A DNA stretch of 64,000 bases from Acidovorax sp. RAC01 (GTDB lineage: Bacteria; Pseudomonadota; Gammaproteobacteria; Burkholderiales; Burkholderiaceae_C), in assembly GCF_001714725.1 (NCBI RefSeq), contig NZ_CP016447.1:248001-312000 (forward strand), in the 5' to 3' direction. Under the pieces are notes generated by a model. That model saw only the letters and a list, made by a program, of their open reading frames with translations, was not told the DNA's origin and made no database searches. This document shows positions 1-64,000 of this stretch, one piece after another. The translations under genes and the position numbers were made by a program. The number at the start of each line of letters is the position of its first letter. Position 1 is the first letter of the stretch.

Positions 1-18
1 GCGCACACCCGCCAGCCC

Positions 19-1032
19 ATGCACGCCCAAGACGACCGCGACCAGTTCACGCCGCCGCAACCGCCCGCACGCCTGCGCGCCATCGCGCTGGCCGTGCTGG
101 TGCATGCCGTGCTGATCGGCGCGCTGACCTGGGGTGTGAACTGGCAGACCAGCACAGACCAGCCCGCCGTGGAAGCCGAACTGTGGGCCGCCGTGCCGCA
201 GATGGCCGCGCCACGCGAGAACACGCCACCGCCGCCGCCAGAGCCGCCCGCCCCACCGCCCCCACCACAGGTCACGCCCACGCCACCACCTCCTCCACCA
301 CCGCCACGCGCGGCAGAGCCGCCAGACACGCGCGAGGCCGACATCGCCATCGAGCGCGAAAAGAAGCGCCTGGAGCAGGAAAAGAAGGCCCGCGAACAGC
401 AGGCCGAGCGGGACAAGCGCGAGCGCGAACGCAAGGAAGACGAACGCCGAGAGCGCCTGGAGCAAGAGAAGAAAGAGCGCCTGCAAAAAGAGAAGGCCCG
501 AGAAAAGGAAAAAGAGCGCGAGAAGGAAAAGGCGCAGGAGCTGCGTGAAAAGCAGCTGGCCGAACAGAAGAAGGCGGAGCAGGAAAAGAAGAAAAAGCTG
601 GCCGAAGACAAGCGCAAGGCTGAAGAAGCCGCCAAGCGCAAGGCCGAGGCCGACGAGAAACAGCTTGCCAGGCAGCGCGAAGAAAACCTGCGCCGGATGC
701 AGGGCCTGGCCGGAGCAACCGGCGGCGAGAACGCCACAGGCACCGCCTTGCGCAGCGCAGGCCCTTCAGGCAGCTACGGCGGCAAGGTGGCGGCCAAGGT
801 GAAGCCCAACATCGTGTACCCCGACATCATCTCGGGCAACCCGCGCGCCGAGGTCGAAGTGCGCCTGGCACCCGACGGCACCATCGTCGGCAAGCGCCTG
901 GTGCAATCCAGCGGCAACAAGGCGTGGGACGATGCGGTGCTGCGGGCACTGGAAAAAACCGAGACGCTGCCGCGCGATGTGGACGGGCGGGTGCCTTCAT
1001 CTCTGGTGATCGGGTTCCGGCCGCAGGATTGA
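19..1032 (+). CDS. tolA: TolA-like cell-envelope energy transducer
   Basis: TolA spans the periplasm and links the inner-membrane TolQR motor to TolB/Pal at the outer membrane during envelope constriction. The 337-residue product has one N-terminal membrane segment (about residues 20-42), a proline-rich stretch (about 68-100), a long Glu/Lys/Arg/Ala-rich region that should form an extended helix (about 108-225), and a C-terminal TonB/TolA-type fold with the sequence VKPNIVYPD followed by a VEVRLAPDGTI strand. This three-part architecture is diagnostic of TolA. Only 18 bases lie upstream in the window, so tolQ and tolR, the usual neighbours, cannot be seen. The middle domain shows the strong AAG/GAG codon bias typical of such helices. 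Confidence 0.85.
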   Translation: MHAQDDRDQFTPPQPPARLRAIALAVLVHAVLIGALTWGVNWQTSTDQPAVEAELWAAVPQMAAPRENTPPPPPEPPAPPPPPQVTPTPPPPPPPPRAAEPPDTREADIAIEREKKRLEQEKKAREQQAERDKRERERKEDERRERLEQEKKERLQKEKAREKEKEREKEKAQELREKQLAEQKKAEQEKKKKLAEDKRKAEEAAKRKAEADEKQLARQREENLRRMQGLAGATGGENATGTALRSAGPSGSYGGKVAAKVKPNIVYPDIISGNPRAEVEVRLAPDGTIVGKRLVQSSGNKAWDDAVLRALEKTETLPRDVDGRVPSSLVIGFRPQD

Positions 1033-1056
1033 GCGCGGCATTCGTGGCGCGGCAGC

Positions 1057-1295
1057 TCAAAGGCTTGTGCGCGCGGCCTGCATCCTCAGCCCAGCCACGA
1101 TCAGCACCGCATTGACTTCAGCCCCGTAGATCAGCGTGGCGGCGCTCACGCAGAGAACAAAGAGTGCAGCCACAACGCCTGCAAAGCTCCCATAGATGAG
1201 CGCCAGCGTACCCGCACTGCGCAACGTGTACGACACGTGGCGGCGGCCACCACCCGCGGGCCCGCGCCCACCAGGGCGCCCGGTAGCACTGTGTA
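1057..1295 (-). pseudogene. Remnant of a YihY/BrkB-family membrane protein (C-terminal part)
   Basis: Reading the minus strand and ending at a TGA at 1057-1059, the translation contains LALIYGSFAGVVAALFVLC followed by LIYGAEVNAVLIVAGLR. This matches the last two membrane segments of YihY/BrkB proteins, whose C-terminus normally reads YGS...GAELNA. Upstream, a LPGALVGAG segment also typical of the family sits in a different frame, so a frameshift occurs near 1235-1260. No start codon or N-terminal two thirds is present. The fragment abuts an unrelated plus-strand fragment at about 1296, which suggests a deletion or rearrangement junction. The family assignment rests on the final motif and is reasonably firm; the exact point of decay is not. 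Confidence 0.6.
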
Positions 1296-1296
1296 A

Positions 1297-1500
1297 AGCC
1301 CCTGGGGATTAGCGGCCACTTGGCTGGTGGGCTCCAAAAGTGAACATCGCCGGAAGATTGGCTTTTGGGTCTTTCTGGGGAGCAACGTGCTGTGGGTGTG
1401 CTGGGGCCTACCAGCCGGGGCCAAGGCCGTCATCGCATTACAGGTGTGCCTGGCGGTGATGAACATCCGCGGGCTGGTCAAGGCGAAGGAAGCTGAATGA
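1297..1500 (+). pseudogene. Truncated small membrane protein fragment, family unknown
   Basis: An open plus-strand frame runs from just after a TAA at 1294-1296 to a TGA at 1498-1500. It encodes about 67 residues with a basic segment (SKSEHRRKIG) and two probable membrane helices (FWVFLGSNVLWVCWGL and KAVIALQVCLAVMNIRG). The reading frame looks like real coding sequence, but no ATG lies near its beginning; a GTG at 1327 is the only plausible start. I think this is the 3' part of a small two-helix membrane protein that lost its start when it was joined to the YihY remnant. No function can be assigned. Confidence 0.45.
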
Positions 1501-1540
1501 ATGCTTCTGCTCAAACCCTGCCAAGCGCGGGGCAGCCCAT

Positions 1541-1567
1541 AAAAAACGCCCTGCAGTGCAGGGCGTT
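1541..1567 (-). terminator. Intrinsic terminator downstream of the MFS transporter
   Basis: A perfect 10-bp stem (1545-1554 with 1558-1567, 3-nt loop) is followed, read on the minus strand, by a run of six T residues (complement of 1541-1546). It lies about 90 bp beyond the MFS stop codon. Confidence 0.75.
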
Positions 1568-1591
1568 CTCTTGCAGAGGCAGATTTCTAGC

Positions 1592-1647
1592 CTTTTAGGC
1601 CTCAGGCGCTTGCCTCATAAGCTTTAAAAGCTATCTTTTCGATAGCA
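1592..1647 (+). repeat. Copy of a dispersed AT-rich repeat family (copy 1)
   Basis: This copy carries the family hallmarks: TTTTAGGCCTC near the left end, a GCGCTTG-like centre, and AGCTATCTTTTCGATAGCA at the right end. It lies between the MFS gene stop and its terminator, so it is likely transcribed in the 3' untranslated region. Related copies are listed separately at 10328, 27034, 36283, 43433, 52825, 55051, 61449 and 63105. Confidence 0.6.
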
Positions 1648-1654
1648 CATATCT

Positions 1655-2995
1655 TCAATCCCGCTGCTGCTCCACCATCCGGTTGATCCGCAGAGCACCC
1701 AGCGTGCAGACCACGCCCGACAGCAGGTACAGCGTGACGGCGCCCAGCCCGAACTTGGCCGACAGGCCCAGGGCGACCAGTGGCGCAAACGCCGCGCCAA
1801 TCATCCACGCGATGTCGGTGGAAAGTGCGGCGCCGGTGTAGCGGTAGCGCGCCGAGAAATTGGACGTCACGGTGCCCGATGCCTGCCCGTAAGACAGCCC
1901 CAGCAGCACAAAGCCGCTGATCAAAAAGATGTTGTTGCCCACGGTGCCGGCGTCCAGCAGCCAGGGCACCATCAGGCTGAACACGCCGATCAGCACGGCC
2001 ATGGAGCCCAGCAGGGTGCGGCGGCCGACGCGGTCTGACAGCCAGCCCGACACCATGATGGCGCCGGCGGCCAGGAAGGCGCCGACGATCTGCACGCCCA
2101 GCACTTCGGTGATGGGCTGGTCGGAATACATGGTGATCCACGACAGCGGAAACACCGTGACCATGTGGAACAGCGCAAAGCTGGCCAGCGCGGCAAAGGC
2201 GCCCAGCAGCACGTTGCCGCCTTCGTCCCGCATCACACGGCTGACGGCCACGGGTTGCAGCTCGCGCTCTTGCAGCAGCTCGGTGTACGACTGCCCCACC
2301 ACCAGGCGCAGACGGGCAAACAGGGCCACCACGTTCACGGCAAAAGCCACGAAGAAGGGGTAGCGCCAGCCCCACGCCAGAAACTCGTCCACCGAGAGGC
2401 TGCTGTACAGGTAGGCGAACAGGCCAGCAGCCAGCACAAAGCCGACAGGCGCACCCAGCTGGCCGATCATGGCGTACCAGCCGCGGCGGTTCTTGGGGGC
2501 CGACATGGCCAGCAGGGATGGCAGGCCGTCCCATGTGCCCCCCAGGGCCAGGCCCTGGCCGATGCGCAGCACCAGCAGCGCGACGATGGCAGCCGTGCCC
2601 ACGCTGGAATAAGCCGGCAGGAAGGCCATGCCCACCGTGCACACGCCCAGCAGGAAGAGCGCAATGGTCAGCTTGGTGCCCCGGCCCCAGCGGCGCTGGA
2701 TGGCCATCGACACCGCCGTGCCCACGGGCCGTACCACAAACGCCACGGCCAGCAGGGCAAACGACATCAGCGTGCCATCGAGCCGCGACAGGAACGGGAA
2801 CAGTAGCGAGGGGAACACCAGGACGCAGGCGATGCCGAATACGAAAAAGTCGAAGTATTCGGAGGCGCGACCAATGATCACGCCCACGGCGATCTCGCTG
2901 GGGGTGACCTCTTCATGGGTGTCGGCCCGCGAAAGGGATGCGGGGCTTTCTTCAAAGCCGGCGGCCGGGTAGGCGGCAGTGGCGGGGCTGCTCAT
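1655..2995 (-). CDS. MFS transporter, metabolite:H+ symporter type
   Basis: This 446-residue protein is a 12-helix major facilitator of the metabolite:proton symporter (MHS) subgroup, which usually imports organic acids, betaines or aromatic acids at the inner membrane. The N-terminal motif EYFDFFVFGIACVLVFPSL is the MHS signature for helix 1, and WGRGTK in the helix 2-3 loop and SDRVGRRT in the helix 8-9 loop are the MFS A-type motifs. The ATG at 2995 is preceded by AAGGAG at good spacing, supporting this start. A hydrophilic N-terminal tail of about 30 residues precedes helix 1. It is divergent from cyoA across a 256-bp intergenic region that holds a palindrome. The substrate cannot be told from sequence. 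Confidence 0.85.
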   Translation of the reverse strand: MSSPATAAYPAAGFEESPASLSRADTHEEVTPSEIAVGVIIGRASEYFDFFVFGIACVLVFPSLLFPFLSRLDGTLMSFALLAVAFVVRPVGTAVSMAIQRRWGRGTKLTIALFLLGVCTVGMAFLPAYSSVGTAAIVALLVLRIGQGLALGGTWDGLPSLLAMSAPKNRRGWYAMIGQLGAPVGFVLAAGLFAYLYSSLSVDEFLAWGWRYPFFVAFAVNVVALFARLRLVVGQSYTELLQERELQPVAVSRVMRDEGGNVLLGAFAALASFALFHMVTVFPLSWITMYSDQPITEVLGVQIVGAFLAAGAIMVSGWLSDRVGRRTLLGSMAVLIGVFSLMVPWLLDAGTVGNNIFLISGFVLLGLSYGQASGTVTSNFSARYRYTGAALSTDIAWMIGAAFAPLVALGLSAKFGLGAVTLYLLSGVVCTLGALRINRMVEQQRD

Positions 2996-3143
2996 GAACA
3001 GGGCTCCTTGACGTTGTGCAGTGCAATGAGCCCGTTTTACACCGCCCTCGGCGGGCCCACAACTGGGCTTTCGCTAACCAGAGCGCAGGACAAGGTCGCT
3101 TTTGTTGATCTGGCAGGGGGCCGCACCCGCCCTGCGTTTGACC

Positions 3144-3160
3144 TTGGACAAAATGTCCAA
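3144..3160. promoter_or_regulatory. Palindromic operator candidate between MFS gene and cyoA
   Basis: TTGGACAAAATGTCCAA is a perfect inverted repeat (7-bp arms, AAA centre) in an AT-richer stretch 92 bp before cyoA and 149 bp before the divergent MFS start. It does not match the FNR consensus or the RegA pattern as I know them. The binding protein is unknown. Confidence 0.5.
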
Positions 3161-3251
3161 TCGACAAAAAAGCTAGGCCTATTACATTCCATCGCACACC
3201 GTTATCCGCGTTTACCCCTAAGGCGAAACGCATCCAACGAGCGCTTTTGAA

Positions 3252-4310
3252 ATGTCCAAAACCTTTACTTCCCGCGTACCGGCGTGGCTGGCCGCACTGG
3301 CTGCCACAGGCGCCCTGGCTGGCTGCAGCAAGGCGGTTGTCCTGAACCCGGCGGGCGACGTGGCGTCGCAGCAGGGGCTTCTGGTCGTCCAGGCCACCGT
3401 GCTCATGCTGATCATCATCGTGCCGGTGATTGCATTGACGCTCTGGTTTGCCTGGAAATACCGGCACAACAACGCAGCCAACACCGAAGACGACTACGAC
3501 CCCGACTGGCACCACTCCACCACGCTGGAGCTGGTGATCTGGACGGTGCCGCTGCTGATCATCATCGCGCTGGGCGCGCTGACCTGGATCGGCACGCACA
3601 AGCTCGACCCGTACCGGCCGCTGGACCGTATCTCGGCCACCAAACCGCTGGCGCCGCAGGTCAAACCCCTGGAAGTGCAGGTGGTGGCCATGGACTGGAA
3701 ATGGCTGTTCTTCTACCCCGAGCAGGGCATTGCCACGGTGAACGAGCTGGCTGCGCCGGTCGACCGCCCCATCATCTTCAAGCTGACCGCCACCTCGACC
3801 ATGAACGCGTTTTTCGTGCCCGACCTGGCCGGGATGATCTACGCCATGCCCGGTATGCAGACCGAGCTGAACGCCGTGATCAACAAGCCCGGCGTGTACA
3901 AGGGGTTGTCTTCGCACTACAGCGGCGCGGGCTTTTCGGGCATGACGTTCAAGTTCCATGGCCTGAGCGACGCCGACTTTGCCCAATGGGTGCAGACCGC
4001 CAAAACCGAAGGCAAGGCGCTGGACAAGCAGACCTACCTGAACCTCGTCAAGCCCAGCACGCGCGACCCGGTGCAGCGTTTCGGCCGCGTGGAAGAAGGC
4101 CTGTACAACAAGGTGCTCAACCGCTGCGTCGAAGACGGCCAGATGTGCATGCACCACATGATGGTGATCGACGAGCGCGGTGGCGAAGCCTACATGCGCG
4201 CCGCCGGCCTGAACCTGCCGCAGGACGTGTGCACGTCGCAAAACGCCGACCAGGTGGTGGCCACGCTCGAAGCCCAGCTGGCCGCGCCCGCACGGGCCAC
4301 TGCGCAATGA
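3252..4310 (+). CDS. cyoA: Cytochrome bo-type ubiquinol oxidase subunit II
   Basis: CyoA is the membrane-anchored subunit II of the heme-copper quinol oxidase. The 352-residue product starts with a lipoprotein signal ending LAGC (Cys25), has two membrane helices (about residues 43-68 and 90-112), and a periplasmic cupredoxin-like domain. The CuA-binding Cys pair of cytochrome c oxidases is absent; the equivalent stretch reads SHYSGAGFSGMTFK, which marks a quinol rather than cytochrome c oxidase. A C-terminal COX-ARM-like extension follows. It opens the cyoABCD-SURF1 operon. No strong ribosome binding site precedes the ATG. Confidence 0.95.
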   Translation: MSKTFTSRVPAWLAALAATGALAGCSKAVVLNPAGDVASQQGLLVVQATVLMLIIIVPVIALTLWFAWKYRHNNAANTEDDYDPDWHHSTTLELVIWTVPLLIIIALGALTWIGTHKLDPYRPLDRISATKPLAPQVKPLEVQVVAMDWKWLFFYPEQGIATVNELAAPVDRPIIFKLTATSTMNAFFVPDLAGMIYAMPGMQTELNAVINKPGVYKGLSSHYSGAGFSGMTFKFHGLSDADFAQWVQTAKTEGKALDKQTYLNLVKPSTRDPVQRFGRVEEGLYNKVLNRCVEDGQMCMHHMMVIDERGGEAYMRAAGLNLPQDVCTSQNADQVVATLEAQLAAPARATAQ

Positions 4311-4366
4311 CCCGGCCCTGCACACACCCCATGCGCCGCAGCACCCCCCGCACACCCCTGACCGGC

Positions 4367-4386
4367 CAGCCGCCTTGCGGCGGCTG
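4367..4386 (+). other. RNA hairpin in the cyoA-cyoB spacer
   Basis: CAGCCGCC and GGCGGCTG form a perfect 8-bp stem with a TTGC loop, 27 nt before cyoB. There is no T-run, so it is more likely a transcript stabiliser or processing site than a terminator. Confidence 0.4.
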
Positions 4387-4412
4387 CCGACCTGTCGCCT
4401 AAGAGAGTACCT

Positions 4413-6419
4413 ATGTCCTCCGTCATCCCTACCGAACCGCACTGGGCCCTGGGTCGCATCACCTGGGACTCGATACCAATGGCGCACGATCCGATCGTGC
4501 TCTGGACCTTTGTCGCCACCATGCTGGGCGGCCTCGTCGTGATGGCGGGCCTGACCAAGTACCGCCTGTGGGGCCCGCTGTGGCGCGACTGGATCTGCAG
4601 CATCGACCATAAAAAGATCGGGATCATGTACATGATCCTGGGCTTGGTGATGCTGCTGCGCGGCTTTGCCGACGCCGTGATGATGCGCCTGCAGCAGGCC
4701 ATGGCTTTTGGCGACAACATGGGCTACCTGCCGCCGCACCACTACGACCAGATCTTCACGGCCCACGGCGTGATCATGATCTTCTTCGTGGCCATGCCGC
4801 TGGTCACGGGCCTGATGAACTACCTGGTGCCGCTGCAGATCGGCGCGCGCGACGTGTCGTTCCCGTTCCTGAACAACTTCAGCTTCTGGATGACCACGGC
4901 CGGTGCCGTGCTGGTGATGTTCTCGCTGTTCCTGGGCGAGTTCTCTACCTCCGGCTGGCTGGCGCTGTCCAACCTGGGGTCGCAGAACCCGGGGGTGGGG
5001 CTGGATTACTACATCTGGTCGCTGCAGATTGCGGGGGTGGGTACCACGCTCTCGGGCATCAACCTGATCGTCACCATCATCAAGATGCGCGCGCCCGGCA
5101 TGAACCTGATGAAGATGCCCATCTTCACCTGGACGGCCCTGTGTACCAACGCCCTGATCGTGGCGTCGTTCCCGGTGCTGACCGCAGCGCTGGTGCTGAT
5201 GTCGCTCGACCGCTATATCGGCACCAACTTCTTCACGAACGACCTGGGCGGCAACGCCATGCTGTACGTGAACCTGATCTGGATCTGGGGCCACCCCGAG
5301 GTCTACATCCTGATCCTGCCGTGCTTTGGCATCTTCTCGGAGGTGGTGGCCACGTTCTGCCGCAAGCGCCTGTTCGGCTATACGTCGATGGTGTACGCAA
5401 CGGTGGTGATCACCATCCTGTCGTACCTGGTGTGGCTGCACCACTTCTTCACCATGGGCTCGGGCGCCAGCGTGAACACGTTCTTCGGCATCACGACGAT
5501 GATCATCTCGATCCCGACGGGCGCGAAGATCTTCAACTGGCTGTTCACCATGTACAAGGGCCGCATCCGGTTCGAGCTGCCCATGCTGTGGACGGTGGCC
5601 TTCATGGTGACCTTTGCCATCGGCGGCATGACCGGCGTGCTGCTGGCCGTGCCCCCGGCCGACTTCGTGCTGCACAACAGCCTGTTCCTGATTGCGCACT
5701 TCCACAATGTGATCATTGGCGGCGTGCTGTTCGGCCTGTTTGCCGGCATCAACTACTGGTACCCCAAGGCCTTTGGCTACAAGCTCGACCGCAAGTGGGG
5801 CCTGCGCTCCTTCTGGCTGTGGGTGGTGGGTTTCTGGGTGGCCTTTGGCCCGCTGTATGTTCTGGGCCTGATGGGCGTCACGCGCCGCGTGAGCCACTTT
5901 GAAGACCCGTCGCTGCAGATCTGGTTCATCATCGCCGCCATTGGCGCCGCCATGATCGCTGCCGGCATCGCCTGCTTCATCATCCAGCTGGTGGTGAGCC
6001 ACCTCAGGCGCGACGAGCTGCGCGACTGGACCGGCGACCCCTGGGACGGCCGCACGCTGGAGTGGGCCACCTCATCGCCCCCGCCCGACTACAACTTTGC
6101 CTTCACGCCCGTGGTGCATGAAATTGATGCCTGGTGGGACATGAAGCGCCATGGCTACCAGCGCCCGATGGCCGGCTTCCAGCCGATCCACATGCCTGCC
6201 AACACCTGGGCTGGTGCGGTGATTTCAGGCATCTCGCTGGTGCTGGGCTTTGCACTCATCTGGCACATGTGGCTGCTGGCAGGCCTGTCGTTTGTGGCCC
6301 TGCTGGCGGTGTCCATCGCCCACACGTTCAACTACAAGCGCGACTTCTACATCCCGGCCGCCCAGGTGGCCGAGACCGAACGCATCCGCACCCAACAACT
6401 GAGCGCCAGCCATGTCTGA
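4413..6419 (+). CDS. cyoB: Cytochrome bo-type ubiquinol oxidase subunit I
   Basis: CyoB is the catalytic subunit that reduces O2 to water and pumps protons. The 668-residue length fits the family. The metal ligands are all present: HGVIM (His118, low-spin heme), WGHPEVY (His294 for CuB, with the cross-linked Tyr), the HH pair at 343-344 (CuB), and HFHN (His429 and His431 for the two hemes). These are offset by about ten residues from the Escherichia coli protein. AGAGAG precedes the ATG. Its stop overlaps cyoC by 8 bp, indicating translational coupling. Confidence 0.97.
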
Positions 6420-7044
6420 TATCCGCCTTTCCGCCAACGGCGCCGCGGCAATGCCTGCCCGCGCCTACCACCTCGCGCACGAGCCGCACCCGCCCAACGG
6501 CACAGCGCTGGGCTTCTGGCTGTACCTGATGAGCGACTGCCTCATCTTTGCAGCGCTGTTTGCCACCTTTGGCGTGCTGGGCCGCAGCTATGCCGCGGGC
6601 CCCACCGGTGCGCAGCTGTTTGACCTGACCCTGGTGGCCATCAACACGGCCTTCCTGCTGCTGTCGTCCATCACCTTCGGCTTTGCCATGCTGCGCAAGC
6701 AGCAAAAGGATGTGCGCGGCACGCTGGTGTGGCTGGGCATCACGGGCGTACTGGGCCTGTGCTTTCTGGGCCTGGAAATCTATGAGTTCGCCCACCTGAT
6801 CGGCCAGGGTGCCACGCCGCAGCGCAGCGCGTTCCTGTCGGCCTTTTTTGCACTGGTGGGCACGCACGGCCTGCACGTCATGTTCGGCATCATCTGGCTG
6901 GTCGTGCTGATGGTGCAGATCAGCAAGCACGGGCTGATCCCCGAGAACAACCGCCGCCTGATGTGCCTGTCGATGTTCTGGCACTTTCTGGACGTGGTCT
7001 GGATCGGCGTCTTTACTTTTGTGTACCTGATGGGGGTGCTGTAA
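6412..7044 (+). CDS. cyoC: Cytochrome bo-type ubiquinol oxidase subunit III
   Basis: CyoC is the five-helix accessory subunit III of the quinol oxidase, needed for assembly of the core. The 210-residue product contains the family segment [21 protein letters not shown] in its first helix and ends with the helix [21 protein letters not shown], both typical. The start overlaps the end of cyoB by 8 bp (ATGTCTGA), and the next gene begins on the base after its stop, so the four cyo genes are translated as a unit. Confidence 0.95.
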
Positions 7045-7503
7045 ATGAGTGCACAACACACAACAACCCACGCAACCACGCATGCCGGCGCGCATGGCCA
7101 CCAAGCCGACGGCCACCATGGTGACCACGACCACCACGGTGACGAACCGCACAGCACCTTGTCGGGCTACATGACGGGCTTTGTGCTGTCGGTGATCCTC
7201 ACGGCCATCCCGTTCTGGCTGGTCATGGCCAAGGTCATCACCGAACGCAACACCGCCGTGATGGTGCTGGGCGCATTCGCCGTGGTGCAGATCCTGGTGC
7301 ACATGGTGTATTTCCTGCACATGAACGGCAAGATCGAGGGCGGCTGGACGCTGCTGGCCACCATCTTCACGGTGGTGTTTGTGGCCATCACCATCAGCGG
7401 CACGCTCTGGGTCATGTACAACATGAACGCCAACATGATGCCGGACCACCCCACGCCACAGGTGCCCGCGCTGCATGACGCGCCGGGGCATTCCACGCCT
7501 TGA
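7045..7503 (+). CDS. cyoD: Cytochrome bo-type ubiquinol oxidase subunit IV with His-rich N-terminus
   Basis: CyoD is the small three-helix subunit IV, thought to assist CuB and heme assembly. The 152-residue product is longer than the usual 110-130 because of a hydrophilic N-terminal extension of about 38 residues that is very rich in histidine (HGHQADGHHGDHDHHGDEPH). The three membrane helices follow (about 46-66, 74-94, 104-126). It starts directly after the cyoC stop, and its own stop overlaps a TTG start of the SURF1 gene. The extension may bind copper or another metal; that is inference only. Confidence 0.93.
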   Translation: MSAQHTTTHATTHAGAHGHQADGHHGDHDHHGDEPHSTLSGYMTGFVLSVILTAIPFWLVMAKVITERNTAVMVLGAFAVVQILVHMVYFLHMNGKIEGGWTLLATIFTVVFVAITISGTLWVMYNMNANMMPDHPTPQVPALHDAPGHSTP

Positions 7504-8393
7504 CCGCCACCACCACGCCTGCCGCTGCGCGTGCTTTTGCGCCCAGCCGGCGCCTTCGCAGGGCCCTGCTTTCGCTGGTGGGTGTGGTGCTGTTTCTGGG
7601 CTTTGTGGCCCTGGGTACCTGGCAGGTAGAGCGCCGCGCGTGGAAGCTGGCGCTCATCGAACGCGTACAGGGCCGCGTGCATGCACCGCCCTCCCCTGTT
7701 CCGCGTGAAGGCATCTGGCCCACCGTCAACGCGGCCGACTTTGAATACCTGCCCGTCAACGTGCAGGGCAACTGGTTGCCGGGCAAGACGGTGCTGACCA
7801 CAGCGGTCACCGAACTGGGTGCGGGGTTCTGGGTGATCTCTGCGCTGCAGCAGGCCGACGGCACCGCAGTGCTGGTGAACCGCGGCTTTGTGCCGCAGGA
7901 CCAGCGCAGCCGGTGGCTGACCGATGCATCGTCCACGGCCAACGCGACCCCAGCCACAGGGGCAGCTGAAAGCCCCGTACAAATCACCGGCCTGCTGCGC
8001 ATGACCGAGCCCGGCGGCGGCTTCCTGCGCACCAACGACGCCGCGGGCGGGCGCTGGTTCTCACGCGACGTGGCGGCCATCAGCGCCGCGCTGGGCCTGC
8101 CGCGCGCGGCGCCGTTCTTCATCGACGCCGGCCTGCCCGATGCCTCCACCGCCGCGCCCGGCAGCAGCGGCGATGTCGACGCCCGCAGCGCCAGTGCCAG
8201 CGCCGGGCCCTGGCCGCGCACGGGCCTGACGGTGATCCGCTTTCACAACAGCCATCTGGTCTACACCCTCACCTGGTATGGCCTTGCCCTCATGGTTGTA
8301 GTGGCGGGCTGGTATGTGGCACGCTACGAGCGTTCGCTTGCATCGGCAGGCAACCGTGCCACCCCCACCACCGATGAGCCCCACGCACCCTGA
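7500..8393 (+). CDS. SURF1-family oxidase assembly factor
   Basis: SURF1 proteins help insert heme into heme-copper oxidases. The 297-residue product has the expected two-helix topology: an N-terminal membrane segment leading into the family motif GTWQVERRAWKLALIERV, a large periplasmic domain, and a C-terminal segment WYGLALMVVVAGWYVARYE. A TTG start at 7500 overlaps the cyoD stop (TTGA), the tightest coupling possible. Location in a quinol-oxidase operon rather than a cytochrome c oxidase operon suggests it is the quinol-oxidase-dedicated type (called Surf1q in Paracoccus). The central region, about 140-160 and 220-245, carries Ala/Ser/Thr-rich insertions that are probably loops. Confidence 0.85.
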   Translation: MTATTTPAAARAFAPSRRLRRALLSLVGVVLFLGFVALGTWQVERRAWKLALIERVQGRVHAPPSPVPREGIWPTVNAADFEYLPVNVQGNWLPGKTVLTTAVTELGAGFWVISALQQADGTAVLVNRGFVPQDQRSRWLTDASSTANATPATGAAESPVQITGLLRMTEPGGGFLRTNDAAGGRWFSRDVAAISAALGLPRAAPFFIDAGLPDASTAAPGSSGDVDARSASASAGPWPRTGLTVIRFHNSHLVYTLTWYGLALMVVVAGWYVARYERSLASAGNRATPTTDEPHAP

Positions 8394-9720
8394 AACCCCG
8401 CCGCCCACCTCCGCCACGCTGCTGGCGGCACGCACCACTGCCCGGTCGGCCGATGCCACTGCGGGCGTCAAGAACCTGCAGCAGCTGATCCAGCTGCGCT
8501 GGACGGCCGTGATCGGGCAGGTGCTGACCATCGAGATGGCGCACTACAGCCTGGGCCTGGTCTTGCCGGTGCGCGAGATGCTGCTGGTGGTGGCGTGCCT
8601 GGCGTTGTTCAACGTGGTCAGCCTGCTGCGCCTGCGCATGGGGCGGCCGGTGCGCAATGTGGAGCTGTTCCTGGCGCTGCTGATCGATGTGGCGGTGCTC
8701 ACGGTGCAGCTGTACCTGAGCGGGGGCACCAGCAACCCGTTCGTGTTTTTGTACCTGCTGCAGATCACGCTGGGCGCGGTACTGCTGCGCGGCGCCTACA
8801 TCTGGACCATCGTGGCCATCACCGTGGCCTGCTTTGCAGCGCTGGCCGAATACCACCTGCCGCTGGCGCTGCCGCAGGACCTGGACCAGGGCCTGTCGAG
8901 CCTGTACATGCTGGGCCTGCTGGTGTGCTTTGTGCTCAACGCCACGCTGGTGATGGTGTTCATCACCCGCATCCACCGCAACCTGCGCGAGCGCGACGCA
9001 CGGCTGGCCGCCGCCCGCCGCCGCCGCGTGGAAGAAGAACACATTGTGCGCATGGGCCTGCTGGCATCGGGCGCCGCGCACGAGCTGGGCACGCCACTGT
9101 CCACCCTGGCGGTCATCCTGGGCGACTGGCAGCACGACAAACGCCTGCTGGGCGACACTGCGCTGCGGGAAGAGATTGCAGAAATGCAGACGCAGGTGCA
9201 GCGCTGCAAGAGCATCGTCAGCGGCATCCTGCTGTCGGCGGGCGAAACCCGCGGCGAAGCATCGACCCAGACCACCGTGTGCACCTTCGTGGATGCGCTG
9301 GCCCAGGAATGGCGCGACACGCGGTCGATGCCGCGTTTCGACTACGAGAACCACTTCGGTGCAGACACCCCCATGGTGTCTGACACCACGCTCAAGCAGA
9401 TGGTTTTCAATGTGCTGGACAACGCCCGCGACGCCTCACCCGCCTGGGTGCGCCTGTCGGCAGCGCGCCAGGACGACAGCCTGCGCATTACCGTGACGGA
9501 CGCCGGTCCCGGCTTTTCGGCCGACATGCTGTCGCGGCTGGGAACGCCCTATCAATCGACCAAGAACCGGCCGGGTGGCGGGCTGGGGCTGTACCTGGTG
9601 CTCAACGTGGCGCGCACCCTGGGCGGCGGCGTGACGGCGCGCAACCGCGCCGAGGGCGGCGCCGAAGTCACCATTGATTTGCCGCTGGCTGCGATTGCGT
9701 TGCGCACCCAGGTCACCTGA
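8374..9720 (+). CDS. regB: Redox-sensing histidine kinase, RegB/PrrB type
   Basis: This 448-residue kinase should sense the quinone pool or redox state and phosphorylate the RegA-like protein encoded next. About six membrane helices (residues 45-195) include the RegB quinone-site signature GGTSNPF (117-123). The H-box reads GAAHELGTPL with His236, and Cys278 in MQTQVQRCK occupies the position of the redox-active cysteine of RegB. The ATPase domain (about 320-440) has N (VFNVLDNARDAS), G1 (DAGPGF) and G2 (GGGLGLYL) boxes. The ATG at 8374 overlaps the SURF1 gene by 20 bp; an in-frame ATG at 8314 would overlap it by 80 bp and is less likely. Confidence 0.85.
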   Translation: MSPTHPETPPPTSATLLAARTTARSADATAGVKNLQQLIQLRWTAVIGQVLTIEMAHYSLGLVLPVREMLLVVACLALFNVVSLLRLRMGRPVRNVELFLALLIDVAVLTVQLYLSGGTSNPFVFLYLLQITLGAVLLRGAYIWTIVAITVACFAALAEYHLPLALPQDLDQGLSSLYMLGLLVCFVLNATLVMVFITRIHRNLRERDARLAAARRRRVEEEHIVRMGLLASGAAHELGTPLSTLAVILGDWQHDKRLLGDTALREEIAEMQTQVQRCKSIVSGILLSAGETRGEASTQTTVCTFVDALAQEWRDTRSMPRFDYENHFGADTPMVSDTTLKQMVFNVLDNARDASPAWVRLSAARQDDSLRITVTDAGPGFSADMLSRLGTPYQSTKNRPGGGLGLYLVLNVARTLGGGVTARNRAEGGAEVTIDLPLAAIALRTQVT

Positions 9721-9756
9721 CGAGCCACACCCTCCCCCCAAGAAGAAGACGCGCGC

Positions 9757-10305
9757 ATGGAAACACCCGAACAAGAAGAACGCCTGCTGCTGGTGGTGGA
9801 AGACGACGAGGCGTTTGCCCGCACGCTGACGCGGTCATTCGAGCGGCGCGGCTACAGCGTGCTGCATGCAGCCAGCCTGGCCGAGGTGGAAAAGCTGCTG
9901 GAAGACCACGAGCCCGGCTACGCCGTGGTGGACCTCAAGCTCAAGGGCGAGGCATCGGGCCTGGCCTGCGTGCAAAAGCTCCACGCGGCCAGCGCAGACA
10001 TGCTCATTGTGGTGCTGACCGGCTTTGCGAGCATTGCCACCGCGGTCGAGGCCGTCAAGCTGGGCGCCTGCCACTACCTGGCCAAGCCCTCCAACACCGA
10101 CGACATCGAGGCCGCCTTCGGCATGAAGGCCGGCACCACCGACGTGGAGCTGACCAACCGCTCCAGCTCCATCAAGACGCTGGAATGGGAGCACATCAAC
10201 GAAGTGCTGGCCGAGACCGAGTTCAACCTCTCAGAGGCGGCCCGCCGCCTGGGCATGCACCGCCGCACACTGATCCGCAAGCTGGAGAAAAAGCAGGTTC
10301 GCTGA
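9757..10305 (+). CDS. regA: Response regulator, RegA/PrrA/ActR type
   Basis: This is the partner of the preceding kinase, 36 bp downstream. The 182-residue protein has a receiver domain (about 8-125) with the acidic pair EDDE, phospho-Asp in YAVVDLKLKGEASG and the conserved Lys in YLAKPSNTDD. A short linker leads to a Fis-type helix-turn-helix (about 142-180) reading FNLSEAARRLGMHRRTLIRKL, nearly the same as in RegA. RegA-type regulators control terminal oxidases and other redox-linked genes, so placement after cyoABCD suggests local feedback. AAGAAGA precedes the ATG. Confidence 0.88.
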   Translation: METPEQEERLLLVVEDDEAFARTLTRSFERRGYSVLHAASLAEVEKLLEDHEPGYAVVDLKLKGEASGLACVQKLHAASADMLIVVLTGFASIATAVEAVKLGACHYLAKPSNTDDIEAAFGMKAGTTDVELTNRSSSIKTLEWEHINEVLAETEFNLSEAARRLGMHRRTLIRKLEKKQVR

Positions 10306-10327
10306 GGCTGCAGCCTGTAGCCCGCCT

Positions 10328-10394
10328 GAAAAATGAGATCAAAAACGCCCCTGTGGCAGGTATGACGTGATTTGTTGCTACATAAATAATAGCA
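10328..10394 (-). repeat. Copy of the dispersed AT-rich repeat (copy 2)
   Basis: The stretch contains TTGCTACATAAATAATAGCAA, matching the AGCTAT...GTAGCA end of the family in the opposite orientation. It fills most of the 153-bp gap between the convergent regA and DUF3592-ankyrin genes. The left half is more diverged than in other copies. Confidence 0.45.
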
Positions 10395-10458
10395 AATCAT
10401 CCCACAGTGGCTGCGGCAGGGTCTGGGCACCATCCGGCAGACCTGGGCGCGGCAGGCA

Positions 10459-13083
10459 TCAACGGGGCTGGCGCTCCAGCAGCCAGCGCTCTGCTTGCGT
10501 CTGCTTTCCCCACTGAGCCCAGTCCAGCGCCGTCTTGCCGAACGGGTCCTTGCGCCAAAGGTCCACGCCTTGCGATGCAAACCACTCCAGGGCCTCTGTT
10601 CGCCCTTTGGTGGCGGCCAGCATTGCAGGCGTTTCACCACGGCTTGCGGGAGCAGGCTCGTCCAGCGGTTGTCCCCGTTCCGCCAACCATTGCAAGCAGG
10701 GCACGCAGCCGCTTTGGGCAGCCATGTGCACGGGCCCCCAGTCCCAGCGGTTGTGTACGTCCAGACGTGCGCCCGCCTGGACCAGGCGCTGGGCGACCGC
10801 AAGGTGGCCGCCATAGAACGCCCGAAGCAGCGCCGTGTCGCCGCGCTCGCTGTCTTTGCGGGTCTGCCTCAGGTCCGGGTCCGCACCGGCGCGCAAGAGC
10901 AAGTCAATGTGCTCCAGTTGCCCCCGGCGGGCCGCCAGCATCAACATCGACGAGCCGCTTTGCGACAGCAGGTTGGGGTTGGCCCCAGCCGCAAGGGCTG
11001 CACCCAGTGCCTGGGCGTCGCCCGCGTCCTGGGCGTTCATCAGCGCCTCCTCTGCGGCGGTGACCGCAGGCTGTGCCTGCGCTGTGGCGTCGGCGGTTGC
11101 CGTGGTGCCAGAACTTGCGGTCGGTGCGGTGCGCACCACGCTGGCAAGCGATGGCGCCCACAGCCACGCCGCCAGAACCCCGCCCAGAAGCAGCCAGCCC
11201 CAGCCCGGGCGCGAGTGTGCCGGGCGCCCCGGGCGCAGGCCGCCCGGGCTGAAATGCCCCTGGCGGTGCGACCACGCCTGCGCGATCAGCCGCCCCATGG
11301 CCGTAGCCCCGCCCTCGCCACTGAGGCCGGGTGTCAGCCGGACCAGCGCACCCTGTGGCGTGTAGGCATAGACGGCGTAATGGTGCTCCTCATGGGCACC
11401 GCTGCGGGAGGAATACAAAAGCTTGCGCACCAGGCCCTGGCTCGCCTGCCCAGGCAGCGTTTGGGCTTGCGACCAAAGCGCCGAGTGCCGGCCCACCGTG
11501 ATGCCCTGGTCACCTACCCAGACAGTCCAGCGGCAGGTGGCGGCATGCAGCACCAAGGCGAGCGCCATCCACCAGAGCGTCGCTGCGACCAGCGACTCTG
11601 GCAGCGCGACGCCGTGGCGCCCGACCCGTTCATTCAAGACGGCCTCGGCCAGCAACACCAGCATCACGAGCCCGGCAGCCCGGCGCCAGCCGCGCTGGCT
11701 GAACGCAAACTGCCAGCCCTCTGGCGTCTCCAGCGCCGTGACGGACGCAGGCGGGAGCACATCCCCCACCTTCGGCGTGCTGCCAGTGCCCCACCGGTCG
11801 CCCGGGGTGGCCGGTGCGATAGGGGTCAGCGGGTTCGAAGCGGCGAGCCGGTCAAAACGGTCTGCGGGCTTATCCCCCGGTGCCGCAGGGGCCGCCTGCA
11901 CGGGTACGCCATACGACAGTTCCACCGCCTCGCCGCAGGGGTCGAGCAGCTCCAGGCGCCAGTCGACCCGCTCCCCCGAACGCCGGGCCCCGTGAGGGGG
12001 CGCATCAGGTGGCACGTCAAAGCGGGCAACCAAGCGCAGTCCGCCATCTGGCGTGGGCTGAACCCGTGCGCGTTCTGTCAATGTCTCCACGCGGCGCTCG
12101 GGCGATCCGGAGCGCGAATCGTCCACCCGGTACTGGGACAGGCGCAGCTGCAGCGCCTGGTCCGGGTGGTAGGCGGCAGCCCGTTCCCGCAGCAGCAGGG
12201 TCATCTCCACGGGGTACCCGGCACGCGCCGGTGAGGGCAAGGCCGTCAGCGCGGCACCCGCGTAGCGCCAGGCCATGTGGGTCTGCCGCACCGCGAGGGC
12301 GATGAGCCCGAGGCCGATGAGCACGAACACACCAATCAGTCCCTGGAAGAACCACGGGGTGCCGGGCTTCACCCAGATCAGGAATGCGATCGGAAACGAG
12401 ATACCGCACCAGAAAATGGCAAAGAACCAGAGGGCCCCAACCGAAGCGCCAGAACCCTCCCGCCTGGACAGGCCGACGTCAGAGGGTGCAGACACCTGTT
12501 CGCCCGCCGCCTCGCGCCGTGCGAAGACCGCCCGTGCCAGACCCAGCAGCGAATGCAGGAAGAACCCCGCCGCCACGACCCCGACTCCGGTAAACACCAG
12601 TGCAAAGGGGACGCGAAACACCAGCAGCGGCCAGCGGATGGAGCGATCCACAAGGGACTGCGCCGGGTCGCCAGGATTGACCCACACCGTGATGCCCTGC
12701 CCTCGGGCCTGAGCGTCTTGCAACCGGACGACCCACTGCCGGTGCCAGTCGTCCACGTTGTCGCTCTGCCAGGTTGCGTCCAGCCCGATACGGCTGCTTT
12801 CGTAGGCTTGGCCTGCGACGTGGTATCGGTAGCGGGCCTGCGCCTGGTAGGTAGTACCTTTGCCACCGGAGCTGGTATTGAGCTGGGCAGAAAGGACTTC
12901 CGCAGGCACAGGCTGCCAGCTTCGCGCTTGCCACGCCAGCTGCAGCGTCTGGACCATAGGTTCAAGCCCTGCTTGGTAGCCACCCCACCCAAAACCCACC
13001 GCGAAAAACCCGCTGATCAGCAGCGTAGTCAGCCGGGCGACCACGGTGCCCATGATCCTGGCCTGGGTTCCCTCTCTGTCCAT
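10459..13083 (-). CDS. DUF3592 membrane protein with C-terminal ankyrin repeats
   Basis: Function unknown. The 874-residue product begins with a membrane helix (about 13-35), then a DUF3592 domain (about 50-170) with the typical VPAEVLSAQL start and ITVWVNPGDPAQS end. About six further membrane segments follow (near 172, 225, 250, 480, 510 and 655). The last about 170 residues form four to five ankyrin repeats (ANPNLLSQSGSSMLMLAARRG, then GDTALLRAFYGGHLAVAQRLV and similar). The ATG at 13083 has GGAGA about 8 nt upstream and is preferred over an ATG 96 bp earlier that lacks one. With an odd number of helices the ankyrin domain would be periplasmic, which is unusual. It faces regA convergently. 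Confidence 0.75.
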   Translation of the reverse strand: MDREGTQARIMGTVVARLTTLLISGFFAVGFGWGGYQAGLEPMVQTLQLAWQARSWQPVPAEVLSAQLNTSSGGKGTTYQAQARYRYHVAGQAYESSRIGLDATWQSDNVDDWHRQWVVRLQDAQARGQGITVWVNPGDPAQSLVDRSIRWPLLVFRVPFALVFTGVGVVAAGFFLHSLLGLARAVFARREAAGEQVSAPSDVGLSRREGSGASVGALWFFAIFWCGISFPIAFLIWVKPGTPWFFQGLIGVFVLIGLGLIALAVRQTHMAWRYAGAALTALPSPARAGYPVEMTLLLRERAAAYHPDQALQLRLSQYRVDDSRSGSPERRVETLTERARVQPTPDGGLRLVARFDVPPDAPPHGARRSGERVDWRLELLDPCGEAVELSYGVPVQAAPAAPGDKPADRFDRLAASNPLTPIAPATPGDRWGTGSTPKVGDVLPPASVTALETPEGWQFAFSQRGWRRAAGLVMLVLLAEAVLNERVGRHGVALPESLVAATLWWMALALVLHAATCRWTVWVGDQGITVGRHSALWSQAQTLPGQASQGLVRKLLYSSRSGAHEEHHYAVYAYTPQGALVRLTPGLSGEGGATAMGRLIAQAWSHRQGHFSPGGLRPGRPAHSRPGWGWLLLGGVLAAWLWAPSLASVVRTAPTASSGTTATADATAQAQPAVTAAEEALMNAQDAGDAQALGAALAAGANPNLLSQSGSSMLMLAARRGQLEHIDLLLRAGADPDLRQTRKDSERGDTALLRAFYGGHLAVAQRLVQAGARLDVHNRWDWGPVHMAAQSGCVPCLQWLAERGQPLDEPAPASRGETPAMLAATKGRTEALEWFASQGVDLWRKDPFGKTALDWAQWGKQTQAERWLLERQPR

Positions 13084-13230
13084 GGATGGATCTCCACTGC
13101 GGTTGTTCTTGTGCGCCGAGCATAGCGGCCGATGCGTGGACGATGACGGGCCGTGGACATGACCATCTTGCATCGCCACTAGCGCCCGATGTCATGGCCG
13201 CGCCCATCCGAGGCGCGCCGGGCCCATGAA

Positions 13231-13256
13231 AAAAGCGGCTCCGAAGAGCCGCTTTT
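13231..13256 (-). terminator. Intrinsic terminator of acnB
   Basis: A perfect 11-bp stem (13231-13241 with 13246-13256) with a four-base loop lies 27 bp past the acnB stop. On the minus strand it ends in a T-run of six. Confidence 0.85.
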
Positions 13257-13282
13257 CAAGGGTGTGTTTCGACTGAAACCGA

Positions 13283-15868
13283 TCAGGCCGTTACGCCCTT
13301 GGCCACATCGGCAAACTCGGCGATCTGGTCGAAGTTCATGTACTTGTAGATCTTGTCGCCATTCTTATTGATGACGCCGATGTCTGCCAGGTACTCTTCC
13401 TTCGTGGGGATGCGGCCGAGCTTGGAGCAAATCGCCGACAGCTCTGCCGAGCCCAGGTACACATTCGTGTTCTTGCCCAGGCGGTTCGGGAAGTTGCGGG
13501 TGCTGGTGGACATCACGGTGGCGCCTTCCTTGACCTGCGCCTGGTTGCCCATGCACAGCGAGCAGCCGGGCATCTCCATCCGGGCACCGGCCGCGCCGAA
13601 CACGCCGTAGTGGCCCTCTTCGGTGAGCTGCTGGGCGTCCATCTTGGTGGGCGGTGCCATCCACAGCTTGACGGGGATGTCCTTCTTGCCTTCGAGCAGC
13701 TTGGACGCTGCGCGGAAGTGGCCGATGTTGGTCATGCACGAGCCGATGAACACTTCGTCGATCGCGGCGCCCGCGACGTCCGACAGCGTCTTGGCGTCGT
13801 CGGGGTCGTTGGGGCAGCAGACGATGGGTTCGGTGATCTCGGACAGGTCGATCTCGATGACGGCGGCGTACTCGGCGTCTTCATCGGGGGCCAGCAGCTG
13901 GGGGTTGGCCAGCCAGGCTTCCATGGCCTTGATGCGACGACCGATGGTGCGTGCGTCGGCATAGCCCTGGGCGATCATGTTCTTGAGCAGCACGATGTTC
14001 GAGTTGATGTACTCGATCACGGGTTCCTTGTTCAGGCGCACCGTGCAGCCAGCGGCAGAGCGCTCGGCCGAAGCGTCAGACAGCTCGAACGCCTGCTCGA
14101 CCTTCATGTCTGGCAGACCTTCGATTTCCAGGATGCGGCCCGAGAAGATGTTCTTCTTGCCCTGCTTGGCCACCGTGAGGTGACCCGCCTTGATGGCGTA
14201 CAGCGGAATGGCATGCACCAGGTCACGCAGGGTGACGCCGGGCTGCATCTGGCCCTTGAAGCGCACCAGCACCGATTCGGGCATGTCCAGGGGCATCACG
14301 CCGGTAGCGGCAGCGAATGCCACCAGGCCGGAGCCAGCGGGGAAACTGATGCCGATGGGGAAGCGGGTGTGCGAGTCGCCACCGGTACCAACCGTATCGG
14401 GCAACAGCATGCGGTTGAGCCAGCTGTGGATGATGCCGTCGCCCGGCTTGAGCGAGATGCCGCCGCGCGTGCTGATGAAGTCGGGCAGCTCGTGGTGCAT
14501 CTTCACGTCCACGGGCTTGGGGTAGGCCGCGGTGTGGCAGAACGACTGCATCACCAGGTCTGCACTGAAACCCAGGCAGGCCAGGTCCTTCAGTTCGTCA
14601 CGCGTCATGGGGCCGGTGGTGTCCTGCGAGCCGACCGAGGTCATGCGGGGTTCGCAGTAGGTGCCGGGCACCACGCCCTGGCCTTCGGGCAGACCGCAGG
14701 CGCGGCCAACCATCTTTTGCGCCAGCGTGAAGCCCTTGCCGGTGGCGGCAGGCACCTGGGGCAGGCGGAACAGCGTGGAAGGCGGCAGGCCCAGGGCCTC
14801 CCGCGCCTTGGCAGTCAGGCCGCGGCCAATGATGAGCGGAATACGGCCGCCGGCGCGCACTTCGTCAAACAGCACTTCGCTCTTGACTTCGAACTCGGCA
14901 ATCACGTTGCCGTCCTTGAGCGCCTTGCCGGCGTAGGGCAGCAGTTCGATCTCGTCGCCCATGTTCATCTGGCTCACGTCCAGCTCGATCGGCAGGGCGC
15001 CGGCGTCTTCCATGGTGTTGTAGAAGATGGGGGCAATCTTGCTGCCCAGGCACACGCCGCCAAAACGCTTGTTGGGCACAAACGGGATGTCTTCGCCCGT
15101 GAACCACAGCACGCTGTTGGTGGCCGACTTGCGGCTCGAACCCGTACCCACCACGTCGCCCACGTAGGCCACGAGGTTGCCGCGCGCACGCAGGTCTTCG
15201 ATGAACTTCACCGGGCCGCGCTTGCCGTCTTCTTCGGGCGTGATGCCGTCGCGCTTGTTCTTGAGCATGGCCAGCGCATGCAGCGGGATGTCGGGGCGGC
15301 TCCAGGCGTCGGGCGCGGGCGACAGGTCGTCGGTGTTGGTTTCGCCGGTGACCTTGAGCACCGTGAGCTTGATGCTCTGGGGCACTTCGGGGCGGCTGGT
15401 GAACCACTCGGCATCGGCCCAGCTTTGCAGCACGGCCTTGGCAAAGGTGTTGCCCTTGTCGGCCTTTTCCTTGACGTCATGGAACTGGTCGAACATCAGC
15501 AGCGTCTTCTTGAGCGCTTCAGCGGCCACGGAGGCCACCGCAGCGTCGTCGAGCAGGTCGATCAGCGGGGTGAGGTTGTAGCCGCCCAGCATGGTGCCCA
15601 GCAGCTGCGTGGCTTTTTCGCGGCCGATGAGCGTGCACACCTCGGTACCGTGCGCCACGGCGGCCAGGTAGCTTGCCTTGACCTTGGCCGCATCGTCCAC
15701 ACCGGCGGGCACGCGGTGCGTGATCAGGTCCACCAACGTGGCTTCTTCACCAGCGGGCGGGTTCTTGAGCAGCTCGACCAGTTCGCTGGTCTGCTTGGCG
15801 CTCAGCGGCAGGGGCGGAATGCCCAGCGCAGCGCGCTCGGCCACATGGTCACGGTAGGCTTTCAACAT
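13283..15868 (-). CDS. acnB: Aconitate hydratase B
   Basis: AcnB is the main TCA-cycle aconitase, interconverting citrate and isocitrate with a [4Fe-4S] cluster. The 861-residue length, the start [16 protein letters not shown] (very close to E. coli AcnB) and the order HEAT-like domain 5 first, then swivel domain 4, then domains 1-3, identify AcnB rather than AcnA. Cluster-ligand cysteines lie in the C-terminal third, including the [11 protein letters not shown] motif. Two adjacent ATGs are present; the second (15868) is 7 nt after GGAG and matches the family start, so it is preferred over 15871. Confidence 0.96.
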
Positions 15869-15981
15869 CATTTTTCTCCGGTTGCGTCTATCTATTCAAA
15901 GTGGGGCATGAGGGCACGGCAGCCACGCCGCCTGGCGCTCTGGGGCGCTTTCGGCTCGGCCAGCGGCTGCGCAAGGCCTGG

Positions 15982-16632
15982 TTACTTGAGCGGTTCGAGC
16001 ACGCTCACGGGTGGGTTCTTCTTGATGGCTTCGGCCACCACAATCTGTTCGGGGCTCATGCATTCGTCCGCCAGGCGCTGGCCCAGCCGCTGGTTCATCA
16101 GCATCGATTTGTTGGCGATCTGCAGCCACACGGCGCCGCCCTTGGCGTCTTCCAGGCGCACGGTGCCGGTAGTGGTTGCCACGGGCGCCATGAAGTACTT
16201 GAAGCCCTTGCCCTCCACGCGGAAGTGGCCGGGGCTGGCCGGCTCGGGCGTCACGGTGACGAAAGCGCCCAGCTCGCACGGCATGCGCCCCACGTGCACG
16301 CGGTCGGCAATGGCCAGCTCTTCGGGCGAGAGCGCTGCCTCGGCAGCGATGATGCCGGTGGCGACCTGGTTGGCTGCACTCTTGAGCTGCTCGCGGCTGC
16401 TGGGCGGCTCGGCCTTGGCCACGGCGGGCTTCTTGGGCGCGGGTTTGGCCGCAGCGGCGCTGGCGGACTTGGCGTCGGCCTTGGGGGCCGGCTTGGCCGC
16501 CGCCTTGGGCGCAGGCTTGGCCGCTTCGGCCTTGGCGGCAGGCTTGGTCGCAGGCTGGGTCGTGGCGGCAGACTGCGCCAATGCCAGACCGGGCGCCAGA
16601 AGCATCAGGGCGGAGGCAATGAGGGTTTTCAT
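15982..16632 (-). CDS. Exported protein of unknown function with Ala/Pro/Lys-rich linker
   Basis: Not recognised. The 216-residue product has a clear Sec signal peptide (MKTLIASALMLLAPGLALAQ, cleavage near residue 20), then about 60 residues made of repeating KPA/APK/AAKP units, then a globular domain of about 130 residues with two cysteines (RMPCELGAF and ADECMSPEQ) that could form a disulfide. The low-complexity linker resembles wall- or membrane-spanning tethers. AGGA precedes the ATG at 16632; a longer reading from 16668 lacks this support and would run into the citE-like gene. It sits between acnB and a citrate-lyase-like gene, 110 bp from acnB. Confidence 0.75.
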   Translation of the reverse strand: MKTLIASALMLLAPGLALAQSAATTQPATKPAAKAEAAKPAPKAAAKPAPKADAKSASAAAAKPAPKKPAVAKAEPPSSREQLKSAANQVATGIIAAEAALSPEELAIADRVHVGRMPCELGAFVTVTPEPASPGHFRVEGKGFKYFMAPVATTTGTVRLEDAKGGAVWLQIANKSMLMNQRLGQRLADECMSPEQIVVAEAIKKNPPVSVLEPLK

Positions 16633-16664
16633 GGGAGTTCCTGCGTTGAAAAGTTCAGGATGGT

Positions 16665-17747
16665 TCACAAAGGAACCGGGGAGGCAGCGCTGTCGAACCA
16701 GTGGCGTACCGACGCCGGGAGCACGCGGCCCGTATGGTGCGCGCGTTCCAGCACCTGCCAGTAAAAGCGAAAGCTGGCCCGGTCGTGCAGGGTACCACCA
16801 TGGCTGATGGGAGCCCAGTCCACATCTGCCGCGGCAGCTATGATTTTGGAAGCATCTTCAATGTCGTCCTGCCGCGGCGCAAACGCCTGCAGGATCGGCC
16901 GGATCTGCGCCGGGTGGATGCTCCACATGCGGGTGTAGCCGAGTTCGCCTGCGGCACGGGCTGCAGCATCGCGCATGGCACCGGCATCGGCAAACTCCAT
17001 CACCACACAGTGCGATGGCACCTTGCCATGGGCATGGCAGGCCGCAGCAATCTCGAGCTTGGCCCGCACGACGAGCGGGTGGGAGAACTGGCCGGCAGAG
17101 CTCATGCCATGCGCCGGAATCGCCCCGCCGTGGGCCGACACAAAATCCATCAGGCCGAAGCTCAGGCTCTGCACCGCGGGGTGCGCCGCGATCTCAAACA
17201 CCTGCTGCACTGCGGCGGGTGATTCGATCAGGGCATGCACGGGCAGGTGGGCCGCGCCGGCACGGGCCAGTGCGCGCTCCACGCGCAGCACGTCGTCCAC
17301 CGACTCGACCTTGGGAACCATGATGTGGCACAGCCGGTGCCCGGCCTCGGACGCCACGATATCCACATCGTTGGCGAACGCCGGGTGATCGACTGCATGA
17401 ATACGGACGGCCACGCGGGCCTCGGGCGCGGCCTCGGTCGCTAGGCGGGCCACCAGACGGGCGTGCCCGGCCTCCAGGCCTACGGGTGCGCCGTCTTCAC
17501 AATCGAGGGTGACATCAAACACGCAGGTCCCGAACTCCTGCGTCATCTCGGCCTGCAGCTGCAGGCTTTTGCGCATCCGCACTTCGACGCCGCTGTAGTG
17601 GTCGCACACCGGCAGCAGATGGCTCTGCGCCTGCGGCCCCAGCAGCACGTCGCGAGGATGCGGGCGCAAAAGCGATGGTGCAGCGCCCGGCCCCTGCGGG
17701 GGGCGCTCGGCGGCCGTGGGGCCCGATGCCTGTGGCGTCGGCTGCAT
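16665..17747 (-). CDS. HpcH/HpaI aldolase / citrate lyase beta-like (CoA ester lyase)
   Basis: The 360-residue protein belongs to the CitE-like TIM-barrel lyases, which cleave or form C-C bonds in CoA esters such as malyl-CoA, beta-methylmalyl-CoA or citramalyl-CoA. Visible family features are the acidic motif [12 protein letters not shown] (Mg2+ site, about 88-100), [14 protein letters not shown], and [19 protein letters not shown]. The conserved C-terminal stretch [15 protein letters not shown] is typical of a subgroup encoded beside mdh in Burkholderiales. The stop is 33 bp before the exported-protein start, and its ATG is 23 bp past the mdh stop, so mdh, this gene and possibly the next are co-transcribed. 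The exact substrate is uncertain. Confidence 0.82.
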
Positions 17748-17770
17748 CTTGGCGTTTGCGCGGGCTGGCG

Positions 17771-18757
17771 TTACAGCAGGTGCTTGACGCCGTCCTGCTC
17801 GCCTTGCAGCTCAGCCAGCGTCGTGTTGATGCGCTCCTGGCTGAATGCGTCGATCTCCAGGCCTTCCACGACCCTGTACTCGCCGTTTTCGCAGGTCACG
17901 GGGAAGCCGAACATGGTGTCCTTGGGGATGCCGTACTGGCCATCCGAAGGCACGCCCATCGTGACCCACTTGCCGTTGGTGCCCAGGGCCCAGTCGCGCA
18001 TGTGGTCAATGGCGGCGTTGGCAGCCGAGGCGGCCGACGACAGGCCACGGGCTTCGATGATGGCCGCACCACGCTTGCCCACGGTGGGCAGGAACGTGTT
18101 GGCGTTCCATTCCTGGTCGTTGATCATCTTGGCAACGCTTTCGCCCTTGATGGTGGCAAAGCGGTAGTCGGCGTACATCGTGGGCGAGTGGTTGCCCCAC
18201 ACAGTCAGCTTCTCGATGTCGGCCACGGCCTTGCCGGTCTTGGCAGCGATCTGGCTGGCAGCGCGGTTGTGGTCCAGGCGCAGCATGGCGGTGAAGTTCT
18301 TGCGTGGCAGGTCAGGTGCCGACTTCATGGCGATGTAGGCGTTGGTGTTGGCGGGGTTGCCCACCACCAGCACCTTGACGTCACGCGAAGCCACGGCGTT
18401 CAGGGCCTTGCCCTGCGCCGTAAAGATGGCGCCATTGACGGCCAGCAGCTCGGCACGCTCCATGCCGGGGCCGCGTGGGCGCGAACCCACCAGCAGAGCG
18501 TAGTCGGCGTCCTTGAAGGCGGTCATGGGGTCGCTGTGCGCGGTCATCTCGACGAGCAGCGGGAATGCGCAGTCGTCCAGTTCCATCATCACGCCCTTGA
18601 GGGCCTTTTGGGGGCCTTCCACCGGCACTTCGAGCAGCTGCAGGATGACGGGCTGGTCCTTGCCCAGCATTTCGCCGGAGGCGATGCGGAACAGCAGTGC
18701 GTAACCGATTTGGCCAGCGGCGCCAGTGACGGCCACGCGAACAGGCTTCTTGCTCAT
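17771..18757 (-). CDS. mdh: Malate dehydrogenase (NAD-dependent)
   Basis: Mdh oxidises malate to oxaloacetate in the TCA cycle. The 328-residue product starts [20 protein letters not shown] with the Rossmann GxxGxxG motif, has the catalytic-loop arginines around GPGMER and the active-site histidine in [12 protein letters not shown], all as in the cytosolic-type MDH of betaproteobacteria. The ATG at 18757 has GGAG at 8 nt; the open frame continues to 18805 but that extension has no family match. It is divergent from the GntR gene, with a palindrome between them. Confidence 0.96.
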
Positions 18758-18890
18758 GGTGAAAACTCCAGGGAGGTAAAAAAAACAGGGGATGCAACGC
18801 TGCACCAGCGCCTGTTACCAGCAGCCCGTGCCTTGCAAAACAGCCTCGGATTGTACTGCTGAACAAAGTAGAGGGTCAATTTGTCTTATG

Positions 18891-18902
18891 TCTTATATAA
18901 GA
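18891..18902. promoter_or_regulatory. Palindrome TCTTATATAAGA in the mdh-gntR intergenic region
   Basis: A perfect 12-bp palindrome, preceded by another TCTTAT half-site, lies 98 bp before the GntR start and 134 bp before mdh. Its position and AT-rich symmetry suit autoregulation by the GntR protein and possibly control of mdh. Binding is inferred, not shown. Confidence 0.5.
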
Positions 18903-18999
18903 TATGATTCGACCTGCCTGATGCAGCCTGCACCGCCGCTTCGCGGGCGGCAAATCTCCCCCACAGAGACTGGCCCAGCAACCACCCTCACCCACGCAC

Positions 19000-19779
19000 A
19001 TGTCATCCCAGCCCCTTGCCGCTGACACCGCCGCCCCGATGCAGGGCGCGGCCACGCCAGCGTTCAGCCCGCTGTACCAGCAGATCAAGGGCCTGATCCT
19101 GCAAAGCCTGCAGCAGGGCGAGTGGAAGCCGGGCGAAGCCATTCCCAGCGAGATGGACCTTGCCGCGCGCTTTCGCGTGAGCCAGGGAACCGTGCGCAAG
19201 GCCATCGACGAGCTGGCCGCCGAAAACCTGGTGATGCGCCGCCAGGGCAAGGGCACCTTTGTGGCCACGCATGCCGAGCAGCACGTGCAATACCGGTTCT
19301 TGAAGTTGCAGCCCGATTCGGGCGACGCCCGGGTGGAAGGCCCTGCCCAGCGTCGCGTCATCGACTGCCGGCGCGTGCGCGCCAGCGCAGACGTGGCCCG
19401 CGCGCTGGCCCTGCGCACCGGCGATGCCGTGATGCAGGCGCGCCGCATCCTGTCGTTTGCAGGCGTGCCTACCATTTTGGAAGATATCTGGCTGCCGGGC
19501 CAGGCGTTCAAGGGGCTCACGGCAAACCAGCTGGCCGACTACCAGGGGCCTACCTACGCGATGTTCGAGCTGGACTTTGGCGTGCGCATGGTGCGTGCCG
19601 AGGAAAAAATCCGCGCCGTGCTGCCCGATGAAGAGCAGGCGCAGCTGCTGTCGATCACCCCGGTGACGCCCCTGCTCAGCGTCGAACGGATCGCCTACAC
19701 CTACAACGACGTTCCCATGGAGTTACGGCGCGGGCTTTACCTCACCGATACCCACCATTACCGTAATGAATTGAGCTGA
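19000..19779 (+). CDS. GntR-family regulator, HutC/UTRA subfamily
   Basis: The 259-residue protein has an N-terminal winged helix (about 22-92) with SPLYQQIKGLILQSL and the recognition segment SEMDLAARFRVSQGTVRKAIDELAAENLVMRRQGKGTFV, then a UTRA effector-binding domain (about 110-250). UTRA regulators respond to small metabolites such as organic acids or amino-acid derivatives. It lies directly upstream of sdhCDAB-gltA in the same orientation and divergent from mdh, so a role in TCA-cycle control is likely. The effector is unknown. Confidence 0.88.
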   Translation: MSSQPLAADTAAPMQGAATPAFSPLYQQIKGLILQSLQQGEWKPGEAIPSEMDLAARFRVSQGTVRKAIDELAAENLVMRRQGKGTFVATHAEQHVQYRFLKLQPDSGDARVEGPAQRRVIDCRRVRASADVARALALRTGDAVMQARRILSFAGVPTILEDIWLPGQAFKGLTANQLADYQGPTYAMFELDFGVRMVRAEEKIRAVLPDEEQAQLLSITPVTPLLSVERIAYTYNDVPMELRRGLYLTDTHHYRNELS

Positions 19780-19913
19780 CATGAGGCTGGCACCCGACCT
19801 CTAAGGTCGAAAATTTCGCCAGATCAAAGACCTTCATTGTTGCGTTGCAATAGAATTTTGTGTTGTTTGCATAGACCGATTACAGAACAGTTACATCCAC
19901 GAAAGCACAAGAC

Positions 19914-20348
19914 ATGACAGAGCTAGCCAAAAAACGGCCTGAATTCCGGAACATCAATGCCTTCAAGGACCTGACCACCTACCGCCTGCCGCCCGCGGGC
20001 TGGGTGTCCATCCTGCACCGCGTGAGCGGTGTGATCATGTTCCTGCTCCTTCCCTTCATCTTGTGGATGTTCGACACATCCGTGTCGTCCGAGATTTCGT
20101 TTGCGAAATTCAAGGCTGTCTTCAATGTCGGCGTGGGCTTTGTACCCGGCTGGTTCTTCAAGCTGGTGGCGCTGGCGCTGATGTGGGCTTACCTGCACCA
20201 CTTCATCGCGGGCCTGCGCCACCTGTGGATGGACGTGAGCCACGACGCCGTGAGCAAGGAATTCGGCAAGTCTTCGGCCCTCTTCACCCTGGTGCTGAGC
20301 ATTGCGCTCACGCTGGTGCTGGGCGCCAAGCTGTTCGGCCTGTATTGA
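19914..20348 (+). CDS. sdhC: Succinate dehydrogenase cytochrome b556 subunit
   Basis: SdhC is one of the two membrane anchors that bind heme b and ubiquinone in complex II. The 144-residue product has three membrane helices and the family motif RLPPAGWVSILHRVSGVIMF, whose Ser and His/Arg contribute to the quinone site, and the heme-ligand region YLHHFIAGLRHLWMD. It begins the sdhCDAB-sdhE-gltA operon, 134 bp after the gntR stop. Confidence 0.93.
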   Translation: MTELAKKRPEFRNINAFKDLTTYRLPPAGWVSILHRVSGVIMFLLLPFILWMFDTSVSSEISFAKFKAVFNVGVGFVPGWFFKLVALALMWAYLHHFIAGLRHLWMDVSHDAVSKEFGKSSALFTLVLSIALTLVLGAKLFGLY

Positions 20349-20414
20349 AGGCTTACCCGGCCTGGTGCGCCCTGCGCGCACCCCGCTGACGCAAATATTC
20401 AAAGGAAAAAACAC

Positions 20415-20780
20415 ATGTCCGTCAATTACGGCTCCAAGCGCATCGTTGTCGGTGCCCACTATGGTCTGCGCGACTGGCTGAGCCAGCGCGTCACCGCGGC
20501 ACTCATGGCCGTGTTCACCGTGCTCGTGCTGGCGCAGCTGCTGCTGGTCAAGGGCCCCATCGGCTACGACGCCTGGGCAGGCATCTTCTCCAGCCAGTGG
20601 ATGAAAGTGATCACGTTCTCGGTGATCGTGTCCCTGGCATGGCACGTCTGGGTTGGCGTGCGCGACATCTTCATGGATTACATCAAGCCCGTGGGCGTGC
20701 GCCTGGCGCTGCAGGTGTTCACCATCGTCTGGCTCGTTGCCTGCGCCGGCTGGGGCATCCAGGTTCTGTGGCGTCTTTGA
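20415..20780 (+). CDS. sdhD: Succinate dehydrogenase membrane anchor subunit
   Basis: SdhD is the second membrane anchor of complex II. The 121-residue protein has three helices; the N-terminal part (YGLRDWLSQRVTAALMAVFT) and the heme-ligand histidine in SLAWHVWVGVRDIFMDYIKP match the family. AAAGGAAAA precedes the ATG. It is 66 bp after sdhC and 25 bp before sdhA. Confidence 0.93.
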   Translation: MSVNYGSKRIVVGAHYGLRDWLSQRVTAALMAVFTVLVLAQLLLVKGPIGYDAWAGIFSSQWMKVITFSVIVSLAWHVWVGVRDIFMDYIKPVGVRLALQVFTIVWLVACAGWGIQVLWRL

Positions 20781-20805
20781 ATCCCGCGACTGAAGGCATA
20801 AAACA

Positions 20806-22614
20806 ATGAGCTACACCAACGCAAACATCACCAAGCGCAAGTTCGACGTCATCATCGTCGGCGCCGGCGGTTCCGGCATGCGCGCCTCGCTTCAGCTGGC
20901 ACGCGCCGGCCTGAACGTCGCAGTGCTCTCCAAAGTGTTCCCCACCCGCTCGCACACCGTGGCGGCGCAGGGCGGCATCGGCGCCTCGCTGGGCAACATG
21001 TCCGAGGACAACTGGCACTACCACTTCTACGACACCATCAAGGGCTCCGACTGGCTCGGCGACCAGGATGCGATCGAGTTCATGTGCCGCGAAGCGCCCA
21101 AGGTCGTGTATGACCTGGAGCACATGGGCATGCCGTTTGACCGCAACACCGACGGCACCATCTACCAGCGCCCCTTTGGCGGCCACACTGCCAACTACGG
21201 CGAAAAGCCCGTGCAGCGCGCCTGCGCCGCGGCCGACCGCACCGGTCACGCCATGCTGCACACGCTGTACCAGCAAAACGTCAAGGCCCGCACCAACTTC
21301 TTTGTCGAGTGGATGGCCCTGGACCTGATCCGCGACGCCGATGGCGACGTGGTGGGCGTGACGGCGCTGGAAATGGAAACCGGCGATCTGCACATCCTGG
21401 AAGCCAAGACCACGCTGCTGGCCACCGGTGGTGCAGGCCGCATCTTTGCTGCATCGACCAACGCCTTTATCAACACCGGTGACGGTCTGGGCATGGCTGC
21501 ACGCGCCGGCATTCCGCTGGAAGACATGGAGTTCTGGCAGTTCCACCCCACCGGCGTGGCCGGCGCGGGCGTGCTGCTGACCGAAGGCTGCCGTGGCGAA
21601 GGTGCCATTTTGCTCAACAGCAATGGTGAACGCTTCATGGAGCGCTATGCGCCCACGCTGAAGGACCTGGCGCCGCGCGACTTCGTGTCCCGCTCGATGG
21701 ACCAGGAAATCAAGGAAGGCCGTGGCTGTGGTCCCAACAAGGACTACGTGCTGCTCAAGCTGGACCACCTGGGCGCAGAAACCATCCACAAGCGCCTGCC
21801 CTCGGTGTACGAAATCGGCGTCAACTTCGCCAACGTGGACATCACCAAGGAGCCGATCCCTGTGGTGCCCACCATCCACTACCAGATGGGTGGCATCCCC
21901 ACCAACATCAACGGCCAGGTCGTGGTGCAGCAAGGCGGCAACGACAACTTGGTGGTCAACGGCCTGTACGCGGTGGGCGAATGCTCTTGCGTATCGGTGC
22001 ACGGCGCTAACCGCCTGGGCACCAACTCGCTGCTGGACCTGCTGGTGTTCGGCCGCGCAGCCGGCAATCACATCGTCGAGTTCAACGACAAGAACAAGAA
22101 CCACAAGCCCCTGCCTAAGGACGCAGCCGACCGCACCCTGGAGCGCCTCAACCGCCTGCAGGGCGCCAGCAGCGGCGAATATGCCCAGGACGTGGCCAAC
22201 GACATCCGTGCCAGCATGCAGTTGCACGCCGGTGTGTTCCGCACGCAGGCCAGCATGGACGAAGGCGTCCAGAAGATCGCCGAGCTGCGCAACCGCGTGA
22301 ACAGCGTGGGCTTGAAGGACCACTCCAAGGTGTTCAACACGGCCCGCATCGAAGCGCTGGAAGTCGAGAACCTGATCGAAGCTGCGCAAGCCACCATGGT
22401 GTCTGCTGCTGCCCGCAAGGAATGCCGTGGTGCCCACACCGTGAGCGACTACGAGCGCCCCGCAGACGACCCGGTGGCACCACTGGGCCGCGACGATGCC
22501 AACTGGATGAAGCACACCCTGTGGCACAGCGAGAGCAACAGCCTGACCTACAAGCCCGTCAAACTCAAACCCCTGACCGTGGACTCAGTTCCGCCCAAGG
22601 TTCGCACGTTCTAA
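20806..22614 (+). CDS. sdhA: Succinate dehydrogenase flavoprotein subunit
   Basis: SdhA oxidises succinate to fumarate using covalently bound FAD. The 602-residue product shows the FAD-binding GAGGSGMRASL motif, the flavinylated histidine in SHTVAAQGG (His50), and the active-site stretch FWQFHPTGVAGAGVLLTEGCRGEG. The C-terminal helical domain is complete. Length and motifs are standard for proteobacterial SdhA. Confidence 0.97.
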   Translation: MSYTNANITKRKFDVIIVGAGGSGMRASLQLARAGLNVAVLSKVFPTRSHTVAAQGGIGASLGNMSEDNWHYHFYDTIKGSDWLGDQDAIEFMCREAPKVVYDLEHMGMPFDRNTDGTIYQRPFGGHTANYGEKPVQRACAAADRTGHAMLHTLYQQNVKARTNFFVEWMALDLIRDADGDVVGVTALEMETGDLHILEAKTTLLATGGAGRIFAASTNAFINTGDGLGMAARAGIPLEDMEFWQFHPTGVAGAGVLLTEGCRGEGAILLNSNGERFMERYAPTLKDLAPRDFVSRSMDQEIKEGRGCGPNKDYVLLKLDHLGAETIHKRLPSVYEIGVNFANVDITKEPIPVVPTIHYQMGGIPTNINGQVVVQQGGNDNLVVNGLYAVGECSCVSVHGANRLGTNSLLDLLVFGRAAGNHIVEFNDKNKNHKPLPKDAADRTLERLNRLQGASSGEYAQDVANDIRASMQLHAGVFRTQASMDEGVQKIAELRNRVNSVGLKDHSKVFNTARIEALEVENLIEAAQATMVSAAARKECRGAHTVSDYERPADDPVAPLGRDDANWMKHTLWHSESNSLTYKPVKLKPLTVDSVPPKVRTF

Positions 22615-22635
22615 ACGGATACAGGAGCACCCACC

Positions 22636-23340
22636 ATGGCAAAACGCACCTTCCAAATCTACCGCTACGATCCTGACAAGGACGCCAAGCCCTACATGCA
22701 GACTGTCGAAGTCGAACTCGACGGCAGCGAACGCATGTTGCTGGACGCCCTGATGAAGCTCAAGGCGCAAGACCCCACCCTGTCGTTCCGTCGCTCCTGC
22801 CGCGAAGGTGTTTGTGGCTCGGACGCGATGAACATCAACGGCAAGAACGGCCTGGCCTGCCTGACCAACATGAACACGCTGCCCGGCACCGTGGTCTTGA
22901 AGCCCCTGCCCGGCCTGCCAGTCATCCGCGACCTGATCGTGGACATGACGCAGTTCTTCAAGCAGTACAACTCGATCAAGCCGTACCTGGTGAACGACAA
23001 CGTGCCGCCCGAGACGGAGCGCCTGCAGTCGCCAGAAGAGCGCGAAGAGCTCAACGGCCTGTACGAGTGCATCCTGTGCGCGAGCTGCTCCACCAGCTGC
23101 CCCAGCTTCTGGTGGAACCCCGACAAGTTCGTGGGCCCCGCCGGCCTGCTGCAGGCGTACCGCTTCATCGCCGACAGCCGCGACGAAGCCACGGCGCAGC
23201 GCCTGGATAACCTCGAAGACCCGTACCGCCTGTTCCGCTGCCACACCATCATGAACTGCGTGGACGTGTGCCCCAAGGGCCTGAACCCCACCAAGGCCAT
23301 CGGCAAGATCAAGGAATTGATGGTGCGCCGCGCCATCTGA
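22636..23340 (+). CDS. sdhB: Succinate dehydrogenase iron-sulfur subunit
   Basis: SdhB carries electrons from FAD to ubiquinone through three Fe-S clusters. The 234-residue product contains the [2Fe-2S] motif [21 protein letters not shown], the [4Fe-4S] motif [12 protein letters not shown], and the [3Fe-4S] region [17 protein letters not shown]. It follows sdhA by 21 bp with a GGAG site, and sdhE begins 4 bp after its stop. Confidence 0.97.
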
Positions 23341-23344
23341 CCCG

Positions 23345-23680
23345 ATGCTTCCTACAGCCATGGGTGAAACCGCCAACTCCGTGCCGCCGGCAGCGTCCCC
23401 GCTGCTGACCGAGCGCGAGCTGAGCAAGCTGCACTGGCGTTGCCGGCGCGGCCTGCTCGAAAACGACCTGTTCATCGAACAGTTCTTCGCCCGTTTCGAG
23501 CCCGAGCTGAACCAGCGACACGCTTACGGCCTTGCGGTCCTGATGGACCTGGCGGACAACGACCTTCTGGACCTGCTGCTGCGGCGGCGGGAGCCCCAGG
23601 AGGCGCTGGACACGCCCGAGGTGCATGAAGTGCTGGGCATGCTGCGGCAAAGCGGTGGCACCCCTGTGCTGCAGGCCTGA
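23345..23680 (+). CDS. sdhE: FAD assembly factor SdhE
   Basis: SdhE (YgfY family) promotes covalent flavinylation of SdhA. The 111-residue protein has the defining segment LHWRCRRGLLENDLFIEQFF, which contains the RGxxE motif needed for FAD attachment. A non-conserved N-terminal tail of about 25 residues precedes it. The ATG lies 4 bp after the sdhB stop, consistent with co-translation with its target complex. Confidence 0.93.
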   Translation: MLPTAMGETANSVPPAASPLLTERELSKLHWRCRRGLLENDLFIEQFFARFEPELNQRHAYGLAVLMDLADNDLLDLLLRRREPQEALDTPEVHEVLGMLRQSGGTPVLQA

Positions 23681-23737
23681 CGGCCCTTCAGCCCCACCAG
23701 ACCGGATGATCATCGGCAAAACCAAAGGAAACTAACA

Positions 23738-25048
23738 ATGAAGCTAGCTGACAACAAAGCCACCCTGTCCTTCAGCAACGGCAGCCCCAGCGTGGACCTG
23801 CCGGTCTACCAGGGCAGCATCGGCCCGGACGTCATCGACATCCGCAAGCTGTACGCGCAGACGGGCATGTTCACCTATGACCCCGGCTTCCTGTCGACAG
23901 CGGCCACCCAGTCGGCCATCACGTACATCGATGGCGACAAGGGCGAACTGCTGTACCGCGGCTACCCCATCGAGCAGCTGGCCACCAACTGCGACTACCT
24001 CGACACCTGCTTCCTGCTGCTCAATGGCGAACTGCCCAACGAGACGCAACGCACCGACTTCCACAAGCTCGTGACCAACCACACCATGGTCAACGAGCAG
24101 ATGCAGTTCTTCCTGCGCGGCTTCCGCCGTGACGCTCACCCCATGGCCGTGCTGACCGGCCTGGTGGGCGCGCTGTCGGCCTTCTATCACGACAGCACGG
24201 ACATCAACAACCCGCAGCACCGCGAGATCGCCGCCATCCGCCTGATCGCCAAGATGCCGACGCTGGTCGCCATGGCGTACAAGTACGGCGTGGGCCAGCC
24301 CTACATGTACCCGCAGAACCACCTGAGCTACTCGGGCAACTTCCTGCGCATGATGTTCGGCACGCCCTGCGAAGAGTACAAGGTCAACCCCGTGCTCGAA
24401 CGCGCGCTGGACCGCATCTTCATCCTGCACGCAGACCACGAGCAAAACGCATCGACGTCGACCGTACGCCTGTGCGGCTCGTCGGGCACGAACCCGTTTG
24501 CAGCCATTGCCGCTGGCGTGGCCTGTCTGTGGGGCCCCGCACACGGCGGCGCCAACGAAGCAGCCCTGAACATGCTGCACGACATCCAGGCCCAGGGCGG
24601 CGTGGAAAAGATCGGCGAGTTCATCAAGCAGGTCAAGGACAAGAACTCCGGCGTCAAGCTGATGGGCTTTGGCCACCGCGTGTACAAGAACTACGACCCC
24701 CGCGCCAAGCTCATGCAAGAGACCTGCAACGAAGTGCTGGCCGAGCTGGGCCTGGAAAACGACCCGCTGTTCAAGCTGGCCAAGGAACTGGAAAAGATCG
24801 CCCTGGAAGACGACTACTTCGTGCAGCGCAAGCTCTACCCGAACGTGGACTTCTACTCCGGCATCGTGCAGCGCGCCATCGGCATTCCTGTGAACCTGTT
24901 CACCGGCATTTTTGCCCTGGCCCGTACCGTCGGCTGGATCGCCCAGCTCAACGAAATGATCGGCGACCCCGAATACAAGATCGGCCGCCCACGCCAGCTG
25001 TTCACCGGCTCCGTGCGCCGCGACGTGCCACCACTGGCCAACCGCTGA
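23738..25048 (+). CDS. gltA: Citrate synthase (type II)
   Basis: GltA condenses oxaloacetate with acetyl-CoA. The 436-residue protein is of the hexameric NADH-sensitive gram-negative type, with active-site histidines in [17 protein letters not shown] and [15 protein letters not shown] and the aspartate region near DFYSGIV. An AAAGGAAA site precedes the ATG. It ends the sdh operon and is followed by a strong terminator. Confidence 0.97.
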
Positions 25049-25085
25049 TCGGTGCGGCGCACTGCGCCGTCCGTCCGCAAACATC

Positions 25086-25116
25086 AAGCCCGCAGGCAGC
25101 GCCTGCGGGCTTTTTT
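25086..25116 (+). terminator. Intrinsic terminator of the sdh-gltA operon
   Basis: A perfect 12-bp stem (25086-25097 with 25101-25112, 3-nt loop) ends in six T residues, 38 bp after the gltA stop. Confidence 0.9.
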
Positions 25117-25219
25117 CATGGCCGTTTGGCAACGTGCTTGGACGTGCAGACCAATACTCCCCCTGAGTAATTGGCTTTTTCAAGCCCCTTGGGCAGGCGG
25201 AATAAGCACCTATCTTTTA

Positions 25220-25234
25220 TACTGCCTCCCAGTA
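25220..25234 (+). promoter_or_regulatory. FrmR operator candidate
   Basis: TACTGCCTCCCAGTA has 5-bp inverted arms around a C-rich core, the layout of operators bound by the CsoR/RcnR/FrmR family (RcnR uses TACT-G-tract-AGTA). It lies 35 bp before frmR and overlaps a TATACT that could be a -10 element. A second TACTGG half-site follows at 25244. Confidence 0.65.
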
Positions 25235-25268
25235 CTTCTGATTTACTGGTAACCGTCGACGCCCGCCC

Positions 25269-25535
25269 ATGCCCCACACCGCCGAAGACAAGCAACGTGC
25301 CATCACACGGCTGCGCCGCATCAAAGGCCAGGCCGAGGCGCTGGAGCGTGCCGTGGAGGCTGGCAGCGACTGCGCCCCGATCCTGCAGCAGCTGGCGGCC
25401 ATGCGTGGCGCCGTGCACGGGCTGATGGCCGACCTGCTGGACAGCCATGTGCGCGAGACGCTGGCCGAAAAGCCGGCGCCCTCGCAGGCAGCGGTCGAGG
25501 AAACCCTGGCGCTGCTGCGCTCGTACCTGAAATGA
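25269..25535 (+). CDS. frmR: Formaldehyde-responsive repressor FrmR
   Basis: FrmR is a small all-helical tetrameric repressor released from DNA when formaldehyde crosslinks its conserved cysteine to the N-terminal proline. The 88-residue product starts MPHTAEDKQRAITRLRRIKG, retains Pro2 and the single cysteine in SDCAPILQQLAAMRG, and ends LALLRSYLK as E. coli FrmR does. It heads the frmR-frmA-fghA cluster and a matching operator lies just upstream. Confidence 0.92.
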   Translation: MPHTAEDKQRAITRLRRIKGQAEALERAVEAGSDCAPILQQLAAMRGAVHGLMADLLDSHVRETLAEKPAPSQAAVEETLALLRSYLK

Positions 25536-26819
<1,284 letters not shown>

Positions 26820-27033
26820 GGCGGAGCGGAAAGCGCCCGGTGTCGCCGCATGTGAAGCAGGCGCTCCTGGGCGCACATGCCTCGTCCCCGCGTCTCTCGG
26901 CACATCACCCAGCACAGCACCCGGCACCCGGCAGCCGCCACCAGAAACCGGTGGCGATGCCGTTGCAGCCCCGCACCTTGCCCGCAAGCCCTGCCCTGCA
27001 ATGGGCTCGGGGCGAGCCGGGTCACCCCAAACG

Positions 27034-27101
27034 CCAAAATACAGGCAAAACGGCCGCTATCGCTTGTATTTATTGACTTTATAGCTATTACATTCATAGC
27101 A
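27034..27101 (+). repeat. Copy of the dispersed AT-rich repeat (copy 3)
   Basis: The copy starts with CCAAAATACAGGCAAAACGG and ends with ATAGCTATTACATTCATAGCA, just 5 bp before the fghA ATG. It therefore supplies the 5' untranslated region of fghA, leaving it without a clear Shine-Dalgarno sequence. Confidence 0.55.
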
Positions 27102-27106
27102 CCAAC

Positions 27107-27958
27107 ATGACCACACCTCTGGACCTGCAAAGCAGCCACGCCTGCTTTGGCGGCGAGCAGCGCTTTTACCGGCACGACGCCACGACCATCGGCCTGCCGA
27201 TGAAGTTCTCGGTCTTTCTGCCGCCGCAGGCCAGCCAGGGCCCGGTGCCAGCGATGCTCTATCTGGCGGGCCTCACCTGCACCGAAGAGACCTTCATGGT
27301 CAAGGCTGGCGCGCAGCGCAAGGCGGCCGAACTGGGGCTGGCCTTGATTGCACCCGACACCAGCCCGCGCGGCGCAGGGGTACCTGGCGAGGCCGACAGC
27401 TGGGACTTTGGCGTGGGCGCAGGTTTTTACCTGGATGCCAAGGTGGCGCCCTGGGCCCGCCACTGGCGCATGGAAAGCTACCTGCTCGGCGAGCTGCTGC
27501 CCGCCATCACGTCAGCGCTTCCGGTCGACGCGGAGCGCCTGGGCATCTGCGGCCACTCGATGGGCGGGCATGGCGCGCTCACGCTCGCATTGCGCCACCC
27601 CGGGCGGTTCAAGGCGGTATCGGCCCTGGCGCCCATCTGCGCGCCCACGCAGTGTCCCTGGGGCGAGAAGGCGTTTTCGGGCTACCTGGGGCCCGACCGT
27701 GCCAGCTGGGCGGCGCACGATGCAACGGCGCTGATGCAGGCCCAGCCCGCCGCCCCGTACCCGCAGGGCATCCTGGTCGACCAGGGGCTGGCCGACAAGT
27801 TTCTGGCCGAACAGCTGCACCCGCACCTGCTCGAAGCCGCCTGCACAGGCGTTGGCCAGCCGCTTGCGCTGCGCAGGCATGCGGGTTACGACCACGGCTA
27901 CTACTTTGTGCAGACCTTCATCGGCGACCACCTGGAACACCACGCCGGCCGGCTGTGA
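27107..27958 (+). CDS. fghA: S-formylglutathione hydrolase
   Basis: This esterase-D type alpha/beta hydrolase splits S-formylglutathione into formate and glutathione, completing formaldehyde detoxification after FrmA. The 283-residue product carries the nucleophile elbow GHSMGGHGAL, the acid residue in LVDQGLADKFL and the histidine in GYDHGYYFVQTFIGDHLEHH. It lies 287 bp after frmA, with one of the dispersed repeats filling the end of that gap. Confidence 0.95.
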   Translation: MTTPLDLQSSHACFGGEQRFYRHDATTIGLPMKFSVFLPPQASQGPVPAMLYLAGLTCTEETFMVKAGAQRKAAELGLALIAPDTSPRGAGVPGEADSWDFGVGAGFYLDAKVAPWARHWRMESYLLGELLPAITSALPVDAERLGICGHSMGGHGALTLALRHPGRFKAVSALAPICAPTQCPWGEKAFSGYLGPDRASWAAHDATALMQAQPAAPYPQGILVDQGLADKFLAEQLHPHLLEAACTGVGQPLALRRHAGYDHGYYFVQTFIGDHLEHHAGRL

Positions 27959-27973
27959 CGGGTGGGCCGCCGG

Positions 27974-27998
27974 CCTGCGGTGCGCGGCGCACCGCAGG
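27974..27998 (+). other. Strong GC-rich hairpin after fghA
   Basis: An 11-bp perfect stem (27974-27984 with 27988-27998, loop CGG) lies 15 bp past the fghA stop. It lacks a T-run, so it may stop transcription only weakly or protect the 3' end. Confidence 0.45.
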
Positions 27999-28080
27999 CA
28001 CCGTCCGCACGGCACCCGCAGAGCTTTCCGCACGGACAGGCGCCGCCCAGGCCATGGTTTGGGCAGATCAAATCCGAGCA

Positions 28081-28110
28081 ATGTGATAAATATGCTTTGC
28101 AATATCACAT
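28081..28110. promoter_or_regulatory. Inverted repeat upstream of the signalling module
   Basis: ATGTGATA at 28081-28088 and TATCACAT at 28103-28110 form an 8-bp perfect inverted repeat with a 14-bp AT-rich spacer. The TGTGA/TCACA halves look CRP-like, but the spacer is too wide for a single CRP-family dimer (normally 6 bp). It lies 62 bp before the first gene of the module. Confidence 0.5.
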
Positions 28111-28172
28111 TTTGAACTGATAATGTCCCCAGGCTCCACCACTTCCCTGTGGTATGGCCTGCAGAGGACAGC

Positions 28173-31160
28173 ATGAACCCCACCGACACCGCGCCGCCCG
28201 TTTGCCTCCCAACCGGCTCCGCCAGCCCGGGCCCCGACGCGGGCGGCCCGCAACCGCAGCGCCCCCCCCTGCCCGACAGCGCCACGCAAAAGTGGCTCAA
28301 GGCGCTGCTGTTCGACTCGACGCCCATGGGGCTGTGCGTACTGCACCACGGCAGGCCGCTGTTCATCAATTGCCACCTGGCCCACATGATGGGCGGCGAC
28401 GACAGCGACGCCGACGCATCCACCCCCGAGCTGGAACAGCGCTGGCCCGACCTGTGGCCCCAGTTGCTGCGCATTGGCCGCGAAACGCGCATGGTGCACA
28501 GTAAGCGCACCAATGGGAGCCTGCTGGTGGGCCGGGCGTACACCCGGTCGCTGCAAGCCCTGCTGGACGGCGCCGAGGTGGTGACGCTGGTGGACGACAC
28601 GCGGCGCGAAGGGCGCGGATTTTCGGCCACCTGGCGCGCCCGCATGCTGGAGCAGGCCGAGACCATTGGCCGCAGCGGCTCGGCCGAGATCGACATGACC
28701 ACCGGCAAGATGGTCATCTCCAAGGGCATGCACAGCCTGCTGGGCATCCCGTTCAGCCCGGAGCCGATGCGCAGCGCGCGCTTTCTGCGCTGGGTGCCCA
28801 AGGCGGAGCGCGGCTACGTCGCGGCCATCTGGCAGGGCGCCATCACCGATGAGCCGTTTGAGTTCCAGCACCGCCTGGTGGGCGCCGATGGCACGCGCAT
28901 GGAGGTCCTGCAGCGCGGCATGGTCGAAGTGGACGCCACCGGTCACCAGCATGGCTACCTGATCGTCCAGGACATCACCGCGCAGCGCCAGGCCGAGCAG
29001 CGCATCCAGCAGCTGGCCCACCAGGATGTGGTGACCGCGCTGTCCAACCGCACGCACCTGCTCGACCAGATCGATGCCGCCGTCAACCACGCCCGGTGGG
29101 ACCCCGGCACGTTCCTGGTGCTGTCGGTGCAGGTGGACAAGGTCGACCAGCTCAAGCAGGCCATGGGCTATGGCGCAGGCGACAGCATGGCGCGCGCCGT
29201 GGCCGAGCGCCTCAAGGGCCTGGCCGAGTCCGGTGACGTGGTGGCCCGCATCGATGGCGGTGAATTCGCCATCATGGTCTCGCCCCAGAGCAGCCGGCTT
29301 GATGCCACGGGCCACATCCACGCCCGCGCCGTGGTGGATGCCCTGTCGCACGCCGAGCGCGTGGCCGTGTCCGAGATCGTGCCGGGTGCGCGCGTGGGCG
29401 TGGCGCGGTTCCCGCAAGATGCCGAGACCGCTGGCGAGCTGCTTGAGGCCGCGCAGATGGCGCGCATGCGCATCGACGCGCAGGGCGAGCAGGTGGCGGT
29501 GTTCACGCCCGAGATCCGCGCACTGGCCATGCGCCGCCTGGCCATCGAATCTGGCCTGCGCCACGCAGCCGACCGCGGCGAGCTGGCGCTGACGTACCAG
29601 CTGCAGGCCGACCTCTCCAACGGTGAAGTCATCGGCGCGCAGGCGGTGCTCGAGTGGACCAGTGCCGAGCTGGGCCCGGTGCCTCTGGAGGAATTCATGC
29701 CCGTGGCCCTGCAGTCGGGCCTGGTGGTGAGCCTGGGCGACTGGAAGCGCAACGCCCTGTGCGCGCAGCTGCAGGCCTGGGAGCAAGCCCGCGTGCGCGT
29801 GCCCCGCATGTCCACGCGCATCAGCACGCTGGAGCTGCAGCAGCACGACGCCTTCGAAAAGATGCGCCGCTGCATGAAGCAGTACGGCCTGACGCCGCAA
29901 AGCCTGGGCGTGGAGATCAGCGAACGCGCGCTGGTGGAAGGCGGCGACAGCCTGGGCCCCACGCTGTCCCAGCTCAAGGCGCTGGGGGTGGAAATCACGC
30001 TCGGGGACTTTGGCGCCAACTTCACCAATCTGGCCCTGCTGCGCAGCCTGCCGGTGGACGTGATCAAGGTCGACCGGTCCTGCGTGCCCGATGTGACGGC
30101 CGCCGTGGGCGCGGTTTCGCTCACGCGGGCCATCATCAACATGGGGCACAGCCTGCAGATGCAGGTGATGGCCGAAGGGGTGGAGACCACCGGCCAGCTC
30201 ACGCTGCTGATCGCCAGCGGCTGCGACCGCATGCAGGGCCCCGTGCTTGCCCCGCCCGTCAACGGCGAGACGCTGATCCAGATGCTGGCGCAGCGCACCC
30301 GCCTGCCCGACAGCATGCTCTCGCGCCGGCGCGAACGCACGCTGCTGCTGGTGGATGACGAGCCCAGCATCGTCTCGTCGCTCAAGCGGCTGTTCCGCCG
30401 CGATGGCTACCGCATCGTCACCGCAGGCAGCGGCGCCGAGGGCCTGCAGCGCATGACCGAGTACGAGGTGGACGTGGTGCTGTCGGACCAGCGCATGCCC
30501 GGCATGACCGGCGTCGAGTTTTTGCGCCGCGCCAAAGACCTGTACCCCGACACCGTGCGGCTGGTGCTGTCGGGCTACACCGAGCTGCAGTCCATCACCG
30601 ACGCCGTGAACGAAGGCGCTATCTACCGCTTTCTGACCAAGCCGTGGGACGACGAGCGGCTGCTCGAGCATGTGCGCGAAGCCTTTGCGCACAAGGAAAT
30701 GGCCGACGAGAACAAGCGCCTGGCCACCGAGGTGGTGGCTGCCAGCGAGGCCCTCACGCAGGCCAACGAGCGGCTGGAACTGGTGCTGAACAACCAGCAG
30801 CAGCAGATTGACCTGGAAGCCGCCCGCGCCAACACGGCCCGCGACCTGCTCGACTCGCTGCCCGTGGCGCTGCTGGGGGTAGACCCCCACGGCACCATCG
30901 TCTTGACCAACCAGGAGCTGCAACGCGCGCTGGGCGCGCACAAACCGCTGCTGGGCGAATCTGCCGCACACGCGCTGGGGCATGACTTTGCGGCCCTGGC
31001 GGCCGCAGGTGTTGCCAATGGAGCCGCTGCGAGCCAGATCGAGCTGCCCCTGGGCGGGCGCACCTGGCACGCCCGCGTGCGGGCCCTGGGCGATACGCAC
31101 CCGCGCGGCATCCTCCTCACACTGATTGATCCCCCTTCACCCCAGGTAGCACACCCATGA
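28173..31160 (+). CDS. Multidomain signalling protein: PAS-PAS-degenerate GGDEF-degenerate EAL-REC-PAS
   Basis: The 995-residue cytoplasmic protein has two N-terminal PAS-like regions (about 35-140 and 155-280), a GGDEF-type domain (about 285-425), an EAL-type domain (about 440-700), a receiver (about 722-840, acidic DDE at 728-730 and phospho-Asp772 in VLSDQRMPG), a coiled coil and a third PAS (about 885-985). The cyclase signature reads DGGEF (361-365) instead of GGDEF, the phosphodiesterase signature reads QAV (490-492) instead of EAL, and the DDFGTG loop is GDFGAN, so neither activity is expected. It probably acts as a c-di-GMP or protein-binding scaffold. The ATG at 28173 is chosen because GAGGAC precedes it. 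Its stop overlaps the next start by 4 bp. Confidence 0.8.
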   Translation: MNPTDTAPPVCLPTGSASPGPDAGGPQPQRPPLPDSATQKWLKALLFDSTPMGLCVLHHGRPLFINCHLAHMMGGDDSDADASTPELEQRWPDLWPQLLRIGRETRMVHSKRTNGSLLVGRAYTRSLQALLDGAEVVTLVDDTRREGRGFSATWRARMLEQAETIGRSGSAEIDMTTGKMVISKGMHSLLGIPFSPEPMRSARFLRWVPKAERGYVAAIWQGAITDEPFEFQHRLVGADGTRMEVLQRGMVEVDATGHQHGYLIVQDITAQRQAEQRIQQLAHQDVVTALSNRTHLLDQIDAAVNHARWDPGTFLVLSVQVDKVDQLKQAMGYGAGDSMARAVAERLKGLAESGDVVARIDGGEFAIMVSPQSSRLDATGHIHARAVVDALSHAERVAVSEIVPGARVGVARFPQDAETAGELLEAAQMARMRIDAQGEQVAVFTPEIRALAMRRLAIESGLRHAADRGELALTYQLQADLSNGEVIGAQAVLEWTSAELGPVPLEEFMPVALQSGLVVSLGDWKRNALCAQLQAWEQARVRVPRMSTRISTLELQQHDAFEKMRRCMKQYGLTPQSLGVEISERALVEGGDSLGPTLSQLKALGVEITLGDFGANFTNLALLRSLPVDVIKVDRSCVPDVTAAVGAVSLTRAIINMGHSLQMQVMAEGVETTGQLTLLIASGCDRMQGPVLAPPVNGETLIQMLAQRTRLPDSMLSRRRERTLLLVDDEPSIVSSLKRLFRRDGYRIVTAGSGAEGLQRMTEYEVDVVLSDQRMPGMTGVEFLRRAKDLYPDTVRLVLSGYTELQSITDAVNEGAIYRFLTKPWDDERLLEHVREAFAHKEMADENKRLATEVVAASEALTQANERLELVLNNQQQQIDLEAARANTARDLLDSLPVALLGVDPHGTIVLTNQELQRALGAHKPLLGESAAHALGHDFAALAAAGVANGAAASQIELPLGGRTWHARVRALGDTHPRGILLTLIDPPSPQVAHP

Positions 31161-31456
31161 CCTCCCTCGCCCCCGCTCCCCTGCTACCGCATGCCACCCC
31201 CACCGTTGCACCTGGCCCCATGGCCCCTGCACCGGCGGCGGCAGGCCAGACAGCAGCGTCTGCCCTGTCAACCTCCTCTGCCGCCTCTGCCGCCTCTACC
31301 ACCTCCAACGTCTCCACCACCGCCACCGGCGATGCCCCAGGCACGCCCGACCCCGCCGCGCAACGGCTTGCCCACCTGTTCCGGCGTGTCTCTGCCAGCC
31401 AGGTGCCGCCCGAACTGCAGCGCGCCCTGTACGCGCACCGCGGAGTCGCGCCATGA
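31157..31456 (+). CDS. Small disordered protein, unknown function
   Basis: The 99-residue product has about 65 residues of Ala/Pro/Thr/Ser low-complexity sequence, then a short amphipathic C-terminal helix (AAQRLAHLFRRVSASQVPPE). No family is recognised. It shares ATGA overlaps with the genes on both sides, which strongly suggests that it is translated. It may be a flexible adaptor; that is a guess from composition only. Confidence 0.55.
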   Translation: MTSLAPAPLLPHATPTVAPGPMAPAPAAAGQTAASALSTSSAASAASTTSNVSTTATGDAPGTPDPAAQRLAHLFRRVSASQVPPELQRALYAHRGVAP

Positions 31457-32346
31457 ACGTTTTGCAGGCCCCTGCCCAGCGCACGCCCAGCATCGCGCTC
31501 GACCGCGAAGCGCTGGCCCGCGATGTCCGCTCGCTGCCGTCGCTGCCCACGGTGGTGGTGCAGCTGCAGTCACTCATGCAGCAGACCGATACCCCGCTGG
31601 ACAGCTTTGCCAACACCCTGCAGCTGGACCAGGCGCTGTCGGTCAAGGTGCTGCAGCTGGCCAATTCGCCCTTCTACGGGCTGTGCAACCGCATCGGCTC
31701 GGTGCGCGATGCCATCAACGTGCTGGGCCTGCGCCAGCTGGGCACACTGGTGCTGGCGGCAGCGCTCACGGTGCAGTTTGAAAAGCTGCACGGCAAGGCG
31801 CTGCACATCGAGGCCTTCTGGCGCCACTCGATCTGCTGCGCCGTGGCGGCACGCCAGATTGCGCGGCTGCACGGCATGAACGAGCCCGCCGCCTTTACCG
31901 CAGGCCTGCTGCACGACGTGGGCCGCCTGCTGGTGGACAGCCGCCACCCCGAGGAAGCAGCCGCCATCCTGGCGTGGGCAGAAGCGCGAGACCTGCCCTA
32001 TTTCGAAGCCGAGCAAGCCTTGACCGGCATCCACCATGCCGAGCTGGGGCAGTGGGTCTGCCAGCACTGGCACTTTGCGCCCGAGATCACCGATGCCATC
32101 GCCGGCCACCACCAGCCCGGCGCCGCCACACAGGTGTCGCTGGCCGATGTGGTGCATGTGGCCGACGCCCTGGCCCACGCGCTGGACCTGGCCGGGCTGC
32201 ACAGCGAGGCTGTACCGGCGGTCGACCGCGGCGCCTGGCAGCGGCTGGCGCTAACCGAACAGGGAACGGCCGTGCTGCTGCGCGGTATCGAAGAAGAGTT
32301 TCAGCAATTGCAGGCGGTGCTTCGCCCCGGAAAGGAAACGACATGA
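31453..32346 (+). CDS. HDOD-domain signalling protein
   Basis: HDOD domains are HD-related, catalytically inactive modules used in bacterial signalling, often with two-component or c-di-GMP proteins. The 297-residue product is essentially one HDOD domain (about 18-215), beginning VRSLPSLPTVVVQLQSLMQQ with LANSPFYGLCNRIGSVRDAINVLGLRQL in the middle and FTAGLLHDVGRLLV after it. It is coupled by ATGA to the genes on both sides. Confidence 0.88.
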   Translation: MNVLQAPAQRTPSIALDREALARDVRSLPSLPTVVVQLQSLMQQTDTPLDSFANTLQLDQALSVKVLQLANSPFYGLCNRIGSVRDAINVLGLRQLGTLVLAAALTVQFEKLHGKALHIEAFWRHSICCAVAARQIARLHGMNEPAAFTAGLLHDVGRLLVDSRHPEEAAAILAWAEARDLPYFEAEQALTGIHHAELGQWVCQHWHFAPEITDAIAGHHQPGAATQVSLADVVHVADALAHALDLAGLHSEAVPAVDRGAWQRLALTEQGTAVLLRGIEEEFQQLQAVLRPGKETT

Positions 32347-33356
32347 CCTCGCTCGCCCAGGTTGGCACGGCGGCCCCCGCCGAGTTGCCCGAAGCCAATG
32401 GCCCGGTGTGCACCCTCGTGCAGCCGTCCGAACTCACGCTGGCCGAGATGTCGGATGTCCAGATCCGCGCGATCGTCGGCGAGCTGCTGCAGGCCAACCG
32501 GGAGCTGAAGGTCCTCAACTCCAAACTGTCGGACGCCAAGAACAAGCTGATCCAGTCCGAGAAGCTGGCCTCCATCGGGCAGCTGGCCGCGGGCGTGGCG
32601 CACGAGATCAACAACCCCATCGGGTTCATCTTCTCGAACTTCGGCACGCTGGAGCAGTACCTGCAGGACCTGTTCCAGATGCTCAGCGCGTACGAGGAAG
32701 CCGAGGCCAGCATGCAGGATGCCGAAGCGCTTGCACGCATACGCCAGCTGCGCGAGGACCTGGAAATCGAGTACCTGCGCGAAGACATCCCGAACCTGAT
32801 GCGCGAGTCGCGCGACGGCATCCAGCGCGTGCGCAAGATCGTGCAGGACCTCAAGGACTTCTCGCGCGTGGACGCCCGCCAGGAGTGGGAGAGCGTGAAC
32901 CTGCACCACGGCATCGACTCGACGCTGAACATCGTCAACAACGAGATCAAGTACAAGGCCGACGTCGTCAAGCAGTACGGCGATCTGCCCGAAGTGCAGT
33001 GCCTGCCGTCCGAGCTGAACCAGGTGTTCATGAACCTGCTGGTCAATGCCGCGCACGCCATCACCAAGGAGCGCGGCACCATCACCATCCGCACCGGCGC
33101 CGAAGCCGGCGAAGCCTGGGTGGAGGTGGCCGACGACGGCGCCGGCATTGCCGCCGAAAACCTGCAGCGCATCTTTGACCCGTTCTTCACCACCAAGCCC
33201 GTCGGCCAAGGGACAGGCCTGGGGCTGTCGCTGTCGTACGGCATCGTGCAAAAGCATGGCGGCCGGATGGAAGTGACCAGCGAAATCGGCCAGGGAACCA
33301 CCTTCCGTGTCACCATTCCGGTGGAGCGCGCCCAGGCAGCCAACGCGCCGGCCTGA
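32343..33356 (+). CDS. Cytoplasmic sensor histidine kinase
   Basis: The 337-residue kinase has no membrane helix and no recognised sensor domain. After an N-terminal helix (about 40-75) come the H-box GVAHEINNPIGF (His87), a long helical insert, and the HATPase domain (about 205-330) with MNLLVNAAHAI, VADDGAGI and GQGTGLGLSLS. It resembles soluble kinases that take signals from partner proteins. The ATG at 32343 overlaps the HDOD stop (ATGA); a longer upstream frame exists but lies inside the HDOD gene. Confidence 0.88.
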   Translation: MTSLAQVGTAAPAELPEANGPVCTLVQPSELTLAEMSDVQIRAIVGELLQANRELKVLNSKLSDAKNKLIQSEKLASIGQLAAGVAHEINNPIGFIFSNFGTLEQYLQDLFQMLSAYEEAEASMQDAEALARIRQLREDLEIEYLREDIPNLMRESRDGIQRVRKIVQDLKDFSRVDARQEWESVNLHHGIDSTLNIVNNEIKYKADVVKQYGDLPEVQCLPSELNQVFMNLLVNAAHAITKERGTITIRTGAEAGEAWVEVADDGAGIAAENLQRIFDPFFTTKPVGQGTGLGLSLSYGIVQKHGGRMEVTSEIGQGTTFRVTIPVERAQAANAPA

Positions 33357-33390
33357 AAACCCCACCCAGCGCCCAAAGGCTTTTTGCACC

Positions 33391-34758
33391 ATGACCGATA
33401 CGGACCTCTCCACCGCCCCGCCCCGTCCGCCTGATCCGCCGCACGCGGCGGGCCTGCCCGCCCAGCCCACCGCCCGCGCGCCTGGCACCGCAGGCGCCTG
33501 GACCGTGCTGTGCGTGGACGACGAGCCCGGGATTCTCTCGGCCCTCAAGCGCGTGCTGCGCGCCGAAGACTGCAAGGTGCTGCAGGCCAATGGCGGGGCA
33601 GAGGCACTGCAGCTGCTGGAACAGCATCCGGTGGACGTGGTGGTCAGCGACATGCGCATGCCCGGCATGGACGGCGCGGCCTTGCTGGCCGAGGTGCGCA
33701 AGCGCTGGCCCGCCACCGCCCGCATCCTGCTGACCGGCTATGCGGACATGAACGCCACCATTGCCGCCATCAACGAAGGGCAGATCTACCGCTACATCCA
33801 CAAGCCGTGGGACGAGACCGAGCTGCGCCTGACCGTGCGCCAGGCCGCCGAGCACCAGCTTCTGCAGCGCGACCGGGACCGCCTGCAGGCCCTGACCGCC
33901 TCGCAGAACGAAGAACTGCGGGTGCTGAACACCGGGCTTGAAGAACGCGTGCAGGAGCGCACCGCAGAACTGCAAAAGGCCAACGACCAGCTGCGCCGCA
34001 ACTACCTCACCAGCATCAAGATCTTTTCCAGCATGCTGGAGCTGCGCAGCGGCGTGCTCGCCGGCCATGGCAAGCGCACAGCCGGCATCGCCCGCAAGGT
34101 GGCCAACGCCATGGACCTGACCAGCGAGGCAACCCAGGACGTCTTTGTGGGCGGGCTGCTGCACGACATCGGCTTCATGGCGCTCCCCGATTCCATCCTG
34201 GCCACGCCGGTGGGCAAGCTCACGCTCGATCAGATGGCGCAGTACCAGCGCCACCCGGTGCTCGGGGCGCAATCGTTCATGGCGCTGGACGAGCACCAGT
34301 CGGTGGCAGCGCTCATCCGCGGCCACCATGAGCGGTTTGACGGCACCGGCTTTCCCGACAAGCTGCAGGGCACGCAGATCCCCATGGGCGCCCGCATCCT
34401 GGCCATTGCCAGTACCTACGATGACCTCACGCATGGCCACCTGACAGGCAAGCCACTGACCGAGGCGGAGGCCCGCACCATCCTGCAGCGCGGCCGCGGC
34501 ACGCAGTTCGACCCCGAGGTGCTCGACGTGTTCCTGCACGTCACGCAGGAGGTCAAGCCCAAGCCTGCGCGCATCGAGAGCTTCACGCCCGAGAACCTGC
34601 AGCCCGGCATGGCTCTCGCCAAAGACCTGCTCTCCAAGGAGGGCGTGCTGCTGCTGTCGGCCGGGCACGCCCTGTCGGCCGAGATGATCAGCCGCATCCG
34701 CAAGTACGAGAAGTCCGAAGGGCTGTCGCTGCTGCTCGACATCCGCATGCCGAACTGA
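33391..34758 (+). CDS. Response regulator with HD-GYP phosphodiesterase domain
   Basis: The 455-residue protein pairs a receiver (about 33-150, phospho-Asp87 in VVVSDMRMPGMDG, conserved Lys in IHKPWDE) with a coiled coil and an HD-GYP domain (about 205-400). The metal-binding HD (His258-Asp259 in LLHDIGF) and HHERFDGTGFP (His312-His313) are intact, so it should hydrolyse c-di-GMP to pGpG/GMP. A C-terminal extension of about 60 residues follows. The ATG at 33391 is 34 bp after the kinase stop. It is the only clearly active c-di-GMP enzyme in the module and the likely target of the kinase. Confidence 0.88.
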   Translation: MTDTDLSTAPPRPPDPPHAAGLPAQPTARAPGTAGAWTVLCVDDEPGILSALKRVLRAEDCKVLQANGGAEALQLLEQHPVDVVVSDMRMPGMDGAALLAEVRKRWPATARILLTGYADMNATIAAINEGQIYRYIHKPWDETELRLTVRQAAEHQLLQRDRDRLQALTASQNEELRVLNTGLEERVQERTAELQKANDQLRRNYLTSIKIFSSMLELRSGVLAGHGKRTAGIARKVANAMDLTSEATQDVFVGGLLHDIGFMALPDSILATPVGKLTLDQMAQYQRHPVLGAQSFMALDEHQSVAALIRGHHERFDGTGFPDKLQGTQIPMGARILAIASTYDDLTHGHLTGKPLTEAEARTILQRGRGTQFDPEVLDVFLHVTQEVKPKPARIESFTPENLQPGMALAKDLLSKEGVLLLSAGHALSAEMISRIRKYEKSEGLSLLLDIRMPN

Positions 34759-34891
34759 AGGCGCTGCATTGGCGCGCGGGTAACGCCCGGCGCCAGGGAT
34801 CGGCAGCACTGCAGACAGAAGGAGGAGGGCTGCACCCGCGAGGGGCTGTCTGAAAGGCTCCTTAATGCTGGTTTAAGGCCGCGCGCAGACC

Positions 34892-36664
34892 ATGCGCCGC
34901 ATGCCTTTTATTCTTCCGCGGCTTCGGCCTGCCCGCGCCGCATCCGGCAGCCTGCGCCTTGACGACACTGCGCGGCCCACGTTCCCCTCTTCCGCCCGGC
35001 TTGCCGTCTTCACCAGCCTGTGGATTGCCACGGTGTGCAATGTGCCGCTGTGGGCCGCCGTGCTCGACCTGCCGGGCCAGGGAGCAGCGCCGCACCGGCT
35101 GGGCTTTCTGCTGGCGTTTGGGGCCGTTGTGGCCGCGGCCAACGTGGCACTGCTCAGCCTGCTGGGATGGCGGGGCGTGGCCAAGCCGGCCGCTGCGGTG
35201 CTGGTGGTGATGGCAGCGTTCGGCGCTTACTTCATGCTGGCCTACGGCGTGGTGATTGACGCCGCCATGCTCACGAACGTGCTTCAGACCGATGTGCACG
35301 AGGCCGGAGACCTGCTCAACTGGCGGCTGTTTGCCACCGTGGGCGTGCTGGCGGGCCCGCCGCTGTGGTGGCTGTGGCGCCACCCGCTGCCGCGGCGCCC
35401 CCTGCTGCGGCAGGCGCTGCACAACGCGGGCCTGTTTGCGGCGGCCATTGCAGTGGCAGTGCTCAGCCTGCTGCTGGTGTTCCAAGAGTTTGCGTCCACC
35501 ATGCGCAACCACACGCAGCTGCGCTACTTGATCAACCCGCTCAACAGCGTGTACGCGCTGGGCAACATTGCCACGCGGCCGCTGCGCATGGACACGCGCC
35601 AGATCCTGCCCATCGGCCGCGATGCACAGCTGGGCGCCAGCTACGCACAGCAGGCGCGCCCGCCCCTGCTGGTGCTGGTGCTGGGCGAGACCGGGCGCGC
35701 CGGCAACTTTGCCCTGAACGGCTACAGCCGGCCCACCACGCCACTGCTATCGGCGCGCAGCGACCTCATCAGCGCGCGCAATGCCTGGGCGTGCGGCACC
35801 AGCACGGCGGCCTCGGTGCCCTGCATGTTCTCGCACCTGGGCCGCACCGATTTCGAGGCCCGCAAAAACAATTTTGAAGGGCTCATGGATGTGCTGCAGC
35901 ACGCCGGCCTGGCGGTGCTGTGGGTAGACAACCAGTCAGGCTGCAAGGGCGCCTGCGACCGCATTCCCCACGCCGACACGTCGGGCGAAAAAGACCCGGC
36001 GCATTGCGCCGGCGGTTCGGACTGCCTGGACACCATCATGCTCAAGGGCCTGGACGAGCGTCTGGCCGCGCTACCGGCCGAGCAGCGCCAGCGCGGCACG
36101 GTGGTGGTGCTGCACCAGATGGGCAGCCACGGCCCGGCGTATGCCAAGCGGTCGGCACCCGAGCGCAAGCGGTTCCAGCCCGAGTGCCAGTCCAACGCGC
36201 TGCAGGAGTGCGGCCGCGAGCAGGTGGTCAATGCCTACGACAACAGCATCGTGGAGACAGACTTTTTCCTCGATTCAGTGCTCAAATGGCTTGCAGGGCA
36301 TGAAAATAAAGCCCAGACAGCTATGATTTATGTAGCAGACCACGGCGAATCGCTGGGCGAGAACAACATCTACCTGCACGGCCTGCCCTACGCCATTGCG
36401 CCGGATGTGCAAAAGCACGTGCCGTGGCTGACCTGGCTTTCGCCCGCCATGCAGGCCCGCGCGCGCACCAGCACGGGCTGCCTGCAGGGCCAGCTGGCCA
36501 CGCAGCGCATCACGCACGACCATTACTTTCATTCGGTGCTGGGGCTGATGGATGTGCAGACCGGTGTCTACGACCCGGCGCTGGACATCTTCAGGGACTG
36601 CACACGGGCTGCCGCAGCCGCCAGCAGCGTGGCACCCGCAGCGCAGCCGCGCGCACGCGGCTGA
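34892..36664 (+). CDS. eptA: Lipid A phosphoethanolamine transferase, EptA family
   Basis: EptA-type inner-membrane enzymes transfer phosphoethanolamine from phosphatidylethanolamine to lipid A, reducing cationic peptide binding. The 590-residue product has five membrane helices (about 35-205) and a periplasmic sulfatase-like domain. The catalytic threonine lies in VLGETGRAGNFALNGY (Thr267), and YVADHGESLGENNIYLHGLPY is the C-terminal metal-binding motif. Cysteines in CGTSTAASVPCMF, SGCKGACDR and others suit the usual disulfides. Residues about 464-482 are encoded by DNA that matches the dispersed AT-rich repeat. It stands alone, 133 bp after the HD-GYP gene. Confidence 0.88.
   Translation: MRRMPFILPRLRPARAASGSLRLDDTARPTFPSSARLAVFTSLWIATVCNVPLWAAVLDLPGQGAAPHRLGFLLAFGAVVAAANVALLSLLGWRGVAKPAAAVLVVMAAFGAYFMLAYGVVIDAAMLTNVLQTDVHEAGDLLNWRLFATVGVLAGPPLWWLWRHPLPRRPLLRQALHNAGLFAAAIAVAVLSLLLVFQEFASTMRNHTQLRYLINPLNSVYALGNIATRPLRMDTRQILPIGRDAQLGASYAQQARPPLLVLVLGETGRAGNFALNGYSRPTTPLLSARSDLISARNAWACGTSTAASVPCMFSHLGRTDFEARKNNFEGLMDVLQHAGLAVLWVDNQSGCKGACDRIPHADTSGEKDPAHCAGGSDCLDTIMLKGLDERLAALPAEQRQRGTVVVLHQMGSHGPAYAKRSAPERKRFQPECQSNALQECGREQVVNAYDNSIVETDFFLDSVLKWLAGHENKAQTAMIYVADHGESLGENNIYLHGLPYAIAPDVQKHVPWLTWLSPAMQARARTSTGCLQGQLATQRITHDHYFHSVLGLMDVQTGVYDPALDIFRDCTRAAAAASSVAPAAQPRARG
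36283..36337 (+). repeat. Dispersed AT-rich repeat inside the eptA coding sequence (copy 4)
   Basis: CAAATGGCTTGCAGGGCAT, then AATAAAGCCCAGACAGCTAT, then GATTTATGTAGCA reproduce the order of motifs of the repeat family. The stretch is clearly AT-richer than the surrounding gene. It is in frame and encodes the linker just before the conserved VADHGESLGE motif. Confidence 0.55.
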
Positions 36665-36692
36665 GGGCCGTGTCCGGGCTCCGGCACTGCCG

Positions 36693-37868
36693 TCAGAACA
36701 GGCTGGCCTGCCCCTGAAGATTGCCCGGGCGGAACTGGCCCAGGTCCAGCGCCTGCCGCTCGCGGTTGAGCCCCAGGGTGCGGCAGGCCCTGGCAAAGCG
36801 CTGGCGCAGCAGGTCGGCCCACAGGCCGCTTCCTTTCATGCGCTGCGCGAAATCGCTGGTGTAGGCCTTGCCAGCCGTGCGCTGGGCGTCGCTCAGGTTG
36901 TGCAGGTCCTGCACCCGGGCCATCACGCGGGCGGCGCGCTGCGGGTAGTGCACCTGCAGCCATTCGCGAAACAGCGCGTCCAGCTCCCATGGCAGGCGCA
37001 GCACGGTGTAGAAGGCACTGGTGGCGCCTGCATCGCGCGCGGCCTGCAGCACCTGCTCCATGTCTTCGTTGATGAACGGAATCTGCGGGGCCACGCTCAC
37101 ACCCACCGGTATGCCCGCCTCGGCCAGCCTGCGGATGGTGCGCAGCCGCCGGTGCGGCGCCGCAGCGCGCGGCTCCATGCGCCGCGCCAGGGCCGGGTCC
37201 AGCGTGGTGATGGTGACGTACACCGCAGCCAGCCGCCGGGCGGCGAGCGGGGCCAGCAGGTCCAGGTCGCGCTCGACGCCACTGGATTTGGTGATGAGCG
37301 AAAACGCATGGCCCGCCCGGCCCAGTACTTCGATCACGCTGCGCGTGAGCTTCAGCTCGCGCTCCACGGGCTGGTAGCAGTCGGTGGCCGAGCCGATGTT
37401 GAGCATGCGCGGCACGTAGCGCGGCTGGCACAGCTCGTCGCGCAGGACCTCTGCAATGTTGTGCTTGGCGATGATCCGCGTTTCAAAGTCGAGCCCCGGC
37501 GAAAAGTTGAGGTAGCTGTGCGTGGGCCGCGCATAGCAGTAGATGCAGCCGTGCTCGCACCCGCGGTAGGGGTTGACGGACTGGTCGAACGCAATGTCGG
37601 GCGAGTCGTTGGCACACAGGGCGCTGCGGGCGGTTTCAAAGTGCACCTGCGTGGCGGGCGCTGAGATACCGTTGCCAGGGCCATCGCCTGGCATGTCATC
37701 TGCGCCCGGCGCATCCCAGCCGTCGTCCACCACCGCACGCTCCTCGCGCGCAAAGCGGTGCGCCATGCCACTGCCGGTGCCCCGGCCATGGAGCAGCACA
37801 GGCGCGGGCCGCACGGATTCGGCCGGGTCCGGCGGGAAGGCGGAGCGGTCGATGGTGATGCGGTCCAT
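36693..37868 (-). CDS. Radical SAM protein, PA0069 / SPL-related family
   Basis: The 391-residue protein has the radical SAM cluster motif CEHGCIYC within NPYRGCEHGCIYCYARPTH, typical of the PA0069 group, which is distantly related to spore photoproduct lyase. The family is widespread in proteobacteria and its biochemical role is not settled; a link to DNA damage is suspected. The ATG at 37868 is preferred over a TTG two codons upstream, with GGA 11 nt before it. A split LexA box begins 33 bp upstream, and an IS1595-family element now occupies the promoter region. Confidence 0.85.
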   Translation of the reverse strand: MDRITIDRSAFPPDPAESVRPAPVLLHGRGTGSGMAHRFAREERAVVDDGWDAPGADDMPGDGPGNGISAPATQVHFETARSALCANDSPDIAFDQSVNPYRGCEHGCIYCYARPTHSYLNFSPGLDFETRIIAKHNIAEVLRDELCQPRYVPRMLNIGSATDCYQPVERELKLTRSVIEVLGRAGHAFSLITKSSGVERDLDLLAPLAARRLAAVYVTITTLDPALARRMEPRAAAPHRRLRTIRRLAEAGIPVGVSVAPQIPFINEDMEQVLQAARDAGATSAFYTVLRLPWELDALFREWLQVHYPQRAARVMARVQDLHNLSDAQRTAGKAYTSDFAQRMKGSGLWADLLRQRFARACRTLGLNRERQALDLGQFRPGNLQGQASLF

Positions 37869-37900
37869 GGGCAAAGTCCAGAGTGGCAGGCAGCGTAAAA

Positions 37901-37912
37901 CTGTTTATTTAT
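37901..37912 (-). promoter_or_regulatory. Left remnant of a LexA (SOS) box, interrupted by the IS
   Basis: CTGTTTATTTAT is followed immediately by the IS left end. Joining it to the ACAG at 39009-39012 gives CTGTTTATTTATACAG, a perfect CTGT-N8-ACAG LexA operator. The left copy now ends in AAGG, so it has lost one half-site. Confidence 0.7.
37905..37912. repeat. 8-bp target-site duplication, left copy
   Basis: TTATTTAT directly precedes the IS left end and is repeated exactly at 39001-39008. Eight base pairs is the usual duplication for the IS1595 family. Confidence 0.85.
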
Positions 37913-39000
37913 AAGGGGTATCTATTTAGCTCCAGCAGCCTCACTGCTACTGTGATTTCATCCAGCAATGGTATCCGATTGCCTCTCCCCGGTGTTCTTG
38001 CCCACGACATCCCCATACGTCACTGGCGGCGTAACCACCGCTTGCTGCAGCAAGCGGTAAAACAGCATCCCGCGTGAGCTGGATGTGCGCCGGTTGAAAC
38101 GGAACACGAATTCATCGAGATAGGCATCCAGGTGGTCTGGCTGTACAGAGCCATGATGCGTTCCGAGCACCCAGCGCTGTACCAATGAGGCGACCCGGTG
38201 CACTCCCGCCATGGAGACATGGGCGGGTACGCCTGAGCCGAGCATGACGGTGCGCTGGTGGGTGTAACCCAGTTCTCCCAGAGCGCGGTATGCCGCCGAA
38301 CCATCAGTGCGGACCTGGGCTCCGGGCTCGATCACCTCCTGCACGAAGGGAATGACGTGGGTGGCGGCGTCTCGGTCAATGCGGCGTAACCGGATGCGTC
38401 CAAACCCCTTGGGCTCCACGATCTCCACCGCCATGACCATCAACACTTTGGTGGTGCTGCTCTTGCGCCCTGCAGGGGTGGCGGGACTCTTGCGATCCGT
38501 GATGGACAGGTACGTTTCATCCACCTCCACAAGCCCCTTGAGCTTGTCCCGGCCCGGGCGGACCATGGCACGTCGAAACCGGTGCAGCATGGTCCAGGCG
38601 GTCTGGTAGCTCCCCAAACCCAATACGCGCTGCAGCCCCAGGGCGCTCACGCCTTGTTTCTGATTGGTCAGGTACCAAGCTGCCGCCAGCCAGACACGCA
38701 GCGGTGTGCGCGTCTTGTCGAAGATGGTCCCAGAGGTCACTGTGCCTTGGTACTGGCATGAGCGGCACATCAGGCGGGTGCGGCTGGCTCGGTACACATC
38801 ACCTGCGTTGCCGCAACGCGGGCAGACGAAGCCTTGGGGCCAGCGAAGCTTCTCCAGGAACGCCTGGCAGGCCTCTTCGGTGGCAAACCAGTCAAGAAAT
38901 TCGTTCCAGGTGCGGGGGTAGTCCTGTCCAGGAGTTGGCGTTAGCATCTGGGTTTCCATCCAGCTATTCTGATGCAGCTGGAGCTAAATAGATACCCCTT
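37913..39000 (-). mobile_element. IS1595-family insertion sequence, complete, 1088 bp
   Basis: The element is bounded by perfect 24-bp terminal inverted repeats (37913-37936 and 38977-39000) that start AAGGGGTATCTATTTAGC. Both ends are flanked by the direct repeat TTATTTAT. It contains a single intact transposase gene on the minus strand. Identical duplications and intact repeats suggest a recent insertion. It lies between a radical SAM gene and rnk and separates the two halves of a LexA box. Confidence 0.93.
37958..38959 (-). CDS. IS1595-family transposase (ISXO2-like)
   Basis: The 333-residue transposase has an N-terminal zinc ribbon (CPRCGNAG...CRSCQYQG, about 46-70) and an ISXO2-type DDE domain: the first Asp in VEVDETYLS, the second in VRTDGSAAYRAL and the Glu in YLDEFVFRFNRR. 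All catalytic residues and the frame are intact, so the element may be active. The first ATG (38959, METQM) is used; a second lies four codons on. Confidence 0.92.
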   Translation of the reverse strand: METQMLTPTPGQDYPRTWNEFLDWFATEEACQAFLEKLRWPQGFVCPRCGNAGDVYRASRTRLMCRSCQYQGTVTSGTIFDKTRTPLRVWLAAAWYLTNQKQGVSALGLQRVLGLGSYQTAWTMLHRFRRAMVRPGRDKLKGLVEVDETYLSITDRKSPATPAGRKSSTTKVLMVMAVEIVEPKGFGRIRLRRIDRDAATHVIPFVQEVIEPGAQVRTDGSAAYRALGELGYTHQRTVMLGSGVPAHVSMAGVHRVASLVQRWVLGTHHGSVQPDHLDAYLDEFVFRFNRRTSSSRGMLFYRLLQQAVVTPPVTYGDVVGKNTGERQSDTIAG

Positions 39001-39012
39001 TTATTTATACAG
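39001..39012. repeat. 8-bp target-site duplication, right copy, with right half of the LexA box
   Basis: TTATTTAT (39001-39008) duplicates the left flank and is followed by ACAG (39009-39012), the missing half of the SOS box. Here the left half CTGT is replaced by IS sequence, so neither side keeps a complete box. Confidence 0.8.
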
Positions 39013-39152
39013 TATTTTGCCGTTGCCGCCATGGACTGCCCGGCACCGCCTGGGGTGCGCGTGCGTTCACCAGTGAAGACCGCGCGTGGCAGTGCGAGAT
39101 TCGCGATGGTCTACAGTCGCGCGCTTTGCAACCACCACAAGGTAGTTCCGCC

Positions 39153-39566
39153 ATGGCGCGCAAGCCCTCCATCCTCCTGTCATCGCTTGATGTCGACCGC
39201 ATCGAATCCCTGCTGGCCGTGATTCCGGCCAATGCGTTTCCGGGCAAGGCCGAGCTGCAGGCAGAGCTCGACCGGGCAGACGTGGTGCCGCCCGAAGAAA
39301 TCCCGCCCAACGTGGTCACGATGAACTCCACCGTGCAGTTCTCGATCGTGGAAACCGGCAAGGAGTTCTGCCTGACGCTGGTCTACCCGCGTGATGCCGA
39401 TGGGAGCGCCGACAAGCTGTCTGTGTTTGCGCCCGTGGGCAGCGCGCTGCTGGGGCTTTCGGTGGGGGATGAACTGGCTTGGCCGGGCCCCGGCGGCAAG
39501 ACGATGACGGTGCGGGTCAAGGCGCTTTTGTTCCAGCCGGAAAGCGCTGGCGAACTGCACCGCTGA
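39153..39566 (+). CDS. rnk: Nucleoside diphosphate kinase regulator
   Basis: Rnk is a GreA/GreB-related RNA-polymerase-interacting protein first described as a regulator of nucleoside diphosphate kinase. The 137-residue product has a short N-terminal helical region (SSLDVDRIESLLAVIP) and the C-terminal FKBP-like GreA/B domain with VTMNSTVQF and LSVFAPVGSALLGLSVGDEL, typical of the family. The ATG at 39153 is preferred over one nine codons upstream because it gives the family-like start MARKPSILLS. It lies 152 bp from the IS right end, divergent from the radical SAM gene. Confidence 0.87.
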   Translation: MARKPSILLSSLDVDRIESLLAVIPANAFPGKAELQAELDRADVVPPEEIPPNVVTMNSTVQFSIVETGKEFCLTLVYPRDADGSADKLSVFAPVGSALLGLSVGDELAWPGPGGKTMTVRVKALLFQPESAGELHR

Positions 39567-39629
39567 GCCACCGCGGCATTGGCAGGCGGCAGCCATTGCC
39601 GCCTGCCCAGCGTGGGCCCGCAGCCGTGC

Positions 39630-40748
39630 TTACACCCACTGCGCCGGCACTGCCAGCAGCAGGCCCGCGCCGATCAGCCCGCACTGCCAGCGCAGCGCGG
39701 TGCGCCAGGTGGGCACATGGCGCTCCACGCGCAGGTAAAGCAGTCGCCCCATGGCCAGCGAGAGACCAAACGCCAGCACCATGCCCAGCGCGTTGATGAC
39801 TGGTGATGCGGGCCACAGCGTGCCCACCACGGCATTGACCAGCATGCACACGGCAAAGTGCACCAGGAAGACCGAGTACGACATCTGCCCCAGCAGCACC
39901 AGCGGGCGTACGCCCTGCCAGGTGCGAACAGCCTCCGAACGCAACGCCCACACCATGGCCAGCGCCGTCAGCAGCGCCACCAGGATGCGGCTGCGATAGT
40001 CGATGGCAAGCGCGACGCCACCGAGCACCAACAGCAGCACCACCCAGCCACGGGCGCGCGGCGCGTGCACCGCCCAGAACGCCACCATGCCGAGCCCGTA
40101 GGCCCCAAAGAAATACAGCGCCCACATGTCGAGCCCGCTCATGCGGTTGAAGACCCACAGCGATGCCGCCGTGCCCGCCACCACCAGGCCCTGCCCCAGC
40201 GGGGCGGCATACCGCGCGGCGGTGGACCCGGGCAGCCTGCGCACGGCCCACCAGATCAGCGCCGACAGCGCAAACAGCTGGAAGTCGATGGCCACGTACC
40301 ACACGCCGGCCGACAGGGCGTCTTCCCCCAGCACGTCCTGCAGCAGCAGCGCATTGGCCACCAGCTGTGCCAAGGTGGGGTCATCGGACACCGAAGGGTG
40401 GTCAAACCAGGGCCGCACGATGGCAGACACGGCCACAGTGAGTACCAGCGCAACGGCGTAGGGCACCACCAGCCGCACGAATCGCTTGCCCACCGTGCTG
40501 CCCCACTGCGCAAAGCGCGCCACTCCCTGCGGCGCCAGGCTGCCCGCAGCCAGGTATCCACCCACCACCAGGAACACCTGCACGGCAATGCGCGCGTGGT
40601 CGTACAGCCAGGCCATGAGGGCCGGCGCAAGCGGGTGGGCGATGTCGGACATCGGGCCATAGAAGGCCAGGTGGTGCCACACGATGGCAATGCAGGCCAG
40701 CGCCTTGACCATGTCGATCAGCGGCGTTCGGGATGAGGCAGGCGGCAT
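39630..40748 (-). CDS. Acyltransferase 3 family membrane protein
   Basis: The 372-residue protein is an OafA/YrhL-type O-acyltransferase with about ten membrane helices. The first helix carries LIDMVKALACIAIVWHHLAF, holding the conserved His, and later GYLAAGSL and SYSVFLVHFA match family motifs. Such enzymes acetylate surface polysaccharides, peptidoglycan or small molecules; no neighbour reveals the acceptor. The ATG at 40748 fits the family start; the open frame continues upstream in low-quality Pro/Arg-rich sequence. It is convergent with rnk, with a 63-bp gap. Confidence 0.8.
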   Translation of the reverse strand: MPPASSRTPLIDMVKALACIAIVWHHLAFYGPMSDIAHPLAPALMAWLYDHARIAVQVFLVVGGYLAAGSLAPQGVARFAQWGSTVGKRFVRLVVPYAVALVLTVAVSAIVRPWFDHPSVSDDPTLAQLVANALLLQDVLGEDALSAGVWYVAIDFQLFALSALIWWAVRRLPGSTAARYAAPLGQGLVVAGTAASLWVFNRMSGLDMWALYFFGAYGLGMVAFWAVHAPRARGWVVLLLVLGGVALAIDYRSRILVALLTALAMVWALRSEAVRTWQGVRPLVLLGQMSYSVFLVHFAVCMLVNAVVGTLWPASPVINALGMVLAFGLSLAMGRLLYLRVERHVPTWRTALRWQCGLIGAGLLLAVPAQWV

Positions 40749-41023
40749 GGGGCGTGGGGAATGGGGTGGGCCGGGGCAGCAGGGACCCGGGGTGGCAAAG
40801 CCCTGTATTGTCTGCGGTCTTTTACGCCAGCGCCAGCGGGTGTGCGGCACCCCTGCCCGGCCGAGCGCCGGGCGCGTGGGTCGCTCAGGCACGGGCCCCG
40901 TTCACGGCAGAGCCAACGGCTGCGCCCCCAGCACGCGCAGCAGCGGGGCCCAGCACGCAAGGCGAGGCGCCGCCACTGTGCCGCGGTGCTCTGCACGGGC
41001 CCGCTGCAACACCAACGGCATGG

Positions 41024-42157
41024 TCAGTACCGCAGGTTGCCATCCACATCCATGATGGCCAGTTCCACATAGTTCGAACCGTTGTGGCTGCGCGGCGAGT
41101 AGCGCACGCTGAACCGCCCGAACGAGATCTCGCCTGCGTCTTCCATGGCCTTGGTGAAGCTTTCGGTGGAGAGATTGCGGCCGGTGCGGCGCAGGCCTTC
41201 GACCAGCAGCCTGGCGTGCACGAAGCCGTCGAACTGCGCCGCCGAGGGCTGCGCCTGCGGTGATTTGGCCTTGAGAAGCGCCAGGTATTCGGCCACCACC
41301 GGGATCGTCGTGTTGCGCAACGAAGGAATAATCTGCGCCAGGATGATGCCGCGCGCCTTGGGCCCCAGGTCGCGGTACACCGCGTCGCTGCTAGCGACCG
41401 AAAACCCGTAGAACGACGGCCGGGCCGATGTGGCCTGCACCTGCTTGATGTAGTCGGTGAAGGTGGCGCCGGCGGTGGCCACGATCACGGCCTGGGCTTC
41501 GGTCTTCTCGGTCTGCCTGGCCGCCGCGGCGAAATCAGGCTGCTTGGGGTCAAGCCTGATCTCGGCGACAAACGGCAGCTTTTCGGCTTCGGAGGCCTTG
41601 CGCAGTTCAGCCAGCAGCGTCTTGCCCAGTCCGTCATCCGGGTAGAACACCGCCACGCGGCTCACACCCTGCTGGCGCAGCTGCGAAACGATGCGGCTGG
41701 CCTCGCTGGCGTAGCCCGCGCGCACATGAAACACCAGCGGGTTGAACGTGTCGCGGAACACCGACGCACCGGTGACCGGCCCGAACAGCAGCGTGCGGTG
41801 CTCCTTGATCAGCGGCAGGATGGCTGCGGTCTGCGCCGTGCCGGTGCTGTGAAAGATCATGAAGACCTTGTCGGTCTCCAGCAGGCGGCGCGTGTTCTCG
41901 ACAGCGCGGGCCGGGTCGAACCCGTCGTCCAGCGTGGTGTACCGGATCATCCGGCCATGCACGCCGCCCTGCGCGTTGACGGCATCGAACAGCAACTGCG
42001 ATCCCTCGCCGTACTGCGCCGTTTGCGGGCCCAATGGGCCCGAAAGCACCACCGACGCACCCAGCCGGATCTCATCGGCCGTCACGCCCTCGTTGCGGGC
42101 CAGGGCGCTGCTGCACAGGCACACCGCGAGCAACGCCATCCATACGCGAACCACCAT
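41024..42157 (-). CDS. ABC transporter substrate-binding protein, branched-chain amino acid (LivJ) type
   Basis: This periplasmic type I binding protein has a Sec signal peptide (about 1-20, ending SSALA) and a mature domain beginning VTADEIRLGASVVLSGPLGP, typical of the HAAT/Liv group. It is 377 residues long and complete. No permease or ATPase gene is adjacent, so it is an orphan that may feed a transporter encoded elsewhere or have a sensory role. The ligand may be an amino acid, an aromatic acid or another organic acid. Confidence 0.85.
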   Translation of the reverse strand: MVVRVWMALLAVCLCSSALARNEGVTADEIRLGASVVLSGPLGPQTAQYGEGSQLLFDAVNAQGGVHGRMIRYTTLDDGFDPARAVENTRRLLETDKVFMIFHSTGTAQTAAILPLIKEHRTLLFGPVTGASVFRDTFNPLVFHVRAGYASEASRIVSQLRQQGVSRVAVFYPDDGLGKTLLAELRKASEAEKLPFVAEIRLDPKQPDFAAAARQTEKTEAQAVIVATAGATFTDYIKQVQATSARPSFYGFSVASSDAVYRDLGPKARGIILAQIIPSLRNTTIPVVAEYLALLKAKSPQAQPSAAQFDGFVHARLLVEGLRRTGRNLSTESFTKAMEDAGEISFGRFSVRYSPRSHNGSNYVELAIMDVDGNLRY

Positions 42158-42324
42158 GAAAGCTCCTCGGGCCAGCGGCCCGGCGTGCGCCTTCCCAAAG
42201 GTATCGCGCTGCCCTCCCGCCGTCTGACAATTGATTATTGAAGATCATCATTATCAGCAACCAGCCCGCGTGTGTGGCGCGGGTTTGCCCTGCCTTTCGG
42301 CGCCTGTCCCACAGGCGCCAAAAA

Positions 42325-42361
42325 ACAAAAACCGCCCGCCAGCGCATGCGCGCGGCGGGCG
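42325..42361 (-). terminator. Intrinsic terminator of the nitronate monooxygenase-like gene
   Basis: CGCCCGCC (42333-42340) pairs with GGCGGGCG (42354-42361). On the minus strand the stem is followed by T5-G-T6 (complement of 42320-42332). It lies 88 bp past the stop. An adjacent 9-bp hairpin (42299-42319) lies further downstream. Confidence 0.75.
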
Positions 42362-42448
42362 ATAAGGGGGTGCATCCGGCCGGGCCCTGCTGGCGCCCAC
42401 ACGGCCACGCGACGATTACCGCGTGACCCGGAGAGCGGGCGTGCCCGC

Positions 42449-43402
42449 TCAGAGCTTCAGACGGGCGCGAGCGGCTTCGTATTCGGCGCGGAACTTGGCC
42501 ACCAGCTCGGCGGTGCTGGTCACGGCGTTGATGGCACCAATGCCCTGGCCACAGCCCCAGATGTCCTTCCAGGCCTTCTTGGCATCGCCGCCAAAGTTCA
42601 TCTTGCTGGGGTCGGACTCGGGCAGGTTGTCCGGGTCCATACCCGCCGCGCGGATCGAAGGTGCCAGGTAGTTCCCATGGACGCCCGTGAACAGGTTGCT
42701 GTAGACGATGTCGTCAGAGTTGCTGTCCACGATGGCCTGCTTGTACGCATCGCTGGCACGCGCTTCGTGCGTGGCAATGAAGGCCGAGCCGATGTAGCCG
42801 AAGTCGGCGCCCATGGCCTGCGCGGCCAGCACCGCGCCGCCGCTGGCAATCGAGCCGCTCAGGGCCAGAGGGCCGTCAAACCACTGACGGATTTCCTGGA
42901 TGAGTGCGAACGGGCTCTTGGTACCCGCGTGGCCACCGGCACCGGCTGCCACGGCGATCAGGCCGTCAGCGCCCTTTTCGATCGCCTTGTGCGCAAACTT
43001 GTTGTTGATGATGTCGTGCAGCACCACGCCGCCCCAGGCGTGCACGGCCTGGTTCACGTCTTCGCGCGCGCCCAGAGAGGTGATGATGATCGGCACCTTG
43101 TACTTGGCGCACACCTGCATGTCGTGTTCCAGCCGGTCATTGCTCTTGTGCACGATCTGGTTGATAGCAAAGGGCGCAGCGGGCTTGTCGGGGTTGGCCT
43201 TGTTGTAGGCGGCCAGGGTTTCGGTGATCTCGGCCAGCCATTCGTCCAGCAGCTCGGCGGGGCGGGCGTTGAGCGCGGGCATGGAGCCCACCACGCCGGC
43301 CTTGCACTGCTCGATCACGAGCTTGGGGTTGCTGATGATGAACAGCGGCGAGCCAATGATGGGCAGCGACAGGTTTTGCAGGACGGGGGGCAATTTGGAC
43401 AT
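42449..43402 (-). CDS. Nitronate monooxygenase / 2-nitropropane dioxygenase family
   Basis: These FMN-dependent TIM-barrel enzymes oxidise alkyl nitronates, though many members act on other substrates. The 317-residue product starts MSKLPPVLQNLSLPIIGSPLF and carries the FMN phosphate motif AVAAGAGGHAGTKSPFALIQE and GADFGYIGSAFIATHEA, both typical. GGAAGA precedes the ATG at 43402. In Burkholderiales, close homologues often accompany acyl-CoA dehydrogenase genes, as here, so a role in lipid-linked metabolism is possible. Confidence 0.82.
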   Translation of the reverse strand: MSKLPPVLQNLSLPIIGSPLFIISNPKLVIEQCKAGVVGSMPALNARPAELLDEWLAEITETLAAYNKANPDKPAAPFAINQIVHKSNDRLEHDMQVCAKYKVPIIITSLGAREDVNQAVHAWGGVVLHDIINNKFAHKAIEKGADGLIAVAAGAGGHAGTKSPFALIQEIRQWFDGPLALSGSIASGGAVLAAQAMGADFGYIGSAFIATHEARASDAYKQAIVDSNSDDIVYSNLFTGVHGNYLAPSIRAAGMDPDNLPESDPSKMNFGGDAKKAWKDIWGCGQGIGAINAVTSTAELVAKFRAEYEAARARLKL

Positions 43403-43432
43403 GGCAACGTCTTCCAGGAAACAGATTTTGGT

Positions 43433-43489
43433 CAAAATAGGCTGCCAGGGCTTGCTCGGTAAGCACTAGCAGCTATTATTTTTATAGTA
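43433..43489 (+). repeat. Copy of the dispersed AT-rich repeat (copy 5)
   Basis: CAAAATAGGCTGCCAGGGCTT, then TAAGCACTAGCAGCTAT, then TTTTTATAGTA. It lies between the acyl-CoA dehydrogenase and nitronate monooxygenase-like genes, immediately upstream of the latter, and is a well-preserved copy. Confidence 0.65.
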
Positions 43490-43546
43490 AAGGCCTGCAG
43501 ATCGCACAGGCCTTGTCTCACGCTCCAACAGATGCGCCGGGATGCC

Positions 43547-45337
43547 TCAAAAGGCTTCCAGCGCGAGCTCGGTCACGCTGGCTGCGCCTTCCACGATGCT
43601 GTCGCGCAGGCCGGGGGCCTTCACCAGGATGTGGCCGGCGTAGAACTGCGCCGTGGTGATTTTTGCGCGCATGAACGCTTCGTCCTGTCCCTTTTGCAAC
43701 AGCTCTTGCGCCACCAGCAGGCTGCGGGCCAGCTGCCAGCCCGCCACCACATTGCCCGCCAGCATCAGGTAGGGCACGCTGCCTGCAAACACGGCATTGG
43801 GCTGGGCCTTGGTGCCACCGGCCACGAAGTCGATCACGTCCAGCAGCGCCTTGCGTGCCGCCGTCAGGCGCTTGGCCACCGCCAGCGCGGCGGGCGTGCC
43901 GCTGGCCAGCAGGTCGGCCTCGGTCTTTTCGATCTGCGCGGCAATGCCCTTGGCCACCTGGCCGCCGTCGCGTGCCGTCTTGCGGCCCACCAGGTCGTTG
44001 GCCTGGATCGCCGTGGTGCCTTCATAGATGGTCAGGATCTTGGCGTCGCGGTAGTACTGCGCGGCGCCGGTTTCTTCGATGAAGCCCATGCCGCCATGCA
44101 CCTGCACGCCCAGGCTGGTCACTTCCAGGCTGGTTTCGGTGCTGTAGCCCTTGACCAGCGGCACCATGAATTCATAGAACGCCTGGTTCTGCTTGCGCGT
44201 GTCGGCATCGGGGTGGTGGTGTGCTGCGTCAAACGCGGCGGCCGCCACGGTGGCCATGGCGCGGCAGCCTTCCACGGTGGCGCGCATGGTCATCAGCATG
44301 CGCTTGACGTCAGGGTGGTGAATGATGGCGGCGCTGGCGTTGATGCTGCCGTCCACGGGGCGGCTCTGCACGCGGTCTTTCGCGTACTGCACAGCCTTCT
44401 GGTAGGCGCGCTCGGAGATCGCGATGCCCTGCATGCCCACGGCGTAGCGGGCGGCGTTCATCATGATGAACATGTATTCGAGGCCACGGTTTTCCTGGCC
44501 GACCAGGTAACCCACCGCGCCGCCATGGTCGCCAAACTGCAGCACGGCGGTGGGCGATGCCTTGATGCCCAGCTTGTGCTCGATGCTCACGCAGTGCGCA
44601 TCGTTGCGCGCGCCCAGGCTGCCGTCGTCGTTGACCATGAACTTGGGCACCACAAACAGGCTGATGCCCTTGACGCCCTCGGGCGCGCCCTGCACGCGGG
44701 CCAGCACCAGGTGAATGATGTTCTCGGCCATGTCGTGCTCACCGTAGGTGATGTAGATCTTGGTGCCGAAAATCTTGTAGGTGCCATCGGGCTGGGGTTC
44801 TGCGCGCGTACGCACCAGCGCCAGGTCGGAGCCGGCCTGCGGCTCGGTCAGGTTCATGGTGCCCGTCCACTGGCCGGTCACCAGCTTTTCCAGGTACTTG
44901 GCCTTGAGCTCATCGCTGCCAGCGGTCAGCAGCGCTTCAATGGCGCCGTCGGTCAGCAGCGGGCACAGCGCAAAGCTCATGTTGGCGCTGTTGGTCATCT
45001 CGATACAGGCTGCGCCAATCGTCTTGGGCAGGCCCTGGCCACCGAAGTCGGCCGGGTGCTGCAGGCCCTGCCAGCCGCCTTCACCGTACTGGCGGAAGGC
45101 CTCCTTGAAGCCGGGCGTGGTGGTCACCACGCCGGCGTTGAAGCTCGACGGGTTCTTGTCGCCTTCCCAGTTGAGCGGGGCCAGCACGCCTTCATTGAAC
45201 TTGGCGCACTCTTCCAGCACGGCGGCGGCCGTGTCCAGGCCGGCATCTTCAAAGCCGGGGATCTGCGCGATTTGTTCAATGTTGGCCAGGTGCTCGATGG
45301 CGAACAGCATGTCCTTGACGGGGGCGGTGTAGCTCAT
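43547..45337 (-). CDS. Acyl-CoA dehydrogenase (about 600-residue class)
   Basis: The 596-residue flavoprotein belongs to the long acyl-CoA dehydrogenases with an extra C-terminal domain (DmdC / FadE5-like group). It has MNLTEPQAGSDLALVRTRAE and the substrate/FAD stretch GTKIYITYGEHD, and the catalytic-base region YEGTTAIQANDLVGRK. Electrons would pass to the EtfAB pair encoded next to it. Substrate chain length cannot be deduced; homologues act on 3-methylmercaptopropionyl-CoA or fatty acyl-CoAs. Confidence 0.9.
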   Translation of the reverse strand: MSYTAPVKDMLFAIEHLANIEQIAQIPGFEDAGLDTAAAVLEECAKFNEGVLAPLNWEGDKNPSSFNAGVVTTTPGFKEAFRQYGEGGWQGLQHPADFGGQGLPKTIGAACIEMTNSANMSFALCPLLTDGAIEALLTAGSDELKAKYLEKLVTGQWTGTMNLTEPQAGSDLALVRTRAEPQPDGTYKIFGTKIYITYGEHDMAENIIHLVLARVQGAPEGVKGISLFVVPKFMVNDDGSLGARNDAHCVSIEHKLGIKASPTAVLQFGDHGGAVGYLVGQENRGLEYMFIMMNAARYAVGMQGIAISERAYQKAVQYAKDRVQSRPVDGSINASAAIIHHPDVKRMLMTMRATVEGCRAMATVAAAAFDAAHHHPDADTRKQNQAFYEFMVPLVKGYSTETSLEVTSLGVQVHGGMGFIEETGAAQYYRDAKILTIYEGTTAIQANDLVGRKTARDGGQVAKGIAAQIEKTEADLLASGTPAALAVAKRLTAARKALLDVIDFVAGGTKAQPNAVFAGSVPYLMLAGNVVAGWQLARSLLVAQELLQKGQDEAFMRAKITTAQFYAGHILVKAPGLRDSIVEGAASVTELALEAF

Positions 45338-45366
45338 GGGTGTCTCCGGGAAAGCGAAATTTCGTC

Positions 45367-45395
45367 AAAAAAAAGGCATCGCGAACGATGCCTTT
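45367..45395 (-). terminator. Intrinsic terminator of etfBA
   Basis: A perfect 10-bp stem (45372-45381 with 45386-45395, CGAA loop) followed on the minus strand by a run of eight T residues, 18 bp past the etfA stop. It separates etfBA from the acyl-CoA dehydrogenase gene. Confidence 0.9.
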
Positions 45396-45412
45396 GTGCA
45401 AGCAACAGGGCT

Positions 45413-46345
45413 TTAAAGGGCCTTGACCAGCTCAGGCACCGCCGCAAACAGATCGGCCTCCAGCCCATAGTCAGCCACGCTGAAGATCGGCGCCTCGGCA
45501 TCCTTGTTGATCGCCACGATCACCTTGGAGTCCTTCATGCCCGCCAAGTGCTGGATGGCGCCCGAGATGCCCGCCGCCACATATAGCTGTGGCGCCACGA
45601 TCTTGCCGGTCTGCCCCACTTGCCAGTCGTTGGGCGCGTAGCCTGCGTCCACCGCGGCGCGGCTGGCACCCAGGGCAGCGCCCAGCTTGTCGGCCAGGGG
45701 GGTCATGACTTCGTCGAACTTTTCCTTGCTGCCCAGCGCCCGGCCACCGGAGACGATGATCTTGGCGGCTGTGAGTTCGGGGCGGTCGCTCTTGGCGATT
45801 TCGCTGCCCAGGAAGCTGCTCTTGCCGTTGTCGGTTGTGGCGGCTGCGGTTTCGACGGCTGCGCTGCCACCCGTTGCGGCTGCGGCGTCAAAGCCGGTGG
45901 TGCGCACGGTGATGACCTTGACGCTGTCGCTGCTTTGCACGGTGGCAATGGCGTTGCCGGCGTAGATGGGGCGCTCAAACGTGTCGGCTGCGATGACCTT
46001 GGTGATGTCGCTGATCTGGGCGACGTCGAGCTTGGCCGCCACGCGGGGGGCGATGTTCTTGCCGCTGGCGGTGGCGGGGAACAGGATGTGGCTGTAGTTG
46101 CTGGCGATGGCCAGTACCTGGGCGGCGACGTTTTCAGCCAGGCCGTGTTCCAGGCCGGGGGCGTCGGCGTGGATGACCTTGGCAACACCCGAGATCTGGG
46201 CGGCTGCCTGTGCGGCGGCGCCGGCGTTGTGGCCTGCGACGAGCACGTGTACGTCGCCACCGCAGGCGACTGCGGCGATGACGGTGTTCAGGGTGGCGCC
46301 CTTGATGGACGCGTTGTCGTGTTCAGCAATAACGAGTACCGACAT
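45413..46345 (-). CDS. etfA: Electron transfer flavoprotein alpha subunit
   Basis: EtfA binds the redox FAD that accepts electrons from acyl-CoA dehydrogenases and passes them to ETF:quinone oxidoreductase. The 310-residue product shows the N-terminal domain ([20 protein letters not shown]) and the C-terminal FAD-binding domain with [40 protein letters not shown] and [17 protein letters not shown]. It begins on the base after the etfB stop. Confidence 0.96.
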
Positions 46346-47095
46346 TTAGATCACCTTCGCTTCGTTCTTGAGTTTTTCGACCAGGGCCGCGACATCGGCC
46401 ACCTTGATGCCTGCGCCGCGCTTGGCGGGTTCGGTCACTTTCAGGGTTTTCAGGCGGGGGACCACGTCCACACCGAGGTCTTCGGGCTTGACGGTGTCGA
46501 GCTGCTTTTTCTTGGCCTTCATGATGTTGGGCAAGGTGACGTAGCGGGGCTCGTTCAGGCGCAGGTCGGTGGTGATGACTGCGGGGAGCGTCAGGGCCAG
46601 GGTTTCCAGGCCGCCGTCGACTTCGCGGGTCACGCTGACTTTGTCGGCTGCGAGTTCCACCTTGCTGGCGAACGTTGCCTGGGGCAGGTCGGCCAGGGCA
46701 GCCAGCATCTGGCCGGTCTGGTTGGCGTCGTCGTCGATGGCTTGTTTGCCCAGGATGATGAGCTGGGGTTGCTCTTTGTCGACCAGGGCCTTCAAGATCT
46801 TGGCGACGGCCAGGGGCTGCAGTTCGACGTCGGTCTCGACCAGGATGGCGCGGTCGGCACCAATGGCCATGGCGGTGCGCAGGGTTTCCTGGCACTGGGC
46901 CACGCCGCAGCTGACTGCGATGACTTCGGTCACCAGGCCTTTTTCTTTCAGGCGCACGGCCTCTTCAACGGCGATTTCGTCAAAGGGGTTCATGCTCATC
47001 TTCACGTTGGCGATGTCCACACCCGTGTTGTCCGATTTGACGCGGACCTTCACGTTGTAGTCCACCACGCGTTTGACAGGGACCAAGACCTTCAT
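46346..47095 (-). CDS. etfB: Electron transfer flavoprotein beta subunit
   Basis: EtfB binds AMP and forms the heterodimer with EtfA. The 249-residue protein starts [20 protein letters not shown], includes the recognition-loop region [12 protein letters not shown] and the signature [19 protein letters not shown]. It is the first gene of etfBA; a 12-bp palindrome 32 bp upstream probably regulates the operon. Confidence 0.96.
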
Positions 47096-47431
47096 TGCTG
47101 CGGCTCCTAGAGTTGATTGAATTGACGTTTACGTAAACTGGAACATTCTATGCCGCACTGCACCAGGCAGGCCGCAGGGCAGAACGCATCGCATGCAGAA
47201 AAAAGAACGATCGTGCTTTTTCAGGATTATAGGCCAGTAAATCCATCCTGCGTACATCCCCACAGGAATACGGGCCATGGCCTGGGGTGAGGCGGGGCCG
47301 GCCGGGGCCCGGCGTGCCACTTGTGCCAGCGCCTCGCGGCAGAGGGGCACATGCCCCGCGCAATTTGCACACTCGCCTCCACCAGAAGGCCCTTGGGCCG
47401 CAGCACGTACATCGGCATGCGGGGTCGCGCG
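47096..47431. other. Gene-free stretch upstream of etfB
   Basis: These 336 bp lie between etfB and the mechanosensitive channel gene. Apart from the palindrome at 47127-47138, I see no convincing coding sequence, repeat or terminator. Short open frames on both strands have atypical composition and no recognisable family. Confidence 0.5.
47127..47138. promoter_or_regulatory. Palindrome GTTTACGTAAAC upstream of etfBA
   Basis: A perfect 12-bp palindrome within TTGACGTTTACGTAAACTGG, 32 bp before the etfB ATG. ACGT-centred motifs of this kind are described, as far as I recall, for LiuR (MerR family), which controls branched-chain amino acid and etf genes in proteobacteria. Confidence 0.55.
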
Positions 47432-48838
47432 TCAGGGTGAAAGCCCGTGGCCCTGCGATGGCTCGCGCAGCGAAGGCGATGGAGCCCCCGGCCGTGCGCC
47501 GGCCGGCATCTCAGCGCTCTGGAAATGCACCACGCGCTGGGGAAACGGTACTTCCACATGGTGCTCGCGCAAGGCGCGAAGAATCGCCATGTTGATCTGC
47601 GAGCGCAGCCCCAGGGTGCCGTTCTCGGGGTCTGCAATCCAGAACCCCACCGTGAACTCCAGCCCGTCGGCACCAAACGCGCTCAGCGCCACGGCCGGTG
47701 CAGGCTCGCGCAGCACGCGCGGGCTGACCAGCGCGGCCTCGCCCAGCAGGCGCGCGACCAGATCGACATCCGAGTCGTACGCCACGCTGACCACCGTGGA
47801 CATCCACACCTGCGGGTCCGAGAGCGACAGGTTTTCCACCCGCTGGGTGATCAGAAGCTCATTCGGCACGATGGATTCGCGGCCCGACGGCGAGCGAATG
47901 ACGGTGTAGCGCGCGTTGATCTGGGTGATGCGGCCCTCGAACGCATCGAGCTTGACGTTGTCGCCAATGCGCATGCTGCGCTCGGCCAGGATCACAAAAC
48001 CGCTCACGTAGTTGGCCGCCAGCTTTTGCAGCCCAAAACCGATGCCCACCCCCACGGCGCCACCCAGCACCGAAAGCGCCGTCAGGTCGATGCCCACCGC
48101 CGACAGGGCCATGATGAGGCCCACAAACACCAGCACCGCACGCAGGGCGTTGCTGATGGCCTTGCGCAGCGACAGCTCGCTGCCGGTGGCCGCGCGCAGC
48201 AGCCGTGCCTCGATGGCTGCAGAGATCCACAGCGCCACCAGCAGCACGGCCCCGGCGGTGATGGCGCCCTCGATCATCGTGCGCACCGACAGCGTCGATG
48301 CACCCACCTTCCAGCTGATCTTGTCGAGCTCCTGCAGCACCAGCGGCAGCAGGCCGGTGACCCACAGCACCATGCCCAGCCAAGCCATCCACGAGATGCT
48401 GCGCTCGATCGGCCGCACCCAGGCCGACTGCGGAAACGCCACCTGCAGCACCTTGACGCCGATGCGGATCACCACCAGCGACACCAGCACCGGAATGGCC
48501 ACCTTGAAGACGGCCAGCGGCACCCACTGCGCGGCCAGCGTACGCGCCAGGTAGCCCAGGCTCAGCAGCACCAGCGGAAACAGCGCGCCGTCGACCATGC
48601 TCGATCCGAACCAGATCGACCGCGGGTCCTTGTCATGGATGCGGCGGCGCAACGCCCACACCACCGTCCAGGCCGCTGCCACGCACGCCACCAGCAAACC
48701 CAGCTCGACCAGCACGGAAGGCTGCGTGAACGCCTGCGCCCACTGGTCCAGGTCAGAGATCATCGACGGGGCTTCGGCGGCAGGCGCCGCGTTACCAGAC
48801 CCGGTACCGCCCACACCATCGGCCACAGGATTTGCCAT
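47432..48838 (-). CDS. Mechanosensitive ion channel, MscS family
   Basis: The 468-residue protein has an N-terminal membrane region of about five helices and an MscS core. The pore helix carries LSVLGGAVGVGIGFGLQKLAANYVSGF, the family hallmark, followed by the beta domain VKLDAFEGRITQINARYTVIR and SPSGRESIVPNELLI. Such channels release solutes during hypo-osmotic shock. The ATG at 48838 shares one base with the stop of the enoyl-CoA hydratase gene (TGATG), indicating coupling. The C-terminal about 30 residues are Pro/Ser-rich and not conserved. Confidence 0.9.
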   Translation of the reverse strand: MANPVADGVGGTGSGNAAPAAEAPSMISDLDQWAQAFTQPSVLVELGLLVACVAAAWTVVWALRRRIHDKDPRSIWFGSSMVDGALFPLVLLSLGYLARTLAAQWVPLAVFKVAIPVLVSLVVIRIGVKVLQVAFPQSAWVRPIERSISWMAWLGMVLWVTGLLPLVLQELDKISWKVGASTLSVRTMIEGAITAGAVLLVALWISAAIEARLLRAATGSELSLRKAISNALRAVLVFVGLIMALSAVGIDLTALSVLGGAVGVGIGFGLQKLAANYVSGFVILAERSMRIGDNVKLDAFEGRITQINARYTVIRSPSGRESIVPNELLITQRVENLSLSDPQVWMSTVVSVAYDSDVDLVARLLGEAALVSPRVLREPAPAVALSAFGADGLEFTVGFWIADPENGTLGLRSQINMAILRALREHHVEVPFPQRVVHFQSAEMPAGARPGAPSPSLREPSQGHGLSP

Positions 48839-49629
48839 CAGCGTTTCCAGTCGGGCTGGCGCTTTTCGGCGAACGCGCGGGCGCCCTCTTGCGCTGCCGC
48901 ATCCATCATGTTCACCGCCATCGCCTGGCCCGCCAGCTGGTAGGCAGCATCGATACCGAGTTCACGCTGCTGGTGCACCAGCGCCTTGCCCATGGCCACC
49001 GCCACACGCGGTTTTTCGACGATGGACTGCACGAGTTTTTCGACCTCGGCATCGAGCAGGTCTGCGGGCACCACGCGGTTGACCAGACCCTGCGCCAGCG
49101 CCGTCTGCGCATCGATGAAGTCGCCCGTGAGCAGCATTTCCATCGCACGCTTGGCAGGCACATTGCGCACCAGCGGCACGCTGGGCGTGGCGCAGAAAAG
49201 GCCGTAGTGAATGCCGCTGGTGGCAAACGTCGCAGCATCGGCCGCCACGGCCAGATCACACTGCGCCACCAGCTGGCAGCCGGCCGCGGTGGCCATGCCG
49301 TGCACGCGGGCAATCACCGGCACCGGCAGCCTGTGGATGGCCAGCATGACCTTGCTGCACTGGGCAAACAGCGCCTGGTACCACGCCAGGTCAGGGTGCG
49401 CAGCCATGTCCTTGAGGTTGTGCCCCGCACAGAACGCCCGGCCGTTGGCCGCCAGCACCACAGCCCGCGCCGTCTCGTCGCGCGCCACGCCGTCCAGCGC
49501 CTGCTGCAGCGCGGCCAGCATGTCGCTGCCCAGGGCGTTGAAACGCGCGGAGTCATTCAGCGTGAGGGTGACCACACCGCGGGCGTCGCGGGTGGTTTGC
49601 AACAGTTCATTCGGATTCGTGGGTGTCAT
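48838..49629 (-). CDS. Enoyl-CoA hydratase/isomerase family protein
   Basis: The 263-residue crotonase-fold protein hydrates or isomerises acyl-CoA intermediates. The oxyanion-hole segments AFCAGHNLKDMAAHPD and VHGMATAAGCQLVAQCDLAVA are present. The catalytic Glu positions of short-chain enoyl-CoA hydratases are not obvious (the second site reads GIHYGLFCATPSVPL), so it may be a variant such as an EchA/ECHDC3-like member. The ATG at 49629 has a GAGGAAAGAGAT site; upstream open sequence is not family-like. Confidence 0.85.
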   Translation of the reverse strand: MTPTNPNELLQTTRDARGVVTLTLNDSARFNALGSDMLAALQQALDGVARDETARAVVLAANGRAFCAGHNLKDMAAHPDLAWYQALFAQCSKVMLAIHRLPVPVIARVHGMATAAGCQLVAQCDLAVAADAATFATSGIHYGLFCATPSVPLVRNVPAKRAMEMLLTGDFIDAQTALAQGLVNRVVPADLLDAEVEKLVQSIVEKPRVAVAMGKALVHQQRELGIDAAYQLAGQAMAVNMMDAAAQEGARAFAEKRQPDWKR

Positions 49630-49779
49630 GCGTATCTCTTTCCTCAGAGGCTGGCCGCCGAAACCGGCGCGGCCCAGGCCAGCGAACGCCGCGCAAGGGC
49701 CGCCCCGCCGCGCTGGCATCGTTCCCCAGCCCGGCGAGGCCGAGAGAAGGGGACGCCGCACAGCGGCTCAGGGGGATGG

Positions 49780-50733
49780 TCACAAGTCCGCGAGCACCCG
49801 CAGATGCGCTTCCACGCTGCGCGCCAGCGGCGACATCACGTAGCCGCCTTCCAGGCACGACACGATACGGCCCTTGGAAAAGCGCTTGGCCACATCCATG
49901 ATGCGCTGCGTCATCCAGGCGTAGTCCTGCTCGGTCAGGCCCAGCTGGCCCATGTCGTCCTCGCGGTGGCCGTCAAAGCCCGCGCTCACAAAGATCATCT
50001 CGGGCTTGAAGGCCTCCAGCCGGGGCATCCACATCATCTCGATGAGCTCGCGGATGTCCATGCCGCGCGTGTAGGCGGCCACGGGCACGTTGACCATGTT
50101 GGGCGCCGGATCGTGGTCGCCGCTGTAGGGGTAGAACGGGTGCTGGAAGATGCTGACCATCAGCGCACGCGGGTCGTGCGCCAGGATGTCTTCGGTGCCG
50201 TTGCCGTGGTGCACGTCAAAGTCCACCACCGCCACGCGCTTGAGGTTGTAGCGCTGCAGCGCGTACTTGGCGGCCACCGCCACGTTGTTGAAAAAGCAAA
50301 AACCCATGGCCTTGCTGCGGCCGGCATGGTGGCCCGGCGGGCGCACGGCACAAAAGGCGTTCTGGATCTCGCCGGCCATCACGGCGTCGGTGGCTGCCAG
50401 TGCCGCGCCCGCGGCACGCAGCGATGCGGTCCAGGTGTGGGCGTTGATGGAGGTGTCGGTGTCGATCTGCGCGTACTGGGGGCCGCCGGCCAGCAGTTCT
50501 TCATTGAGCCGATCGGACATCCCGCGCATGGCTGCCACGTGCATGCGGTCGTGGGCCAGCTCGATGTCGGCCAGCGAAGCCTCGGGGGCCTCGTAGCGTT
50601 CCAGCGCATCCGCCACGCCGGTGATCAGCAACCGGTCTTCAATCGCATCGAGCCTTTCGGGGCATTCGGGGTGGCCCGGTCCCATCTCGTGTTTCCAGCA
50701 ATCCCGATGGGTGAAATAGCCCGTCTTGCTCAC
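49780..50733 (-). CDS. HDAC-like (AcuC/AphA family) deacetylase
   Basis: The 317-residue protein belongs to the zinc-dependent histone-deacetylase-like amidohydrolases, which in bacteria remove acetyl groups from proteins, polyamines or other small amides. The motifs AVRPPGHHAGRSKAMGFCFFNN, VVDFDVHHGNGTEDIL (zinc ligands) and FVSAGFDGHREDDMGQL are complete. I chose a GTG start at 50733, which follows GGGGA at 8 nt. The next ATG upstream (50796) would overlap the divergent MoxR gene. Confidence 0.87.
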   Translation of the reverse strand: MSKTGYFTHRDCWKHEMGPGHPECPERLDAIEDRLLITGVADALERYEAPEASLADIELAHDRMHVAAMRGMSDRLNEELLAGGPQYAQIDTDTSINAHTWTASLRAAGAALAATDAVMAGEIQNAFCAVRPPGHHAGRSKAMGFCFFNNVAVAAKYALQRYNLKRVAVVDFDVHHGNGTEDILAHDPRALMVSIFQHPFYPYSGDHDPAPNMVNVPVAAYTRGMDIRELIEMMWMPRLEAFKPEMIFVSAGFDGHREDDMGQLGLTEQDYAWMTQRIMDVAKRFSKGRIVSCLEGGYVMSPLARSVEAHLRVLADL

Positions 50734-50786
50734 AGTCTTGTCCCCGCGTGTCGCATTTTTCCTGGATTTTCGGATAACGTCATGCC

Positions 50787-51707
<921 letters not shown>

Positions 51708-51721
51708 AGGCGGGCCGCACC

Positions 51722-52780
51722 GTGAGCACTGCGATCGACCCGCCCGGCGCACCAGCCGCCGGTGCTGTGCGCGCCGGGTGGCGTGGCACGCTGGCCGCCA
51801 TCTCGCCCTGGGCGGCCCTGCGCCGCCGCTTTCGTACGTGGTGGCAGGCACGCCTGCCCCTGAGCGACACCCTCACCCTCACCCAGCGCAACGTGTACAT
51901 CCTGCCGACGGCCTCGGGCTGGATGCTGGCGCTGACACTGCTGGTGCTGCTGGTGGCCTCCATCAACTACCAGCTCAACCTGGGCTACCTGCTCACGTTT
52001 CTGCTGGCGGGCAGCGCTGTGGTTGGCATGCACATCTGCCACGCCAACCTGCGCGGGCTGACACTGCACCTCAATGCACCCGAGCCGCACTTTCTGGGCA
52101 GCGCCGCGGCGATCGAGGTCCAGCTTTCCAGCGACCGCAAGAGCGCCCGCTATGGCGTGGCGTTGTCAGTGCACGGTGACGGCAGCGAAACCCACCACTG
52201 GGCCTGGACCGACGTGCCCGCACAAGGCACCTCCACGGTGCAGATTGCCTTCAAGCCCCCGCGCCGCGGACTGCACCGCATTCCCACCCTCACGGCCGAA
52301 ACACGCTTTCCGCTGGGCACCTTTCGGGTGTGGACCTACTGGCGCCCCGCAGCCCAGGTGCTGGTGTACCCCACGCCCGAGACCCCCGCCCCGCCCCTGC
52401 CCGCAGGCGAGCCGCGCGGTGGCGGCACGGGCAGCGCGCAATCGCAGGGCATTGGCGAGTTCGACGGCGTGCGGGCCTACCGGCGCGGCGATCCGCTCAA
52501 GCTGGTGGTCTGGAAGAAAGCCGCCAAGTCGCTGGCCACCGGTACCGACGACCTCGTGAGCCGCGACGCGCAGCAGGCCCAGCGGCATGAACTGTGGCTC
52601 GACATGAACCTGGCCACCCTGCAATACCCCGAAGCCCGCATCTCGCGCCTGACGGCCTGGGTGCTGCAGGCAGACCGGCTGGGCCTGGACTACGGCCTGC
52701 GTGTGGCGGGCACCGAGATCGCGCCCGACACGGGTGCTGCCCACCGGCGGCGTTGTCTGGAAACCCTGGCGCTGCTGTAA
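51722..52780 (+). CDS. DUF58-domain protein
   Basis: Second gene of the common moxR-DUF58-transglutaminase set. The 352-residue product has two membrane helices near the N-terminus (about 62-105) and a VWA-like DUF58 region containing IGEFDGVRAYRRGDPLKLVVWKKAAKS, the family signature. The role is unknown but is thought to depend on the MoxR chaperone. A GTG at 51722 is taken as start; the open frame extends further upstream into moxR. Confidence 0.85.
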   Translation: MSTAIDPPGAPAAGAVRAGWRGTLAAISPWAALRRRFRTWWQARLPLSDTLTLTQRNVYILPTASGWMLALTLLVLLVASINYQLNLGYLLTFLLAGSAVVGMHICHANLRGLTLHLNAPEPHFLGSAAAIEVQLSSDRKSARYGVALSVHGDGSETHHWAWTDVPAQGTSTVQIAFKPPRRGLHRIPTLTAETRFPLGTFRVWTYWRPAAQVLVYPTPETPAPPLPAGEPRGGGTGSAQSQGIGEFDGVRAYRRGDPLKLVVWKKAAKSLATGTDDLVSRDAQQAQRHELWLDMNLATLQYPEARISRLTAWVLQADRLGLDYGLRVAGTEIAPDTGAAHRRRCLETLALL

Positions 52781-52824
52781 ACCATTCGGGACCCATTTTC
52801 TAGTCGAAATACCCCCTGCCGCTT

Positions 52825-52860
52825 GCCATAAAAGCCCCGATAGCTATCAAAAACGTAGCA
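52825..52860 (+). repeat. Partial copy of the dispersed AT-rich repeat (copy 6)
   Basis: Contains AAAAGCCCCGATAGCTATCA followed by AAAACGTAGCA, the right end of the family, 28 bp before the transglutaminase ATG in a 107-bp gap. Confidence 0.5.
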
Positions 52861-52887
52861 ACATTCAACCCCAGCGACACCCCCCAG

Positions 52888-54948
52888 ATGACCCTGCGCC
52901 AGACCTTCGCATCCCTGCCCCGCGACGCGCGCGACACGCTGTTTTTGCTGTTCGTGATCGTGTGGGTCATCGCGCCGCAGGTGGGCAACCTGCCGGGCTG
53001 GGCCACGCTGCTGGCCGGGGGACTGATGCTGTGGCGGGGCTGGCTGGCCTGGAAGGGCCTGCCCCTGCCCAGCCGCTGGACGCTGCTGGTCTTTGTGGGG
53101 GCGGCGGTGGCTGGCACGCTGTTCACGCACCGCACCATTCTCGGGCGCGATGCGGGGGTGACGCTCATCGTGATGCTGCTGGCGCTCAAGATGCTGGAGC
53201 TGCGCGCCCGCCGCGATGCCATGGTGGTGTTCTTCCTGGGCTTTTTCACCATGCTCAGCAACTTCTTTTATTCGCAGTCGCTCCTGACCGCTGCGGCGAT
53301 GCTGGTGGCGCTGCTGGGCTTGCTCACGGCACTGGTCAACGCCCACATGCCGGTGGGCAGGCCACCCCTGTCGCAGTCGATGCGCACGGCGGCGCGCATG
53401 GCGCTGCTGGGCGCGCCCATCATGGCAGCGCTGTTCATGCTGTTCCCGCGCATGGCCCCGCTGTGGGGTGTGCCCAGCGACGCCATGTCCGGGCGCAGCG
53501 GTCTCTCGGGCGTGATGAAGATCGGCAATGTGGCGCAGCTGGCGCTGGACGATGGCGTGGCCATGCGCATCCGGTTCGAGACACCTGGCGGCGAGGCACC
53601 GCCCCAAAGTGACCTCTACTTCCGCGGCCCTGTGTTTGGCTCCTTCACGGGCTCCGAATGGCTGCCCTCGTCTGACCGTGCCGGCGACATCATTGCGGGC
53701 AGGCCCACACCGCCCGCCAACCTGCGCACCCTGGGCGAGCCGCTGCGTTACGAGGTCATTCTGGAGCCTCACAAGCATCCATGGCTGCTCGTCCTGGACG
53801 CGGCCTCTGAAAAACCCGAGATTGCCAACGCCGGTGTTTTCATGACCCAGGAGCTGCAGTGGCTTGCCATGCGCCCGATCACCGACGTCGTGCGCTACCG
53901 GGCCACCAGCTATTCGCAATTTGCGCATGGCCCCCTGAGCATGACGCCAGCGCTGCGCGCGTACACGGAGCTGCCGGCGGGCTTCAACCCTCGCACGCTG
54001 GAGCTGGCACAGCAGCTGCGCAACGACCCGCGCATCGCGCTCAACCCCGCGCAGGACAACACACCGGCACTGGTCGAAGCCGCCCTGGCGCGGTTGCGCA
54101 CCGGCGGCTTCGTGTACACGCTTGACCCGGGCGTCTACGGCCAGCACACGGCCGACGAGTTCTGGTTTGACCGCAAGGAGGGCTTTTGCGAGCACATCGC
54201 CTCAGCGTTCGTCGTGCTGCTGCGCGCCATGGACATCCCCGCACGCATCGTCACCGGTTACCAGGGCGGTGAACGCAATCCGGTGGACTCCCTCTGGACC
54301 GTGCGCCAGAGCGATGCCCACGCATGGACCGAAGTCTGGATGGCCGGTAAGGGTTGGGTGCGGGTAGACCCGACCAGTGCGGTGTCACCCGGCCGTACCG
54401 GCGCCTTCCAGCGTCTGCAGGCGCCGCGCGGAGCGTTTGCCACCGCCGTGGGCACTTTGAGCCCCGGCCTCGCAGAGAACATGCGGGCGGTGTGGGAGGC
54501 CGTCAACAGCCGCTGGAACCAGTGGGTGCTGAACTACACCCAGTCGCGCCAGATGGATCTGCTCAAGGCGCTCGGGTTCGAGTCGCCCAGCTGGCAGGAC
54601 CTGACTGTGGTGCTCGGCTTCCTGGTGCTGAGCTTTGCCCTCGGCGGCGTGGGATGGAGCCTGTGGGAGCGCAGCCAGCACGACCCCTGGCTGCGCCTGC
54701 TGGCCCGCTCACGCCGGCGCATGGCGCTGGCGGGCCTGCCCCTGCCGGACCACCTGCCGCCGCGGACGATGGCGCAGCGCGTACAGGCGCAGTTCGGTGC
54801 GGACGGCGCAGCGGTGGCCGACTGGCTGCTGCGCCTGGAACGCCTGCGCTACGCGCCCAACGCGAACGCAGCCCACGCAGCGTTGGCCGACCTGCGCCGC
54901 GAGTACCGCGCCTTGCGCTGGCCCAAGGCCAACCCGCCCCGCCCATAA
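52888..54948 (+). CDS. TgpA-type membrane transglutaminase-like protein
   Basis: The 686-residue protein has about six N-terminal membrane helices (residues 15-190), a DUF3488 region, a periplasmic transglutaminase-like domain (about 350-520), and a further helix near 575. The Cys-His-Asp triad is complete: KEGFCEHIASAFVVLLRAM (Cys), SDAHAWTEVW (His) and WVRVDPTSAV (Asp). TgpA of Pseudomonas is the best studied relative and is important for growth; its physiological substrate is not known. It completes the moxR-DUF58 operon. Confidence 0.88.
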   Translation: MTLRQTFASLPRDARDTLFLLFVIVWVIAPQVGNLPGWATLLAGGLMLWRGWLAWKGLPLPSRWTLLVFVGAAVAGTLFTHRTILGRDAGVTLIVMLLALKMLELRARRDAMVVFFLGFFTMLSNFFYSQSLLTAAAMLVALLGLLTALVNAHMPVGRPPLSQSMRTAARMALLGAPIMAALFMLFPRMAPLWGVPSDAMSGRSGLSGVMKIGNVAQLALDDGVAMRIRFETPGGEAPPQSDLYFRGPVFGSFTGSEWLPSSDRAGDIIAGRPTPPANLRTLGEPLRYEVILEPHKHPWLLVLDAASEKPEIANAGVFMTQELQWLAMRPITDVVRYRATSYSQFAHGPLSMTPALRAYTELPAGFNPRTLELAQQLRNDPRIALNPAQDNTPALVEAALARLRTGGFVYTLDPGVYGQHTADEFWFDRKEGFCEHIASAFVVLLRAMDIPARIVTGYQGGERNPVDSLWTVRQSDAHAWTEVWMAGKGWVRVDPTSAVSPGRTGAFQRLQAPRGAFATAVGTLSPGLAENMRAVWEAVNSRWNQWVLNYTQSRQMDLLKALGFESPSWQDLTVVLGFLVLSFALGGVGWSLWERSQHDPWLRLLARSRRRMALAGLPLPDHLPPRTMAQRVQAQFGADGAAVADWLLRLERLRYAPNANAAHAALADLRREYRALRWPKANPPRP

Positions 54949-55014
54949 GCCATCGCACGGGCGGCAGGGCCGCCCAATCTGCCGAAACACCCCGGCGCAC
55001 CGCACGACAATCCC

Positions 55015-56142
55015 ATGGCAATGAACACCGCACCACGAAGCACCGCGATCGCTACATTTTTAATAGCATTCAGCCTTACTGCAGCAAGCGCCAGCCCGCA
55101 AAAAACATCCAAACCTGCGAAGCCTGCCGCCACCCGGGCTGCCGCGGCTGCAGGCCAAGCCCATGCCGGTGCCAAGGCACCCGTGTTCTACGCCTCGCGC
55201 CCCGAGGCCCTGCAGTTTGCCGACGACCTGGCCGCCCGACGCGACCTCGACCGCGAATGGGTGCGCCAGGCCATCGGGCAGGCCCGGTTCCTGCCGCAGG
55301 TGCCCCGGCTGATGCTGCCGCCGCCCAAGGGCACCCCCAAAAACTGGCGCGCATACCGCAGCCGCTTCATCGACCCCATCCGCATCCGCGCGGGCGTGCG
55401 CTTCTGGCAGGACAACCAGGCGGCGCTGGAGCGGGCCGAACGCGAGTACGGCGTACCGGCCGAGATCATCGTGGGCATCATCGGTGTGGAGACGATCTAC
55501 GGCCAGCAGATGGGGACCTTTCGCGTGATGGATGCGCTGGCCACGCTGGCGTTCGACTTCCCCGGCGCACACCCGCGCGCGCCAGAGCGCACCGAGTTCT
55601 TCCGGCGCGAGCTGGAGCAGTTTCTGAGCCTGTCCAACCGCAGCGGCACCGACCCGTTCGAGGCGCGCGGCAGCTACGCCGGGGCCATGGGGCTGGGCCA
55701 GTTCATGCCATCGAGCTGGGTGCGCTACGCCATCGACTACGACGGCGACGGACGCGTGGACCTGTTCAAGAGCCCGGCCGACGCCATCGGCTCGGTGGCC
55801 AACTACTTTCGCGGGCACGGGTGGACGCCCGGCATGCCCACGCATTTCAGCGTGGAGTTCGACACCGCCCGCCTGCAGCTCGATGAGCTGCTGGCGCCGG
55901 ACATCCTGCCCACCTTCAGCGCAGCCAGCATGCAGGCCAAGGGTGCCGTGCTCGACGCGGCCGGTGCCCAGCACGCCGGCCCGCTGGCACTGGTGGAGCT
56001 GCAAAACGGCGCCGAGCCACCCAGCTACGTGGCTGGCACCGAAAACTTCTACGCCATCACGCGCTACAACTGGTCCAGCTACTACGCCATGTCCGTCATC
56101 GACCTGGGTCGCGAGGTGACCGCCGCACGCCGCGGCCAGTGA
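55015..56142 (+). CDS. mltB: Membrane-bound lytic murein transglycosylase B
   Basis: MltB cleaves peptidoglycan to 1,6-anhydro-muropeptides. The 375-residue product has a signal peptide (about 1-27) and a lysozyme-like domain with the catalytic Glu in IIGVETIYGQQMGTF and the family stretches GSYAGAMGLGQFMPSSWVRYA and SVANYFRGHGW. No lipobox cysteine is seen, so it may be soluble or N-terminally anchored. Residues about 13-30 of the signal peptide are encoded by a copy of the dispersed repeat. Confidence 0.92.
   Translation: MAMNTAPRSTAIATFLIAFSLTAASASPQKTSKPAKPAATRAAAAAGQAHAGAKAPVFYASRPEALQFADDLAARRDLDREWVRQAIGQARFLPQVPRLMLPPPKGTPKNWRAYRSRFIDPIRIRAGVRFWQDNQAALERAEREYGVPAEIIVGIIGVETIYGQQMGTFRVMDALATLAFDFPGAHPRAPERTEFFRRELEQFLSLSNRSGTDPFEARGSYAGAMGLGQFMPSSWVRYAIDYDGDGRVDLFKSPADAIGSVANYFRGHGWTPGMPTHFSVEFDTARLQLDELLAPDILPTFSAASMQAKGAVLDAAGAQHAGPLALVELQNGAEPPSYVAGTENFYAITRYNWSSYYAMSVIDLGREVTAARRGQ
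55051..55106 (-). repeat. Dispersed AT-rich repeat forming part of the MltB signal peptide (copy 7)
   Basis: GCTACATTTTTAATAGCATT, then GCAGCAAGCGCCAGCC, then AAAAAACAT match the reverse-oriented family. The sequence is in frame and encodes most of the hydrophobic core of the signal peptide (TFLIAFSLTAASAS). Confidence 0.5.
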
Positions 56143-56215
56143 GGGCCCGGGTGCGCCGGGGTGCCAGGCGCGCGTGCGACGGCCCCGCGTGGGCGCAGCG
56201 CCATCACGCGCTGTC

Positions 56216-57574
56216 TCAGGAAGGCCGCTGCATGTTGCAGCTGTGCGGCTGCTGCGCCTTGGCCGCGGGGATCTGCCGCACCACGCGGAAGCCGTAGCCC
56301 GAACCTTCCACATCGAACTTGACGCCGGGCGCACCCTTTTTGTCCATCACGCCCACAGCCAGCGCCTGCTGGAACTGGTGGTCGCCCGCACGCATGGTGC
56401 CGGCCTGGCCCGACAGCTGCACGCTGGCATTTTCCAGCTGGCGTGCAATGGCCAGCGCATCGGTGCTGCCCGCGCGCTCGATCGACTGGGCCAGCGCTTC
56501 CATCATGAGCTGCATGCGCATGTGCACGTAGTCGTCCTGCGGCTTGGGAAAACGCGTGCGGAACGACTGGTAGAACGCCTCGCTCTGCGCACCGGGCACG
56601 TTGGGCAGCCAGTCGGCCACGGCAAACACCTTGCCAATGCCCGCGTCGCCCATGGCCGCGGGCGCGCCCAGCGCATTGCCGTAGAAGGTGTAGAAGCTGC
56701 CCTCGTAGCCCACTTCGCGCGCGGCCTTGACCAGCAGCGTCAGGTCGTTACCCCAGTTGCCGGTGACCACGGCCTGCGCGCCGCTGGCCTTGATCTTGAC
56801 GGCGTAGGGCGCAAAGTCCTTCACGCGGCCGATGGGGTGCAGCTCGTCCCCCACGATGGCCACGTCGGGGCGCTGGGCAGCCAGCTGCTTTTTCGCCTCG
56901 CGCAGCACGGCCTGGCCAAAGCTGTAGTCCTGACCGATGAGGTACACGCTCTTGATGGCCTTGTCCTCGCGCATGACCTCCATCAGCGCCGCCATGCGCA
57001 TGTCGGCATGGGCATCAAACCGGAAGTGCCAGAAGCTGCATTTTTCGTTGGTCAGGATCGGGTCCACCGCCGAGTAGTTCAGGAAGATCACCCGCCGGCC
57101 CGGTTCACGCTCGTTGTGTTTGTTGATGGCGTCGATCAGCACCGCCGCGGTGGCCGATGAATTGCCCTGCAGGATGACCTGGGCCCCGTCGTCGATGGCC
57201 GCGCGCAGCGCCGACAGCGCCTCTTCGTTCTGGCCCTTGCTGTCGTAGCGCTCCAGCGCCAGCAGGCGGGGCCCGCCAGCGCTTGCGGGCAGCTGCACGC
57301 CACCGCGGGCATTCACCCGTTCCATGGCCCAGTACACGTTGCGATACACGGCCTCGCCGGTGTTGGCGAAGGCGCCCGACAGGCTTTCGATCAGCGCGAT
57401 CTTCACGGGGCGGGCCTGCGACGCAGGCGCCGTGGACGGTGCCGCAGAGGGCGCAGCCTGGGCCCACACGGCTGACACCGGCAGCAGGCAGGCCAGGGCC
57501 GCAGAGGCGGCGCAAACCGCCGGACGTAATGCCACGAGGCCTTTTTTCAAGCCTGCAGGACGCAATTTATTCAT
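56216..57574 (-). CDS. ABC transporter substrate-binding protein, branched-chain amino acid type (second orphan)
   Basis: The 452-residue periplasmic binding protein has an N-terminal signal ending SAVWAQA, an Ala/Pro/Ser linker of about 25 residues, and a type I periplasmic fold starting PVKIALIESLSGAFANTGE. The motif FLNYSAVDPILTNEKCSFWHF is typical of a Burkholderiales subgroup. The ATG at 57574 is best because AAGGGA lies 9 nt upstream; a second ATG three codons earlier would sit directly on that site. No permease genes are adjacent. Confidence 0.83.
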   Translation of the reverse strand: MNKLRPAGLKKGLVALRPAVCAASAALACLLPVSAVWAQAAPSAAPSTAPASQARPVKIALIESLSGAFANTGEAVYRNVYWAMERVNARGGVQLPASAGGPRLLALERYDSKGQNEEALSALRAAIDDGAQVILQGNSSATAAVLIDAINKHNEREPGRRVIFLNYSAVDPILTNEKCSFWHFRFDAHADMRMAALMEVMREDKAIKSVYLIGQDYSFGQAVLREAKKQLAAQRPDVAIVGDELHPIGRVKDFAPYAVKIKASGAQAVVTGNWGNDLTLLVKAAREVGYEGSFYTFYGNALGAPAAMGDAGIGKVFAVADWLPNVPGAQSEAFYQSFRTRFPKPQDDYVHMRMQLMMEALAQSIERAGSTDALAIARQLENASVQLSGQAGTMRAGDHQFQQALAVGVMDKKGAPGVKFDVEGSGYGFRVVRQIPAAKAQQPHSCNMQRPS

Positions 57575-57668
57575 GCCAGTCATTCCCTTGAAATGCGTTG
57601 TGGACGCACACACCTCTCTGGCATGCGGCGACCACGTCGAGAGCCGCGCAGTGTATAGGAGCCCCTCC

Positions 57669-58064
57669 ATGATCTTCGCCCCCATGATTCCCCGTGCTTC
57701 CTACGTGCATCAGCCACGCCGTTCCGACCTGGCGCTGCAGCGCTTTCTGATGGGCGCAGTGGCCAACCCGGCCCCCGCACTGGCACCGGCCGCAGGATGC
57801 ACCGTGACGCACGACGACAAGACCACCACCCTGGCCCTGGATGTCCCCGGCCTGGCGCGCGACCAGTTGCAGATCAGCATCGAGGGCAACACCGTCAGCG
57901 TCCAGAGCGTGGAAGGCGCGCCCCGCAAGCTCCACCGTGCCTGGGACCTGGCCCAGGAGGTGGATGCGAGCGCCAGCCGCGCCCGGCTGGAAAACGGCGT
58001 GCTGACCCTTACGCTGGCACGGCTAGAGCCCGCGAACAAAGCGACCCGGCTGTCTATCGACTGA
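57669..58064 (+). CDS. Hsp20/alpha-crystallin family small heat-shock protein
   Basis: The 131-residue protein is a small heat-shock chaperone, holding unfolded proteins in an ATP-independent way. The alpha-crystallin domain covers about residues 42-128, with VTHDDKTTTLALDVPGLARD and the closing LENGVLTLTLARLEP strand. It lacks the common C-terminal IxI motif in clear form. AGGAG precedes the ATG at 57669. A CTTGAAA at 57587 could be a sigma-32 -35 element, but I see no good -10 element. Confidence 0.8.
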   Translation: MIFAPMIPRASYVHQPRRSDLALQRFLMGAVANPAPALAPAAGCTVTHDDKTTTLALDVPGLARDQLQISIEGNTVSVQSVEGAPRKLHRAWDLAQEVDASASRARLENGVLTLTLARLEPANKATRLSID

Positions 58065-58180
58065 TTGAGGAGGGCTGCGGTTGAAGGCGGCGCCCCGGCA
58101 GGGCATGGGGCCGCACCTGTACCGCGGCGTGCGGCAGGTGCGCGGCGCACGGATGGAATGGCCGGGGCGGCACCGCTGAT

Positions 58181-59227
58181 TCAGGCGCCCGCCAGGATCG
58201 CATCCAGCGGCCAGCGCGGCTTCACGTCAAACGCGTAGTCGGTGTTGGCCTGCTGCTGCCCCGCCTGCAGGCGCATGGCAGCTGCCATGGCAATCATGGC
58301 GCCGTTGTCGGTGCACAGGTGAAGCTCGGGGTAGTGCACGCGCACCCTGTTTTTTTCGCACGCGGCATTGAGCTGCGCGCGCAGGTGGCGATTGGCTCCC
58401 ACACCGCCGGCCACCACCACGCGCTGCAGCCCGGTCTGCTTCAGCGCTGCCAGGGTTTTCTTCACCAGCACGTCCACGATGGCCGCCTCGGTGCTGGCGG
58501 CCAGGTCCGCCTTGCGGGCTTCGAGCTCGTCGCCCAGCTTCTTGGCCTGGGTCAGCACGGCCGTCTTGAGGCCAGCAAACGAAAAATCCAGATCACCGCT
58601 GTGCAGCAAGGGGCGCGGCAGCTTGAACGCCGTGGCACTGCCTGCCTCGGCCAGGCGCGACAGCGCAGGCCCGCCGGGGTAGCCCAGCCCCATGAGCTTG
58701 GCAGATTTATCGAACGCCTCGCCTGCTGCGTCGTCAATGGTCTCGCCCAGGATCTCGTAGCGGCCCACGCCGTCCACACGCATCAGCTGGGTGTGGCCAC
58801 CCGACACCAGCAGGGCCACAAACGGAAACTCGGGCGGGTCGGCGCTGAGAAACGGCGACAGAAGGTGCCCTTCAAGATGGTGCACACCGAGCACCGGCTT
58901 GCCCAGCGCTGCGCCCAGGGCACAGGCCACGCCCGCGCCCACCAGCAATGCACCGGCCAGGCCCGGGCCACGCGTGTAGGCCACCACATCCACGTCGGCC
59001 AGCGTTTGCTGCGCCTGGGTCAGCACCTCTGTGGCCAGGGGCAGCACCCGGCGGATATGGTCGCGGCTGGCCAGCTCGGGCACCACCCCGCCGTAGGCCT
59101 GGTGCATGTCGATCTGGCTGTGCAGTGCGTGCGCCAGCAGCGTGGGCACGGCATGGCCCGTGGAGCGGACCAGCGCCACGCCCGTCTCGTCGCAGGAGGA
59201 TTCAATACCGAGGATCAGCAGGCTCAT
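58181..59227 (-). CDS. tsaD: tRNA N6-threonylcarbamoyladenosine transferase subunit TsaD
   Basis: TsaD, with TsaB and TsaE, attaches the threonylcarbamoyl group to A37 of ANN-decoding tRNAs. The 348-residue product begins [17 protein letters not shown] and contains the metal-binding [12 protein letters not shown], plus [14 protein letters not shown] and [13 protein letters not shown], all diagnostic. In many betaproteobacteria it is unlinked to tsaB and tsaE, as here. Confidence 0.97.
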
Positions 59228-59281
59228 GCCCCGAGTGTAAAACCCGGGGTTGCGCTCCCGACCGGCCGTTGGCGTTGGGCG

Positions 59282-60442
59282 TTACCAGCGGTCGGAGCGC
59301 ATGCGCAGCTCCCACGTCCCGGCACGCAGTTCGTACACGCCCACGGCGCCGTAGCGCTGCTCGCCCTTGGCGTCCCAGGTCATGGTGCCAATCACCGGTG
59401 CATAGCCGTTGATGCTGCTCATGGCCTTGGTGATCTCCTTAGGGTCGGCAGACTTGGCCTTCTGGATGGCGGCTGACAGCACATGGGTGCTGTCGTAGCT
59501 GTAGTGGCCGCCGTACGCCGGCAGCTTCTTGTAGGCAGCCACGTACTTCTCCAGGAAGGGCTTTCCGGTGCTGAACTCCTTGGCCTCCAGCACCGGCGAT
59601 GTGGCGTACACGCCCTGGATCATGCCCATGGCCTTGGCCATGTCGGTCGTCTTGATGGTGTCGCCGCCCAGCAGACTGACCTTGGTGTAGTCGATCTTGC
59701 GCAGGGCCTCCAGCAGGGCCAGCGCCTGGAAATCGTTCAGGGTGGAGACGATGACTTCCACCTTCGCGGCCTTGAGCTCGGCGGCCAGCGCATCAAAGGC
59801 CACCGTCTTGTCGTCAAAGGACTGGCGGATGACCACCTCTTTCTTTTCGGCCTTGAGCTGCTCGGCGGCGCCATCGGCCAGGCCCTTGCCGTAAGGCGTG
59901 CCGTCGTCCAGTGCGGCGTAGCGCGCAGCTCCCAGTTGCGTGGCTGCAAACGAACCGATGGCGCGGGCCTGCAGGTTGTCGTTGGCCACCATGCGGAACG
60001 TGGTAGGGAGGCCGAGCTGCGTGAACTTGGGGTTGGTCGAGATGGCAATCTGCGCAATGCCCTTGGCCGCGTAGATGGGGGCGGCCTCGATGCTGACGCC
60101 GGAGTTGAGGTGGCCGATGACGGCCACCACACCCGCATCCACCAGCTGCTGCGCCACGGCCTTGCCGGTGGCAGCGTCGGCCTTGTCGTCCACGGCCACC
60201 ACCTCCAGCGTCACGCGCTTGCCATCCACGGTGTAGCCGCCCTTGTTCAGCTCGTCCACGGCCAGGTTCACGCCATTGAGCAAATCTTGCCCCAGTGCGG
60301 CCAAGGGGCCGCTCAGCGGCTGGGCCACGCCGATCTTGATGGTGTCGGGCACCTTGCTGCAACCTGAAAGAAGCGTGGCGGCGGCCACGGACAACACAGC
60401 CACGCTGGCCGTGAAACGGCGCCGGTCAAGACGTTTGTTCAT
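59282..60442 (-). CDS. ABC transporter substrate-binding protein, branched-chain amino acid type (third orphan)
   Basis: The 386-residue lipoprotein has signal residues ending LLSGCSK (lipobox cysteine near residue 27) and a mature domain IKIGVAQPLSGPLAALGQDLLNGVNLAVDELN, typical of LivJ/LivK. GGAG is 8 nt before the ATG at 60442. No transporter genes adjoin it. It is divergent from nasT, with about 208 bp between starts, so it could be part of the same nitrogen-responsive neighbourhood, but that is only suggested by position. Confidence 0.85.
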   Translation of the reverse strand: MNKRLDRRRFTASVAVLSVAAATLLSGCSKVPDTIKIGVAQPLSGPLAALGQDLLNGVNLAVDELNKGGYTVDGKRVTLEVVAVDDKADAATGKAVAQQLVDAGVVAVIGHLNSGVSIEAAPIYAAKGIAQIAISTNPKFTQLGLPTTFRMVANDNLQARAIGSFAATQLGAARYAALDDGTPYGKGLADGAAEQLKAEKKEVVIRQSFDDKTVAFDALAAELKAAKVEVIVSTLNDFQALALLEALRKIDYTKVSLLGGDTIKTTDMAKAMGMIQGVYATSPVLEAKEFSTGKPFLEKYVAAYKKLPAYGGHYSYDSTHVLSAAIQKAKSADPKEITKAMSSINGYAPVIGTMTWDAKGEQRYGAVGVYELRAGTWELRMRSDRW

Positions 60443-60650
60443 GCAAGAAGCTCCAATCAATGTATCAAGGTGAGCGGAGGTATATGCGACGCGGCTGTTC
60501 AGCCACCCTCGGGTATGCCCTGCCGTGTAACTAAGTATTAGCAAGTTTCAGGCCCCGAAAACCCGGCGCATCCGTGTTAACCCCTGAAAAACCGGTGCTT
60601 GCACCGGATTGGGGCGCAGCCAAGGCGTGAAACTTGCTTTCCATGGGGGC

Positions 60651-61277
60651 ATGAACGAGACCTTGCGCATCGTGGTGGTGGCCCCTGACCTGGCGGTGGC
60701 CGACCCCGACGACGACCATGCCGTACTCCAGGCCGAGCGCTCACGCGCGCTGCGCATCGGGTTGCTTGAAAACAACTTCAACCTGATCGCCACGCTGCCG
60801 GCCGATGTGTTCCTGAGCGACCGCCTGGCGCAGCTGCAGCCCGATCTCATCATCGTGGACGCAGAGAGCGAAGCCCGCGATGCCCTGGAACATGTGGTGA
60901 TGGCCACGCGCGACGAGCGCCGGCCCATCGTCATGTTCACCAACGACGAGGACACCTCGCACGTGAAGGACGCCGTGGCTGCCGGTGTGTCGGCGTACAT
61001 CGTGGCGGGGCTGGCCACGCAGCGCATCCGCCCCATCCTGGACGTGGCGATGGCGCGCTTTCAGCACGAACAGGCCCTGCGCGCCGAGCTGGCCGACGCA
61101 AAGAGCGAACTCAAGGACCGCAAGGTCATCGACCGCGCCAAGGGCCTGCTGATGCAGCGACAGGGCCTGACCGAAAAGGCCGCCTACGAAAAGCTGCGCA
61201 AGACCGCCATGGACAAGGGCCTGCGGCTGGCCGAAGTGGCCCAGCGCATGCTGGACGCCGCCGAGCTGCTGGGCTGA
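60651..61277 (+). CDS. nasT: ANTAR-domain antiterminator NasT
   Basis: NasT binds hexaloop hairpins in the leaders of nitrate-assimilation mRNAs and prevents termination; it is normally held by the nitrate sensor NasS. The 208-residue product has a receiver-like domain (about 5-130) with LIIVDAESEARDALEHV and a C-terminal ANTAR domain (about 140-205) reading DRKVIDRAKGLLMQRQGLTE then AAYEKLRKTAMDKGLRLAEVAQ. The next genes encode a nitrate ABC transporter and the leader between has matching hairpins. nasS is not visible beside it. Confidence 0.9.
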   Translation: MNETLRIVVVAPDLAVADPDDDHAVLQAERSRALRIGLLENNFNLIATLPADVFLSDRLAQLQPDLIIVDAESEARDALEHVVMATRDERRPIVMFTNDEDTSHVKDAVAAGVSAYIVAGLATQRIRPILDVAMARFQHEQALRAELADAKSELKDRKVIDRAKGLLMQRQGLTEKAAYEKLRKTAMDKGLRLAEVAQRMLDAAELLG

Positions 61278-61448
61278 AGCCCGCGCGGAACAGGTGCGCG
61301 CAAAGGGCCGGGTGAAGGCACGCGCCCTGGGCGGCGTTGTCCGGGTACCGGTCGTGGTGCGGCGCACAAATAGCGTGCAGCCATGGGCCGGGGCCAGCCC
61401 ATCGGCCTGGCATGCCGGCGCGGCCGCCCGATGGCCCAGATTCAAGCC

Positions 61449-61503
61449 CAATTGGCCTCTAGCGCATTCAATTAAACACTTTTCAGCTATGCATTTGATA
61501 GCA
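61449..61503 (+). repeat. Copy of the dispersed AT-rich repeat upstream of the nrt promoter (copy 8)
   Basis: CAATTGGCCTCTAGCGCATT, then AATTAAACACTTTTCAGCTAT, then GCATTTGATAGCA. It ends 31 bp before the sigma-54 promoter, where activator-binding or bending sequences would be expected. It lies within the 460-bp gene-free stretch between nasT and nrtA. Confidence 0.65.
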
Positions 61504-61533
61504 TTTGAGTGTTTGACCAGTGCCGCATGGAGC

Positions 61534-61549
61534 TGGCACGCAGTTTGCA
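61534..61549 (+). promoter_or_regulatory. Sigma-54 (RpoN) promoter of the nitrate transport operon
   Basis: TGGCACGCAGTTTGCA matches the -24/-12 consensus exactly, with GG (61535-61536) and GC (61547-61548) separated by 10 bp. The predicted start is near 61560, right at the beginning of the hairpin leader. This predicts NtrC-type activation under nitrogen limitation. I could not find clear NtrC sites upstream. Confidence 0.75.
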
Positions 61550-61562
61550 ACTAGCCATGCAA

Positions 61563-61576
61563 GACCAATGAAGGTC
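61563..61576 (+). promoter_or_regulatory. ANTAR-type hairpin 1 of the nrt leader
   Basis: GACC and GGTC pair around the six-base loop AATGAA, with A at loop position 1 and G at position 4, as required for ANTAR recognition. It begins about 3 nt after the predicted transcription start. Confidence 0.6.
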
Positions 61577-61580
61577 CCCC

Positions 61581-61614
61581 GGCAGCACCGGCCCAAAGGC
61601 GGGCAGGTGCTGCC
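61581..61614 (+). promoter_or_regulatory. Extended ANTAR-type hairpin 2 of the nrt leader
   Basis: A 9-bp outer stem (61581-61589 with 61606-61614) and a 4-bp inner stem (GCCC with GGGC) present the six-base loop AAAGGC (61595-61600), again A1/G4. A separate CTCG-capped hairpin (61617-61634) follows. Confidence 0.6.
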
Positions 61615-61638
61615 CCGAAGCCCCTCGGGGCTTCCCCA

Positions 61639-61652
61639 GGACAAAGGCGTCC
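61639..61652 (+). promoter_or_regulatory. ANTAR-type hairpin 3 that overlaps the terminator
   Basis: GGAC and GTCC pair around the loop AAAGGC (61643-61648), identical to the loop of hairpin 2. Its loop and 3' arm (61646-61652) are the 5' arm of the terminator, so the two structures cannot form together. It is the likely antiterminator. Confidence 0.65.
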
Positions 61653-61708
61653 CCACCCATCCGGAGCATGCACAGCATGGCCCCGGGTGCGGTGAGGACG
61701 CCTTTTTT
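61646..61708 (+). terminator. Leader terminator controlled by NasT
   Basis: GGCGTCC (61646-61652) pairs with GGACGCC (61696-61702), and CACC (61654-61657) with GGTG (61691-61694). A run of six T residues follows (61703-61708), 30 bp before nrtA. The apical part contains a smaller CATGC/GCATG hairpin. Confidence 0.75.
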
Positions 61709-61737
61709 GCTTTTCTAACGCTGCGAGGAACCGCCCC

Positions 61738-62982
61738 ATGACCGATCTGTTGAAAACCAGCCTCAACCGCCGCACCGTGCTGCAGGCCGCCAGCGTGGGC
61801 GCCGTGGGGGTGACCCCCGCCCTGCGCGCACTGGTGCACGCACAGGGGTCTGACGCGCCCGAAAAGAAGGAAGTCAAGATCGGCTTCATCCCGCTGACGG
61901 ACTGCGCGAGCGTGGTGATGGCCTCGGTGCTGGGCTTTGACAAGAAGTACGGCGTGACCATCATCCCCAACAAGGAAGCCAGCTGGGCCGGCGTGCGCGA
62001 CAAGATGGTCAACGGGGAGCTGGACTTTGCCCACGTGCTGTACGGCCTGGTCTACGGCGTGCACATGGGCACGGCCGGCCCCAAGAAGGACATGGCCGTG
62101 CTGATGAATCTGAACCACAACGGCCAGGCGATCACGCTCTCGAAAGCGCTGGCCGACAAGGGTGCGGTGGACGGCCCTTCGCTGGCCAAGTTGATGGCGA
62201 AAGAAAAGCGCGAATACACCTTCGCCGGCACCTTCCCCACCGGCACCCACGCGATGTGGATCCACTACTGGCTGGCCGCTGCGGGCATCAACCCGCTGTC
62301 GGGCGCCAAGCTGATCACCGTGCCGCCGCCGCAGATGGTGGCCAACATGCGGGTGGGCAACATGGACGGCTTTTGCGTGGGCGAGCCCTGGAACCACCGC
62401 GCCATCATGGATGGCATCGGTATCACGGCCAACACCACGCAGGACATCTGGAAGGACCACCCCGAGAAGGTACTGGGCACCACGGCCGAGTTCGTCAAGA
62501 AGTACCCCAACACCACGCGCGCCGTGATGATGGCCATCCTGGAAGCCAGCCAGTGGATTGACGCCAGCCTGTCCAACAAGATGAAGATGGCCGAGACCGT
62601 GGCCGGCAAGGCCTACGTGAACACCGGCGTGGACGCGATCAACCAGCGCATCCTGGGCCGCTACCAGAACGGCATGGGTAAGACCTGGGACGACCCCAAC
62701 CACATGAAGTTCTTCAACGACGGCGCGGTGAACTTCCCGTACCTGTCCGACGGCATGTGGTTCCTCACCCAGCACAAGCGCTGGGGCCTGCTCAAGAGCC
62801 ACCCCGACTACCTGGCCGTCGCGAAGGAAGTCAACCAGGTGGAGCTGTACAAGTCGGTGGCCAGCGCGATGAAGATCAACGTGCCCAAGGACGTCATGCG
62901 CACCAGCAAGTTCATCGACGGCGTGGTGTGGGACGGCAAGGACCCCGCCAAGTACGCCGACGGTTTCAAGATCAAGGCCTGA
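61738..62982 (+). CDS. nrtA: Nitrate ABC transporter substrate-binding protein
   Basis: The 414-residue protein belongs to the NrtA/CmpA/SsuA-like group that binds nitrate, nitrite or related anions. It carries a twin-arginine signal (SLNRRTVLQAASVGAVGV), a mature start KKEVKIGFIPLTDCASVVMA, and the NrtA-type stretch TFPTGTHAMWIHYWLAAAGI and GNMDGFCVGEPWNHRAI. The signal peptide distinguishes it from cytoplasmic NasS. It is the first gene downstream of the sigma-54 promoter and ANTAR leader. GAGGAA precedes the ATG. Confidence 0.9.
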   Translation: MTDLLKTSLNRRTVLQAASVGAVGVTPALRALVHAQGSDAPEKKEVKIGFIPLTDCASVVMASVLGFDKKYGVTIIPNKEASWAGVRDKMVNGELDFAHVLYGLVYGVHMGTAGPKKDMAVLMNLNHNGQAITLSKALADKGAVDGPSLAKLMAKEKREYTFAGTFPTGTHAMWIHYWLAAAGINPLSGAKLITVPPPQMVANMRVGNMDGFCVGEPWNHRAIMDGIGITANTTQDIWKDHPEKVLGTTAEFVKKYPNTTRAVMMAILEASQWIDASLSNKMKMAETVAGKAYVNTGVDAINQRILGRYQNGMGKTWDDPNHMKFFNDGAVNFPYLSDGMWFLTQHKRWGLLKSHPDYLAVAKEVNQVELYKSVASAMKINVPKDVMRTSKFIDGVVWDGKDPAKYADGFKIKA

Positions 62983-63038
62983 GCGCCGCTCTGCCGCAGC
63001 CGCCTTTCATCCACGCCCCCCAGGCACAGGAGAACACC

Positions 63039-64000
63039 ATGGTCAGCGCCGTCTTCCACACCCCCCTGGAGCCCACTCCGGGGCTCACCACCGGCCCCAC
63101 GCCAACAGCTATGAAAAATGTAGCAACCAGCCCAATCAATGAAAGCGCCAGGGGCCAAAATGTCTCCAAAACGGCCGCTGGAGCCCCTGTGCAGGCCAGC
63201 CAGCCCGCCGGGCGCGACTGGGCGGCCCTGTCGCGCAGCTTCTGGATGGCGGTGCTGCCACCGGTGTGCGGCCTGGGTTTGCTGGTCGCCCTGTGGGCCG
63301 TGGTCTCCACCACCACGGGCGGCAACATCCCCAGCCCCAAGGCGACCTGGCTGCAGGCGCTGGAGGTGTTCAGCAACCCGTTCTACCGCAACGGTCCCAA
63401 CGACCAGGGCGTGGGCTGGAACGTGCTGATGAGCCTGCAGCGCGTGGCCATCGGCTTTGGCATGGCGGCGCTGGTGGGCATACCGGCAGGCTTCATCATC
63501 GGGCGGTTCAAGTTCCTCTCGCGCATGTTCAACCCGCTGATCAGCCTGCTGCGGCCCGTGTCACCGCTGGCCTGGCTGCCCATTGGCCTCTTGGTGTTCA
63601 AGGGCGCCAACCCGGCCGCCATCTGGACCATCTTCATCTGCTCCATCTGGCCCATGATCATCAACACCGCCGTGGGCGTGCAGCGCGTGCCGCAGGACTA
63701 CATGAACGTGGCCCGCGTGCTGAACCTCTCGGAGTGGAAGATCGCCACCAAGATCCTGTTCCCCGCCGTGTTGCCCTACATGCTGACCGGCGTGCGCCTG
63801 GCCGTGGGCACCGCGTGGCTGGTGATCGTGGCGGCCGAGATGCTGACCGGCGGCGTGGGCATCGGCTTTTGGGTGTGGGACGAGTGGAACAACCTCAACG
63901 TCAAGAACATCATCGTCGCGATCTTCGTGATCGGCATCGTCGGGCTGGTGCTGGAGTTCGCGCTCATCAAGCTGGCCACCGCATTTACGTTTGAAGAGGT
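63039..64000 (+). CDS. nrtB: Nitrate ABC transporter permease, 3' end beyond the window
   Basis: About 320 codons are visible and the frame is open at the window edge. The protein is a BPD-type permease with about six helices; the EAA loop reads RVLNLSEWKIATKILFPAVLPYMLTGVRLAVGTAW and the end segment EMLTGGVGIGFWVWDEWNNL is typical of NrtB. AGGAG lies 6 nt before the ATG. The first about 65 residues are poorly conserved, and residues 23-41 are encoded by a repeat copy that contains another in-frame ATG (63111). An ATPase gene (nrtC/D) is expected next. Confidence 0.88.
   Translation, partial: MVSAVFHTPLEPTPGLTTGPTPTAMKNVATSPINESARGQNVSKTAAGAPVQASQPAGRDWAALSRSFWMAVLPPVCGLGLLVALWAVVSTTTGGNIPSPKATWLQALEVFSNPFYRNGPNDQGVGWNVLMSLQRVAIGFGMAALVGIPAGFIIGRFKFLSRMFNPLISLLRPVSPLAWLPIGLLVFKGANPAAIWTIFICSIWPMIINTAVGVQRVPQDYMNVARVLNLSEWKIATKILFPAVLPYMLTGVRLAVGTAWLVIVAAEMLTGGVGIGFWVWDEWNNLNVKNIIVAIFVIGIVGLVLEFALIKLATAFTFEE
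63105..63162 (-). repeat. Dispersed AT-rich repeat in the nrtB N-terminal coding region (copy 9)
   Basis: ACAGCTATGAAAAATGTAGCA at the left and AGCGCCAGGGGCCAAAATG at the right match the reverse-oriented family. It is in frame and encodes TAMKNVATSPINESARGQNV, a hydrophilic tail before the first membrane helix. Confidence 0.6.

Follow-up and report, generated by a model that had tools for sequence, protein, structure and literature searches.

An insertion sequence (IS) that separates the two halves of a LexA operator may have landed there by accident or may select such operators as its target, and a radical SAM locus of Acidovorax sp. RAC01 raises this question. The locus lies in the window, by which we mean the whole 64-kb stretch of contig NZ_CP016447.1 that was analysed. 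The element occupies positions 37913..39000 (1088 bp, transposase on the minus strand) and was classed as ISCsp2-like from its sequence and from its full-length (1088 bp) DNA identity of 96.9% with a copy in NZ_CP080763, where the name ISCsp2 comes from the plasmid annotation.

A split operator upstream of a PA0069-family gene

The terminal inverted repeats (AAGGGGTATCTATTTAGCTCCAGC; 37913..37936 on the plus strand and 38977..39000 on the minus strand) are perfect over 24 bp, with a mismatch at the 25th base. Between them lies a gene for a 333-residue transposase (37958..38959, minus strand) of the IS1595 family, as shown by matches to NF033547 (186.9 bits, cutoff 75), to the DDE_Tnp_IS1595 domain (PF12762) and to an N-terminal zinc ribbon (PF12760). 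The element thus combines the DDE transposase and zinc ribbon, terminal repeats and 8-bp target site duplication (TSD) that define an IS1595-family member. The two TSD copies, TTATTTAT, are found at 37905..37912 and 39001..39008 and correspond to the N8 of a CTGT-N8-ACAG box, the pattern given as the LexA consensus of beta- and gammaproteobacteria in two papers (PMC6595937, PMC13393415).

The left half-site (CTGT) was located at 37901..37904 and the right half-site (ACAG) at 39009..39012, so that both junctions carry one half-site each, the left ending in AAGG and the right beginning with CCTT. Joining the flanks without the IS and one TSD copy restored CTGTTTATTTATACAG, a perfect CTGT-N8-ACAG with an AT-rich spacer, whose outer base precedes the A of the radical SAM ATG (37868) by 33 nt. 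This gene (36693..37868, minus strand) belongs to the PA0069 family (NF033668, 417.8 bits, cutoff 360), and its open reading frame could be extended to a TTG at 37874. The divergent neighbour (39153..39566, plus strand) encodes an rnk-like nucleoside diphosphate kinase regulator (NF004396, 151.2 bits, cutoff 109). No intact CTGT-N8-ACAG was left within the 64-kb window, and the element itself contained no exact LexA box and two with one mismatch. An earlier, sequence-only reading of this DNA had described an IS with perfect 24-bp repeats and an 8-bp duplication on both sides, an exact operator 33 bp upstream of the gene once the IS and one duplication are removed, and AAGG and CCTT junctions that each fail to retain both half-sites; its coordinates were accurate where checked, and the reconstruction and the junctions came out as it had them.

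The empty site was found in G1016 (locus L219), the closest congener among 40 sampled, in which the IS is absent, the box is intact and identical to CTGTTTATTTATACAG, the radical SAM protein is 94% identical and a 134-nt ungapped alignment crosses the junction at 87% identity. The region around the start codon was also read in 58 orthologues, split equally between other genera of the family and congeners (29 each) and drawn from the 77 relatives with a match (41 + 36, not counting the own genome). CTGT-N8-ACAG was matched exactly in 41/58 and within one mismatch in 53/58, compared with 0/58 and 6/58, respectively, for a reversed-motif control in the same relatives. Of the five loci beyond one mismatch, all counted among the 58, L218 and L241 have little or no upstream sequence and L193 is occupied at this site by an IS of the same clade. 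The start of the L241 contig resembles the IS directly upstream of this congener's PA0069 gene, which suggests another hit in the same operator. Eight insertions precede a PA0069-family gene in eight genomes (our own, L040, L060, L071, L075, L087, L092 and L116).

PA0069 belongs to the LexA regulon of Pseudomonas aeruginosa; a search of open-licence PMC papers found none linking PA0069 with LexA. The earlier proposal that an uninterrupted box would be present at this locus in relatives without the IS was borne out by L219 and by the 53 of 58 relatives just described. Its further proposal, that the radical SAM gene was SOS-controlled, is supported insofar as the gene has a conserved LexA-type operator; the accompanying notion of a one-off insertion did not hold. 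Judging from the DNA, the LexA-type operator of this gene is destroyed as such, and the insertion has probably perturbed LexA control of the adjacent gene. As the sequence-only reading proposed, the gene may now be uncoupled from LexA or driven by an IS promoter. Because the box is conserved and eight insertions lie before the gene, the case for a putative DNA-damage role of the PA0069 radical SAM family is strengthened.

Insertion sites of the element and its relatives

The Acidovorax sp. RAC01 genome contains three identical copies of the IS, and 3/3 split a CTGT-N8-ACAG box with the N8 as the TSD; at one of the two other copies the TSD agrees at 7/8 positions, with a single mismatch between the duplicates. 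One of these boxes (L002) lies between a SRAP gene and a UmuD-like (S24) gene, and the other (L001) adjoins another SRAP gene. Across the 4.57 Mb of this genome there are 26 exact instances of the 16-bp pattern, of which 23 are intact and 3 split, and a random insertion would be expected to hit one with a probability of about 6e-6. Three of three copies in such a pattern is therefore not chance.

Sites of related elements were pooled from a scan of named genomes and from other genomes and collections. We required a transposase at least 63% identical, an in-register terminal repeat (at least 18/22) and a TSD agreeing at 7/8 or better; loci with tblastn scores of 300 bits or less, with a called TSD starting GGGT (a misregister) or with no in-register repeat or TSD were dropped beforehand. 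Removing 7 rows whose flanks were the same as those of another row reduced 61 sites to 54, which include the window's own site, with L001 and L002 counted apart. The box was exact at 41 of these 54 sites, within one mismatch at 52 and within two at 53. Stricter merging of look-alike flanks in either orientation left 52 clusters (39 exact, 50 within one mismatch and 51 within two). The named-genome scan gave a similar picture for its best 80 of 363 loci, with transposases 65-98% identical. IS ends were picked here by repeat match and TSD agreement, the half-site not being used, and among these best 80 loci CTGT was found in register at the left end exactly in 62/75 and within one mismatch in 69/75, and ACAG at the right end in 55/69 and 68/69, respectively. 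Seven ends were exceptional, either with no half-box (L066, L080, L117) or with one shifted by 1-2 nt (L081, L088, L104, L115).

Named hosts with box-labelled sites included Comamonadaceae, Burkholderiaceae, Sphaerotilaceae, Rhodocyclaceae, Pseudomonadaceae, Halieaceae and Chromatiaceae, among others, and all named hosts of the targeting clade were beta- or gammaproteobacteria, bar one Sphingobium plasmid. The copies on that plasmid were considered as separate alphaproteobacterial insertions and rejected as such, since they look like one tandem amplification together with the IS91-type element ISPps1. No match to the element at E 1e-5 was found in phage records (blastn) or E. coli genomes (megablast).

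Several further copies are altered or partial. At L044 and L077 the spacers differ between the two ends, each beside a half-box, as expected if copies in different boxes had recombined. A 311-bp IS remnant (L124 and matches H9-H16) is present in eight plasmid records from different hosts and is apparently an old shared insertion. A near-full copy on plasmid L123 adjoins a SRAP gene, and on Aromatoleum aromaticum plasmid 2 an IS-like fragment (L255, 2501-2799; 71% DNA identity) stops about 95 nt short of the umuD gene in a umuDC pair.

As controls, we used 27 sites of IS1595 elements with transposases less than 55% identical and an 8-bp TSD. None (0/27) came within three mismatches of the box, the best having four. 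One control-range element (G813; 54% identity, four copies) was at sites without a box in 4/4 cases despite carrying nearly the same outer repeat, AAGGGGTATCCATG; the repeat tip therefore does not explain the targeting. More distant relatives, on plasmids, in an alphaproteobacterium (L251), in actinobacteria (L252, L253) and in a gammaproteobacterium (L254), either had no box or had indistinct ends. In several other IS1595 elements with CCTGATTA ends (among L017-L037), the 8-bp TSD is preceded by CA and followed by TG, perhaps a weaker preference of their own.

The preference followed the transposase phylogeny. In a tree of 107 transposases, 39 of which carry no target label, one branch (support 100/99) parts 45 box-labelled rows from 23 non-box rows. 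Shuffling of the labels never produced as few changes (0/500), but near-copies inflate this test, and the branch support is for that reason the better evidence. When 75 clade transposases (at least 63% identical, labelled or not) were compared with 11 relatives, the most conspicuous difference was that the loop behind the first conserved DDE-domain Asp is longer in the clade (YLxITDRxxPxxxxGRKS) than in the relatives (YIGG...GRG), the catalytic residues being assigned from family resemblance only. Further clade-distinctive positions include W18, Y96, D155, S221 and P274. A search of PDB sequences returned no credible relative of the transposase (best E 0.94).

These comparisons bear on two explanations that dispense with target selection. 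The sequence-only reading had framed the locus as a single accident in the operator of the radical SAM gene, with only local interest; the site and its structure are as it described, but the same register recurs at the two other own copies and 52/54 sites, the window's included, lie within one mismatch of the box. The 3/3 own copies in a pattern present at 26 genomic places, and the contrast of 52/54 with 0/27 controls, rule out such an accident, to which we give practically no credence, and the one-operator framing falls with it. Alternatively, the elements could insert at random and the copies in boxes be retained as harmless or beneficial, which would suit the position of the boxes upstream of genes, with coding sequence spared. 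However, other IS1595 elements persist at unrelated sites (27/27 boxless), and selection for promoter insertions would not predict exact register, as seen for all three own copies in a 16-bp motif so rare in the genome; we regard retention of this kind as very improbable. We conclude instead that the transposase of the ISCsp2-like IS1595 clade almost certainly selects LexA operators (SOS boxes) as its target.

Genes beside the insertion sites

Length and codon bias served as crude criteria for calling the outward open reading frames (ORFs) that flank the sites, and 86 of the 89 selected ORFs were tallied, leaving out two duplicates and L102. Matches to NCBIfam models, whose families overlap, were to PA0069 (7), ImuA (6), the LexA model (3), the UmuD model (3), IS91 (3), error-prone DnaE-type polymerase (2), DinG (2), UmuC (2) and rSAM_link_UDG (2). 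The insertions lie beside genes for RecA (L058) and for LexA itself (L083), and beside those for ImuA (L042, L063, L076, L099), UmuD (L055), an S24/UmuD-like protein (L057), DnaE-type (dnaE2-type) polymerases (L088, L093), Pol II (polB, L119), a Y-polymerase (L100), a Y-polymerase domain (L065) and a Y-polymerase-like protein whose match is below the curated cutoff (L059). Repair functions are further represented by DNA ligase (L096), UvrD (L107), a UvrA-like protein (L108), FAN1 (L106), rSAM_link_UDG (L090, L115), DinG-like proteins (L045, L070; below the curated cutoff and cut to 600 aa) and a DEAD_2 helicase (L091; Rad3 match below the curated cutoff). The remaining assignments are GyrI-like (L047), IS91 (L044), IS91/ISCR-like (L098, below the curated cutoff) and ISPps1 (L043 and L048, by sequence).

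A recognised SOS or repair neighbour was present at 33/54 sites. Nine of the 21 without one (L012, L049, L069, L073, L085, L114, L174, L176 and L248) were outside the neighbour scan, and the other 12 (L041, L046, L050, L053, L054, L062, L067, L084, L095, L097, L105 and L112) were scanned on crude ORF calls and gave no SOS or repair match. Some neighbours are unlike textbook SOS genes, namely a peroxiredoxin (L041), a PLP-dependent enzyme (L046) and a protein with an Xre/MbcA antitoxin domain (L097). The SOS gene followed the transposase downstream in the same direction at 22 sites, and at 10 the two were divergent, a weak bias on sides assigned by hand from which we draw no conclusion. The insertions at L106, L090, L115, L047 and L119 mark LexA-type boxes before FAN1, rSAM_link_UDG, GyrI-like and Pol II genes, which we list as candidate SOS genes.

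On plasmids, the IS was found just upstream of the IS91-type transposase gene of ISPps1, an element that we take to be close to ISCR8. Intact ISPps1 copies (L268, L269) carry CTGTGCATTTGTACAG, at 298-313 in L268 and 5 nt before the ATG, and the same box is split by the IS in L120 (about 4081-4105), L043 and L048, the last two with opposite IS orientations in one Acidovorax temperans genome. According to a 2026 paper (PMC13393415), the promoters that drive the transposase genes of ISCR1, ISCR2 and ISCR8 are bound by E. coli LexA via CTGT-N8-ACAG and are induced by the SOS response. With its exact LexA-type box so close to the transposase ATG, ISPps1, an IS91-type element of catabolic plasmids, is probably SOS-controlled in the same way as ISCR1, 2 and 8.

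Operator recognition and known targeting systems

Genome sequence establishes the specificity and the register of insertion, the confinement of this specificity to one clade of the transposases sampled, and the SOS or repair identity of many neighbours; we next consider how the target might be recognised. A logo of 53 sites gave ATACTGT-ATATATAT-ACAGT by commonest base, which we take to be the classical LexA consensus, alternating spacer included. These sites were preselected as having no more than two mismatches (the 54th is out of register), and among them the T and G of CTGT, like the C and A of ACAG, never vary (53/53), whereas C stands at 98% and the final G at 96%. Where mismatches occurred, most affected the half-site base nearest the spacer (CTGG, CCAG, TCAG), a pattern shared with the 12 PA0069 boxes of relatives that have one mismatch. 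The occupied N8 averaged 6.3/8 A/T, compared with 3.0/8 in the 23 unoccupied exact sites, which are from this genome only (Mann-Whitney p 7e-10); 18 of those 23 have four or fewer A/T in the spacer.

Such a bias could reflect a preference of the transposase for DNA shape, namely a palindrome whose core of alternating A/T is flexible, LexA boxes being merely the best examples. The strong A/T excess of N8 and a handful of sites lacking an obvious SOS gene (L041, L046, L097) would fit a shape preference, but the near-invariant CTGT and ACAG bases of the logo sites, preselected though these were, look like base reading, and we consider shape by itself an improbable basis for the targeting. Protein guidance would be a second possibility, with operator-bound LexA recruiting the transposase. 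The variation among targets resembles that of natural operators, down to the innermost-base mismatches shared with the PA0069 boxes, and many occupied sites are SOS promoters, both of which would be expected of recruitment by LexA. The insertion points lie at the inner edges of the half-sites, positions that would be expected to be covered when a LexA dimer is bound; this argues against a recruiting role of LexA and suggests that insertion requires an unoccupied operator. In addition, the specificity follows the transposase clade, and the G813 element was boxless in 4/4 cases, in a host whose LexA may be of another type. On balance we find recruitment by LexA unlikely.

We favour a transposase that reads the operator DNA directly, which we consider reasonably likely. 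The register of insertion is nearly constant, with cleavage at the inner edges and an 8-bp stagger centred on the dyad, and this fits a symmetric assembly reading the palindrome itself. In such a model, a symmetric transposase assembly would contact CTG/CAG and the alternating A/T spacer, and strand transfer would take place at the inner edges of both half-sites, making the N8 spacer the TSD and leaving each IS end 8 bp from one half-site. The clade-specific loop after the first conserved DDE Asp would be a candidate for the target reader. Taken as a whole, an operator-selecting transposase clade, symmetric direct reading and loss of the operator together form a quite probable account of the data.

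If this account is correct, a one-gene DDE element recognises about eight fixed bases plus an A/T spacer, and the clade would be useful for studying how target choice evolves, having relatives in the same family that lack the preference. Its insertions would constitute a recurrent natural route to split operators of SOS genes, including recA, lexA and those for error-prone polymerases, and a natural marker of LexA operators, by which PA0069, FAN1 and ISPps1 would join the candidate SOS regulon of these hosts. Target occupancy would also provide a direct link between DNA damage and IS movement. More speculatively, the IS may be a parasite of the SOS regulon: LexA would shield its targets and damage-driven LexA cleavage open many of them, so that availability gates transposition, each jump rewires one SOS gene, and SOS boxes on plasmids (umuD, IS91/ISCR promoters) offer a route between hosts. 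We put this forward tentatively, as an idea that is somewhat doubtful at present.

Target-specific insertion sequences are already known, but to our knowledge they are few and none homes on operators belonging to a global stress regulon, a kind of IS target that we have not seen described. REP-targeting ISs, attC-targeting elements and the res-site-hunting transposons of the Tn5053 type insert in a defined, often palindromic, multi-copy sequence, and we know of none among them that targets operators of a global stress regulon. Among the open-licence PMC papers listed, we found no report of an IS with LexA boxes as its target preference, and a literature search on ISCsp2 likewise found no LexA-box preference reported. 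The ISCsp2 copy in NZ_CP080763 has the same length, repeats and 8-bp TSD and likewise lies in a CTGT-N8-ACAG box. Other IS1595-family elements share the transposase family, terminal repeats and 8-bp TSD, whereas all 27 of their control sites were boxless. ISCR1, 2 and 8 share with our element a connection between an IS and CTGT-N8-ACAG, but LexA regulates their transposase gene (PMC13393415), whereas here the box is the insertion target. The closest published analogue that we found is the promoter-upstream insertion of Mutator-like elements: TnGBS and the p-MULT 3/4 elements insert about 13-17 bp upstream of sigma-A promoters, a transposase-determined placement upstream of genes that is tied to a transposase signature (PMC3942029). 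Unlike TnGBS and p-MULT as described there, the ISCsp2-like clade splits the operator of one repressor at its centre.
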